Assembly: GCF_037975245.1 (NCBI RefSeq)
Contig: NC_092576.1
Coordinates: forward strand, 9,875,501 to 9,939,500
Direction of reading: 5' to 3'
Length of the DNA stretch: 64,000 nt
Source: Apostichopus japonicus
Lineage: Eukaryota > Echinodermata > Holothuroidea > Aspidochirotida > Stichopodidae
The position numbers and the translations under genes are program-made. Positions 1-64,000 of the stretch are shown here, piece by piece. Every line of letters starts with the position of its first letter. Position 1 is the stretch's first letter. Below the pieces are notes generated by a model. That model had not been told where the DNA came from, did no database searches, and was given only the letters and a program-made list of their open reading frames with translations.

Positions 1-139
1 AAACTCTATCAAAATATTACAATACAAAAAAGCAAAAGTAAAAGGATAACGATAAAAATAAATGCTCTCATACGTTTAATAGGCTAATTTAAACGGATGA
101 AAGCCCCATGAAGCGATAAAAAGAAAAGGAAAAAATCAG

Positions 140-990
140 GTTTATTTGACGAAACTGAAAACCTTTTGATTAGGAGAGGTACAAACAATACGGTAGCTTA
201 AAGGTTTAACTTGATTAGATAAGAGTGATAGAATATTATCAATTAATGATACTTTGGTATCTATTGCACGCCGATCTTAGATATTCAAGCAAAATAAGTC
301 AAATAATCACAAGAGACAAGCATCGGCGTAGGAGTTAAGCTAAGCCATTAGTCAGAGTGACTACCAATTAATAGCCAGTCTGTAAAACCAGTGGTTACCT
401 GTTTATAAAAACATCAGAATAGTCTTAGAATTATGTAAAAAAATTCGCAAATTCTGTTCCGTTATCATGTTCATGTTGTGCATTGTCAATGACAGTTAGA
501 CGAGTACTGGCCTAACGTCGATTTCTTTGCAAAATTTAGTATGTTTAAAGGTATGCTGTATGGGCTCCAAATATGCTAGATATTCAAATATGGTCACCTT
601 TGGTCAAAATTTTTAAACTGGTTTTATTACAACCTTCGAGGGATATTCTCTCACTGGGACAATTCAGTCATCTTGTGTGCTCATTTAGAATGTCTGAGAA
701 CAATTTGAAAAGTAAAGACTTCCAGAAAAGTACTTTTTGAAAACTTCTAGCAATAGTAGCGTGCTATAATTTTGCTATAATTTACTGACTACCATCACAA
801 TTACATGAAATCGACAATACTGTTAAAGGGGACACATGATATCTTTTAGCGAAACTGAAACCTTTTTGATTAGGAGAGGTACAAACACTACGGTAGCTGT
901 TAGGTTAAATTGATTAGGCAAGAGTCACTGTGACAGAATATGATCAATAACTGATAATTGTGTAGCTAATGTACGCCGATCTTAGACAAG
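140..990. repeat. Two direct copies of a 140-bp repeat
   Basis: TTTTGATTAGGAGAGGTACA, CTACGGTAGCT or ATACGGTAGCT, and ACGCCGATCTTAGA occur at 160-290 and 860-985. Between them 585-800 (ATATGGTCACC, CACTGGGACAATTC, AATGTCTGAGAACAATTTG) matches 29157-29340 in gene A intron 3. Confidence 0.75.
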
Positions 991-1953
991 CAAAATACTA
1001 TTAGGAAATACAACAATATATCTGTCTTATTATTATTATTAATATATATATTATCTTTATCATATTTATTAAAGAACTTCAATGGAAAAGCCCAATAATG
1101 TAGGACTGAGGGATTATGGAAGGAAGGAAGGGAAAGGGGGGGGGGGGAGACAAATCCCAAGAGTGGTATCCTTCTATTCAAATTGGATAATCAGTAAGAT
1201 AACAAGTGGGAAATACTAAAGAGCGCCATCTATTTGCTGCCTCGCTAAACAGAGCCTCATCTTGTTAAAATAACAAGTAGGAAAAGGGTTGTTGGGTGAT
1301 AAGGGTACACCATACCATTATTGCACATCTGTCTCATACCTCTATGAAACATGAGTGGTTGTACATAAGGGGATGCATACTAATAGGAAATAATGAAGAG
1401 AGCCATCTATATTGCTCCCTCGCTAAACAAAAACTCATCTTGTTAAAATAATTGACTGCAGTGTCCTTTGGAAGATGGAACGCTTTGATTGTCCATTCTG
1501 TACAAAATATGAGAGTTATTTCAACAGCAAGAAGGTTACATTTGCTTAACCCTGTTTGTCTTCTTACGTTTATGAACACAGACTGATAACAAACGATAAG
1601 ACTATAGATGCATATTTGGCACCCTTTGTCTTTGTCAGTTTGAGCAAAGTTCGTGCCGTATCAATAATTGGGGGAGTGTGTTGGAATAGCTGGATTTGTG
1701 TTGGAGTGCGGCTGGTGGTATTTATACTAGATCACAATATTGTCGTTATGTGTTCGCCTTTTTAATTGAAGCAACTGGTCATTAGCATCGACTACGTGTT
1801 ACAATAACTTGTGGGTTGTAGTCCGTTAGTTCATTAGGAGGAAGCTTAATGATAAGTGCGACTCATTATCCGATTAATAGACGGTTAATATGCATAAGAT
1901 GGTTTGCAATAACAGTAACATTCCTCACTATATTTTATGTGGACGTTATAACC

Positions 1954-2252
1954 GGTGCTGTGGCCGAGTGGATAAAGGCGGTGGCATTTGAAGCAATGAG
2001 GCTTAGCAATCAGGAGGTTCAGGGTTCGATTCCCGGCCGGGTCATAGTACGGTGGGTTTTTCATCCAAGAGCAATCTACGGTTTTCCCATCTGAAATGAC
2101 TTTCTAATTGAAAAGATTTCAGATGGAAATTGAAGTGTTGAATTGGAAGCCACCCGACGTGTAAGTTGTAATCCACAAGCCCTTGCGGGTTTCTCCCACA
2201 TTTGTGGTCGCTTAAGCGTCGTAAAAATAACTGCTGATTATTATTATTTTTA
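1954..2252 (+). mobile_element. tRNA-derived SINE, family 1, with target-site duplication
   Basis: Head with A box TGGCCGAGTGG (1961-1971) and B box GGTTCGATTCC (2023-2033), resembling a class II (Leu/Ser-like) tRNA. A unique body and an ATT-rich tail follow. The direct repeat TTATAACC flanks it at 1946-1953 and 2253-2260. Not a tRNA gene: the acceptor stem cannot close and the body is shared with other copies. Confidence 0.85.
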
Positions 2253-3409
2253 TTATAACCATGTTTGACATCACAGATTATTGCGCTAACACTGCATACT
2301 GATAAATAGTATAATAATATAATATAATATCTATAATAATAACTAATACAAAGAAAGTTCGCCATTTTACATCTCATTTGATTCGGAAAATCCCTTAAGT
2401 TGACAACAACCTTGATTTTTTTTTTTTTACTTATTAACTTTTGAAGTTCTTTACCTGTAAGGTATTTTGAACAGTTTGGACATGCATTTGTTTATAGAGA
2501 TGAAAAAATTGCATCTTCACGAATCCGAGTGATTTGGATGAGAGGCAGCATGGGGGGGAGGGGGTGGGGGAGGGGGAGTTAATGACAAGAAGACGGCAAC
2601 AAAGCAAAGCAAAACCCCAAATGTAATGTAGGAATTAACAATGATGCCTTCTGTTTCATTTCTTCATATTTTATTCAAATTTGTAAATACAAATAGTAAA
2701 TGGTATCATACTATTCTTGTATAATTTAATGAAATATCTCAATTTTTTGTTTCTGAATATAGAATTACTCAGTATTTGGTACATCACATACAGGAAGTAA
2801 CTAACATCCACATTCAAATCAGTATATTATGTACTTTGTAATGTTGGTATTTTGAAAGTTAAAAACAAGCTATGCCAATGCACTTTGTAATTATGTATAC
2901 AATATCGTCGTTTTTCGTTTTCATTTCGAGGGCATAATTCACACTTCAAAAATTATAGTGCAATACCTTCAAACAAAAAGTTTTAAATTTCTCTCTAAAG
3001 GAGACATCAGTTGGTATGTTATCTCCGAGAGATACGAACATCTGAAGGAAATACTAACAACAAGAGTTACAATTGGTCCCTAGCAGAATATTATTTCTGT
3101 ATGTTTTATTTTTGAGAATATTTAGGAGTTAATACACATGATCTTACAGGTCTACGGACAACAATGATCAGACATTTGAAATCATGAAAATAGCTGCAAA
3201 ATCCCATCAAAATCTATCAAAGTTTGACCATTTCACAAGTCTTTTCTTAATTCTAGTTTTATTTATGAATAAACATTAGCTAATTATGCACATTAATGAG
3301 GAAGTGACTGCCTAATTTTCTGTTATGTTATTATCTGTTTTTATATTATATTTTTGTCTTCTTCAAAAGAGAAACATTACTTTATTTAAAAGATAAACGT
3401 GGGCTTGTA

Positions 3410-3640
3410 CTTAACGATGAACTTATTGAGGGCTAATATAAGACATTTTGATGAGCGCAACATTCCACGTCATAGTTTTGCACATATTTAATGAGTTTCC
3501 CCAGATTTATCAAAACTTCAAAAGTGAATATCTTAGAAACGAATAGAGCTTTTGGAAAAAATGTCAACACATTGTCAATGAGATTATCACACACAACAAA
3601 TGTACTGAATATGAGGGTAAATTAGACGTAGGTAGTACTT
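3410..3640 (+). repeat. Repeat shared with the divergent promoter region
   Basis: GCACATATTTAATGAGTTT, AGAGCTTTT and GAGATTATCAC blocks match 32755-32960 in the same order. Confidence 0.7.
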
Positions 3641-4515
3641 TAAAAGAGACAAACGGAAAGAAAATGTGTATGTATTTATAGTCAATTTAATAATACATGG
3701 ATTAAACTGTTTCCAGATATTCGATACACTGTTTGAATCTGCTGGAATTCCGTAATGTAGGTTTGGCTCAGGCCTTTGCATCTGTAGACTAGTGGAAGAT
3801 ATCAAACAAGAAAACAGGACATAAACATTAATAAGCAAGTAGTCGTGTTGTAATACAAGTCACAAGTCGTGTTATACTATAAAACATAAGTCGTTCTTGA
3901 TAAACCTAAAGTACATTATCATAAATTTTAATATTGCATCCTGCAAAGTACCATCTTGACTGAATACCTGTCTGTGAATGTTTGCATTGGGAGTTAACAA
4001 TAGCACCTTGTATTTGCAGTTTTTCATAATAAACATAGCATCTGCGGTCAAAACATTTTTTTTTTTGCTATTTAATATATTTCAAAAGTACGCCGGCAAA
4101 TATTATACAGTCTTTAAGTGGTCAATGCAGCCTTCTAACATTTCTGCACTGTAAAATAACTGATAAAAATGTGTAATAACTTAACCCTACATGTAATTTG
4201 TTTACAACTTAATTGTGTTTCAGATTTCATTCAGAGAGGATTATTTCAATTGTTAGTGGAATTGAAACATAAATGTACAAATAATCTTATTTGAAATATT
4301 GCGCGCAGATATTTGTGCTTCAATTGTTAGATGTACAATTCTGCGGTAGAAATGTCAGATATCTCAAAGCCTTGTGCTACATTTCATCTTCATGTTGTTG
4401 TTGTTGTTGTTGTAACTTTGTGTCATTCTGCAAGTTCACTATACATATTGAGACATCGCAATGTCTAGTTTGAAGGCGACATCTAGTACTATTTGCGATG
4501 AGTTGTATCACTTAC

Positions 4516-4570
4516 CTTCGTATCGTATGTTGGGTTCTCTAGGCCGGTAGTCCCCAAGCTTGGAGTTGGT
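4516..4570 (-). CDS. Gene A exon 21: cytoplasmic tail with NPTY
   Basis: 55 nt, phase 2 to 0, with a CACACTAG acceptor and a GTAAGTGA donor. Encodes [18 protein letters not shown]. NPxY is a known clathrin-adaptor and PTB-domain binding motif, as in LDL-receptor family tails, which suggests endocytosis or signalling. If the donor is not used, the frame stops nine codons into the intron. The final exon was not identified; 4122-4148 (after TTATTTTACAG, stop after eight codons) is one weak candidate. Confidence 0.7.
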
Positions 4571-7500
4571 CTAGTGTGGGATACAGAAAGATATAAAAAT
4601 AATAGGTTATTAAAAAACATATCACAACAGAAAGAAAGAAATAACAAAGAGGAAACTTCAATATGTAATGTGAGCGATATTATTATTATTATGATGACTG
4701 AGTTAGTATTTTATACAGTATGGAAACACTTTAACTTACGTTTACCTCCAACCGGGACTATGTATACCGACACTTATGAGTGAGTTTGTTTGCAACAAGG
4801 AAATTAGAAAGTTTGGGGCATCATTTTGGTCTGCTCGTTTTTATTTAGGGTAAGTTTACAGACATCGTTTGCTTGGAATAAATAAACTGAACACAGCAAT
4901 AAACAAACGCACGCATGCGTATAATCGCACACAAGCCTGTCCATATTATTGTAATGTAGTATGTAGTTATATCCCCATCATATTACATTAAACATTTGCT
5001 TCCATGCCTCTTTGTCTTAAGAGTATTTACTTACTTCCTGTTCATGACTTATTCACCCTACACCCACATCATATTCGTAGAAGCCCCCTTTGCCTTAATT
5101 CCATGAAATACTGATGCTTATAACCACGGATGAAAACCTGTTGCATCTCATGAGTATTACAAATGTGGTTAGTCATAGCCATCTCCTATATGCCTTAGTA
5201 ATTATAAGTAAAAAACTCTGTGACCAGGAGTTTATGTCACAGAGAGGTTATCGCCCTTTCACAGAAAGTTGTAATGACTTAGATACTGTAGTCTTTTAGT
5301 ATGGAAAAAGACTAAGATTCCAGACTTCAGAGAGTGTAGTTCAGCCTGATACACTCCAGCAATAAAGCTTAAATTCTACAATTATATCTATGTCTGGAGT
5401 TTCTCTTTATCTGTTGTTCATTATACTGATTTAATAACGGAGCCCGAACTAATTGAGCCGGAGCACCCCAACGTAACAGTATATAAGGATACCATTTCAC
5501 TCCTATGTCGTAGAACTTATGTTCAAAACTGTCAACCTTTTGACTCTATGCTTATACCTATGATGTGAAAGTTTAAAACAGACACTTGCGTTTAGTAAAT
5601 GTTCTCTTTCAACTTGGCGCACGTGTCCATACATTTGATAGAAAAGTGACTTACAAATCAATGTTAAAATAATGCTACTATTTTTTTTACTTTTAGAGCT
5701 TTACAGTTATAGTTATTTGTAATTTCTGTGTGAAACGTCTGTTTAGAGAGAATACTTACATTGCCTTAGATTTCCTTTGTTGAAGGAATACAATTCCTCC
5801 TATGATTATAATGAGACCCAAGATACCAAACGACACACCCAGACCGATTGCGAGACCGTTTGCTGAATTGAAAGTTGGAAGGAAACGAAAAAAAAATCAA
5901 TAATTCATGAAACGATAGTCGATAAAGACCAGTTTCGTATTACAATAAATATTATAATTAATATTTTAATTTAAAGTTAAGCAGAAATGGAGTATGAAAT
6001 CTGTTTGGACATTATAATGAATTTCAGGAGAAAATAGTATACAGGGGTCTCCAATTGGCTATAGAAAGGTTCAGGAAAATTTATATTGAGTTAATGACCA
6101 AGTTCTGTGCTGCCCAAATCATTTATAAATAAAGTCATAATACAAAGCATAAATATTATTATAAGGGATTCTTTGTTTCAATACAAGAACCTCTTCCCAA
6201 TACGCCAAACATAATATAAAAGCCAACACCAACATTTTAAACACAAAAGGTTGTAGTTATTGCGTAGAAAAAAAAACAATTACTTCAGAAGTTTAACTAC
6301 TCCAATGTATGTTCGTTAGGGTCTCTAATGTTCTATCAGTACGCATTCATACAAAGTGGAACCACTGTGGCCGATTGGTAGGGACTTAGTGCTGTGATAC
6401 AACGGCCCGTGGTGCCGACTCATAACTTCGACTGATGATTTCCTAAAGGACGGAACCGGTCGTAAAGTGGAATTTTTCTGGTGAGGTGATCTTTATATGC
6501 CTCATTTCCGAATGAGAGAAAGTACTACGTCAATACCTTCACCAAAGAAAGAGTGAACTTTTCATTACGATTTGATAGATTTTATGCAACTTGCTGAATG
6601 CTGACTTTAACTGGAAAATCACAACCATATAGTTCCACGAAATTTTAACCAGAAGAAAATCAACTTTAAACTTACGATTTTTGTCATCTATTTCCGAACC
6701 TGTAATTTTATGTAGAGAAAGAAAAACGTAGTAAGTTGAATACAAAAATCTGAAGTAAAATTTTACATAGTGGATGAAATTAGCAAATTAGGACAACAGT
6801 GTGGTTACTAATAGATTCGTGGTGAATGGAAAGTATGTTTATGTCAGCTAGACGAGATCTGTGACGTCATATATTACGTCAAGAGTGTTATTTCAATATC
6901 TCATTCTTTTTCCAAGTGAGTTCAGGCGCGTAGCCAGGAATTTGCCAAGGGAGGGGCGAAACTGTAGATTCGGCATTGCAAACTATCTAAGCGTCGCGCC
7001 ACCATAAGTTGGCGCGAAGCGTACAAGAAAATTTTGCCTGAAAATGCCTCCCAGATCGCTGGAAATGGCACTTCCCAGGCCTTGTAAGTTGCATCTTAGC
7101 ATTTTCTCTTTTGAAAATACTAGCGATATCATAAAAACATTAAATTTTTTTTTTAAAAATATGCTCAAGGGGGGGGGGGCGGATGCCCCCTTCGCCCCCC
7201 CCTTGACTACGCGCCAGAGTGAGTTCAATTTATTACGTGAGCTCCTTTAACAGAGTACATATGAGTTCGCTATTAAATCTCCCTGGCAAAGTTCATTAAT
7301 ATATTCGTCACGTGGTCGCTGATTATGCAAAGAAAAGTGAGTTAACGAGGTATAATTACCGCAGTTGTCTTCGTCACTTCCGTCTGTACAGTCTCGGACG
7401 TCGTTACAACGTTTGGATCTCGCTATACACGTATACTCGAGTGGACAGAGCCACTGGTTACTGTTACAGGGAGGAGCGTTGGCGCGGGTGCTGCCAGCTA

Positions 7501-10500
7501 TATGGAACAAGAAGGAAAAGTTGATATAGTTTACGAAACCGATGAAATAGATGTATGCGGTCATGTCGCAAATAAGTTGCGATTTAAGATAGTCATATTA
7601 TATAGTTCCCTTTCGAGGGGAATGGTGATGTACACCCGACGATGATTACACAGTCACAGTCCCGATGCAAGGGGACTATGGGGTTGAGAGCGGATCAGTC
7701 GTTCGGTAGTTTGGTTTTACGTGCCCAGGTTCTTTCCTGGGTGACTTTTCTTAAAAAGTAGTCATGTTATATAGCTGTTGTCAAATTAAGAAAAATCAAA
7801 GCACATTCAATACCGCCTCCCCAGGGCTCCAGTCCGAATTTTGAAAAGAAGAAGCATTTTTGTGATTTCATGGACTTAAATAAAGATGGAATTTCATAAA
7901 ATTAGACCCCCAAAAAGGGGCTGGAATCATTATATTTATCATGTGGCTCAACATACGTATATCATTATGGCTAACTGACTGCAGTAAAGAAAATCGAACG
8001 TGAAACGGTCACTACTGTAAATAACATTAGCCTGGTTGTCTATGTCTGTACGAAAATGAGAATAGAAACAGGCGACAATTTCATATCTTCAATATCTCAA
8101 AATTCTCAAAACTTTACAATCAGCAAAACTACATTTAATGGCTCAATGTCCACATCACCAGCCTGAGCTAGGTTTACTTCTTGAGGAACACACGTGTCAC
8201 TTATACAGTGTATGTAGGAGGATTACATTATTAGTAATCTGAAGCTTGTCGTAAATGGAATCAGACTCCATCACTATATCTTCTAAGACAGCCGAAGAAT
8301 AAGAACACACTACACCGATATATGTCGGTACTCAAACATAGGTATGTTGAGGAGTGCCTAGTTTATGCTTAAATGTTACATTGTGTCATCAGAGTGACGT
8401 AAAGTTTCGGGTTAACAAACGCAGTATAATGTTTTCTTGAACAAGGAAAACAATGCAATGAATGGAGATTTCAACCGGTTTGTTTTAATGATGTAAATAC
8501 CCACAACCTAGCTGTAATAGACACTTACTATAAGCAGTGGTGCTGACGGAGGGAAGTGGGTAAGGGGACTGCCCACACCTAGCTGTAATATATACTTACT
8601 ATAAGCAGTGGTGCTGACGGCGGGAAGTGGGTAAGGGGACTGTCCACAACCAGGTGTGAAAGATATGTCATCGATAGCCATATCACCTTCTTGGGTCAAA
8701 CCTCGTACACCCTCTATTACGACCTAGAGAGAAAAATTTATGGTAACTAATAAGGGGTCATATATGGATATAGAGGAGAAGAGTAACGATGAGGGGGTCG
8801 GAGAGGTGGTCGGAGAGGGGGTCGGAGAGGGGATCAGAGAGGGGGTCGGAGAGGGGAGACAATCGTGAAGTTAGGGCTAAATGATATTGAGCTATGTGTT
8901 CAGTCATTTTCAAAGATTTAATGGTGCCATCTCGGCCCTTCAGCTGAGGACATATAGTTGCACAGTCATATCTGTTTTTGAGGCAAACAATCGTAATTTG
9001 GAACAAAACATAAAGATGTAAAGGGGTATTACTCTTTTTTAAATGGGTCAGCTGTTAATTTAAGAAATTATTGGTCATCCCATCCGATCCCCAAATAGTT
9101 TTAATACAGTTTCTTGTTTACTTCATGTATGTTTAACGGAAGTTGGTCTTCAATAAATACGTATTTTGTTATCATTGCTAACAACTATGCCGATGAGTTT
9201 GATTTAAGATCGAAATAATGACCTTTGCCTGCTGGCGAATAAGTATGATCCATATGTTATTCATGGAATCAGTAACTTGAGATACACAAAGAAATGAACG
9301 TGTCTTAATGTAAACTGAATCAGTAGAATTAATAGAAATCCAAACGTATCGTAAATATAGTTGTTGCATTCCCCTTCGAAGGAACACGTGATACGTCACA
9401 TGACGTAATCCTTCATTATGACACAGCTACAACCTTGATATAAGGGGAAAGGAGTTGAGAGTTGAATAGATTTGCTTAGTTTTGTTCTAAGATATATTTG
9501 GAGTGACTTTAAAAAAAAAGTATATCTATTTTATCCTACCAGACCACATACTCCACATTATGTATTGGTGACAAACAACTGCTATACTTCTTAACAGTTC
9601 CATTGTGGTGACGATGTCTTCTAGATGATTCATAAACATATTTAAAAATATTATTATGAACTTATCACACCTGAAATGCCACGTTATTCGTAATAAGACC
9701 AAGAGATACAGCTGCATAAAACCAGGTATCTCCTCTTTGTGTTTCCTGTGTCCAAACCTTCGTCAATGGTCCGTTAATTATTTCTCGTGTGTAAATATTT
9801 AACGTCCCGATCCCGTTTCCTGCTAGGTGATAGAAAAACCGCATCTGAAGAAAATAGATATAGCGAGAGGAAAATGATAGGATGTGGATATGTCTAGTGA
9901 TTGTTCTCCCCTCCACCCCCCCCCCCCCCGCCCCCAACTGGATGAGCTTTTGACAACAAATAAATGCACCGAATAGGGAGGGTATCGGTTCCTCTCTTCA
10001 GTGTATACCCTGTTTTAAAATTCGAATTTATAAAATGTTTCTAGAAATGGGGAAAAAAACTAGATTGCTGGAAAAAAAGGATAAAATCGAGAAAAGACGA
10101 GTCAGTTTATTATGACGTGTCATACTGTTCTATGGAATACATGAGTAGCAGTTTACGTCACTTGCATCAAACTAGATTTGCTGGGATTACACATATCCTC
10201 AATTCTTAATGTAATCCTATGAGCACATGCTACCGATTTGTCCATCTTCTAGGAAAGATCCAATTTGACTGTTTAACAAAACTTTAAGATTTTAAAATAA
10301 TTACTCCGTTCTCTGTGAGTGTGTCGGATTCAATACTAGAACTGACACAATTTGATCCATAACTAAGCATTCCAACAATTCGAGATATAATAGTTATTAT
10401 TTCTCCTCTATTCTTGATTTAATACAGTGTACATAGGGCTGGAGTTGTTAACATGGCGGCTGAAGTTAGAGGTAATCATTCTTGTACAGTTTGTATACCA

Positions 10501-13500
10501 AGTTTGTACATACACCAATCAAAACACGCGATAAAAAAACAGAATCTTACGTTGCAATCCTCTGTTGCAGTAGACAATATGGTATAGCTTCCAAGTCTAG
10601 CTCTGTCGCCATTTCTGAGTGGTCTATCGACTTCTGTATACAGATAATATCCTACAAGAAGAGTAAAAAGTAAGAAAGTAGCTGACTTGTATCAGTGTAA
10701 TAAAATGACGGTCATTTTGCCACTACTTTATGTTCTCATTGGTGATTCTAGGATTTCCGGATCTGTTTCAGAAAAGTGTCGCGAAAAATCAATTGTCGTA
10801 TATGTGACTATCTCATGACGAAATCACTTCGTACGTTGTTCTCTTGACTTTTGTAATGCGTTATAAACTCCTCCTTTTATCAGGAAGAACTTATCAATAA
10901 CAACTGCACTGGATAAATAACTTCAATAATAACTTTAACTAGACAATAATCTCCATTAGAATGCAGTATCCATCTGACGTAAGTACAATTCCATACTGGT
11001 TGTGTTTGTTCGTTTCTATATCTCGGTTTGTTGGTGTTTGAAGCTATCAATAAATACAAAATAACTCCCGATAACTCATTGGTTTAATCGTTAATAAATC
11101 TCCTCTTAGCCACTCTGCATAAAGTACCGAACCTGTCATATTTTAAAATTATTGTATAAAGTAATTGTGTATACTATATATAGTGCGAAGAAAAAAGAAT
11201 GGTATTAAATTAAGTTCATAAACCTTACCATTACTAGATTTCGTCGTGTGATCGTTGCTGGGCCCGGTATTACCGCTTCCGGTACCGCCTCTATCTCTCT
11301 GCCAATCAAATTCATCGTCGTTCAGGTTCGTCCAATCACAGAAATCAGTTTCGAAGTCACACATTTTGTACGATGCTGTGCGAAAGTGTAAAAGATATCA
11401 CTAATTATGGTATGTTTGACTGGATAAAGGAGAGTAAGCCTTTTTGTTTCTTTTAATTTAGATGACAAAAGATGCGTTAACAATGGCTTGTGTAGGCGAT
11501 GATTTATTGAATGAAATCCCCGGTTGTCCGGGGGCCTCTAATGTTGGTTCCGATACTTTGACCCGACGGATCGTAACTGGCATTAAAATAAGGTAGCCAC
11601 ACCACATAATTCTTGGTTTCTATATTTATCGCTTTCTGTCAAGTGCAATTTAGCAGGGCCGTCTTAACGCATGGGCCCACTGGGCCCTGGCCCAGGGCCC
11701 CGCGATGTCAGGGGCCCCGCAATCGTAGTAACCCCATGTCTTAATCTGGGAGGAAAACTTATTGAATAGGCCATTATGCCTGATTGAATTCGATACTTGA
11801 CAACTTGTGACGAGAGTTGGTGAAACACTTGAGAGTTTGACATTAAATATTTAGATTGAGGGGCCCTGCTCCATTGCCGGGCCCAGGGCCCGGAGATCTC
11901 TTAAGACGGCCCTGCAATTTAGGTGACGAAAGGATGAAAGGCCCCAGTATTCACTTTTAAACCGAGGACCTGAAGACATGATCTGCAACTCCATGTACAG
12001 TTTGATCCTTTTGATATTCCTTCCAAGATCTAATTTTCCTACACCAGCAGCTCTAAATTTCGAGAGGAAAGTGTAGACCTATAGTAAAATATGTATTAAC
12101 TACGGACTGAGCAGTAATACCACTAAACATTAAACATAAAGCAACACTCACTGCAATGTGATGATAGCTCATCGGTGCCATCACAACAATCTAAGGAAAA
12201 GTCGCACTGTTGAGATTGTGGATAACAGACACCATTAGCGCATTGAGCTTGGCGAGCACTACACTCTCCACCCAATGATGGTAAAGGTATCGCACAATCC
12301 ACGAAGAGAAAGTCATCAATGGCAAACCCACTGTCAGCTGGTATAATTTGTTCGTCTTCCGCTTGGACTACAATCTAAATAATAAATAATAATCATAATA
12401 ATACTAATAATGAAAGAAAATATGTAATGGAAAACGATGGTAACCTGGAAATGAACGAATTACAATTATATTTCAGTTGACATTTGTGGATCAAGTTAAC
12501 TTCATGAAGAAACTTCTGTTTGCTCGCAAATGACCTCGCCAAACTACTACCGTCCATATAACTTGTCGCAAGATACAAGTTATCCTCATACTGGTGCAAC
12601 CTGTAACACATGTCACCGTGTCACGGACACAAAACAGGCATTACTGATACACGGTTGTGGGACAAGAACAGTAAGTAACATGTGTTACAGGTGGCACCAG
12701 TGGTTACTGTACTATAGCTATATGTGTTGGAAATAATGGAGGTACGGTACCGCTTGATTCCAGTTTACATCTCTCTTTAAATTACGCCAATTCGTCATGC
12801 CGAGAACGAAGAAAGGCCATGTTTGGGTATATCCATATGCCTCCTTATAGCATATAAAACGACTAGATACAACGTCATTTTACAATCGCGTATTAGCTAA
12901 CTCGCACTTAATGGTTGGTACAGAACTTAATGGTTGGACATGAACTACTGTTCATGTCCCACAACCGTGTATCAGTAATTACTACTTTGTGTTCGTAACA
13001 TGTGTAACGTGTGTTACAGGTCATTAACAGTAGTTACTGTTAGAGCCATGAGTATCGGGTGCTCTTGAACGAACCTTGCTCGTTCTTGTTAGTGAGCGCA
13101 CGTTCGAATACAATATCGTTTTGCACACACCCTCAGTGGATCATTACCTGGAAATCTTCAGTACACGCGTCAATGTCGGCCTCTTCGCGAAGCCATTTAT
13201 TGTATTGGGGTAGATCTTCTACAATTTTCCGCAATTTTCTTTCTTCAGTTGCTGTTTTCACGAAGATTTCGATATCGCCGTATTCAACTCCAAACATGAA
13301 AAACCAGAAAACAAACCGACATGCCCTGCTTGCAATGCGGAAGGTGGGACTAGTTAGTCGAGTCTTCTGCCCTTGTGTAGGAAGAGGACCAGCTTCAACG
13401 TAAAGGTACTTCCCTGTCGAGTAAAACGTTTTGATGTAGAATCGATACTAAGTAGTATTCTGTGATATGTATTACTCTTCCACTTTCATGAATGAGATAG

Positions 13501-16500
13501 CTGCTGATCTTCAAACGTGTCAGACCTCCCCCTCTCTAAAACCAAATACTTATTACTTTCATCATGTTGAACTTTGAGGAATGGATGTGATGATCTTCGT
13601 CTTGGTGCCGTTATCATGCTGTGTTTGTTCAATCCTTTATACAAAAGAGAACTCACATCTCAAATGGGCAAGTTAGTACCGCAAATAAAATGTATTGTAC
13701 CAAATGGGTGATTTGCCATTATGGTGACATGTGATAAAGAAAGTAGAACTTATGTCTGGAATATCGTTCTGTGGGGTATGCTAAACTGAAACAGAAATCT
13801 GTTAGTTAATTCAAGATGCCGGATTAGACTTATCAAAGGCAACAATTAGTGTATAGCCTGCAGCGACATATTGCTCTAGTCTGGAGGACTAGTGTAGTAC
13901 CGAATTGAAGTCATGCTAGCCAGACACAGTAGACGACAATGTTTGGTAAATGAGTTGGTTAATCACATTGAATATCATTTTCGCGCAAGAGGTATATGAC
14001 CTACGACTGAATCACATTTACACAGACTGTGCAACCGATGAAGGTCCTATTTCTGTTTACCTCTACCGGATCCTGTTGTGTGGTCACCAACCGGACCATT
14101 GAATTCTGGGTCCATTTCGCCCTGTGACGTCCTGACTTTCCAATTGCCCCCATCTTGCAAGTCTTGAGACCAATAGCATAGATCGAATTCGAAATTACAG
14201 GCAGCCGCTGTTGAATTTAAGCATTTGATTAACGGTTAAGAAGAAACGCACCCATGACAACAGGTTTTTTTTTTAAATATTGACCATTAACATTGAAGAA
14301 TTGTGTTAATCAAATAAAACTTATATTTTTGCCACATATAAATCATTTATTGATCTTAGTTTTTTTATTACATTGATAAAGTTCCAGTTAGTTCCAGTAG
14401 ATCTTTCAAAGTACAAACAAAGTACAACCACCTCTTTCTCGCCATAACGAATTGTCTACATACTGATTAATAAAGGAATTGATTTTCTAAACAACGCAAT
14501 TAGCAGCGTAGTACATGTTATGTATCCAAAATATGACAATTTAAACGTGAAGTGTAAAATATAGTATGATGATTTATAACTACGATCAGATATGACCCGA
14601 TGCTGATATCACGAAACTGCTGTGAAACAATGTGTGACCATGTGTGACGATGCGTTGCCCCGTGTCACTTGTGGCACCATGACATACGGGACCACCTTTG
14701 TCATGCATGAGCTATCGGTATTAAGGACGAAAAATGAAAGATTTTATTAATTATATACTTACGGCATTCGCTCTCGTCACTGCCATCAGCACAATCGTAG
14801 TTAAAGTCACAGTACGCACCCTGCCTCACGCATTCCCCATTCTGACATGTATATTGGGTTTCTCCACACTCTCCGCCAGGCAGGGTGAAAGCTAAAAATT
14901 AAATAATCATATACAGTTGGAAAGTTTGAAAGCCGAATTTTAAATATATTTCTTACAGCTTTAGCTTGAAAATGATGTCATATCCTTCCCATTGCAATGA
15001 ATAAATAGGTGTTTTCAGATGTTTCCTCCGTGGAATTGTAACACGTAGATGGTACGAGTATAGGACTGCGTTACAATCTTGATCGGGCCGCATGTGTAAA
15101 CTTATTTCGTTTACATTTGTGTAATGAGCATGCTGACATGTGTGGTCGCAGTGATTTTACGGTAAATCGTTCGCGCCATAAGGGCAACAGAAAATACATT
15201 TCTTTCTTTCGATTGCGACAGCTTCTCTCCATTAAACCCACCTGGTCAGAGTGCATTTTCAATAAGAAACATTGAATCTACTTTTAAGTTGGTTTTCTGA
15301 AATTCATCAGCAAACACGTATTGAGACTATGGTTTTACGATGTGACTGTTGGAACCAAGGTACGCGGTATCGACAATGGTTCGTCACTTAGTTGAACTAG
15401 ATATTCCTATGTCTTACCAATTACCAAGTTATCGCTCTCACTTAGTTAAACTAGATATTCCATTGTCTTACAAATTACCAAGTTATCGCCTCTCAATCAA
15501 TTTTCCTTGACTCGGCTACCACAGTTACAACCCCAATCAAGTCGATTGTATTTATGCGTTTGTTCTACGGATGAAAATCACTAACGTTAGGGATAACACG
15601 TTCTAACTACGCTGCCCTGAAAACAAATGACCTTCAAATTATCGTTACACTTATGCGTGGTTGCTGATTGGTCAGAATATTTGGGAGGAGTTAATGGTAC
15701 AATGTTAAATACAGCTATCCCAGATATGATTTTGATTTGTAACCTTCGTCGTGTTCCGATATCATATAGCAATTCTGATTACATCATCAACTTTATCTAA
15801 ATACTTAGGGGAAATGTGTTGTATTTAATAATTTCTAAATTTAATGATTAACCCATTATTGTTCCTTCCCCAAACAATGCCTGAAGGGTGGATAACAACA
15901 AGGGCGTAGGAACCGGGGGGGGGGGGGGGGGGGCTGGGGGCGCCAGCCCCCCCCAGTGAAAAATATGGAGGGGCGGAAGTATCATTCCGCCCCCCGCTTC
16001 GCAAGTCAGAAAACTCCTTTTTCATTCCCAAATGAGAAAAAAATCTCATTTGGAGCACCAAATTGCATCTAAGGAAAGGTGAAAATGCAAAATTATATAC
16101 AAAATGGAGTGGGTGGGTTGAATTGTGCTATATTGCACCAAATTGCATCTGAGGCCACCTGGAAATGCAAAAAAATTCCAAAGGGGGAACACCCCCTCCC
16201 CTTAGACCCCTCCCCAGGCCGGCCATGAGTCTTCAGCCCCCCCCCCCCCACTCAAAAGTACCTTCCTACGCCAGTGGATAACAAAGACAACATTTGATAA
16301 TGTATAATATTTCCTTTATTGTTATTACTCACGTGGTTTAATAGTTGTGTGTATCGGTAAGTTTCGGCCAGCTGCTACACATTCGGGACTGAAGCTGACA
16401 TCATCTACTGCTATGTCTCCATATGCAGTCAGACCTCTCGTAGATTTAAAAATGACCTGTGCAATGTAATTAAAAAAAACACGGCATTCTTTACTTGACT

Positions 16501-19500
16501 CTACTTCGACATTTTTTAATCACAATTTGATTCATAGTCACCGACACCTACCAAGTGTTTTTACTGTTGCCGCTTGGTGTATTGCTAAAAACTCTGATAA
16601 TGACAGTAGCGGAGCTCGGGGTATTGGTCAGGGGGGGGGGGGGGGCGAGAATGATCTGTAGGGGCGCTTTCGACACTATCAGAGCCTTATATAGAGAGAG
16701 TTGCGACAACTGAAATTTGGGCGCCATTTTGGGGCCAAATGGGCAACATACAGTATGTGTGGGAATGGGCGTTCAGGTGGATAGGGGAATTTTTCGATGG
16801 CATTGTAGAAGTGTGAGCGGGATTCTGGGTTTTATTTTTGGCCTGATAATGTTGTGGTGCTTTTGGGCGCCGAGGCTGTGTAAGTAGGGCGTCGAGTGTC
16901 GAACGGGAGGGGGGGGGGGGAGGGATTGGCTGCGCTCAAGTTCAAGGGGATGAGGTTGGCACATTTGGAAGTCCAAATTCAACAGTTGATATTCTGGTAC
17001 GGTAAAATTGTATTATGACTGGTTATATATCATATTGTAACACATATTGCACAGTTGCGGAATAATGTACATTCTTCCATTGTTGCCATGGTAACCAAAC
17101 AAAGCCTGTGATTGGTCAAAATTGGGATTAACTGTAACTTGAGCTAGCAATGGCTGATGAAGTTGATATTTGGACATGTGACTGGTACTGACATGGTGCA
17201 CAGAATCATGAAGCTAGGTCTTTGAAAATTGGTTGCTATGGTAACTAAATGGACCAATCACATCAGGCTTGGGGCGATTACATCTGAATGTAATCGATTA
17301 CGATTACTTGAGAATGTATGATTACGATTACGATTACAGCCTAAAGTTGAAGTAATCGATTACGATTACATTGTAATGTAATCGTGATTACAATCATGAT
17401 TACATTGTGGTTACTTGCACAATCCTCTGCATATCTGTTTAATATAACTCTCTGCCGGGAAATAGGGCAATGAAATAGGGCAAGGGAAGGGCATTTACAG
17501 TATATACGGACAAAATTGTGGAAGTATATCTACAATTCCTACCAGGCATTACACATTTATGCCTTAACACGTTTAAGATGTGTAACCCATAAGTCCAGTA
17601 AAAAATACAATTTAAACAGACAAAGAGTAAACAGACAAATACTAAAGTAAAACAAATGAAGATTTTCATGCAACACTATATTTTGTAAACTAATAATTTC
17701 TGCATAGCAGCAAAACTAAAAACTGTTTTACATTATAACACCAAAATAAAACTAAACAGCTTTGAAATGGGGCATTCCACAGTACATGGGACATGGAAGG
17801 CCAAAATAAAAGTAAATTATTTTCATCAAAAAGTGGTCAACTCTGGTAAAGCAAATTCTGATCCACCAAAATACTTAATTTGCAGAAGCATAAATATGTT
17901 GTCAGAAGTCGAAAATTAGAGTTTTCTTTTGGGGGGGGGGATTGCTGGGGGGTGAGTTGCCCGCTAACCATGGTAAAATGCTAGGCCTAGGCTCAGTCAA
18001 ATTGAATTTCCTGGGTTATGTCCTCTTTTGCTTGGAACTGCCCGGTTGTAAGAATATGAATTAGGATCTGTATACCGTACCTATGTATGACATGGACAAA
18101 CATGATTCCTGAGCCTAATTTGGCTTGTGGTTTTCAGTTGACTCTGTTAGTTTTTATCCTCTAACAGGACACAATGTTCTAGGAAATATTTTTACCTAGC
18201 CTACAGTGATATTTTAGTAACCTAATTTTTCAATATTATTTCATAAAAGATAGTGGAGTTCTGGACCAGTTCAATTCAAATCATCAAGTGCAAAGCAGAA
18301 TGATTAATCATTTCAATGGTCTGCCAGATCGCCACCCAAATTTTCATAAATAATAATCCGAACAAGCTCATGACTCAATGGAGCCAAGCAGTTTTTCATT
18401 AGGGGGCTAGGCTAGCCCTTGGAGCTTTGGATTGCACACTGTGCTTCGTAGATCCCCGATTTGTCTTGCCACGCTGGAGCCTTCAATTTAAGGAATATAC
18501 CCACTAAACTTTGCAGAGATATTTTTATGCACCTTATAACAGATCTCATCCCAACATCGCAACTTTCTTGATCAGAACTTGTTAAAAATAGACCATTTTC
18601 ATGCCTGAAATTTATGCTCTGTTTTCTGTGATGTTAACTATGCGTGTATGTACACTGCACCATACCCACAGTAACCCACAGTCCTGGTTATCAGGGATGT
18701 AAGTGCAGCCAAAAAAAACCCGGAAAACTATTCGGAGAAAACCGGGGGAATGTCGTCCTAACGCATCCTACTCCTAGCTCTGAATACTTACGCACTATCG
18801 TTATGTTAGGCTAGCTCAAAAGTATTAGCGCTCTAACACATCATTCCCCTAGTTCTGACTACTTTACACACTATCGTTATGTTAGGCTAGCTCCAAGTAA
18901 CGAATACGTCGCAGCGAAATCCGGAATAAAAAACAGTCTCACATTTGAAAGCGATCACGAATATCGACTATCATATGCGTATCCCGTAGATTTAGCCGCT
19001 CACAAATATCACAAGCGTTATTTCCGAAACTTATGTCGAGCACCAGCAGTTACGAATCAACGTGAATTAGGCAAGGTTTTTCAACGACAGAAATGAGCTA
19101 TGGCGATTTGAAGTTCGCACGTACGCAACGATGTTCACATGGCACACACAATGTTGTACAGTGCAATGCGATGTGTAACAGGAAATGGTATTTTGGTTGA
19201 GCGATGAGTGAAAATTGATGTTAGCTTGCTGCAACGGGCCAGGCATTTTTGCCGCGTTGTGTATTTGATATTTGTACAATTTTGTGGAACTTAATTGGAA
19301 TTAAAAAAAAAAAACGGATTTCCGTAAAAATACGGAAGACTTACATCCCTGTGGTTATGGACTAGGCTAGGCCTAGTGTTACGAATCTTAGTTCATTGTA
19401 CTAGGCCTAGGTGAAGTACTCACATCACAAAGTTTGTGATTGGAGTTCGCCTTCCAGTGAAGCCTGTTTACTTTTGCCTCCCAAGTTTTCCTCCTATCTA

Positions 19501-22500
19501 GGTTTGTTGGGAATCTGAAAAGTTTTGAACCATTTTCGGGACGATTTGAACAGCCCCACGCTGAACAGCCAGGCATTTTGTGATGGCAGCGCAGATGTTG
19601 ACTGCTCGAACGTACGTTGTTGTCGATCTTACGGCCAGAATTAGTTGGCCCCAAAATGGTGCCATGAGGTCACGTGATCGAAAATTCCGGGACCCGAGTT
19701 GTCGCAACTCTCTCTATATAAGGCTCTGGACACTATCTAAGCGGAGCGCCACCACAGGTTGGCGCGGAGCGTACAGAATTTTTTTGAGTAAAGATACTCC
19801 CTAGATCGCCGGAAAAGACCCTTTCCGGGCCTTGCGAATTTGTATTTAACGAAGAATAAATAGGTGTAATCGCCATTTTGTCAGAAAATTTCATCAACAA
19901 AATGTGACAAATGTCAATAGGTAGATGACAGAGCCAAAAAAACTCAATAATCGCGAATAAGTAAAAAGTTGTAGCTGAAAAGGGCGCCAGCATTCCATTT
20001 GAGTCCGTCAGGAGGGGGGCATCCGCCCCCCTGACTGTATGGACGCTCCGCCACTGGATAATGTCACTGTAACGGGACTAATAAAAGGTCTACTCGACTT
20101 CAGGTAACATGCTGTACGGAAATAATGAACATGAAAGGGACGAAAATGATAGTGGTAAGCAGCTTGCCAAATCGAATAACCGAATCATTTGTCTCTACTA
20201 TGTCAGTCAACTGCGTGTATTAGCTTCCTTATCCTTGCGGCATATGGGGATTGAGAAAAATTCAACATTCAAATATTTCAACAACAAAAACGTCACCCAG
20301 GGTAGCATCTGGGCACGGAAAACAAGTAACCAAAACGACTGATACACTCTCAACAACAGTCCGCCTGCATCGAGACTGTGACTGTGTGATCATCGTCAGG
20401 TGTGTATCACGATTCCCCTTGCAAGGGAATAGATACTTCTTTTTCAAAGAAAAGTCACCCAAGAAAGAATCTGGGCACGAAATTCAAACGCCTGATCCGC
20501 TCTCACCCCCAGTCCCTTTGCATAGATATTGTGACTGTGAAATGTTGCAATTCTGAAGTAACGTTCATTTAGAAATCGGGCAGTCTGCTTGCGTAACTTG
20601 ATGCAACACTTAATGGCTGTAGTCCACGCATGTACTATGCAAATAGAAAAGAGCCAATCAAGACACAGCTCTACTATTCAAAAATAAATAGCTAAAGTAT
20701 CGCGACGCTTGCAGATTGTCGGATTTCTAATTGAACGTTAATTGAGAAATGTAATATTTGTCCCTAAACGTTATATAAGTGAATTTTCGAAACGTGTCGA
20801 CATTACGATAATGCTGTAGGCTTTTCTAAGAAGGTTATGTTTGTGTTAAGGAACAATATAGTCTGTTTCGACCAATGGAAAGTCATTGTTTCTGCTCAGT
20901 CTCTCGTTTCCATTGGTCAATCTATTGGTCGGTTCCTTCTGGACGTTCATCTCCTAAAAGTGTAATACTTTCGAAAAAAAAAGGCTCAGCATAATGTATC
21001 CGACACAATTGCGTAGTTGACATATTGTGTTCGATACATTTAAATTATATGTTTAACCTCAAATACTTCCTTTGTTTGAACAGAAAGTGCTCGTATGAAA
21101 GAAATAATGAGCTTTAGAGCTTTGGCCAAAGCTCTCATCACGTTGCCAAAGCATGAGAACATCGTTGACATTTTAGGAATGTCCCTTGAAGACGGTAAGT
21201 TTCCCCAAACCTCTCTACATTACTCGATACATTCTTGTGAACGGCCAGTGATGTACAGGCATTGGGTTCCCAGATCGGATATTGTCTGCAGACCTATAAC
21301 TTACTTGGAAATCGTTTTCTCTGGTAACTTCGAGGACTTTGAAAAGCCAAGGATCACTGCGATCCTCTCTATCAGTCCAGATACGATGAAATGGTCCATT
21401 CTCACTCTCCCTAGTACCGACGTCAAAGCGACCGATAAACGCACCCTTCATATGATACCAAAACCTGATCTGTAATGAAGCAAAATAATAACAAAACTAA
21501 TGACATAGTGCTTGCAGATCTTTTATAGTATTTAACATGATAAACAGATGTTTGCTTCAAAAATGACTTTCTCGGAAGTTCTACTTCTGCAAATTGCTAT
21601 TGAACAGAGAGGAGGGCTTCAAATCCAAGATAACAACATATGCTCTATGGGGTGACAGTAAAAAGCTAGCTGACGTTTGAACACGAGTGACGTCATTCCA
21701 CTTAAAGGATACACACATATATAAGCACATACAATGTATGTTATACAATGTCACATTGGTTTATCGATCTGAGCTGCTGTTTGGGAAACCAAGGACATGA
21801 CATTTCGTCATAACCTTTCAATTAACTGGTGTGGAATATTTGTCAGGTGAGTTAGTGTCGTCCACCCATTGAGTGACAAACTGATGTGACTGTAAGACCA
21901 TCAGTCAGACACCAGCTGTTTTTTTATATAAATATTTGCTAACTTGATCAAATCACGCTTTTTTTGGGCTATATTGAATACCAAATTAAATAAAATGTCA
22001 AATCTGCTTCTTTACTGTACCTTGCAGTTTAGTGAATTTCCAGCAATGACGTAGCTAGCAATACTAGCAGAATCACCAGGTCGAACTGGTCTGCTAACGT
22101 CGGTGTAAACGTAATAACCTTTGGAACGAAATGAGATACGTGTTATTAACAAAATGGAAGCGCATTTCCAAGTACCCTATAGTGAAGTAAGATATTGTCC
22201 CCTTCCTCTCTCAGAATTTGAGTGCTATTCTTGTAAAATAAGAACACAGCACTGACGTGTCGGTCCTTTACAAAGAGGGATGAAGGATCAACATTTGGGA
22301 TCAAGGATGATTTTGAAAGCAAAGTCTACCAAAGTTAATGAGAGTGTGCTATGACCATATATAGTACACAGAGTACATATATTACATATACCATGAGGGT
22401 ACATGAAAAGATGGTTTAAATCATCGACGACATAAACCACTTAATATCATTTTTAATGACACTTATATTGTTAACATTGGCTTTAATATGCTGAGCAATG

Positions 22501-25500
22501 GATAGTTTAGTCTCCTGTACCACTCATTCAACACTCTTGATAACCATTGCTGCCATAATGTTTTTTTTTCTGTGTTTTTTGTTACAGTCTGTTCATCATA
22601 AACATTTTAAGAAGCATACCGGATTAAGAAGGAAGGGTAACTTGTGAGGAAAGTGGAGCGGAGGATATCTTGATTTGCGAAACAAACACTTTTTTAAAGT
22701 TATTTTTTGGGGGTCATTCCTGATTTAAAATTTGTGCTGTATATGCCATACGTACCCCTTGGATTTCACTACCTACTTCTCACACATTACCTCGTAGTAT
22801 GTATATCATCTATTACAGTACGGAACGTAAACTTTGGTAATATGAAACTATAGATGAATTTCCCCTTTGTTTCATCTCATGGTATTCTAGAGAGGAATGT
22901 TTAGCACCGTAGTATGTATATCATCTATTACAGTACAGAAAGTAACCTTTGGTAATATGAAACTTTAGGGAATTTCCCCTTTGTTTCATCTCATGGTATT
23001 CTAGAGAGGAATGTTTAGCACCGTAGTATGTATATCATCTATTACAGTACGGAAATTAAACTTTGGTAATATGAAACTTTAGGTGAATTTCCCCTTTTTA
23101 ATTTCATGGTATTCTAGAGAGGAATGTTTAGCACCGTAGTATGTATATCATCTATTACAGTATGGAGTTAAAAACTTTGGTAAGAGGAAACTATAGATAA
23201 ATTACTCAATGGTTTCACCTCACGGTATTATAGAGAGTAATGTTATTAACTTTACCGGTTGTGGTTCCAGTGGTATGGTCGAATGAGGGTCCAGTTCTGT
23301 CACTACTGGTGCTACCCTGATGTCTAGTCCAATCAAATTCGTCGTTTGTTACTTGCGTCCAGTCACACCAGCCGTTTTCAAAATCACAACTATTGTAAGC
23401 ACCTGAAATGACGAATAGAAATGTGAAGGAATAACGATCCATTAAAATTGTTAATTTGACCAAAAGAGCTATTCATTGTATGAAGCCTTAGTCGCACACT
23501 CAACTCAATTAATTAGGAGTAGTAGTCGAAAGTCGACAAGTTGGAATCAAAACACAGACAAATATATTCCAAATTGTCAAATCTTAGAAACTTTATGAAA
23601 AAGCGAGCAGGAAAGAATAGTCGGCCTAAGCAAAGCAGCGAAAAACTAGCCCAACTATAGCTTAATTGCTATCATTTGTAAATCTAGATGAGATGATATT
23701 CTAAACAAAGTGTGTATGTAAGATGAAATAGACAATTAGTTGAGACAAAGCTCCTTATTCTTACAACACTCTATACTGTCCTTCAATATAATGCTTCCAA
23801 GCACTCGTACTGACAGTACGAACAGTTCCTAACCTTACTTTGATTCTAGTGCTAAAAACAACTCCATACTGTCCTCCCTAATTATGCTTCCAAGCACTCA
23901 TACTGACGGTATGAACAGTTCTTACCCTTTATATGATATATTTTATATGATCGATAGGAGTGCTTTTGGAAGTGGGACGTGGAAGTAGGGTAGCAAGATA
24001 GAAACAAATTGTAACAATTTGGTGAAACAGGAGTAAGTTATGAGTTATGCTAATCTACAGTGAAGCCGTGCGTTCATAATAACAGCACTGGAGTTTATTC
24101 ATTTGTGCCCATTGAATCCCCTACCCCACCCCCACCCACCCACCCACCCCCACCCCACCCCTCGCCCCTCACCCCTCACCTCTCACCCCTCACCCCTCAC
24201 CCCTCACCCCTCACCCCTCACCCCTCACCCCTCACCCCTCACCCCTCACCCCTCACCCCTCACCCCTCACCCCTCACCCCTCACCCCTCACCCCTCACCC
24301 CTCATCCCTCACCCCTCACCCCTCACCCCTCACCCCTCATCCCTCACCCCTCATCCCTCACCCCTCACCCCTCATCCCCTCACCCCTCACCCCCTCATCC
24401 CCTCATCCCCTCACCCCCTCACCCCCTCACCCCCTCATCCCCTCACCCCTCATCCCCTCATCCCCTCATCCCCTGACCCCCTGACCCCCTCATCCCCTCA
24501 CCACTCACCCCTCACCCCTCACCCCTCATCCCCTCACCCCCTGCATCTCCTTCAGGCACGCTGCAAGCAATTTCCAAACAAGTTTATACCGGAGGCTTGT
24601 ACAAGTTGAAAAATATGTGTCCCTCCTAGCAGTGGTCTATTTCTTCTCTGGCTAAATGAAAAAAAAAACGGGTATCCCATTTCCTCACTCTGACGATGGG
24701 AGGTAAGTGAGGGAAGCATGACCCTCCTTCATCTTCCTTTGCGCAAGCGCAATGTGACTAACTGTTCCTAACCAGTTTGTCATACGAGATACAATAATGT
24801 TGCATTTGGTTCCAACGAAGATTGATTAAACTGTTACTAAGACTTACTGCAAGTAGTTTCATCGGTTGTCTCCCCGCAACAATCTGTTTGAAAATCACAT
24901 TTGTAATCCTGGCTGTAGCAATACCCCGAGGCGCATCGGCTGTATCCAGTGTCGCAAGTACTGGTGGCGGTGTTGAAAGCGCAATCAACAAACGCTATAT
25001 CGTCAATAGCTATACCTCCCTCAGAGGGTATCTCCTGTCTATCTTGACCCTCCAGAGTTATCTATACGCAACAAAGGGTCAGTAAGAATAAAACGAGGAA
25101 TTTCGAAGAAACATGGATTCAGTTAATTGGTTCTTGTTATATCTTCAGACTACTCTATAGGAGATTAAGCTGAACCGGCACTGACTGAAGTAGCTTGAAA
25201 TATCGAAGAAAAATCGTTTAGCTTCTGGGTGTAACATTTTAAGAACCATCATTTAACACTTTACATTGCCGTAAATTTATAGATCTGATCGGATATAGAA
25301 GGACTGGTTATAATAACAGATAAAGTGTAATCAGGACTATACAATGTTTTAATGTTTTTAATGTCGATTTTGGCTGGAAGTCCAGCAGACAAGGCCTGTT
25401 TGAGAACAGTTGAAGAAAGGGCATTTGAAATTCTAAGAATAGTTTTTAGGGATATGTCCAATGTAACAGAACATGAACCCATGAACCCATCTAACAAACG

Positions 25501-28500
25501 ATTATAACTGCTTGTTTTAGGTTGCATTTCGAAATCAAGTTCAACAATAATTTAATTATTGGGATATTTTATGAACAATTAATACCGCTAATATTTATAT
25601 ACATATTTTGTAATTAATTTTGTATTGATTTTTTTTTAAAACTTTCAGCCTGCCTGTCATTGCTACTCGTCATTGTATGAAGGACATCCACCAGTGCGGT
25701 AACTATGTATATCTCAATTTTCTACTCTTTGCTCTCTTGTGAATACATATATGTATATAGGCTACCCTTGTGGTAAAACAAGATTCTTAGATCGAAATCT
25801 CGTTATCAAAATTAATTTACACAACAGTCCAAGTCCAATATATCATAAAATAAACACTGGCAAACTACTAACACTGGCAGGTACCATTAATCGGTGGATC
25901 GTTTCAACCCGGCGATCTTTGAATTCAAATTCAAAGATCAAAAAAATAATATGATAGACTTTGTCAAATACAGTATGAAGGATATCTGTATCAGCTTTTT
26001 AACACTTTACTTAATATATGGTGATACAATCTTGTTATAGAAAAGAACAACAAAGGCACCTTGAACATTTTGGAATTGAACTGACCAGTTTGGTATTGAG
26101 GTGAACTGTAAATTTGCTTCCATAAACCACAGAAATCTTTGAGAGATTATAATTGACCTTACCTTATTGTTGGATTAGGAATGATTAGGAAAGTTTTGAG
26201 CGGCATGTGGTACTACGAATCACCTAAAATCTCTCTTTTTAATATATAGCGAAAATTGTTTTAATTAAGCTCTGTCTTGGTATGAGATCATTGAAAACTT
26301 TTGAGGGAGACATTGAGAAAGAGAGAGAGACGGGGAGAGAGAAATCCTCGAATTTATAAACAGTGAACTTCTTTGTTTCCTATACAATGTAACATTTGGA
26401 ATTTATTAGGTAGAGGATGAAATGTAGTTAGAATGGTTTGCTTCAAATTGTAACTTACAGCAGCTTTAGCTGTACAATTCAATGGAACTGATAAAAAGGG
26501 TGTCAGACGCAGTTCTCCGTGTTTATGATTTTCGTTTTGAGTTACTAACAATTGTAGACATGTTTTAACTACAGGAATGTAGTACGCTGACAACTATCAC
26601 TTTCTACAAGGACTCGAAAGGTAGCAAGTGCAATATATGTAATGGAAACTTATTCACATAATGACAGTGGCGTAGGAAGGTACTTTTGAGTGGGGGGCTG
26701 AAGACTGATGGCCGGGCTGGGGGAGGGGTGTAAGGGGAGGGGGTGTCCCCCTCCCCTTTGGAATTTTTTTGCATTTCCAGGTGGCCTCAGATGCAATTTG
26801 GTGCAATATAGCACACTTCAACTCCCACTCCATTTTGTAAAGAATTTTGCATTTTCACCTGGCCTTAAATGCAATTTGATGCTCCAAATGAGATGAAAAA
26901 GGGGTTTTCTGACTTGCGGAGCGGGGGGCGGAATGATACTTCCGCCCCCCCCCCCATATTTTTCACTGGGGGGGGGGGGCTGGCGCCCCCCAGCCCCCCG
27001 GTTCCTACGCCCTTGCATAATGACGATAAGAATAAGAATTCACACCCGATACACACAGAGAACACAGTAACTTTACTATAAATCTTAAAGTTTTGTACTG
27101 CAGTAAAAACAGGATCGTGCTATAAAAGAAAGATATGCGTAATCTCCCCCAAAAAATCTAGTTTGATACTTTATTGGATTACACACTATCCTCAGTTCTT
27201 ACTGTATAGATCTAGTAATAGCAGATTTATCAGCACGAACCAGTTTTTAAGCAGTGGTACAAACTTAAAAAGTTACAGTAGTTACTACATGTAATCTCTG
27301 TGCATGTGAATCGGTTGGAATTTAACAAGAACATACCTGGAAGTTTTCAATACATGGGTCAACGTAAACCTCCGAGTAATACCACTTCAGTCTGGATTGT
27401 CCGTCGTCGTTAACTTTCATTAAGTGTTTCCTAACACCACCGTTGACTTGTTTGATCTCCAAGTCTCCATATTCGAGACCGAAGAAATGATGCCAAACTG
27501 TTAGCTTGCAGGTTCGGGCTGCCCTTGCGAAAACTGGACTGGTAATTCTTATGTTGGAAGATATGTTCGTGGTCGCGCCGTCCACGTAAAGATATTTACC
27601 TATACACGGTAGTGGATGGTATAAAAGTTATTATTAACTTGAAATTGTAATTGAGGCGGCTGGAATGTTCATGTTCATGTTCCATACCGTGCATCAGTAA
27701 CTACTGCGCTGTGTAACACGGTAACATGTGTTACAGGTGGCACAGTAATGACTGGGAAGCTGTTACACGTTGAACTACGAGTCCGACAGGTAAACATTTG
27801 CAGTAGTTTTAATTTGTTTAATTTTCAATTTTTTAAATGTTTTAAATGTTTTAAATTTAAAAAAAAATTAAATTATTATTATATTTTTTTAAATTAGCAG
27901 TGAGAAAAAACTTGCAGTAATTACTGTGCCACCTATAACACATGTTACCGTGTTACGAACACAGCGCAGTAGTTACTGATGCACTGTTGTGGAACATGAA
28001 CAGTAGTTAATGTACTAGCTATGAGTATCGGGTGCTTAGTTTAAAGGTCCTATTTGGGAGGTGTTCTTTGTCATGTATTTCATATATAGGATCGAATGCC
28101 ATCATCACGTAATGTTAAAGAGTGTGCATATTTTGGATTTAGCATTTGCGAAAACCCAACCCCATTACAGGACATAACTATTGTAAATAAATAATGTAAA
28201 ACGTAATAAATTGAAGCACACATGGTTCGTTGATGTTATAGTTTGACGTGGTTCAAATATTCAGCTTTGTGTTTGAAGGAATTTTATACATCTCTGCTAT
28301 CTCCCCACATTGAATGATGATTATTCTGCTTAGCTGTTTGGGTTTTGGAGTTATATGCGACACTTATCTCTATGAAATATATTATAATGATGATGATTGG
28401 GCTATATATGTGTTTGCATTCAGTCTGTTAATGTTATGACGCCAATTTAATACAATTTCTTAATTCGTTCCTAAATTCTGGCTGGCTAATTATAATCCTT

Positions 28501-29006
28501 TTGAAATAGGAATGCTACAAATTGAGTTCAGAATAGTAAATGCACTTTATTATTAAATATTAAATTCACTCCTCAACAAAGTGATAATCCTCGGTACCCA
28601 TAAAGACTGAATTTGCGCACTATGGACTATAATAGGTATGTGGTCTGAACCTCATCGTGTGATTTAGATTCTGCCTACCCCGCCCCCCCCCCCCCCCACA
28701 CACACTCACACTCACACAGAGAGAGACGGTTAATCTCTTACAACACTTCGCATTAATAAAATATAAATTATCAGTTCAAAAATATTCCAATATATCAACT
28801 TCCAAAATATCAGTCTTGTAGGTCCAAGTGTTCAGTTGGGGATAAGGAATGGAATTATCAGATTAATACATTAATATATTACTATAATCCAATGTTAGTT
28901 AATGTTGTAAGCTAACATAGCTAAATAGTTCAAACAATCTTCCAAAACCTTTGACCTATAAACCTTTATATATATATATATATATGTAAATTTTATATAT
29001 ATATAT

Positions 29007-29037
<31 letters not shown>

Positions 29038-29072
29038 ATATATATATCTATATATATATATATATATATATA

Positions 29073-29161
<89 letters not shown>

Positions 29162-31628
29162 GGTCACCTTGGTCAAAATTCATTAACTGTTTTCATTATA
29201 ACCAAGGAAGTTTTCCTGACTGGGACATTCAATCATCTTGTGTGTTCGTTAACAATGTCTGAGAACAATTTGGAGAGTTAAAACCTCCAGGAAAGCACTT
29301 TTTGAAAACTTCGGGCAAATTAGAGCGTGCTATAATTCGGGGCCTATACTGACTATACCATTAAGGTTAAAACACATTTTTTTCGTTAATCTGATACCCT
29401 ACTGATATAAACAGCGAGATTTGAAATACCCGATAATGACAATGATGTATGGTCCTCATCTGGTCCACTGTATCCAGGAGGAGTGGCGCTTGAAGAGGTC
29501 CTTAGCAACCAATCATAGTCATCGTCTGTATTCTGCGTCCACCCACATAGGCCGTTCTCAAAGTCACAAGTTGCAGCTGAACGTAGAGAAAAGAGGTTAC
29601 TTTTATATCAGTTCTTTGTGTGGTCACAACGTTACGTGTCTCCTTAAGGCAGGGTTGTGGACCTATCTTGTAGTTTTGTGTTATGCATTCTATTCATAGC
29701 CTACCCATTTACACTGTCACACGTACACCTTCAAAATGTGGCTTTACATCTTCAAACTAATCATTCTGTTTAATGATAGATTGCTGTAAATATCAGAATC
29801 TCGCGTAATATTCTAGAAACATTCTTCAGTTAGATTGTAATTTATTTGAGTATTCATTTGTCATATATCTATAAGCATGATAGTTATTCTAAAAAAAATG
29901 ATGTTTTCCACATCTTAAATGTGGTTGCTTGTATACGGTGTTGTCTATCTCAGAAAATGAAAACGTGTACTTGAATGTGGAGAAATCTGATGATGGCGTG
30001 CACACATATATAACGTTTAATATAATGGGCCACAGTGGTGGCGTAACATTCCACCAGATTGCACACAGAGAACAAAGTCATTACTGTAAATCCAAACATT
30101 TTGTACCACAGTCAAGACTGGACCGTGCTGAAAAAAATCGGTAGCATGTGCTATGAGGGATTACAGTAAGAACTGAGGATATGTGTAATCCCAACAAATC
30201 CAGTTTGATGCAATAAGATTTACTGTGGGTACTGTAATATAATGTAATGTAATGTTTAATATGCACATTCAACTGTAAATTACACTTTACTCCTTATTTA
30301 ACACAAGGCATTTCTCAGTAACTTAATAAGGGTGTCGCTTCTCGAATGAAACAAAACTCACCCTATATATGTTTGTTACAATACACAGTAATGTTGCCGA
30401 TTGAAACTAAAAAAAAACTTTAGTCAGTTTACTCTGGGTGGCATGAATAAAGTAACTGGGTTTTTTTTTGAAACTGTTAAGGAAAGTCTATGCACATGAA
30501 ATATTAATTGATATAATACTTACGACAATCGGCCTCGTCAGATCCGTCTGGGCAATCCAGAATAAAATCACAGTACTTGTCTGTTGGAACACTGCACTGC
30601 GATATGACACTGGTGATACCTGTCACAAAAAGTAATATTACGTAATGTTCCGTCTTCAGATGCGATTGATGTTACATGTATTATCAAGAGTTTTAAGAGC
30701 GAACAGGCGGGAAATTGTGAGACTCGGTGGTTCCGAATAATGTGGACTCCTTAGTAAACCGCTGAAAACCGAAGATTATAAATCAAACGCGTGTTCAGGG
30801 TTTCAAATTTGCTAAAGGGAGATAGCCTCTATAGAACAGTTATACATACGCATGTATTTAAAGTGTATGCAGCATGTAATACGGCAATTGCCAACAAGAC
30901 ATCAAAGTTAGCATATTTTCCAGCTAATTTTTATACCGTCAAAGCATTTTCAAAGCAAACTTTAGAAAACTACATTTTGACATTTGTTGTTACTCCATTA
31001 TAGAACTAATGATGTTAATTATAATAAATAATAATAAATAATGATGTTAAGAGAATAATAAATTAAATGATGTTAAAAAAAAATCAGTTTTAATACCAAC
31101 ATGCAGCCATACCATACCAGCCTGCCATATTCATACCTGACATTTGAAGAACATATAAATAGCTAAGAAAGAGAATCAAAGACTGGAAACCAATCGAAAT
31201 AGATTGAAATCAGAGTGGAAAGATTAGGTTAAAACAGAAGGTAAGCTGTGACCTTTTGAAAACCGAATCGACACTTCAGCGACTGCCATATTATGCTGGT
31301 TATGTGTATTATATGCTAAGAGAGGGGTAAGTGTTGCTAGGGGGAGGGGGAGGGGGGTGGGGCGAACATAAATGGTAGGTTAAATTGTGCACCAAAACGA
31401 TTTCAAAAGTAATTTGGAAACGGTTAGGCTTGTGTAAAAAAGTATCACAAAATGATGTTCTTTTAGAGTGATTAAGCTTCGCGACTAGTTTACAATTACC
31501 TACAGATAACTTTGAGTAAATCGTCATATGTTTTTATATTGTTAGGGTTACATTTTAAAATTTCTTATTTTAATGATATGTGACTTACCAATCGACAAAA
31601 GCAGCAACATCCAGAGAAGTTTCTTCAT
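4516..31628 (-). CDS. Gene A: MAM/LDLa single-pass membrane protein, 21 coding exons found, last exon not placed
   Basis: Spliced gene read on the minus strand. Coding exons in transcript order: 31628-31589, 30619-30524, 29576-29430, 27599-27337, 25061-24848, 23402-23256, 22118-22021, 21469-21305, 16456-16333, 14891-14763, 14207-14061, 13413-13148, 12374-12152, 11375-11229, 10651-10551, 9844-9671, 8723-8600, 7497-7360, 6699-6676, 5862-5760, 4570-4516. All have AG acceptors and GT donors, every phase matches, and the sum is 2925 nt (975 codons). Predicted layout: signal peptide 1-21, LDLa1 22-46, MAM1 48-209, LDLa2 217-253, MAM2 258-416, LDLa3 440-474, MAM3 478-639, LDLa4 650-686, MAM4 691-853, LDLa5 878-913, transmembrane helix about 924-945, then a tail with NPTY. 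MAM domains mediate extracellular adhesion or oligomerisation and LDLa modules bind Ca2+ and ligands, so a type I surface receptor or adhesion protein is likely; the ligand is unknown. The terminal exon lies below 4516 or is very short. Confidence 0.9.
5760..5862 (-). CDS. Gene A exon 20: transmembrane helix
   Basis: 103 nt, phase 1 to 2. Encodes [20 protein letters not shown] then a basic stop-transfer stretch (QQRKSK), so type I topology with a cytoplasmic C-terminus. The helix contains small-residue GxxxG-like spacing and resembles gene B's helix. Confidence 0.9.
6356..6490 (+). mobile_element. Older copy of the hammerhead SINE
   Basis: Same order as the 57.5-kb copy: TGGCCGATTGG A-box-like, degraded B box, then CTGATGA (6432-6438), ACCGGTC and AGTGGAATTTTTCTGGTG. 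GAAA has become GGAA and stem II is mispaired, so this ribozyme should be dead. It lies antisense in gene A intron 19. Confidence 0.7.
6676..6699 (-). CDS. Gene A exon 19: 24-nt juxtamembrane microexon
   Basis: Phase 1 to 1, between an AAATTACAG acceptor and a GTAAGTTT donor. Encodes SEIDDKN. Support comes from gene B, which has a 27-nt exon in the same place and phase (SSKPVEKN); both end AAT C before the donor. Length is a multiple of three, so skipping would keep frame. Confidence 0.75.
6923..7217. mobile_element. hAT-like MITE, 295 bp, in gene A intron 18
   Basis: Ends CAGGCGCGTAG and CTACGCGCCAG. Target duplication AGTGAGTT at 6915-6922 and 7218-7225. Contains a long G run and is related to the element split by the THAP transposon. 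Confidence 0.82.
7360..7497 (-). CDS. Gene A exon 18: LDLa5, membrane-proximal
   Basis: 138 nt, phase 1 to 1. Six-Cys LDLa with CPLEYTC, CNDVRDC and TDGSDEDNC. Gene B's counterpart is 135 nt. Confidence 0.9.
7606..7758 (-). mobile_element. Hairpin-rich short repeat with a 16-bp target duplication
   Basis: Flanked by TAGTCATATTATATAG (7590-7605) and TAGTCATGTTATATAG (7759-7774), 15 of 16 identical. On the minus strand it holds three hairpins in order: CCCAGGaaagaaCCTGGG, GTCCCcttgcatcGGGAC, TTCCCctcgaaaGGGAA. Related to the tandem pair at 20292-20540. A long duplication suggests LINE-mediated insertion. No pol III boxes recognised. Confidence 0.7.
8501..8652. repeat. 71-bp tandem duplication over the exon 17 donor
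   Basis: About 2.1 copies with a 71-bp period, for example CCTAGCTGTAATA at 8507 and 8578 and ACTTACTATAAGCAGTGG at 8523 and 8594. The unit spans the last coding bases of exon 17, its donor and a short intron stretch that looks like an acceptor. Confidence 0.95.
8600..8723 (-). CDS. Gene A exon 17: end of MAM4, with a duplicated donor region
   Basis: 124 nt, phase 0 to 1, same length as gene B exon 17. Encodes [14 protein letters not shown] and a Ser/Thr/Pro linker. The donor GTAAGTATA at 8599 is chosen because it keeps frame with exon 18. A 71-bp direct duplication places a second near-identical donor (GTAAGTGTC) at 8528; its use would shift the frame. Confidence 0.88.
8787..8858. repeat. 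Short (GAGGGGGTCG GA)n tandem repeat
   Basis: About six copies of a 12-bp GGGGTCGGAGAG unit in gene A intron 16. Confidence 0.85.
9671..9844 (-). CDS. Gene A exon 16: MAM4, third part
   Basis: 174 nt, phase 0 to 0. Begins [20 protein letters not shown] after a TTCTTCAG acceptor and ends VAFQ before GTGTGA, a non-consensus donor. Gene B has 168 nt here, a two-codon difference. Confidence 0.9.
10100..10255 (-). repeat. Interspersed repeat R, copy in gene A intron 15
   Basis: GGGATTACACATATCCTCA and GAGCACATGCTACCGAT are the inverse of 30051-30225. A rearranged third copy lies at 27047-27245, where part of the middle is present twice in opposite orientation. Confidence 0.7.
10551..10651 (-). 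CDS. Gene A exon 15: MAM4, second part
   Basis: 101 nt, phase 1 to 0, same length as gene B exon 15. Encodes [18 protein letters not shown] and ends EDCN before GTAAGA. Confidence 0.88.
11229..11375 (-). CDS. Gene A exon 14: MAM4, first part
   Basis: 147 nt, phase 1 to 1. Encodes [20 protein letters not shown] and a GPSNDHTT segment, ending at a GTAAGG donor. Confidence 0.92.
11654..11914. mobile_element. hAT-like MITE, 261 bp, in gene A intron 13
   Basis: TIR CAGGGCCGTCTTAA with a perfect inverted copy at the right end and target duplication CAATTTAG (11646-11653, 11915-11922). GC-rich ends, AT-rich middle. Confidence 0.9.
12152..12374 (-). CDS. Gene A exon 13: end of MAM3 fused to LDLa4
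   Basis: 223 nt, phase 0 to 1, same length as gene B exon 13. [12 protein letters not shown] closes MAM3. The LDLa part has the extra Cys ([18 protein letters not shown]), as in exon 5. Confidence 0.92.
12596..13060. repeat. Foldback-family copies in gene A intron 12
   Basis: CCTGTAACACATGTCACC with GGTTGTGGGACAAGAACAG, then an inverted copy at about 12940-13060. A flanking module at 12745-12850 (CGTCATGCCGAGAACGAAG) is found inverted at 60460-60540 beside another copy. Confidence 0.7.
13148..13413 (-). CDS. Gene A exon 12: MAM3, central part
   Basis: 266 nt, phase 1 to 0. Encodes [28 protein letters not shown] and a DACTEDFQ end. It is the internal paralogue of exon 4 (263 nt). The 114-codon plus-strand frame across it is an antisense shadow. 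Confidence 0.9.
14061..14207 (-). CDS. Gene A exon 11: MAM3, first part
   Basis: 147 nt, phase 1 to 1. Encodes [20 protein letters not shown] and a GPVGDHTTG segment. Starts the second copy of the LDLa-MAM-LDLa-MAM block with exon 10. Confidence 0.9.
14763..14891 (-). CDS. Gene A exon 10: LDLa3
   Basis: 129 nt, phase 1 to 1, same length as gene B exon 10. A canonical six-Cys LDLa module with CQNGEC, CDFNYDC and the Ca2+ motif ADGSDESEC. Confidence 0.92.
15380..15500. repeat. 61-bp tandem duplication
   Basis: CACTTAGTTGAACTAGATAT and CACTTAGTTAAACTAGATAT start two copies, each ending ACCAAGTTATCGC, in gene A intron 9. Confidence 0.9.
15899..16276. mobile_element. hAT-like MITE, 378 bp, in gene A intron 9
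   Basis: Ends CAAGGGCGTAGGAA and TTCCTACGCCAGTG. Target duplication GATAACAA at 15891-15898 and 16277-16284. Contains long G and C runs. Same family as 26665-27015, opposite orientation. Confidence 0.88.
16333..16456 (-). CDS. Gene A exon 9: end of MAM2
   Basis: 124 nt, phase 0 to 1. Encodes [14 protein letters not shown], the MAM C-terminal motif, then a short linker. It is separated from exon 8 by about 4.8 kb, most of which is a nested transposon insertion. Confidence 0.9.
18692..19351. mobile_element. 660-bp MITE nested inside the THAP element
   Basis: TIRs CAGGGATGTAAG (18692-18703) and CTTACATCCCTG (19340-19351), with the direct repeat TGGTTAT on both sides. No coding capacity. Third nesting level, so the youngest of the three unless the ends are coincidental. 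Confidence 0.7.
19424..19576 (-). CDS. THAP zinc-finger exon inside the transposon
   Basis: 51 codons from ATG at 19576 to a GTGAGT donor. [31 protein letters not shown] and NHKLCD fit the C2CH THAP domain up to its third ligand; the last CxxH His and the AVPTIF-like end would be in the next exon, which I did not find. An in-frame upstream ATG at 19654 exists, but MPGC is the usual THAP start. Probably the N-terminus of a transposase or a captured host THAP exon. Confidence 0.7.
20292..20540 (+). repeat. Tandem pair of the hairpin-rich repeat
   Basis: Two units starting GTCACCC at 20292 and 20454 (162-bp period); the second is cut short. Hairpins match those at 7606-7758, with ATTCCCCTTGCAAGGGAAT well formed. 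Plus strand, in gene A intron 8, antisense to the gene. Confidence 0.7.
20870..20945. repeat. CCAAT-bearing inverted repeat
   Basis: GACCAATGGAAA and TTTCCATTGGTC form a 12-bp inverted repeat over about 40 bp, followed by a further ATTGGTC. In gene A intron 8. It could be a foldback remnant or a promoter-like fragment. Confidence 0.6.
21305..21469 (-). CDS. Gene A exon 8: MAM2, third part
   Basis: 165 nt, phase 0 to 0, same length as gene B exon 8. Encodes [13 protein letters not shown], the conserved beta-strand pair of MAM, and ends ENDFQ before GTAAGT. An open frame on the plus strand here is only the antisense shadow. Confidence 0.92.
22021..22118 (-). CDS. Gene A exon 7: MAM2, second part
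   Basis: 98 nt, phase 1 to 0, same length as gene B exon 7. Encodes [18 protein letters not shown] and ends NCK before a GTACAG donor, weaker than the GTAAGT donors common in this gene. Confidence 0.85.
22794..23250. repeat. Four-copy tandem repeat, about 114 bp each, next to the exon 6 donor
   Basis: GTAGTATGTATATCATCT starts copies at 22794, 22909, 23023 and 23136 (spacing 115, 114, 113). The last copy runs to within a few bases of the gene A exon 6 donor at 23255. Confidence 0.95.
23256..23402 (-). CDS. Gene A exon 6: MAM2, first part
   Basis: 147 nt, phase 1 to 1. Contains [20 protein letters not shown] and a conserved GPSFDHTTG segment. Its donor at 23255 lies directly beside a four-copy tandem array that makes up the start of the intron. 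Confidence 0.92.
23762..23935. repeat. Tandem duplication, about 108 bp, in gene A intron 5
   Basis: TACTGTCCT, ATGCTTCCAAGCACTC and TGACAGTACGAACAGTTC recur with small changes. CAAGCACTCGTACTGACAGT includes a palindromic core, and a weaker relative lies at 47235-47340. Confidence 0.8.
24120..24543. repeat. (CACCCCT)n minisatellite, G-rich on the gene A sense strand
   Basis: About 420 bp of mostly CACCCCT heptamers drifting to CACCCCCTCAT variants at the right. On the minus strand it is GGGG-repeat DNA with strong G-quadruplex potential, transcribed in gene A intron 5. The Pro-rich open frames across it are low-complexity artefacts. Confidence 0.97.
24848..25061 (-). CDS. Gene A exon 5: end of MAM1 fused to LDLa2
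   Basis: 214 nt, phase 0 to 1. The first 27 codons close the MAM domain ([13 protein letters not shown], the conserved C-terminal MAM motif). The rest is an LDLa module with an extra Cys ([17 protein letters not shown]), so seven cysteines instead of six, as in the matching gene B exon. Confidence 0.9.
26665..27015. mobile_element. hAT-like MITE, 351 bp, in gene A intron 4
   Basis: Ends CAGTGGCGTAGGAA and TTCCTACGCCCTTG. Target duplication CATAATGA at 26657-26664 and 27016-27023. Internally shares ATGCAATTTGGTGCAATATA with the 15.9-kb copy. Confidence 0.88.
27337..27599 (-). CDS. Gene A exon 4: MAM1, central part
   Basis: 263 nt, phase 1 to 0, same length as gene B exon 4. Encodes GKYLYVDG, the beta-strand core [19 protein letters not shown] and a Cys-containing end (DPCIENFQ) before a GTATGT donor. 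Confidence 0.92.
27685..28035. mobile_element. Foldback element with about 85-bp inverted arms
   Basis: The left arm (GTTCATGTTCCATACCGTGC, then GGTAACATGTGTTACAGGTG) and right arm (TAACACATGTTACCGTGTTA, then GAACATGAAC) are inverted copies around an AT-rich centre of about 130 bp. Single arms of the family occur at 12596-12725, 12940-13060, 38990-39110 and 60655-60765. Confidence 0.75.
28960..29162. repeat. (AT)n microsatellite
   Basis: About 200 bp of TA repeats with regular TATATACATATA interruptions, in gene A intron 3. The Tyr/Ile-rich open frame over it is spurious. Confidence 0.97.
29430..29576 (-). CDS. Gene A exon 3: MAM1, first part
   Basis: 147 nt, phase 1 to 1. Begins with the MAM signature [17 protein letters not shown] followed by DW, the usual N-terminal Cys pair and Trp of the domain. 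The 147-nt length recurs at the start of all four MAM domains in this gene. Confidence 0.9.
30051..30225 (+). repeat. Interspersed repeat R, copy in gene A intron 2
   Basis: GCACACAGAGAACAAAGTC, CATTTTGTACCACAGTCAAG and TGAGGATATGTGTAATCCC define the family. No coding potential. Confidence 0.7.
30524..30619 (-). CDS. Gene A exon 2: shortened LDLa module
   Basis: 96 nt, phase 1 to 1. It carries the acidic Ca2+-binding end of an LDLa module (PDGSDEADC) but only four cysteines. The gene B counterpart is 27 nt longer and has all six, so gene A has lost the segment bearing the first two cysteines (one disulfide bond). Confidence 0.85.
31589..31628 (-). CDS. Gene A exon 1: start codon and signal peptide
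   Basis: Encodes [13 protein letters not shown], a basic n-region followed by a Leu-rich hydrophobic core, typical of a cleaved signal peptide. It ends in phase 1 at a GTAAGT donor. No in-frame upstream ATG joined to this exon was seen. It matches gene B exon 1 in position and phase. Confidence 0.85.
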
Positions 31629-33329
31629 GATGGAAAGCTTTTATATGGAACATACAAACCGATAAAATGAATACAAAACAAGGCCCGTGAATACAAGTGT
31701 GTTAGGCTGGCAGCTATGCGTGTGGCATACAATTTTTTTCTTATTTACCTAACGGTTCTTGGCGAATTTAGATAATTATGTATGGGAGTTTGTAAACAAC
31801 ATCTCTCTTTACGTAGCCGGGAAAACATCAAGTTAGAATTCGATGTACAAATTGTTGAAGCAATGCATCGAGTTACTTCAAGATGGTGATTAGGAAGCTG
31901 AGAAATTAGTCCTTACTAAAAACAATAAAACTCTTGATAATCTTAAAAACCACGTTGCGGAATCTAAGTCATCATACATTCCAACACTGATAGAATTCTA
32001 AGCATGAAAAGTGATTGCTTCATCGTTTGAGGAAATTTAAACAAGTTAAAAAACACAAAATAAACTTCAAATTACTTTCAGACTTTGGAAAAGAAACTTG
32101 AAAGCACTAAAATCATTACAGAAACTACGAAACTAATGATTTTTTTGGCTTACTTTGTAGAAGATAACGAGAAAACCAGATCGCAACTGATAGAGTGCTA
32201 ACGTACTGGAAACAAGTGAAATCGCCAAAACAGGATACATAGACCAAATAAGAAATCATTGCTACGACATTTGAGGGAATTTTTAAGAAAGATAAAATTA
32301 TCTCCACATTTACTAGGAGATGTGTCTGGACTATTGGAATTATGCGAGTTTCGTTATTTCCGTTGTTTGGGCAACGTTATGGTTGCTTGCCATCAATCAT
32401 GGAGTGAGTATAGAGCTACCAACATCATAGATGTAACCATTGCTTGCACCAGGAACAATAAACTAGACTGGTTTACGAACCTCGTTTATCTATATGATCT
32501 TTTTTATCAGTCGTTTGCATTTCAGATTTTAGGGAAAAAAGGAATTGGTTTTGGCCCGGAAATCAACTTGATAGGAGTGATTTTCAATGTCAAACTATTA
32601 GAAATGATCGTTTGTAAAAATAACTAGAACATCGCCTTTAATAGAATATGTCAAACGACGAATTTAGAATAACTAAAAGCCTCCCGTAACTAGTCATGGC
32701 TTACAACTGACTTACTGGGCGTATTAATAATTTCATCGTGAACACTGGAGAAACTTGATGAACACAACACTCCACACCATAGTTGGCACATATTTAATGA
32801 GTTTTCCTGAGTTATCAATACTTAAAATGTGTATATCCTGAAAAAAAAGAGCTTTTCAAAGTATATCAACAGATTTTGAGAGATTATCACTCACAACATA
32901 TTTACTGCACATGGGACATATTGGCTAGGTGTTCTCAGTACTTCAAGGCTCCCGTAATTGTAACGCAACGTACTATTAATTTGGAAGTTGGTAGCTTTGA
33001 TTTAATCTCAAAATACCATAAGTCCAATGTCTGGTAGGAAAAAAGAAAGGTTTTAAAGTACAGTTAGTTATCTGATTACGAACTAATTAACGGCCCCTGA
33101 ATTAAGCAAATATTTAAGTTGATTACTTAAATAAAGAGCATGCATATTTTGAGGTGTGATAATCCTGGATAAGTTGTGCACAGTTTTCTCATGTTTATAC
33201 CGTTTTACTGCGTAACATTGTTATGTTATAAGGGCGAATACACTTTATAATGCCATACTTCTCACGTTATGTATATATATATGTATGTATATGAAACAGT
33301 AATGAGCAGGAAAATCAATTACAGTGAAA

Positions 33330-33485
33330 ACATTTCCAGCCTCTACCGGAATTCGAGCCGGGGGCGATTTTTTTTTTCCCCAAACAGGTTTGCAAGTGTG
33401 CGTAAATAGTCGTTCATGATTGGTCGGAAAAGTTACGTCATCACCATAGAAACCTTCACTTCGAGGTTCTGCATCCATTTGTTGC
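33330..33485 (+). mobile_element. Inverted partner of the 34.1-kb SINE-like repeat
   Basis: Shares CCCAAACAGGTTTGCAA, an ATTGG box and an ACGTCA box with the 34000-34177 copy in opposite orientation, after a T run. The two arms could fold together over about 500 bp. Confidence 0.55.
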
Positions 33486-33999
33486 AACGAAGATATACCC
33501 GTTCAAAATTACCCGTAGCTTTTCGTACATATATTTAGATATGTTTGGAATTGGTTTAGACATATTTAGCACACTAGTAGGCTATTGTATGATCTACTTT
33601 GATCGAAGTTTTCTGTGAAGGCATTAGGCCTAATCGATAACATCGCACAGTGAAAGTTTCGTACAGGGTGCATCACACATGCGCTGTAGGCCTATGTGTA
33701 TTACAACTCTGTACACAGTGCAGTGACGGAAATATATCATACTATACACTTTACTGTTTTGCGTATATTCACTCAAGACTCGTGAACTCGCGTCGTGAAG
33801 TTGCTTTTAGTGTATGCCTACCCATTCCACGACACGAATTCTGATTTCAATAGAACGGCTCACGAATCGTGGATAACGTAAACACGAACCAAATAGAATG
33901 TAGCGTATGTATCATAAGTGAGGTCAACATGTAATCAAAGCATTAAAAGTAAAGTTAGGGCGTTTGAAGGGAAACCCCTTAACTAGACTCAATCAAGTG

Positions 34000-34177
34000 T
34001 CAGTGTGTAACTCAGTATATGTCTTCGAACTTCCAAGCGATGGTTATCATTGATGCTGACGTCACGAGCAATCTGATTGGCTGAAAACTCCGTAATTGCA
34101 AACCTGTTTGGGAAAAAAAATCTCGAGCCGGGGCCTCCGCTTTATATTCGGACACCCTAACCATCTAGGCCATGGAC
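34000..34177 (-). mobile_element. tRNA-headed SINE-like repeat in the divergent promoter region
   Basis: On the minus strand TGGCCTAGATGGTTAGGG is a tRNA D-arm/A box and CCCCGGCTCGAGA a T-arm-like stretch, followed by a T run and CCCAAACAGGTTTGCAA. A related copy lies inverted at 33330-33485. Confidence 0.6.
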
Positions 34178-34996
34178 ACTGATTGTATGTCCAGAGGTTC
34201 GAAACCAGTAAAGGAAAGTATCGTGCCACTGTAGGCTTCGCCGCCTGTATCGAACAATGTTAAGCCTGTTTGATGACATTTTGCCTTACTCTAGAAATCA
34301 ATCATGAAGCTAACCGACTCGAAATCATTTGTGAATCCTAAGCCCGGATCTCGAAAGATCCAAAAAGCTTAATTAAAAAAAAAAAGTGAGAGGTAATTTA
34401 ATGGGTTGCAATGGTTGTAGGTGATTCCTAGGTCAGAGGGATGTCGTTATGACAATAACAATGAACATACTTGCAATTTTTCATTCCTAATAAACAATCT
34501 ATACATGCATAGTATACCAGATAACATAGGAACAATATATAAATAGTGGTTATTCAAATAAATCGTTATCTCGGTGACAGGTAACAGCCGGTATTGGGAT
34601 TTGGTTTGAAACTAAAATATTCCTATCTCTCTCTCTCTATATATATATGCGTCTAATTTAGAGGTTCAAAGTTACATATGACAAATTACTAATTAGCTCC
34701 TTAGCTAATCAATTAATAAATTAGTATAGGATAAAGTGTTTTGATACAGAATATCAATTAACCCTCACCCCCCCCCCATTTTTTTTTCTTTTGGATTTTT
34801 GATCAATGATAACACTTAATGGGGATATCGGTTCTAGTGATAATCATTAACCAATTAAATCAATCTGCGCAACGCTGTTATTATTAGTTGCGTCTACCAG
34901 TGTTATCACTATTGTATAGCCGCATGCTAGTAGTTCAAATGATCAAGGAAGAAGAAAACTGAAGTATTGAAATCGCGGTGCCGAAAACAGAGCGAA

Positions 34997-35039
34997 ATGA
35001 ACTATTTACTTACTTTCCTGTTTTTAATTTGTTTCACAG
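34997..35039 (+). CDS. Gene B exon 1: start codon and signal peptide
   Basis: Encodes [14 protein letters not shown] and ends in phase 1 at GTTTGT. Chosen because this is the only upstream hydrophobic leader found with an ATG, a donor and the right phase for the LDLa exon 2.3 kb downstream. Confidence 0.8.
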
Positions 35040-38000
35040 GTTTGTTATAACTTGTCTTATTTCATTTTAAGGCTAAGTCTTTGTTATGATTAATGATTTA
35101 TATGTTGCTGACATTCTTACAATCCTGTATATTTTTTACGAATTTGTCCACAAAAAAAAAAGAAGTGGCAATGGCTAATATACTCTATGTTTATACCGTG
35201 TAGGTTGTCTTTTGTTTTAAGAAGTATATATTTGTAGGAACGTATAACACCTTTGATCGGATTCTCTGATATTACTATCAACCGTGTATCAATATTAATC
35301 CTGTATGGTATTTATGCACATTATTATGCTATTCGTAAAGCTACACCTGCTGCGCATGTGCTGTTGGCCAATGCTAGTTGGTAATGTTCGTCAAACACAA
35401 CTGAGCCTGACATTATCATTATCTTACAATTTTTGGTATTATTGAAATGCTTCAATATAGCAATATGTATTAATATATCATGATCGTCAATACTCTGTGT
35501 TGTACGGAAAGCAAAGTACCCGTTAAAGAACAAATAATATTTTAATACACGTTAATCTGGTAAATTGAGAAATAATGAAAATGTTGTTATGTTAACAAGT
35601 TTTTCCCTCTTGAAATATCACTAAAATTGTTCCATGTCAGTTTTATGTTTATTCTAGATTTGATGTCAGAATAGTGCAGACATAATGGGGCGTATATACA
35701 GCCTTGTACTTTGGGATGACATGCTCTTTTCTTTGCCCTACTCATTCCTTAACTAACTTACCTAAAGTACTCTCTTGCCCCCATCCTAACTCCTCCATTT
35801 GTAGGAGCAATAGTTATATCCCCCTCTTTACGTCCCAGTATCTCCACGATGCTCGCCAATGTATACTTTGACTAATTGTAGTAAATGTGACGGCCAAAAT
35901 AATGGTCTTATATCACCTGTGTATTGCAACTATACCATGAAATATTATAACTTATATTATACGGTATCTTGTGACCCATAATATGTCTTCATTAATATTT
36001 TAATATCATAATAATATCTAGTGTTGTGGCCATGGATTGGCCAACTTTATCGTTTCACTAGCATTGTTGTATCTAATGGTTGGGAGTTTGGCGAGGACAG
36101 TTTATCACGATCATTTCTATATTCATTACAGTGCCTATAGGTTTGTGGGCAGGGATAGGCTGACATTACGTTAATTGAAGTATAGGCCTAGTCTCTAGTA
36201 ATACCAGTCCCCATTTATTGCTCCTACCTGCACCATACCTCAACTACAAATGCTGTGGCCATCACTACGACTACATGTCATTACTATACATCACTATACA
36301 ATATGCATCACCACCATACAGTAGTGGCCAAGGTGCGGCCATGATCATCCATACGTTATCATAGCGCTATCATGGTAATGTCTAAGATTGAGACAGGGAG
36401 AGTCGCAGGATATTATTCCCCAGCATTATAGTGTCTAATGTTGGGTTAGGAATCCTCCTATACATTATCATATCACTAACATGTAGTGTCTAGTAGTGTT
36501 ATGACCAGGAATGCTCGTACGGTACATTACTGTATCACTCTTATCATATGTGTCTAGTGTAATGGCCAGGAATGTTCCTATATTATTGTAGTGCTATCCA
36601 TATAGTGTATAATGTTGGTGTAAGAATTATCATACACTAGCAGTTCAATAACATCATAGGGTCTAGTGTTATGGCCAGGAATGTTCCTATATTATTGTAG
36701 TGCTATCCATATAGTGTATAATGTTGGTGTAAGAATTATCATACACTAGCAGTTCAATAACATCCTAGGGGGTCTAGTGTTATGGCCAGGAATGTTCCTA
36801 TATTATTGTAGTGCTATCCATATAGTGTATAATGTTGGTGTAAGAATTATCATACACTACCATATCAATAACATCATAGAGTCTAGAGGAATATTCCTAA
36901 ATATTGTAGTTTTATGAATAGTGTCTAGTGTAATGGACATGAATGTACCATCTCATTTTTAAGTTTATAACCTGAATTCTACTGTTTGGGCCAGAAATAC
37001 TATTACAATCTTATAGCACCAAATTTAAAGCGTCTAGAGTTGGTGGCAGGAATAAGGTCGAAATGATGGTAAGCCACGAATTTCAGAAAAGAGTCGAATA
37101 ATTGGTGGTGCGAAACCAAACTTGAAGTGATTTTTAACCACTGACCCTAAAACTATACATTTTTATTCATCACTAAAGCCACACCGGCATTACTTACTCA
37201 TTATGGAGGTTCATAAATACCACATGGACATCTATTTGTTGCCAAACAACATTTTCGTTTTTCATTTTTTTTAATGTATTATTTCCAATTTATATTAATA
37301 TTTAATGTTAATCCTAATATTTTACTCTGAGTTTTGTAATATTTTTACCTAGGAGAAGTTGCATCACAATGCTCGGGTCAATTCCAATGTAGAACCGTGT
37401 CTGGTTGCATACCAAGCAATCAGTACTGTGACTTCAAAGAAGACTGCGCCGACGGATCGGATGAAGTTGACTGCCGTAAGAAACGTTTAACCTTATTGTT
37501 AACTGTGCACAAGCTGGCAGGGAAAATGACAATTTAAGTCAAAACAGTTTCATGACTATGTAGTGTTTCTTCTAGAACAGGGGCGGGCAAACTTTTTGAA
37601 TGAATAGGCCAGATATAAGGAGGGAAAAATTGACTGGGCCGCACCTAACCAACGATCTGCTGTTGATTTCAAACCTTTTATTCCGAAGATTTCAAGAAAT
37701 AGGTGTGTGTAGTCACAAAAAACAATATGTCAATACAGTACAGTTGATAATTAATGGGGATAATAGGCCTACCTGACAGCATCATTAGTGCAGATAAATT
37801 CTAAGCAGCTAGCTCGTTTTTTTGTGATGATGTAAAATAGATTGGTTTTTTCTACCTTGAGACATCTCACGGGCCGCAAAAAAATCACTGGCGGGCCACA
37901 TGTGGCCCGCGGGCCGTAGTTTGCCCACCCATTTCTAGAATGATACGTACATGGTATTCACATTCAGGTTCGTGACCATTTCCAGGGGGTCTCCACAAAG

Positions 38001-41000
38001 AAAAATCAAACGCCTTCGGAATAAAAGATTGTTAATGGAAATGCAAATAATCTTGAACATAAATCCCTTGAAAAGTTACAAAATATAAATAATTTGGCAA
38101 CATAAAGATCTAATCATTTCTCAAAGAAGAGAAGTTAATTCCTTCGTCAACCAGTTTTCCCTGGGCTACAACATTCGCCAAGGTCGCTGTAATGATGCAG
38201 TTGACAAGTCGGGTTACCCAAGCATAAAAAATGAGAACAAACTACTAGGGATCTCCTCAATCATATCGGCTACCTTTCCTGTAGCATATAAATTTTTATA
38301 TGAAACATGTCAAACTTATAAAACATGTAGAACTCCATACTACAAGCGAAACCGAAATAACGTGACCAAAACTGTTATCAGGGTCACGTGAACTAGGTAA
38401 ACCAGAATGTCATGTGACTGTCTCTTAGCAATGTTTGTGGACCCGTCATTGCCGACAGTTCTAATTCATCCTGTACTAATATTATGTAATAGTTCAGTTA
38501 TAACGAAATTATACGCCGTTCAAAACAGTGGGTTGGTGGGTCCAAGTCCACCACAGTATGTCGCACAAATCGTTGACATGTTTGAGAAAATGAGAAAACT
38601 CTAATAATAACCTCTCTAATAATAATAATAATAATAATAATTATACGTGGTGTATCTACAGCTACGTCATGTGACTTCGAAAGTGGCTTTTGTGGCTGGA
38701 CGCAGAATACAGACGATGACTTTGATTGGCGAGTGAGGGATGGTAGCAACGTGTCGCCAGGCTTTAGTGGCCCAAATGGAGATCACACGAGTGGTGGTTT
38801 GACAGGTAACAATTATCATAAATTACAAGGATGTAGCGCTAATATATCATCATAGTACTTTGCATCATATTTTGTGATTCGTTCCCCCCCCCCCCCCCAC
38901 CAAAAAAACAAACGGTTACTCAATGGAACACGTTAATGAGATGTGTTCCTTGGTTAAACGCAGCCGATACTAATAGCTAGGACAATAACTTCAACTGCAA
39001 CGTGTAACAAATGTTACCGTGTTACGAACAGAAAGTAGTTATTACTGATGCACGGTTGTGGGACATGAACAGTATTACAGGTGGCACCAGTGGTTACTGT
39101 ACTAGTGAAGTTAAATTCCTCCTATTAATATAGTCATAGCGAGTTAGTTGTCATAGCTACAGCAGGAAAAAAAGACAAGTTTTTTGTTGTTGTTTCTATC
39201 TTTACGGCACTGAAACTACTTAATGGCATTTTGAGTTCTCATGATAACATTTCCTTAATGTGTGATGTAATTTTGACAGAAAGTGCTATATATAGCATGA
39301 CTGGACATGACAGTAATGTTGATTAACTCATCACAGGAAAAAAATTGACAAACTAAATATTAATACTTTGCATTCGTGGTAACGCATGTGTCATGATTAA
39401 TGAGCACTTGTTTGGTTTCAGATGTGATTAAAAGTTAATCATTTTCACCAGACGCCCCATAAATTTTATAAATTTCTAAATTCGCGTTATTGTCGCAACA
39501 TTGTTTACTTTATCCTTTAAACCAACTGTTTTTTTTTACCATTGTTTACTTGAAAGGTCGGTATTTGTATTTAGACGGTACCTTCACCAATGTCTCTAGC
39601 AAATCAAGCCTGACCAGTCCACGCTTCTCGCTTGCGGCTAGGACATGCAAGCTTACGCTGTGGTATCACTTCTTTGGATTAGAGTACGGAGACCTTGAAA
39701 TCCGTCAAATTACGAATGGAAACATTAAACATCTCTACAAAGTCTTGGACAAATATCCAGCCCTTCTTACCTGGTATTATACGGAGATATATGTTGATCC
39801 ATGTGTTGAGAACTTTCAGGTAATTATTTATTAAAAGTTTAATGATTTCAATTACAAAAAAAAGATCTTAAGACGGTTTATTATACAAGCGTAAAACATA
39901 GTAATGTATGCCATTTGACTGAGTAATTAAACTATATCAAAAGACGTATGAGATGACCATTTAGATAATATCTTGGCATGATAAGTTGCTCGCTTATTTG
40001 AGTAAACCTTGATACGTTCGGTAAAACTTGTAAATCAAACTCAAATTTCGTATTAGTTGAAATATGAAGTAAACAAATGATACAAATGTCATCGACAGAT
40101 CTGGTTGGGTACCTAGGATGATAGACGGGGAGGGGAGAGGTAGGGAGGGGGTGTCCCGTCAACTTTGATAGTTCTTCGCTTAGTAAATCCCCACCCCCAC
40201 CCCCAGGACAAAAACTTTAACTTTGTAACAGTATATAGTTTTAGGATAACCATAATATAAAAACAAGTTTAATTGGACATCTGAATGATATGCTTTCTAC
40301 TTTCAAGTTTATCAGTCTTTGTCAATACAAATTGAGTAAAATATTGTTCATGTAACATTCTATATAACAGATATTAATGATCGGTGAAGATAAACAGAAG
40401 TTTCCTCAAGAGGGCGGTATAGCTATCGATGACGTAGAATTTAAGGACTGTGCATTTGGGCCTGGGCAAGGTACATGTGGTGCTGGCAATCAGCAATGTT
40501 CTGTTTCAAATGTCTGCTATTCCAACGACTACAGATGTGACTTTACCAATGATTGCTGTGGTTCTGGTTCGGATGAAACGGCTTGCGGTAAGTCTTATTC
40601 TTCAAGATTAATATGCATTTGTCTTTTATTTGTTTTGCATAAAATCAAACGTCACAGATGGATATGTTTCCTCGTTCGTATATGCTGATTTATTTATGTT
40701 ACAAAGTACATTTGCCTTCGTACACAGGCGATGCAATAATTCATATAAAAACATTGACACAAACGATCAACAAGGTCTTATCTTATATTATCCCATTTTT
40801 AACATTACACTTGTCAAACTGGCAGTCACAATGCGAATAATGTTCATGAGCGTATATGTGGCGTTTCCTGAAACCTACCGGCAGTCCACGAAGTTGTATC
40901 AAAACATATATTTGTATTTGTTTTCTTTACTACTTGCTTAACAACGTTTCTCTAGCTCTGACTATTTATTCTTAACAATTTAATTTCATAAAGATGTCTG

Positions 41001-44000
41001 TTTTTTTTTTTTTCATTTTCTTTTCTAGGCAACTACAATAGGTGTGACTTCCAAAACGGCCTCTGTGATTGGACACAACTCAACGATGATGATTTTGATT
41101 GGAGGAGAAACAAAGGGGGTACTGGCACGGACAACACAGGACCAGATTATGATCACACCACTGGAACAGTCGATGGTGAGAATTTTTGGAGGATGCTACG
41201 TACAGGGGGGGGGGGGGCGGCTGGCACAGAAAACACGTCCCCTTCCTCATCCAATTCATCAAAAATCTCTTTTAGTAAATGAGCTGTGCCCCTTATTGGT
41301 AATACAAAGGACCCTTTGAATCGTTAACACGGTAATTAAAAAGTTCCCTTATTAAGAAAAAAGTAAACAAAAATGACACTGCTGTTACAAACAATTAAAA
41401 GCTGATTATAACTGTGCCCTTTTGTTCATTAAACTTCAAAATCTGTCAAGTTTTCGGCACACAAGGTTGAGCCAAGTGCTCTGTTACTTGTTTGTATAGA
41501 GCTGTACGTGAGGGGGGGGGGGGAGGGGGTGGCGTTGTACACCATCACCAGTAGGTCCAATTCAGATATCATTGTTATCTTGAAGATGGACATAGTTACG
41601 CATGACAATGACCATGATCAAGAGCCCGGGAAACGTATATGCTACTTATATCCATAACATGCTATTACTTGTGAATTGTTGTATGGAAAAGCTCGGTCTT
41701 CATAACTTATCGGTGACGATGTTTCATAATCTCTAAACTATAGTAAACCAACGCTAAAATATGTTGATATGACCATTGTATTTTTATTCTGTTTTCTTTT
41801 TGTTAGGTTACTACATTTACATTGAAATCAGTGGAGACATTAAAATCACGGAGAAGGCAAGGATTGCCAGTTATACGATCGCAAGAAATCCTTCTAACTG
41901 CCAGGTATATACTTTCTTCGAATTACCATGTAATAAAAACACCATGAATTACTAAGCCTATACATACTGAATTGTGATTAATTCCTGTATGTGGGCCCGG
42001 GCCGACGTGAGTTGGGATCAGGTGGGGTTGCAGCTCCGGTGCCTTGGGTCAAACATGGAATAGAAAGAATAATGTATTCACCTCAGTTCGCCAAACGAAT
42101 GTGCCATGGATTTGTGAGACTTCCCGGTGACTTTGATTGTCTCCGGGTTTCGATCAACTGTGTGTTTTTTTTTCTTTTACTTTATCTTTTGTTTATATCC
42201 TATCTGAATCTGGTTCCACTAGATTAGATTCTGGTATCACATGAAGGGTAACTTCATCGGTGCTCTAACGGTATTCACTCGAGAGCAGATCAATGGCCCA
42301 CTGACGCAACTCTGGCAACAGACTCAGGATATGAGAGACCCGTGGATGTTCGTGGCTCTCGATTTGCACAGAGAAAATGACTTCCAGGTAAGATACGTCG
42401 CTGCTTGACGGAGACTAAACAGCCTACGTTTACTGTTGTATCAATGGAAACAGTAAACGTTCGTAAACAAATTACAGTGTTGCCCAACACGTTGGGATCA
42501 GACGTTGACCGGTTTGGTTCCCTCACATATCATAATGTATTTCTAAATAATGGGAGATCCCAGGTTTTACTGAGTTAATACAAACTGTGCACAGCCAGCC
42601 ATGCGGTAAATCGGATCAAGGATTATGATTCTGTTACCGGATACCTGAATATGCAAATCTGTAATAACACTTCAAACAGTGTTATCTCAATCAAAGTAAA
42701 TACCATTTTCTGAGTCAGTTTGATTATTGACCAAGTCTATAAATCACTTGAAAGGATTTTGCGGCAAGTTTGAAAGAGGGAAATTCCCCCTCAACTTCAG
42801 AAGAGTTACTCTGACAAAGATACACTATGGATGATACTGTTAACATGAAATTGGTGGAGGATACGGAGTTTGCAGAGAAACTGCAGAAGAGGAGCAGTGG
42901 AGGTGCAGAACATGGACGAGAGAGGCGTATGTTGTGCGATTCATACACATATTTGAATAGAAAATAAAATAAAAATTGAGAAAGATTTTCTGTAAATTCT
43001 CTCTATTTTATCTTTACTTAGCCTTTCTAAATGAAATCACCACGTTTCTTTTTAACGACAGGTCGTTTTCCAAGGTAGCCGTGGAATAAGCGTCGTAGGT
43101 GACATCTCACTGGACGACATCAGCTTTACACCAGGCTGCACCGCGGCGGGAAGAAATCTCCCCACAGCGACAACTATTAGACCACGTAAGCATATCAACA
43201 TTTAACTTTGCCATAGGTATAGACCAATGGGTTAGGTATGTAAAGTGACGTATCTGTAGGCAGAACCATGGGCGAACATGGCTGTTTGTATTTATTGAGG
43301 TCAGACTGGAATTTCTACTTCAGGTGTTCACGAAATGGTCGTCTGCGGGCCAACTCCAGTCGGCGAAAGTATGAATCCGGCCGGCGAAAACAAAACGACC
43401 ACAAGTGTGTACCAATGCGGCATGCGCACCCTTAGGGCCTTTTAGGCTTCGTCACACAACCACTGGTGTACCCTGAACATTTTTCAATTTAGGTAAAGTG
43501 TGGTTTCGTTTTCTGCATGACTTTACCCTCTGGCTCCACTGAGTTTGATATTGTTAATAAATAGACTTTGAGTTCAAAACAACCACAATATCCAGGTAGA
43601 TGCTCAATTCCGAGCTGCATTTTCTTTTCGAGATTTCAAACACTAGTCACATTTGAAAGTCGAGAGTCAACTTTAAGCAAGCAAATGTGAGCTAATGATA
43701 GAGAAAGTAAAGATAATTCTATTTATTTTTGACAAAATAGAATGTCCTAAACAAAACTTGCATTGCAAATTACACGTGCGTGCCCCCACTTTGTAATTTT
43801 AGTATTTTCTGTTTTCATTAATCAGAACAAAATTAACATCTCCCTCCAGTGAGATACTAATCCACTATTACCTATTTTAAGAATGAATCGCGTATTTATA
43901 GATATACTCCTTGCACATGACATAATTCAACAAGTTATTAATTTAACATTTCTGTTTATTTTTTCCTTCTGCGTGCATGTTTATAAACAGCATTTACACT

Positions 44001-46648
44001 TCCGGGAGGCGGATGCGACCCATCGTTCTATCAGTGCGTGACTGGTCAATGCGTGAGAGGCGACGCTTACTGTGACTTCCATTACGACTGCTTCGACGGG
44101 TCCGACGAAGCTGATTGTCGTAAGATTACTCACGGGTTTTAAATGAGTATCCATTCATGCCACCCAATTATTCACATCCGTGCTATAGGATATGTCCATA
44201 GGAAATGTACTTCTTTGTGAAGGACACATATGAGTAGGAAAACGGTGTTCTTTTTATCATGGAAATTGCACTTTCCATGGGATTATATCCTTACAGTTAA
44301 GGCTAACTGTGATAGTAAGGTTGTTCATTCATAAACAGTAATATATAGATTAGAATCCTTAAAGAATATGGGCGAAACAATCAGTAAATAGCAAGGAGTT
44401 ATTTAAACTGACGTATTTGATGTTGGACGTGAGGTATAAATAAGGTTAGTGTGCTCTATCGATATTGATCCAATGTGCAATCATGTTAGCTATAGCTTGA
44501 AATTTTTCAAGTCTCAGCAAAAAGTTGAAATCGATATTTAAAATAATGCGTTCCGGATTGTGTAACTAATATAGATCACAATTGGAATTGAGTTCAGTGC
44601 TATGAAATTAAAAAAAAAAAAAAAAAATAAGATTTCAAACAAAGCGAAGATGTGAAATGTGAATTACATTAATGTTATTCCGCAGCTGTGGTATGTGGAT
44701 TCGAGTTTGGTCTCTGCGGTTGGAACCAAATGAAAGATGATGAGTTTGATTGGAAGGCAAGAGAGAGCGCATCCGAGATGGACTTGAATTATAATGGACC
44801 CGTGAATGACCACACCTACAACAGCCCACAAGGTATACAGTCTATATGCTTTTATTCCACTTTTATTGATCCAGTGACTTTCCAAACGTAGACGTCTACC
44901 CTGCAACTCCCCCCCCTCCCCACCCTACCCCATTCAAGTGCAAATCGACTAACAATATAACAAAACGTACAACGATCTGGATTCAAGGTTTCGTGTCCAT
45001 GTGGTTGCATTCTTTCTTCAAGGCTTCACGTTTAGTTTTAAGGAACATTAGGGGAAGTACTATTAGCCGAAGAGCTGGTTGCTTTTTATAGGATAACTTT
45101 AGGCGGAATGTTTGTCCTGATATATCATAATACCATAAAATGTAGGATAAAATACAAAACAAAAGGGGGCTATAATTATATTTCCATAGTTGTTCCGGTT
45201 ATCAAGTTAATCAGTTTTTCATATATGATGCTAAATATATGTAGTAGTAGTAGTAAGTTGAGTCTCGTCTATCCGACATGCTCAGTGATTAACCTCCGCC
45301 ACGTATCACGATCTTGTGCAAGGTTTATTGCTTCCTCGAAATTGTTAACGTAAACGTCCTTAAATTGCGACTTTATTTTTCCAAGCAAGGTAGTCACGGG
45401 CCTTCCTACTGGTTTAGCAGTATGTCTTAATGCTTCTCTTAAAGCAACCTTTGCTGGAGCGTCCTCCTGTTACATAAATCTATGTAATGTTCTCTAATTG
45501 ATGATGACGATGACTAGAATTACATTTTTAATATAATATGCTTTATAAATTTTACTCAATCAAATCAAATGTAACTATGTTCTTCCAACTTCGTATAAAC
45601 GACATAGCAGCCTATTTGTCCTTGAATAAATTACAATGCATATAGTAACACATATTAACTCACATGATGAAAGCTTAAGTTTCCCTACTGAGTTTTAGTG
45701 ATGCATTTTAGGATCTTGCTTTATTGGTCTGCCTGTTCAGCTGCGTTATAGTTTATGAATCCCGTTATTATTATCGCTTTGTTAGTTCCCAGATACAAAT
45801 AAACGAGTGAAGAGTAAGATATAGTATACCCGTCTTAGACATAGCCAGCCATATTTGTAAATTCGCAAAACAAAAAAAGGAAAAAGAAAAAAGACATAAA
45901 AAGAGAAAAGTAAGACCAAAAAGTAAGACTTTTTTATTTTTTATTTCTCAATAGTGTTTGACAGGGGAAAGAAAACAAACATCAAGACCAGTTAGTCCCG
46001 TTTATTACACAGGAAGTTATTGTTTTAAAATTTAAATTTGCAGAATAGATAACAATAAAAGCTATTGTTTTAATATTGTTTTCAATTTTGTCTTACAGTG
46101 ACTTATGCTATGTCACCGGTTGCCAGACACCTATCAAATATATAAAATGTAGACTCCATAGTCCCGTTGACTTTCATGACCAGCAATTTGTGCACATTAT
46201 CTACATTTGAAGGAATTGAAAAGCGGAAAACAATAGGAAGTATTGTTTTTTTTTATATTGTTCTTCGTCTTTATTGTCTTTTACAGGGAACTACATGTAT
46301 GTCGTTGGTGCTCAGGTACCATTGAAGGACAGAAAGGCAAGACTGATTAGTCCCGTTTTCCACACAGCCAGCAGAGCTTGTAAATTTACGTTTTGGTATA
46401 ATATGTTCGGAATTGAATACGGTGATCTTGAAGTGTACATCAAGACTCCAGGTGATGATATGAGACGCTTGCGAAAAGAGCTGGATGGATTTGGACAATA
46501 CAACAAATGGAATCTTGGAGAAGCCGACATCGATGCTTGTACGGCAGAATTCCAGGTAGGTGATTTGTATTCATTCGGCGCATAAAGCATAATGATGATA
46601 ATAATGATTATGATAATGATGATGATAATGATGATGATAATGATGATG

Positions 46649-46687
<39 letters not shown>

Positions 46688-46724
46688 TAAATAAATAATA
46701 ATAATTAAAAATAATAATAGTAAC

Positions 46725-46762
<38 letters not shown>

Positions 46763-48640
46763 TAATAATAATAACAATAATAATAATAATAATAACAACA
46801 ACAACAATAATAATAACAACAATAATAATAATCATAATAATCATAAAAATAATAATAAAAGTAACCAAAAAAAAGACAAAAACGTTAATACTAAACTGTC
46901 GGTAGTTAATTGAACATGGAGGATGCGTTGCTTCTAAATATAAGTGTGAAGTATAAGCTATACATTGTCGACGGAGATGCCAGTCAGAAGTTTCAGTAAA
47001 CTGTGTAACCAGTGATGATTCAGAAAGAATATTAACGCTCTCCAACTAAGCAAAACATAATCAATGATAGTGATTTTTTGATTCAATAAATTAAAAACAA
47101 AAACAGATAGCTCTTCTTATAATAAAACCATAACTGAATAAGAAACACCATTAGACAGCAATATTTACAGGCCCCCCCCCCCCACCCACCACCTCCACCC
47201 CTCCCAGATTGTGTGTAGGCTAATGTTTACTTGCATGTCACGCTCCAGGCACTCGTACTGATAGTAGGAGCATCCCCTCTCTATCAGATAACGGTTAGAA
47301 ACTGTTTATACTTTTAGTACGAGTGCTCTGAAGCATGGTTTATGGGGGAAAGCATAGAGTGCTATTAGCATGAGAAAATTGTTCCTACTGGCATTTCTTG
47401 TTCAGATCATACATGTTAACGTTGCTATAAATATTCCTGATCATATATATAGATTATAGTGGAAGTTGAGGATACGCTGATTGTACCTGTTCAGAGTGGG
47501 TTTGCTATCGACGACTTTCTCTTCTCGGACTGTGAAGTTCCCCTCCCAGTGCTATCTGGAACATGTGGTGCCCAGCAGACACAGTGTAGCAATGGCGTTT
47601 GTTACCCAGCTAACCAGCAGTGTGATTTTGCACTTGATTGCTGTGATGGCACGGATGAGCTACCGTCACATTGTAGTAAGTAAGACTGGATTATTTGCGA
47701 CTTCTCAACTAGCCTCTGGATTGTTAGGAATAACATAGGGATTAATTTTTAATTTTCAAGTTTAAGAAGTGTATTACTTTTGAACTTATCTATACGGTGC
47801 GCCTGGTTGATGTGCGCATGGGGGGGGGGGGGGGAGCGGGAGGGATTTGGATACAAAGTATTCAAATCGACTAACGTAAATAAAGAACGGATTTCATTCA
47901 GTGTCGCCTCGAAGTTAACACTCAGTTCATACTCCAATTCAACCGAGTATTTTGTCAGGTGCTGTTTAGTATTAAAATAGGCTATGACGTAACATTTTAA
48001 TGATTAAGATTAGATAAAATGTGGTTATATACTCGTTGGTGAAATGAAACTAATCATTTTAAGTAAAGCACAGAAAGAGAGACGAAATAATACGAAACGA
48101 TACGTATGAAAATATAACAACTATATAAGAAACAGGATATAACGAAACGAAACGACGCAAATAAACCCAAAATAAAACAGAACAGAAAAGGTAAGGAAAA
48201 CAAAAGCAAATCAAAGCAAAGCGAAGCGAAACAGTAGAATGATTTCTTCATTAATCATATTTCTTTATATTTAGCCTCGTATAATATGTGCAACTTTGAA
48301 TCCGGAATGTGTGATTGGACAAATTTGAACGATGATGAATTTGATTGGACGTGGAACAAAGGAGGCACTGGTAGCGGTGGTACTGGTCCTGGAGCTGACC
48401 ACACCCTTGGAACTTCTGAAGGTAATGTGCGCTATTTCATATGCAACTAAGGGTATGACTGACGTTAAAGACATGAATGTGAGATATGTAATGGAATTTA
48501 ATATGTAATCATTTAATATAAGATAATGTAAAACTAATATATGCTTGTGTTTAGTCGTTCGGAGTGTGTAGATATTCATTGAGGGCATGGGTTCGAATCC
48601 CGGTGGAGGCTGGAAGTTTTTCCAACTCATTACGATTTTC

Positions 48641-48738
<98 letters not shown>

Positions 48739-51700
48739 GTAAAACATGAACAATATTAACTATGGTGTACCTACTATGCTCAAGGTAAGGCATCGGCATT
48801 TGTAGTGTAATATATAGTCATGTGATCAATAGTACGATCATAATTTAATATTACTGTAATACTCCAGCATAGTTAAGTAATCATTTATTTTCCTCAAGGT
48901 TATTACATGTACATTGAGGTTGATAGACCGCGCCGTCCTGGAGACAGAGCTCGTCTGGGCAGTTACTACATTCTAAAACAGATTACAGAAACCTGCACTG
49001 TAAGTGAAAACCTTGTTTTCAAGTGGAAACAGTTTATTATATTATTTTAATGTTGTCAATCAATTAATAACGCTGTATCGTTAAGCCATTTATTATAATA
49101 AACAACTTGATGTCATCCGTAAGAACTTTTACGGTCCAAAGAAAATTAATAACGTGCAGACCAGGGGTACACGAACCCTTTAAGTGCTGACGAGGGGATG
49201 GTGGGGGTGGTTAGATGTTATTACATCCAGGTGAGGGGTCTAATAGGATTTGTGCCCCCCCCCCCCCCCTCTTTGACAAATGTTGCTATAATGTAGGATG
49301 CTTGGATGCAAAATGGTGCAATTTTTTTGGCATCTTTCGAAACAAGGTTGAAAAAGAAAAAAAGCCCCTCCTCAACAGAAGTATACGTGTATACACCTCT
49401 TGTGCAGAGAGTATAGTATTGCCAGGAAATCCATAAATGGTTTTGTAATGGTTTTGAAAATGTGTGACCTTACTAGAAAGCCTGGCAAATATTGTGTATT
49501 ATTCTCTCGTTGTCGCTACAATATTACCAGGCTGAGAGAATGACTCGGTGAAAGAATTCGTTATTACATAATATTTGCTGCACTGTATTCGTAACAAGAT
49601 TAATGTGCCGTGGATACAGATCAGGGCCCCCGGGGTGAATATGGTTACCCAAAATATGGGTAGAAATATAATATATCCTTATTTCCATGGTACTTAAAGA
49701 AAGTGAAGCGGGCCTTGATGACATAATTTCCTCATAGGCCCAACCTGAATTTAGAGCTACCGTGACGTTTATAACTATGTAAAGTTTTGCGATATTTTTT
49801 TCTTCAAGTGCTTACAAATCTGATGTCTTTATGCTGTTTGAAAATAATGAAAGAAACAAAATTAATAAATAATCCGAGAAACGTCCATATCCTGAAACGA
49901 AATCAGCTTCCTGTTTATTATTCTTGTGTCTTTTATTTATTTGACCGTCCATTTTGTGTTTACATACACAATCTCTGTTCCTCTATCTCTGTTAATTTTT
50001 AAGGCAGGCGTCAATAATATTGAACTTTGGTTTGTTTAAACATTCCAGCTAATTACAAGATACCTTTTATTTAATGTTGTTTTCTTGGTTTGTATCACCA
50101 AAGATGAGGTTTTTCTACCACGTTGAAGGCATTGGTATCGGTGAACTCGTTGTCTACACTCGTACAGAAGTTAACGGTCCGTTGACCAAAGTTTGGTCTC
50201 AGGTCCAGCAAAGGGGCGATAATTGGTTCTATGCTTCCATTGGACTGGGTATAGAAACTACAGCATTCCAGGTAACATCTTTGTTGCGTGCCTCCTTAAG
50301 TTTTACACATTAAACACAAAAAAAAACAAAAACAATTTCGATTAATATTGTGTTACTTAGCAGATGAGAACCTGTATCGAAAAGTGAATACATGGACGCC
50401 GTTATTGATGGATAGGCTTTTAATGTGATGTAGTATGTTTTACCTGGTTTCAGTAATTGTCTGTCCGTATATATGTATGTATGTATGTAGTATGTATGTA
50501 GGCTATGTATGTATGTATATATGTATGTATGTATGAATGTTTGTCCGTCTTCACCATCACTTTATTACTTCTGCGTCACAACTGTGTCTAAAAAAAAAAG
50601 TGTACAATTGCTAGTTCTGGTACTTTATAAAATCAGGAGAAATTACCTCAAAGTTTATTAATCTGATCATTGATAATTTCTCATTTCTGATATTTTCAGA
50701 GTAAACCTATAGTTTCTATAATATATTTTATATTATCTGTAGGTGGTTATTGAAGGCATTCGCGGTATCACCGAAGATGGTGATATCTCTATTGACGATA
50801 TATCGTTTACACCGGGATGTAGGGCTGCCGGTTACGATATTCCGGTTGTCAGTACAGTTGCCTACAGTGAGTATATTAATTTGGTGAAAGTCAATATATA
50901 AATCATTTCAAGGGCTACTATCGAATACCATCCTCGTCTTCGTCATCCACGTCGGGTGGCTTCCAATTCAACATTTAAGTTTAATTTAGAAAGTCGATTT
51001 AGAAAGTCATTTCAGATGGGAAAACCGTAGATTGCTCTTGGATGAAAAACCCATCTAACTATTGACCCGGCCGGGTATCGAACCCTGAACCTCCCGATTG
51101 TTAACCCTTGTTGCTTCAAATGCCACCGCATTTAACCACTCGGCCACATCATCGTTATAGGACATGCATGAGCTACATGGGAGCTACCCATTTATGCAGG
51201 ATATAACACAGTGAAGGGTTTTTAGTCACTACCGTGTATCTGTCATTTTAATACCAAATTAATTTTCTACTTTGGTCAACAGCTGGCACCCAAAGTTTCC
51301 GACCGTGCGAAAGTAATGAATTCTTGTGCTATGAGGATTACTCTTGCGTATCGAATAGCCGCGTCTGTAATGGAGTTTTCGATTGTCCTCAAGGGAGCGA
51401 CGAAGACCAAGGATGTAGTGAGTACCAGCTACACTGATCGGAGAATATGTAATCGATTTAAAGAGAAATAAATAATAAAGTACCAATTTATTAGGAGAAG
51501 CAGCAAATGACAAATTACTCAGAGTTCCAGGAGAAAATCATTGTAGTATATATATATATGTATATATCTATATATCAAAGAATTTCCGTTTTGAATTAAG
51601 AAGTTCCTTTGATGTATTATATCCTTATATCAACGAAATAAATTCAAAGTCAGGATATTATCAGAAATAATATGCAATGTTTAATACAATCACCAATTAA

Positions 51701-53940
51701 CAACAAAAAGGAAACAATGTTAATACCCTCATATCGTTTTATGTTGATAACAGGTTCTTCAAAACCAGTCGAGAAGAATCGTAAGTAACATTTGTAAATC
51801 TTTCTTGAGAAAGAGTTTTGTACACTAAATAACCGGTTGTTATTCTATAGTGCGTGCTACAATATTGGCATTACTTGTCAAGTGAACGATACCTACATGA
51901 CTGGATGTTGAAACTTATAAAGTTTCATACATTCTCTGTACATTTGCAGTTTCAGCGGATAGCTGCGCAGGCAACTTCTTCTATAAGCCTGTCACGGCGC
52001 TCACAAGCGCCCTCACTTTGTAGGTACCTACATGACTATAAATCCCTGGTGTGTTGCCCGCCCCAAAAATAACACCATCAACAACCGACGAATAGTTCTT
52101 CTCAATACTGCAAGCAATTTCACGCGCATTACAATACTGCGTATATTTGCAGGAAAATGCAGTTCTATCTGTGTTTTTTCATTATGAAAGTGCACATCGC
52201 CCGCTTATAAAGGTATCTCCCAGTGACATACAGTGTAATAGATTTACCTTAAATAGGATGGGGGGGGGGGATTGGGGGCATACATATTATACACGTTTAT
52301 TTGAAAACCCCGTCTCAATTACTTAATTCTGAATCAAAATATGGTTAATTGAAATGTGACCTATTTTGATCGAGCTGGGTCTAAAAAGTAAAAAGTATAT
52401 TCCCTGGATTTGATCACAGTAGCTTACATGTCTGTGATGCTATGCTACAAAAGGCATTCTTTGCTTTCCTATGACAAATATTCTTGTTCATTTGATTTCT
52501 GGCTGGATTATTTCCTTACAAGTTTTCTTTGTTTTTTTTCTCTATATAGGTAGGCATAAAATTTCATATATATTCATTTCTTGGAAACTTTCTTTCTATT
52601 TTCCTTTCATTTCATTGATAAAAGTTATGCTTTCAGTAATCTATAAAACATATTAAGTATTCCTATTTCATTACGTTTATTTCTACTGCATCATACATTA
52701 ATTGAATTAAATTGAATTTAATAATGTATTACTTATTATATACAAAACGCAAGTTAGCCTTTTCATACTCGAGAGAAAAATAAATTATAGGATAATTGTT
52801 TCAAACACACTTTTCCCACCTATACATACATATTTTTATGGGCAGGTTTTGGGGTGTGATTTAAATTTAAAATGATTTCATTTTACAGCTAACGCCCTAG
52901 CAATATCAATGGGTGTAATCTTTGGTACCATTGGACTGGTCATTATAGTTGGTGGTGTCTATTTCTTTGTGTCGAAAAGAAACTCGAAACCAAGGTAAGA
53001 ATTTTTTTAATGACCTTATCAAATTAAAACAAAACGTAACGATTGAAGGTAACCCAGTCTGACGGGGAAAAGTTAAAGATGTGAAAAATTAAGGTTTAAA
53101 TCTGAAAGCAGACAAAACGGAAGAACAGATGAAATATAGCTCCAAAACTACTAAGGTCCGTGTATAGGAAGCTATAGGTAACTGTCAACACATTCAGTAC
53201 TATGTTAAATACCGGTGCTATGGCCGAGTGGATCAAGGCGGTGGCATTTGAAGCAATAAGGCTTAGCAATCGGGAGGTTCCGGGTTCGATAACAGCCGGG
53301 TCATAGTTAGGTGGGTTTTTATCCAAGGGTATATTGTAAGGTTTTTCCATCTGAAATCACTTTCCCAAATTTGAGTTACCATTTTGAATTGGAAGCCATC
53401 CGACGTGTAAGTTGTAATCCATAAGCCCTTGCTGGGTTCTTCCACATTTGTGGTCGCTGAAGCGTCGTAAAAATAACTGCTGATTATTAATAATTACTAT
53501 GATTGTTATTATCATAAATGGAGTATGACTATAGAAATCCAACCGTCTCTCTGAAGTATAAGGTTATGTAAAGTAAGTTGACTTACGCTCTGCCAAGACT
53601 TATATTGAAGGCGAGGCAGAAGCTCAGAAGCTCAAATCTGATTATGATTAAATATTAAATTTATGCACAGAAAAAAAGGGGAGAAAACGTTAGTTACGAT
53701 TAGTAAAGATCAACTATTTAATATATATTTTTTGTTGTTTTTCATTTTACAGTGGACTCGTTCAACATCAAGTTGATCCCTATAAGGTGAGTTAATAAAC
53801 CAACGGCTTCTCAAATAGAACACAATTTTTAAATGATAACTATATAACAAAAAATATGCCACCATTTATGTATTATTTGAAATATCAGTAAGTTCTTTTT
53901 TCCCTTTTTCTTTTTCAACAGTCCCATAGTGATATTTGAT
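34997..53940 (+). CDS. Gene B: MAM/LDLa single-pass membrane protein, 22 coding exons, complete
   Basis: Exons: 34997-35039, 37353-37475, 38662-38805, 39557-39819, 40371-40587, 41029-41175, 41807-41904, 42223-42387, 43062-43185, 43991-44119, 44686-44832, 46287-46555, 47453-47675, 48275-48421, 48899-48999, 50104-50271, 50743-50866, 51283-51417, 51754-51780, 52889-52994, 53753-53786, 53923-53940. All junctions are AG/GT with continuous phase, giving 2952 nt, that is 983 residues plus TGA. Layout: signal peptide 1-about 19, LDLa1 21-55, MAM1 58-218, LDLa2 226-263, MAM2 268-426, LDLa3 450-484, MAM3 488-650, LDLa4 660-697, MAM4 702-862, LDLa5 886-922, transmembrane helix about 934-954, 29-residue tail. 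Paralogue of gene A with the same exon order. The tail has DPYK but no NPxY, so trafficking may differ from gene A. Ligand and tissue unknown. Confidence 0.93.
35040..37352. other. Gene B intron 1
   Basis: 2.3 kb. AT-rich left part without recognisable features; the right half is a degenerate tandem array (best copies 36430-36900). First introns often carry enhancers, but none can be named here. Confidence 0.6.
36430..36900. repeat. Three-copy tandem repeat, about 110 bp each, in gene B intron 1
   Basis: TGGCCAGGAATGTTCCTATA recurs at 36563, 36672 and 36783, with looser relatives (GTCTAGTGTTATG) on both sides from about 36000. No coding potential. Confidence 0.9.
37353..37475 (+). CDS. Gene B exon 2: LDLa1, six cysteines
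   Basis: 123 nt, phase 1 to 1. [15 protein letters not shown] and ADGSDEVDC give a full module, unlike the shortened gene A exon 2. Confidence 0.92.
37578..37932. mobile_element. hAT-like MITE, 355 bp, in gene B intron 2
   Basis: CAGGGGCGGGCAAACT at the left and AGTTTGCCCACCC at the right. Target duplication TTCTAGAA (37570-37577, 37933-37940), the preferred hAT target. GGCCCGCGGGCC near the right end. Confidence 0.85.
38662..38805 (+). CDS. Gene B exon 3: MAM1, first part
   Basis: 144 nt, phase 1 to 1, one codon shorter than gene A exon 3. Encodes [20 protein letters not shown] and a GPNGDHTSG segment. Confidence 0.92.
38990..39110. repeat. Single arm of the foldback family in gene B intron 3
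   Basis: AATGTTACCGTGTTACGAAC, CGGTTGTGGGACATGAACAG and GTGGCACCAGTGGTTACTG match the 12.6-kb and 27.7-kb copies. Confidence 0.7.
39557..39819 (+). CDS. Gene B exon 4: MAM1, central part
   Basis: 263 nt, phase 1 to 0. Encodes [27 protein letters not shown] and a DPCVENFQ end; close to gene A exon 4 along its whole length. Confidence 0.93.
40371..40587 (+). CDS. Gene B exon 5: end of MAM1 fused to LDLa2
   Basis: 217 nt, phase 0 to 1. [13 protein letters not shown] closes MAM1. The LDLa part includes the extra Cys ([17 protein letters not shown]). Confidence 0.92.
41029..41175 (+). CDS. Gene B exon 6: MAM2, first part
   Basis: 147 nt, phase 1 to 1. [20 protein letters not shown] followed by a GPDYDHTTG segment. 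Confidence 0.92.
41807..41904 (+). CDS. Gene B exon 7: MAM2, second part
   Basis: 98 nt, phase 1 to 0. Encodes [18 protein letters not shown] and ends NCQ before GTATAT. Only length, phase and framing Tyr/Cys residues are well kept relative to gene A. Confidence 0.85.
42223..42387 (+). CDS. Gene B exon 8: MAM2, third part
   Basis: 165 nt, phase 0 to 0. [20 protein letters not shown] and an ENDFQ end before GTAAGA. Confidence 0.92.
43062..43185 (+). CDS. Gene B exon 9: end of MAM2
   Basis: 124 nt, phase 0 to 1. [14 protein letters not shown] then a linker ending TTIRP, matching gene A exon 9 (TTIKP). Confidence 0.92.
43991..44119 (+). CDS. Gene B exon 10: LDLa3
   Basis: 129 nt, phase 1 to 1. 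CVTGQC, CDFHYDC and FDGSDEADC; a canonical six-Cys module. Confidence 0.92.
44686..44832 (+). CDS. Gene B exon 11: MAM3, first part
   Basis: 147 nt, phase 1 to 1. [20 protein letters not shown] and a GPVNDHTY segment. Confidence 0.92.
45955..46228 (+). pseudogene. Two decayed copies of gene B exon 12
   Basis: First relic about 45960-46013: GACAGGGGAAAG, AAGACCAGTTAGTCCCGTTT and ACACAGGAAG align with exon 12 GACAGAAAGG, AAGACTGATTAGTCCCGTTT and ACACAGCCAG. Second relic 46099-46228: acceptor-like TTGTCTTACAG, ACTTATGCTATGTC, AGTCCCGTT, CCAGCAATTTGTG and GGAATTGAAAAGCGG follow exon 12 order with indels. Both lack an open frame. Confidence 0.65.
46287..46555 (+). CDS. Gene B exon 12: MAM3, central part
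   Basis: 269 nt, phase 1 to 0. Encodes [29 protein letters not shown] and a DACTAEFQ end. Two decayed look-alikes of this exon lie in the intron just upstream. Confidence 0.92.
46590..46860. repeat. (ATG/AAT)n compound microsatellite
   Basis: GATGATAAT then long AATAAT runs with AAC interruptions, starting just after the gene B exon 12 donor. Poly-Leu and poly-Ile open frames on the minus strand are artefacts. Confidence 0.97.
47453..47675 (+). CDS. Gene B exon 13: end of MAM3 fused to LDLa4
   Basis: 223 nt, phase 0 to 1. [12 protein letters not shown] then an LDLa with the extra Cys ([18 protein letters not shown]). Confidence 0.92.
48275..48421 (+). CDS. Gene B exon 14: MAM4, first part
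   Basis: 147 nt, phase 1 to 1. [20 protein letters not shown] and a GPGADHTLG segment. Confidence 0.92.
48553..48640 (+). mobile_element. tRNA-like SINE fragment ending in an AT microsatellite
   Basis: GGGTTCGAATCCCGG is a good B box, followed by GGAGGCTGG and an (AT)n tract. The A-box half is poorly kept. In gene B intron 14. Confidence 0.5.
48643..48734. repeat. (AT)n microsatellite after a SINE fragment
   Basis: TA repeats with an ACATACATACAT interruption; probably the SINE tail expanded. Confidence 0.95.
48899..48999 (+). CDS. Gene B exon 15: MAM4, second part
   Basis: 101 nt, phase 1 to 0. [18 protein letters not shown], ending TCT before GTAAGT. Confidence 0.9.
50104..50271 (+). CDS. 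Gene B exon 16: MAM4, third part
   Basis: 168 nt, phase 0 to 0. [20 protein letters not shown] and a TAFQ end before GTAACA. Confidence 0.92.
50743..50866 (+). CDS. Gene B exon 17: end of MAM4
   Basis: 124 nt, phase 0 to 1. [14 protein letters not shown], linker ending VAYS across the junction, donor GTGAGT. There is a single donor here, without the tandem duplication seen in gene A exon 17. Confidence 0.92.
50948..51154 (-). mobile_element. SINE family 1, truncated copy in gene B intron 17
   Basis: Minus-strand copy with A box TGGCCGAGTGG and a B-box-like GGTTCGATACC. It stops after the CACCCGACGTG part of the body, so its 3' tail is missing. Antisense to gene B. Confidence 0.8.
51283..51417 (+). 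CDS. Gene B exon 18: LDLa5
   Basis: 135 nt, phase 1 to 1. CYEDYSC, CNGVFDC and [10 protein letters not shown]; membrane-proximal LDLa module. Confidence 0.92.
51754..51780 (+). CDS. Gene B exon 19: 27-nt juxtamembrane microexon
   Basis: Phase 1 to 1, flanked by GATAACAG and GTAAGTAAC. Encodes SSKPVEKN with the split residues. Skipping would keep frame. The same position in gene A holds a 24-nt exon. Confidence 0.78.
51849..52164 (+). repeat. Interspersed repeat, copy 1 (gene B intron 19)
   Basis: Direct relative of 54957-55255: CTACAATATTGGCATTACT, GTGAACGATACCTACATGAC, TAGCTGCGCAGGCAACTT and AACACCATCAACAACCGA occur in the same order. No coding frame or clear termini. Confidence 0.8.
52889..52994 (+). 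CDS. Gene B exon 20: transmembrane helix
   Basis: 106 nt, phase 1 to 2. [20 protein letters not shown] followed by the basic stretch KRNSK; type I single-pass topology. Confidence 0.92.
53214..53490 (+). mobile_element. SINE family 1, copy in gene B intron 20
   Basis: Same head (TGGCCGAGTGG), body (CCGACGTGTAAGTTGTAATC) and ATT-rich tail as the 1954 copy, with small deletions. The B box is altered to GGTTCGATAAC. Sense to gene B. Confidence 0.85.
53753..53786 (+). CDS. Gene B exon 21: cytoplasmic tail
   Basis: 34 nt, phase 2 to 0. Encodes [11 protein letters not shown] between a TTTTACAG acceptor and GTGAGT. It corresponds to the NPTY exon of gene A but carries DPYK instead. Confidence 0.8.
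53923..53940 (+). CDS. Gene B exon 22: last five codons and stop
   Basis: SHSDI then TGA after a long pyrimidine tract ending CAACAG. The 3' UTR follows directly. Confidence 0.8.
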
Positions 53941-54104
53941 GGCCGAAGGACACGCTCTATCTTTATCATATATTTTTATGAATATATTTGGCCAACTACA
54001 GCGAATCTGTCTGCTCCATGAATGAAAGGGATATTATATGAACACATTTATTAGATTTAATAATAATATTGGCTGTGGTCATTCTATGCCACCGGAAATA
54101 TCAT

Positions 54105-54110
54105 AATAAA
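54105..54110 (+). terminator. Candidate poly(A) signal of gene B
   Basis: AATAAA 165 nt after the gene B stop codon. A second AATAAA at 54584-54589 could give a longer 3' UTR. The choice cannot be made from sequence alone. Confidence 0.4.
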
Positions 54111-54956
54111 TGTATACACAAAATTTTAGTACGATGCAATTTTTTTTTAAATAGGGTTACATCTTTGATATATTTCAAGCTGTCTGTTATATGCGCAACT
54201 TTAATGAAGCATCTATATATATATATAAAACAAAGACTAGATAATCCAACTTCATAGCTCATTAAGATGTATGGAATTGAGTTTATCTAAAAAATCTATC
54301 AGGCGAAATAATTAAAACATCGGGCATCATAGCAACATTTAAATAAGTCAATTATATGGGGAAATACATTTACCCCTGAATTTCCTTGGAGGAAACTTTG
54401 AGGGATCTTTTAACTTTCATAATGCAGAAAAAGGGCATGGGCATTGCAAAACTGAAGAGAATTATCGGTAGTCACTGAAATTATCACAAACGGTAGATAT
54501 TTTTTACAGAAGCCATGCACGGGATAAAAAGTTTGACTTGCGTGATTTTCTTGAGGACCAGTTTTGTTTTGGTTTTATTTTTAAATAAAGAATAGTCTAT
54601 GAAATATACTACCAGTATAAAAAAAATATAACGCTAAGAGGAAATAAATGGAAGTAAACTTGAATTTATGGTTTTATAGTTGTCCTTAGTTTGCAGTTTC
54701 ACGTTATTTGTTTTAGAGAACTTAGACTTTGAGTATGAGCTGCGTTGCTTCAACCCGATAGAACATCGTATCATGGAGTTTATGAAATGGTAACATAATC
54801 ACTGCAGCTACCCATCTATAGTAATCAGAGCAGAAAGAGATGTATTTACGGGCAGGCCAACACCAATTACCATGACAACCGACAGAATTACGGACGCCAC
54901 GGAATATATTAATTGTTTTCTTAGTAGCTGTAATCTGACTAGGTCGTATTATTGTA

Positions 54957-55255
54957 GTGCGCTTGCGCGCTACAATATTGGCATTACTGGCCAAGTGAAC
55001 GATACCTACATGACTGGACGTTGAAACTTCAAATTTCATGTAGTCTCTGTACATTTGCAGTTTCAGATGCTAGCTGCGCAGGCAACTTATTCTGAGCCTG
55101 TCACAAGCGCCCTCACTATGTATATGAATATAGTCCCTGGTGTGTTGTCCGCCTAAAAGAAAGTAACACCATCAACAACCGAAAAGTTCTTCTTAATACT
55201 GTAAGCACTCCAGGCGCACTATACAATACTGCGTATTTGCAGGCAAATGCAGTTC
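54957..55255 (+). repeat. Interspersed repeat, copy 2 (downstream of gene B)
   Basis: Same order of blocks as 51849-52164. Begins in GTGCGCTTGCGCGC, a small palindrome, and ends GCAAATGCAGTTC. Confidence 0.8.
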
Positions 55256-55558
55256 AGGTTAACTTTGGTATCGGTTATTTATAAACAACGTACAACGGTG
55301 ATCATGAATAAGTTTCACTTACGTAGGATCTTCTAACTTCTGTCTGACATTTATAACAATTCAAGAGGAATACGGTTCTTATTCACTCAAGTAAATGATT
55401 TGAATAGTCGGACAGGCGTAGATGAACAGTTTCGCAACTCAAACAGAGTAGTGTGAATATGACGTAAACAAGTATTTATAGCTCAATGAATCATTGGACG
55501 ATGTGGTATTTACCAGTGGCCTGTTTGTGAATGCAGTACGCAACAGATGATACTATGC

Positions 55559-55967
55559 CAGGGTTGTCCAACCTTTTGCAGAGGAGGGCCACATGGAATG
55601 ATTATGATGAAGGAGGGGGCCGCATGAACCCTACGCTCGATTTTCGATTTTTTGCCCGAAGCCCAAGGCAACAAAATGTGAGCACTGCGCGCGGAGCGCA
55701 CTGATCTATTTTCCTTCCTGATAAAACAGATGAATACAGTTCAGCCGCCCCCCCCCCCACCCTCCTCCGCTGAGAGAGTGTCACACAAACTGACCTGTAT
55801 GTAGTTTTTTGGACCCACAAGGTTCGAATGATTGATTATATAGCTTCAAATTGTTATCAATAAATCTGCTCACTAAAATTTCGCACCGTAGAGCATCTCT
55901 GGCAGGCCGGACGCAACCCTGCGGCGGGCCGGACTGTGGCCCGCGGGCCGTAGGTTGGACAACCCTG
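55559..55967. mobile_element. hAT-like MITE, 409 bp, between genes B and C
   Basis: TIR CAGGGTTGTCCAACCT with an inverted right copy. Target duplication TACTATGC at 55551-55558 and 55968-55975. The interior shares GGCCCGCGGGCCGTA with the 37.6-kb element. Confidence 0.88.
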
Positions 55968-56323
55968 TACTATGCAGTGACTCAATTGACTCGCAATCCT
56001 CAGTCTGAGCAGGGAGTTGTTATGGAACAGAACAACTCCCTGGTCTGAGTACACTATATTGTTGCAGAGTATCGTGGAAATGACTCATGTTATATTTGAA
56101 GGATTGATGCAAATATTTGAGCAAGGAGAAAACGACTGAATTTGTTCTATGTTTTGCACACAGCTATTTGCATTCGTAATAAAATCTAAAACCATAAATT
56201 TGTCTTATATCATTTTGTTGTTGTTGTAATTTCTTACACCTACATAAAAAAAAAACTCTCAAGAAACCTGAGTTAACAATATAATTTATCATATTATATC
56301 GCATTAATTGCCCTCTGATTACT

Positions 56324-56475
<152 letters not shown>

Positions 56476-57036
56476 TGCTTAACATATATGCAGCTAAAGA
56501 GGGTCTCAGTTCACATAACAATGTGAAGTTCATTCTCGGGAAGCCTAAATTCATACTTATGTAGTCACACTATATATGCAACAATGCCACCTCTTTCGAC
56601 CATTTCGTACCCCCTTTTAAGTACATATTGCAACTGTCAACGAATCGCTGCAGGGGTTGTATATGGATTCCTCACTTAAAAAAGGAAAGAATAGAAAAAC
56701 AATCAGTAAAATAGTTGAAGATCAACCTATTTTATGACAACTGACATAAAAGTCTATTAAAAGGGATTTTTACCAGCGGGTAGCATTTGTAACAACCGAA
56801 TAATTTCAACAACAAATTTTGCCATGGTTTTATCAAAGGGCTAACTTTCGTATCAATCAGGTACACGTTACGGAACGCTGGTCAAGAACTTTATAAACCA
56901 AATGATATATAATAGAGATCGATAACTACGTTCCGATGACCATATTCTCCACTTGACCAATGACTTTCTATATATATATATATTAAGCCCGCGGCCAGAG
57001 TGTATACAGCCTATACTCCAGTTTGTTGTTATAACC

Positions 57037-57142
57037 ATGCCTGCTTATGGTACCATGATAGCCCGCACGGTCTTCACCATTATTTACTGTGCTTCTATAC
57101 TAACAAGGAACATTGTGTCTGGTAACTGTGACTTGACAGTAT
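57037..57142 (+). CDS. Gene C exon 1: signal peptide
   Basis: ATG at 57037; a second in-frame ATG at 57055 gives the shorter leader MIARTVFTIIYCASIL, and either could be used. It ends in phase 1 at T|GTAAGTA, so the split codon gives Cys with exon 2. The frame is open further upstream to 56953. A TATATATATATATTAAG stretch about 60 nt upstream could hold a core promoter, but microsatellites here make that weak. Confidence 0.72.
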
Positions 57143-60100
57143 GTAAGTAGTATTCAGTGTTCTATAAACTGTGATTGAAAGATTAATATTATTGTAATTA
57201 TGTAATATTAGTCTGCCAGTCTTTACCACCATGGCAGACTATATAGGCCCCTTAATTTACTATTTGGCCCCATTGAAGTAACGATGATCTAATAACCTGA
57301 ATCGTTACGTGTCATGTAGTTTGTCATCAATATAGTTTATTATAAATCTATATATCTATTTAGCAATTTTTTGTTAAATATATTTATATATATTTATATC
57401 TTGATATGAACTTAATGACAGTTATTCTAAGCCAATTTATACGCTTTAACACACCAGTAGAATCACTGTGGTCGAGTGGTACGGACTTCGGTTCGTGACA
57501 CGAACATCCGTGGTTCGATTCCTACCTTCGCCTGATGAGTCCCAAAAGGACGAAACCGGTCGTGAAGTGGAATTTTTCTGGTGTGTTATTCTTTACTGAT
57601 TTACAATATATCTGTAACCACTTGCTACACATTCAATATATATATATATATATATATAGGTTTCCAACAATATTTTGAAAGCTTCAAACCTCATAAAGTT
57701 GTTTTGCTTATTCTACTTAATTTGTATCGTTAATCAACAGGTCCGATTGTCTGCAGTGGTTTGGGTTGCCCAGCCCCTGGGAGCGGCACCTCATACGTTA
57801 TCAACTCTGATAGCTCTTCCTCGACTTGTCAGGAAGTCATCATAGATACCATCGGTTACCCGAACGGATATCCGGGCACCTCTTGCGAATGGCAGTTTAA
57901 CTCACGGTTTAACTTTAGGACATCAGTTGTAGCGGAGGTCTTAGATTTTGACGGTGAACCTGGGGATAATTTACGTCTACAGGTCAACGGGTTTTTCCCG
58001 AATAGTTTCATCAGCATCTTCGATGGCGACGAAGACGCATACAATGCACGATCATTTCCGCCGTTCAGTATCAGAACGAGGCGTTTGCGAGTTGGATTCC
58101 TGCCTAATAAACATCAATATTGCAGAAGGGGACTCAGAATACGGCTTACGTTTTCTCTCGCTGGTAATGTTGACTTTTATTTTACTCTTTTATTTTGCTT
58201 AAAAGATGGGGTGAATCGGCAGTATATATATTGCTCAAAACGATGATGATGATTCCAGACACCATATTTACCACGTACGTTGCTTCCGTAACTATAGTTC
58301 TCTTCGTTACTGTGCATATTTTAACTACTATCGGCTCTCAATCGAACTTCAGAAATGGGAAAGCTGTGATGTCACACAAAATCCGGCATACAATAAATAT
58401 TGTTGCATTCCGCTGAGACTCGACTTAAACATATTTCAAAAACCGGGAACGTATCGCTTATAAGTGCAATACCAATATTTCCCAAGCGGAATAGTACGTA
58501 ACATAATTTCAGCATAAATCACTAGAACTATTAATTCTTCAATCATGAAAGCTGTATTTTAAAACGATTCCTCTCTTTTTTTCTCTCCATACAGCTGCTG
58601 TTGAAGCATGTTTATCAACAGAAGCTGTTGAACTAACAGATACCTATCCGGTGACAGCCGTTCACACTCCCAACTATCCGTTGTTTTATGGTTCTGGGAT
58701 ACTGTGTTTTTATACAGTTACCAGTCCAGCTAATACTCAACTTATCGTAGAGTTTGTCAGTTTTCAGCTAATAGACTATCAGGATTATCTCTATATCTAT
58801 GATATAACTGATGCTGCCAATCCAAGGATCCTCCGCAGTTTCTCGGTTACAGATACCTCTGTAGCGTTCCAATCTTTCGAGTCTGGAACAAATGCTCTTC
58901 AGTTTGCGTTCCAGAATTTACCGATTGGCAGCCTACAAGGTATATTCGCTCGAGTAACATATGCAGGTGAGTTGTGCCCAGTAATCGCAACGGTGTACTA
59001 GATACGTGTACATGTTTTCAATGGCGCGGTGTTGAAGGTACGGGGGGGGGGGACGGGGGCGACGAGGGGGAGGGGAGGGGTGTTGTGGCGCCAATGGTCG
59101 GAATCAGGTTACAGCAGGGAACTTGTAGCAGAACAAGAGAGGGACGAAGTATTTGATAAAGCGGGGAGAGTGGTTCCTTTGGTTCGGTGAAGTGGAGTCC
59201 CATGTTAGACAAAATACTGCGCAGATATCATATGTCGACGGAACTTCTATATTGTTCGTATATCAGTCAGTCAATGAACAAGTTTTGAGATGAGTTACGT
59301 TATAATTTTAGTATATCTACTAGTATTACTTACAGGCTTAACATTCACAATCAGAGGGTTAAGAGCCCACTAGGGATTTTATTTTTTAGACCTAAACTTT
59401 AACAGTTGAGTCACTTGGCTACAAAGTTGTGATTCTTGTTCCGTTTGGTAGTTCTGGCAGGTTGGTGAATTATCAACGTTTCATAGCACTATAGAGGCAG
59501 TGTAAGTTTCAAGTCATGGTAGTCAGATGCTATATTTTTACTTAGCTCTCTCCTTTTCGCTATCCAAATTGAGACTCTAGTCCCGTCAGAATTGGCAACT
59601 GCTGCAGCTCTCGTGTGGTATGGGATATGTTTTATTAATTAATTGTACGTCATTGAAGGTTTTGTGACATCTACAGCTGATGATAAAAAGAGAAAATTGT
59701 GCTTAGTCTACTCGCTGCAGGGTAAAACTTTCCTTTACATTAATGCAAATGACAAACAATAGCAGATGGAATATTTCCTTATTATATAAGAATATGAATT
59801 AAGCTATACTGACTTTCTTGTTTCGCCAGATGTCATACCCACGTGTAGCGGACGTGGAACTAATACCGACCAATGCGCATGCTCTACAGTTAACGGAGGC
59901 TCACGGTGTCAAGTTGATGGAAGTATGTTAACATTTTTTTTATCTCTCCTGGGAAAGGTTTCTTTATTGTATAAAGACGTTTGAGAAAAAGAAAAAAAAT
60001 CGCCATAATATTAACATTTCAAGAACGAGCCGCTTATTGGAAAGCGAGTAAACAATACAACAAGAATTAAGAAAGTAAATAAGTTAACCAAGAATGTTAC

Positions 60101-62974
60101 AAGTTATTCTCAACCGCCGGGTGCCATATCTATTATTTATAAGGTTGCTATATAGAACTATATATGTTGATATAGATATGATATAAATGTAGCCTAGGTT
60201 TGATATTAAATAATATTACTTCTAGCCGACAAAATGTTCAGAGTTGAAATTTGTTCATTACGTAATCAATAATTTCCTCACATATATTTATGTGTGAGAA
60301 AATGTAGAACGTTATATCACTATGAGCTGATGACATCATAGGTTTGAAAAAAAAATACACAAATACACAAGAAAGTTACATTCCAATAATCTTATGCCCA
60401 TTTTTAGCTAAGTACTTAGCTAGTCGTTTTATGCTATAAGAAGGCATTCGGTTAAACCTAAACATGGCCTTTCTTCGTTCTCGGCATGACGAATTGGCGT
60501 TTTTTTAAAGAGAGGTGTGAACGGGAATCAAGCGGCACCGTTCCTCCTTTACTTCATCTCGTAGGCATTTTCACTTTCATAGACTCCTTGTCCAGTCGCG
60601 CAGATCTCTGTCTTACATAGGAACAAGTTAACAGATTTGCAGATGTTATAGTGCCACCCCACCTGTAACACATGTTACCGTGTAACGAACACAAAGTAGT
60701 AATTACTGATGCACGGTTGTGGGACGTGAACAGTATAGTTGCTGTACCAGCTATGAGTATGGGTGACCACAAGGTTTTAAGGAGACCGAACTATCTCTTT
60801 TGGAGCGCAAAAGTAGAGATAACTGCCATGAACAGATAAGAAAAATCTGATGCAGAATTTGGGAGATATCACAGACTTAATGTTTCTTCCAACACTTGAA
60901 CAGTCTACATATGACATTCATCGAGTCACATGTCCTTCACTTTGTTATTGTATATGTTTGTTATTTTAGGGTTTAATCCTCCGTTAACAAGATTACTTCA
61001 AGTCAGTAAATAAACAATCTCACGAAATATCTGATTATTTTGTCATTATTTTGTGATATCGTTCTGTTTCAACACTATGGCAGTTACATGCTTTCTTTTA
61101 AATAGATATTAAGCAGCGAGTGAATGGCTAGAAACTCTTGAGTTATGGTTAACATTTTGAAATCTTTGTCAACTTATTATGATATTCTATTTGTAATAAC
61201 AATCTAGAATATTGTGGCAACTTCATACAGTTTTCCTATAGGAAGCAGGTTGAAGATAATTTAACTAACAGAGAAACTATTGTATTTAATTTATACTTTG
61301 ACCTACGAGAAAATCATAATTAATACTTTGACTTTGACCTACGAGAAAATCATATTTAATTAACATATACAATCGTTTGTCAAACTGATACGCCTATGCA
61401 GTATTTGGCCGGAAAGAAACCCAATTGGTCTGTATAGTTGTGAACTCAAAGCAAAGCAAAGCAAAATTGATTAAATGGTTCGGAATAGCACGATTTTCCA
61501 CGTGACCTGTTAGGGTAATAATAATAACGCATGCAACCAGGTAATTGCATATTATCTGTTACGTTGAGCCGCGACGAAGTAGTTTAAAATAAATTGGTTG
61601 AAAATAGTATCAGCAAACTATAAACCACCCGGTCTGTGTGGGTGGGGTCTCCTAACGCAACCATATAGAAAAAATATAATTTAGTAAGATAGAATAATTG
61701 GTGTAATCAAATAATTGTGAACGCAAAAGAAAAGGTCTTTGTTTAATTCAAGTTCAAGGCCGTGCACACTATATTTTATTATAATCCTTTCCGATTGAGT
61801 AATCAAGGTACGGTAATAATAGAAAGGTGTGGACCAAGCTTCACTCAATGAAGCTATAGCACAAAATAAACTAGGTCCTTTCATTTCATATGGTGTAAAA
61901 GGTAAGGAATATTTGAAAGGGAAGGTCAAGTTTAGGGAGAAGGAACGGTGATATATATTAGATGAAAGGATTCAACTGAAATAGTCCTAATGGGTGTACT
62001 TGACCATCCCCCCCCCCCCAAAAAAAAGGCATCAAATAATTTTGATATTTTAGCTTATTTAATATATTGTAAGTAATTAGTATTAATTTTTTATATATAA
62101 TCTGTCAAATAGGTAGGGAAAAGGAATGGTGATATATATTAGATGAATGAATTCTACTGAAATAGTCCTAATGGGTGTACTTGACCCCCCCCCCCCCGAC
62201 CCAACCCAACCCCCCCAAAAAAAGGCAGCAAAAAAATTGTAATATTTTTTATTTTTTATTATAATTTTTTATTATAATTATAATTTTTTTATTTTATAAT
62301 ATATTGTAAGAAATTAGTATTAAATGCTTAAGTATAATCTGTCCAAGATGTAGGCCTATACTTTGTAAAGTAGTAACTGAGGTCTGAGGCAATATTTAGA
62401 GTATTTATCAAACGGGGAAAATAAAGAAAAGAAGAAATCACATCATATATTATTTTAATTAATATTATATGAAATTATTATTAGGTTCTAATTATATCAT
62501 TTCCTCATGCAGGTACTGACTTCATTGTGTTGACTCCACCGACATCAAATGCCGATATTCCGACTGACCAGCTTTGTGGACCTGCCACGACAATCACCCT
62601 GACACAAGATTCCTCCAATGCAAATGCAAACTTGGTGACGGGTTTTTATTTCGGTGCCACTGGCGCTTCTGTATCGTGTCAGTGGGACTTCGTCGGTGAA
62701 CCCACATCCAAGTTCGCATTGATAATTCGCGATTTTCAACTTGATAATGGGGATACATTCGAAGTTGTGTATAACGATGGAAGATCGCTGGATTATCTCA
62801 TGCGATTTTCATCGTCCTCAGTGACACTCCCGTATACCAGAGACCTCACTACGTTTTCATTGTTAGATAGCCCCATCATTTTAGACTCGCATTTAGTTCA
62901 AATCAGATATTCTGGAGCAGGGGACTTTGCTACTTTCCCTGGCGTAAGATTCGAAGTTCACTTACTTGATTCCG
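57037..62974 (+). CDS. Gene C: secreted or membrane CUB-domain protein (5' part; runs off the window)
   Basis: Exons 57037-57142, 57741-58163, 58595-58966, 59830-59922 and 62513-62974, all phase 1 to 1 after the first, giving 485 codons so far. Layout: hydrophobic leader 1-25, CUB1 about 60-176, CUB2 about 182-300, a 30-residue Cys-rich linker (301-331) and a third divergent CUB-like domain about 350-483. CUB domains are extracellular beta-sandwich modules used in protein binding. The last visible exon ends at GTAAGTGT in phase 1, so more exons follow beyond 64000. Neighbour of gene B in the same direction but not homologous to it. Full architecture and ligand unknown. Confidence 0.85.
57456..57600 (+). 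mobile_element. tRNA-headed SINE carrying the hammerhead
   Basis: The head has an A-box-like TGGTCGAGTGG and a B-box GGTTCGATTCC at tRNA spacing, the internal RNA polymerase III promoter. The hammerhead and a shared tail (AGTGGAATTTTTCTGGTG) follow. A second, older copy lies at 6356-6490. Exact ends are uncertain; AACACACCAG and CTGGTGTGTT flank this copy as an inverted repeat. Confidence 0.7.
57526..57567 (+). ncRNA. Putative type I hammerhead ribozyme inside a SINE
   Basis: Stem I is CTTCGC (57526-57531) with GTGAAG (57562-57567), six pairs including one G-U. Core CTGATGA lies at 57532-57538. Stem II is GTCC/GGAC around CAAAA (57539-57551). GAAA is at 57552-57555. Stem III is the palindrome ACCGGT (57555-57560), followed by C57561, so cleavage would be 3' of GTC. 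All core nucleotides known to be needed in hammerheads are present. The loop-less three-pair stem III is like minimal metazoan hammerheads, which often work as dimers. It lies sense to gene C in intron 1. Confidence 0.8.
57741..58163 (+). CDS. Gene C exon 2: CUB1
   Basis: 423 nt, phase 1 to 1. After a short Cys pair (CSGLGC) comes CQEVIIDTIGYPNGYPGTSC, the CUB opening with the first Cys pair and the GYPNGYP turn. Later FDGDEDAYN and an HQYC end fit the acidic loop and closing strands. Confidence 0.88.
58595..58966 (+). CDS. Gene C exon 3: CUB2
   Basis: 372 nt, phase 1 to 1. CLSTEAVELTDT, the HTPNYPLFYGSGILC turn and the strand YQDYLYIYD are classic CUB features. A second disulfide pair is not obvious, as in many two-Cys CUB domains. 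Confidence 0.88.
59830..59922 (+). CDS. Gene C exon 4: short Cys-rich linker
   Basis: 93 nt, phase 1 to 1, with a pyrimidine-rich acceptor (TTTCGCCAG) and a GTATGT donor. Encodes CSGRGTNTDQCACS and NGGSRC: four cysteines with EGF-like spacing but too short for a full EGF module. Family not recognised. Confidence 0.75.
60440..60765. repeat. Foldback-family copy in gene C intron 4
   Basis: CTTCGTTCTCGGCATGACG (60470 region) then CCTGTAACACATGTTACC and CGGTTGTGGGAC; the whole order is inverted relative to 12596-12850. Confidence 0.7.
61921..62230. repeat. Tandem duplication, about 180 bp, in gene C intron 4
   Basis: GGTGATATATATTAGATGAA and CTAATGGGTGTACTTGACC occur twice, each followed by a C run and an A run. 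Confidence 0.85.
62513..62974 (+). CDS. Gene C exon 5: divergent CUB-like domain
   Basis: 462 nt, phase 1 to 1, after a TCATGCAG acceptor. Only two cysteines (LCGPATTITL and SVSCQWDF) with the beta-rich pattern IIRDFQLDNGDTFEVVYNDG typical of CUB. It lies 2.6 kb from exon 4, so an unseen small exon between them is possible, although phases already match. Confidence 0.8.
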
Positions 62975-64000
62975 GTAAGTGTTTGTTATTTTATTTTCTG
63001 TTACCTCCTTAGTTTCCTTGGTTGTCTACTAGTAGTAGTGGCGGTAGATAGAATTGTACGAGAAATGTCATTCTCTTCTGTTTATGTTTTAACTCCCTCT
63101 GTAGCAAATTTCGGCATTGAACAACAATTTCTAGTGATTATATGGAGATACTCATACAAGTAAGTTAGAGTGAAAATGAATAATCTACCAATGCAACTAT
63201 AAGTTTTATGGTGGAGAATTTTTATGAGTTATTACTAACAATAAAACAATATTTTTAATATTTATCACCTTTCAGCCTACTGGAATATTTAACATTATTC
63301 ACATAGTATTTGCATTTTGTAAAATCTTATTTCTATTAATTATAAACTAATTAACAGTAAGTGTGTACCTTCGTACTTTGCCGAACGAATTCTTGGCAGT
63401 GGCTCCGAAATAATACAAATAGATGTTTCAAAATAACATCAACTTTAACATGAAAACAACATTGAAATCCATATAAAATCACATCATCACTTGAAGACGT
63501 CAACTTAGGTACCGCCCCTAAGTAGAACAATGGGTGACGTGAGAAGACTTATGAAGCAAGAGAACATAATACGGTAATTTGATTAAAGTTTATCACAGAA
63601 TTGCATAAGTGCCACCACTAAAAACAAAGGAAATAATAGAAATGAAACGAGCCATTACCTAATTGGTATAACCGAAAGACTTTTCTTTTCCATTTTGGGG
63701 ACCAATGTCATAATCACCACTTTATAGATTTAACCGTCAGTTTAAAGAAACTTGTTAACATAGACAGAATACTCTAATGTTGTAATGTTAAAATGTTGTA
63801 ATGTTGTTTCAACTTGAAGATATGCTAATCCTCTGAAAAGCCAAAACTGTTAATGTAAATCCATCGTTTGATAACGCCTAATAAATTATCAAACACATGT
63901 TTCTTTTAACTCCCTTAAATGAACCACAGAACCAGTGGTCTTGAATGATATTCAGAACCAGTTAATTCTTGCAAATGTCTAAAGCAATTTAAAGCAGGTT
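62975..64000. other. Gene C intron 5 (partial)
   Basis: Starts with GTAAGTGT. AT-rich, no exon or repeat recognised up to the window end. Confidence 0.6.

Follow-up and report, generated by a model that had tools for sequence, protein, structure and literature searches.

A 341-bp hammerhead-bearing repeat of Apostichopus japonicus with tRNA-like promoter motifs and 3' ends mostly at (TA)n tracts

Background

What kind of element carries the hammerhead motif found in a 64-kb stretch of the Apostichopus japonicus genome, and how might its copies have been inserted? This stretch, analysed at its full length, is referred to as the window. A preliminary description of it had placed an apparently intact hammerhead in a tRNA-derived SINE and had compared the carrier with the Sm-alpha repeats of schistosomes and with animal retrozymes. 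The priming and the enzyme of animal retrozymes were left open in two papers from 2020, as far as the parts of these papers covered here go. In these parts, a DNA target or a small cellular RNA is given as the priming option and Penelope-like elements are regarded as a strong candidate partner (PMC7229834), while the repeats are described as having no conserved motif from which the partner could be deduced and seemingly no promoter (PMC7761336). The 341-bp family described here has a candidate promoter and two sites that are candidates for docking, together with a target sequence, which makes the question of priming testable.

Results

Hammerhead ribozyme and tRNA-like head

The type I hammerhead model of Rfam (RF00163) matches the forward strand with 38.8 bits (E 2.8e-6, gathering cutoff 34), and this is the sole match at gathering level that cmscan reports in the 64-kb window. 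A descriptor of core and stems has a single match in the window and a single one in all of 60 Markov-resampled windows. All elements originally listed, namely CTGATGA, stem II GTCC/GGAC, GAAA, ACCGGT, the GTC triplet and a six-pair stem I, were found, and cleavage is predicted after the same cytosine, C57561. The hammerhead is a real ribozyme motif, and self-cleavage is predicted from its sequence. With permissive settings, an extended motif at 57515-57582 aligns to Hammerhead_HH9 with 40.0 bits, which is under the gathering cutoff of 52 of that family, and its outer stem I is paired in 96.8% of the cells of 69 aligned copies.

The three-pair palindromic stem III of the preliminary description had to be given up, since a monomer can form only one or two pairs closing CCGG. 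The dimer activity deduced from it stands in part. It fits the palindrome, and two bare ribozymes cofold at minimum energy into the double hammerhead. On the other side, the dimerisation energy is uninformative, as an equal gain is seen in 186 of 200 shuffles, and the longer stretch of 117 nt that reaches from the tRNA-like head to the T run does not cofold into this form.

Table 1. Features of the 341-bp repeat family in the window, with positions in the window and, where given, in the unit
Feature	Position	Strand	Basis or remark
Retrozyme copy, 5'-truncated single unit (unit 313-341, then 1-200), 227 bp	57411..57637	+	blastn with the tandem unit
Left arm TAACACACCAG of internal stem around tRNA-like domain and ribozyme	57447..57457	+	inside the 341-bp unit
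Pol III box A-like TGGTCGAGTGG (unit 30-40)	57469..57479	+	pattern scan with box A consensus
Anticodon-arm-like hairpin TTCG-TGACA-CGAA	57492..57504	+	one pair C-G in 50 and U-A in 10 of 69 copies
Pol III box B-like GGTTCGATTCC (unit 73-83)	57512..57522	+	pattern scan with box B consensus
Extended ribozyme, outer stem I GATTCC/GGAATT, internal loop TAC/T, HH9-like	57517..57574	+	HH9 alignment; 69 copies
Type I hammerhead ribozyme, predicted cleavage after C57561	57526..57567	+	RF00163; genome count of the 30-nt core
T5 run, possible pol III terminator, overlaps outer stem I	57573..57577	+	1/210 mismatches in 42 copies
Right arm CTGGTGTGTTA of internal stem around tRNA-like domain and ribozyme	57578..57588	+	inside the 341-bp unit
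(TA)n tract at the 3' junction of the retrozyme copy	57638..57658	.	sequence; genome-wide junction statistics
Older copy of the 341-bp repeat, 77% identical, ribozyme core broken	6340..6495	+	sequence comparison

The pol III A- and B-box motifs reported upstream of the ribozyme were recovered, with 43 bases from start to start and mismatches of 7/459 (box A) and 4/462 (box B) in 42 copies. A medium-stringency A-to-B pattern occurs three times in the window, two of these in another repeat, against an expectation of 0.0 from 40 resampled windows, and a loose pattern occurs three times against an expectation of 0.7 from 40 such windows. ARAGORN called no tRNA, and the tRNA model of Rfam was absent among the matches with E <= 10 both for 57400-57640 and for the tandem unit of locus L149. 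As no tRNA gene was called, the likeness of the head to a tRNA consists in its boxes and one hairpin; the head has the A and B boxes of a SINE, though without a tRNA call by ARAGORN or Rfam. The T5 run lies about 12 nt past the cut, where it would tend to halt pol III ahead of a second ribozyme, so that the promoter may not feed the circle. This position speaks against a simple read-through by pol III.

A further tRNA-headed, SINE-like family, in which no hammerhead was called, is present at 1957-2170 (+) and 51148-50940 (-), where both copies share box A- and box B-like motifs and a tail containing CCAAGAGCAATCTACGGTTTTCCCATCTGAAATGACTTTC.

The 341-bp repeat family

In the 671.6-Mb genome there are 193 exact occurrences of the 30-nt ribozyme core, 97 and 96 on the two strands, and 0 of the reversed control. 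A genome search with a 156-bp query, in which 40 of 1148 first-look candidates were scored, gave 47 matches; in 40, the alignment extends over 154 or more of the 156 bases at 97-100% identity. The distance between two adjacent matches is 341 bp, and at the loci a unit of this length is repeated directly in tandem. In the listed part of the core occurrences (100 of 193), same-strand neighbours are spaced by 340, 352, 341, 341 and 341/341 bp at five loci, one of which has three ribozymes. Three in tandem were mapped in L210, and tandem loci with two also exist. Divergent copies with 76-90% identity to the unit and an intact core also exist, having been chosen for that core.

The unit has a GC content of 41.6%, within the range below 50% of retrozymes, and consists of the tRNA-like domain with A and B boxes, the type I hammerhead and an A/T-rich remainder. 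It is too short to encode a reverse transcriptase. Many insertions are shorter than one unit, and tandem repeats in the retrozyme range of 150-450 bp are present at some of the loci. No LTR-like arrangement was seen among the insertions mapped. Altogether, the carrier fits a high-copy non-LTR retrozyme of 341 bp with tRNA-like promoter motifs. The tRNA-derived SINE proposed at first retains its A and B boxes, and tandem 341-bp units, head-to-head pairs, (TA)n ends and multi-unit runs speak against it.

The copy in the window is 96.6% identical to the unit over 57411-57439 and 96.0% over 57440-57637 (blastn), and its 3' end falls in the second of the two 3'-end clusters described below, followed by (TA)n. 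With its one ribozyme, it could not by itself release a full unit. No hammerhead was found among the matches with E <= 10 in the region of the degraded older copy (6300-6540). The flank homology of the two window copies is equalled in score by 121 of 1500 random pairs downstream and by 42 of 1500 upstream.

Outside this genome, the ribozyme core pattern matched 0 stretches in a set of viral contigs (viral_contigs) and 0 in a set of genome contigs (genome_contigs). Looser hammerhead patterns matched 7, 10 and 3 viral contigs, and cmscan gave no hammerhead at gathering level in 15 of the first 17 (all except L015 and L017) or in any of the last 3. A pattern of box B plus hammerhead matched at least 119 stretches in genome_contigs. 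A blastn search against phages gave 135 records; in the 20 listed, no more than 20% of the query is matched, around box B, mostly under tRNA-Ile genes.

The window copy sits in what looks like an intron. Exon-like frames are spread over 7247-63012, with MAM or CUB domains in 3 of 5 frames scanned and LDL-receptor-like repeats seen by eye only, which suggests a large mosaic extracellular protein. The sole protein match of a MAM-domain exon at 39526-39834 (+) is a fragment of 92 residues under the label Salmonella sp. s51884 (86% identity over 65% of the query), and this fragment is suspected to be animal DNA in a bacterial assembly. A C-rich tandem repeat at 24054-24609 (+) can be read as PHPSPLT repeats, and its 2-kb stretch has a GC skew of -0.336.

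Conservation and RNA folding

In 42 copies chosen by similarity, the 12 catalytic positions of the core carry 6 mismatches in 499 (0.012), and stem I has a rate of 0.008. Box A (0.015), box B (0.009), unit positions 1-7 plus 19-29 (8/725, 0.011) and the arms of the internal stem (13/905, 0.014) are similar, and unit positions 41-72 (0.036) and 150-165 (0.053) are more variable. In 20 secondary copies the core has a rate of 0.045 (10/223) versus 0.036 at unit 173-199 and 0.037 at unit 1-7 plus 19-29. Some aligned copies carry changes at conserved core bases. On core conservation, which had been named as a check, neither the 42 similarity-chosen nor the 20 secondary copies thus show the ribozyme to be more conserved than all neighbouring stretches.

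The alignment used for structure comprised 68 of 73 extracted copies and the old window copy, giving 69 copies. The named structure is paired in 95.8% of its cells versus 39-50% when slid along the alignment, and the arm helix TAACACACCAG/CTGGTGTGTTA is likewise paired in 95.8% of cells. Compensatory changes in the stems were the second check that had been named. Changes on both sides of a pair were found in 14 cells against a shuffle mean of 4.8, and 0 of 500 shuffles reached this number, but 10 of the 14 go back to one change, from C-G to U-A, in the anticodon-like hairpin. The changes fall on 4 pairs, a number reached by 127 of 500 shuffles, and slid structures show 4-8 such pairs and 4-16 such cells. 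With only 4 changed pairs and comparable slid versions, the support from covariation is weak. Folding energies compared with shuffles gave a z-score of -3.8 for the module (unit 1-156), -1.3 for the rest and -3.5 for the unit folded as a circle.

Insertion ends, multi-unit runs and inverted pairs

Unit segments were mapped in 90 loci of the same genome, some of them overlapping. The loci had been sampled by similarity to the 156-bp query (L140-L169, and L170-L179 from the same list) or by the exact ribozyme core (L180-L229). Insertions less than 60 bp from a locus end were dropped, and 101 were merged by shared flanks into 64 clusters with one kept each. One flank cluster took in 26 entries, probably too many, so the merged counts are conservative.

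After merging, two U/A-rich sites of the unit contain 71 of the 95 3' ends, and 70 of these 71 have TATATA or ATATAT within 20 nt. The first site, unit 161-180, holds 41 of the 95 ends (41 of 41 with such a motif), the second, unit 191-212, holds 30 (29 of 30), and 24 ends lie elsewhere (9 of 24). Without merging (n=144) the numbers are 65 (60 with TA), 43 (39) and 36 (11). Across the window, one of the two motifs is present at a base rate of 306 in 9139 stretches of 20 nt. The two sites account for 35 of 39 merged ends in the similarity-chosen sample and 36 of 56 in the core-chosen sample, leaving 20 of 56 of the latter outside both sites. TA next to unit 172 could partly be due to slippage of the element's own TATATAT. 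Among 52 partnerless insertions, TA repeats are present on both sides in 24, on one side in 20 and on neither in 8. Target-site duplications, which in retrozymes exceed 4 bp where present, are not readable because the flanks often consist of TA repeats. No A-rich tail was seen in the flanks read, where the 3' ends adjoin (TA)n.

The 5' starts (n=128) are scattered and show no peak at the cleavage site, with 5 in unit 121-130. Two insertions (L189 1501-1602 and L223 1240-1354; L190 duplicates L189) have their end precisely at the predicted cleavage site, unit 122. These are possibly cDNAs of cut RNA, with the proviso that the loci were picked for a match reaching that base.

Runs longer than 341 nt make up 22 of 97 after merging, and the longest measures 866 nt. 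In 19 of 21 comparisons, laps within a run differ less than the between-run median, while the lap-mate is the nearest copy in only 8 of 21. Inverted pairs at a distance of up to 30 bp are head-to-head in 28 cases and tail-to-tail in 0 (37 and 0 without merging). At up to 300 bp there are 35 head-to-head pairs and 1 tail-to-tail, and the joins overlap by up to 10 nt.

A box-B-like fragment GGTTCGAATCC at 48590-48600 (+) of the window is followed by a long (TA)n tract, and similar tRNA-like fragments are located near (TA)n in the flanks of L141, L147 and L155. Other repeats may share the (TA)n target.

Discussion

Proposed cycle

We consider it probable that the window holds a truncated copy of a 341-bp non-LTR retrozyme that is copied from a circle by target-primed reverse transcription at (TA)n. 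The geometry of the insertions carries this argument. Clustered 3' ends, scattered 5' ends and pairs joined 5' to 5' are the traces expected of reverse transcription that starts at the target. Runs exceeding one unit call for a template in which units are repeated, either a circle or a multimer. The best reading of the template is a multi-lap RNA, probably circular, that is primed from both strands of (TA)n. We infer self-cleavage, transcription by pol III, circularity and a partner enzyme, for which a Penelope-like enzyme is the likely candidate.

In such a cycle, loci with at least two tandem units would be transcribed, perhaps by pol III. The ribozymes would cut the multimer into 341-nt units, acting singly or as dimers held by the CCGG palindrome, and a tRNA ligase may then close the unit into a circle by analogy with published retrozymes. 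A target-primed reverse transcriptase would open (TA)n microsatellites, and the TA-ended DNA would prime on one of the two U/A-rich sites of the RNA; the end clusters at these sites are observed, and the priming is our interpretation of them. The enzyme would halt at scattered positions, sometimes beyond one lap, as the runs of more than one unit show. Finally, both (TA)n strands would be primed and the two cDNAs would join 5' to 5', which would be the presumed cause of the observed head-to-head geometry. As (TA)n is alike on both strands, it would explain two-strand priming. The more specific version, in which the retrozyme brings its own promoter and the RNA circle docks by its two U/A-rich sites on cut (TA)n with both strands being copied at once, seems to us to have an equal chance of being right or wrong. 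If that version is true, the genome would bear witness to a hammerhead circle being copied in rolling-circle fashion by target-primed reverse transcription.

Alternative explanations

The template could instead be a linear, uncleaved multimer or a read-through RNA of tandem loci, with the ribozyme only releasing by-products. Tandem loci with two or three ribozymes could yield multimeric RNA directly, and an uncut template would also account for the long runs and for the lack of a 5'-end peak at the cleavage site. On the other hand, the 866-nt run would require a transcript of more than two units, and relatives in coral, mussel and axolotl were found as circular RNA, according to the parts of PMC7229834 covered. 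This explanation appears unlikely, and the circular template is preferred.

The tandem units could also point to a satellite-type repeat that was spread at the DNA level by recombination or extrachromosomal circles and joined TA microsatellites by chance. TA tracts are prone to recombination. Exchange between DNA molecules would, however, predict tail-to-tail and head-to-head pairs in equal numbers, where 0 and 28 were seen, and it would not predict the polarised pattern of clustered 3' ends with scattered 5' ends. This origin is quite improbable.

It is very improbable that the family is an ordinary tRNA-headed SINE, moved by a LINE, that acquired the hammerhead by chance. The boxes, the dispersal of the copies and the T5 run would suit such an element, but its 3' ends would not be expected at two TA-rich sites inside the unit without an A-rich tail in the flanks read, nor would tandem 341-bp units, multi-lap runs and head-to-head pairs.

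Co-option of the window copy as an intronic ribozyme, as has reportedly been proposed for HH9 and HH10 in amniotes, is hardly credible. The copy is intact, has the HH9-like extended form and is located on the same strand about 100 bp upstream of the open frame 57734-58246. However, it is 97-99% identical over 156 bp to other best-scored dispersed copies and hence young, and the exon is a predicted one, 57734-58246 having no Pfam match.

A cut-and-paste element with TAACACACCAG...CTGGTGTGTTA as terminal inverted repeats and a TA duplication can practically be dismissed: the module is flanked by a perfect 11-nt inverted repeat (equalled by 57 of 20000 random placements, or 9 of 17239 when stretches with more than 80% A+T are left out), but the arms are internal to the 341-bp unit in the genome copies, all 40 of 40 near-full-length matches covering at least positions 3-156 of the query, past both arms, and the loci read carrying unit sequence on either side of them.

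Comparison with known systems

Among the systems compared, Penelope-like elements share type I hammerheads with a minimal stem III in tandem copies (PMC7761336, parts covered), whereas the 341-bp unit is far too short for a reverse transcriptase. The Hammerhead_HH9 family (RF02275) shares the extended stem I and the UACC internal loop at 40.0 bits, but the repeat scores under the gathering cutoff of 52 and has a shorter stem III.

The closer likeness is to the metazoan non-LTR retrozymes, which, in the parts of PMC7229834 covered, have a type I hammerhead, tandem units of 150-450 bp, a GC content below 50% and a predicted self-paired RNA, all as in the 341-bp family. The axolotl retrozyme Amex1 of the same source has a one-pair stem III with a palindromic tetraloop, likewise found here. 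The (TA)n 3' ends and head-to-head pairs set the family apart, as they were not met in the descriptions covered from PMC7229834 and PMC7761336; the word 'inverted' does not occur in PMC7229834. A tRNA-like head with (TA)n-directed priming of two strands was not met in the literature covered, and a tRNA-derived head joined to a hammerhead was met for schistosomes only. Subscription papers were mostly outside this literature, so both absences carry little weight. The A- and B-box motifs are a further difference, as retrozymes seemingly lack promoters according to the parts of PMC7761336 covered.

In this last respect the family resembles Sm-alpha, which combines a tRNA-derived head with a type I hammerhead (PMC2770079, parts covered), the likeness being one of description only. 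Sm-alpha is related to tRNA-Gln and estimated at more than 10,000 copies, while the 341-bp family has no assignable tRNA isotype; a 335-bp W element is strongly similar to Sm-alpha (PMC8490949, parts covered). The initial comparison with both Sm-alpha and retrozymes holds, with tandem 341-bp units as in retrozymes and boxes before the ribozyme as in Sm-alpha. In the parts of PMC7761336 covered, it is considered that metazoan retrozymes could themselves count as a novel family of SINEs.
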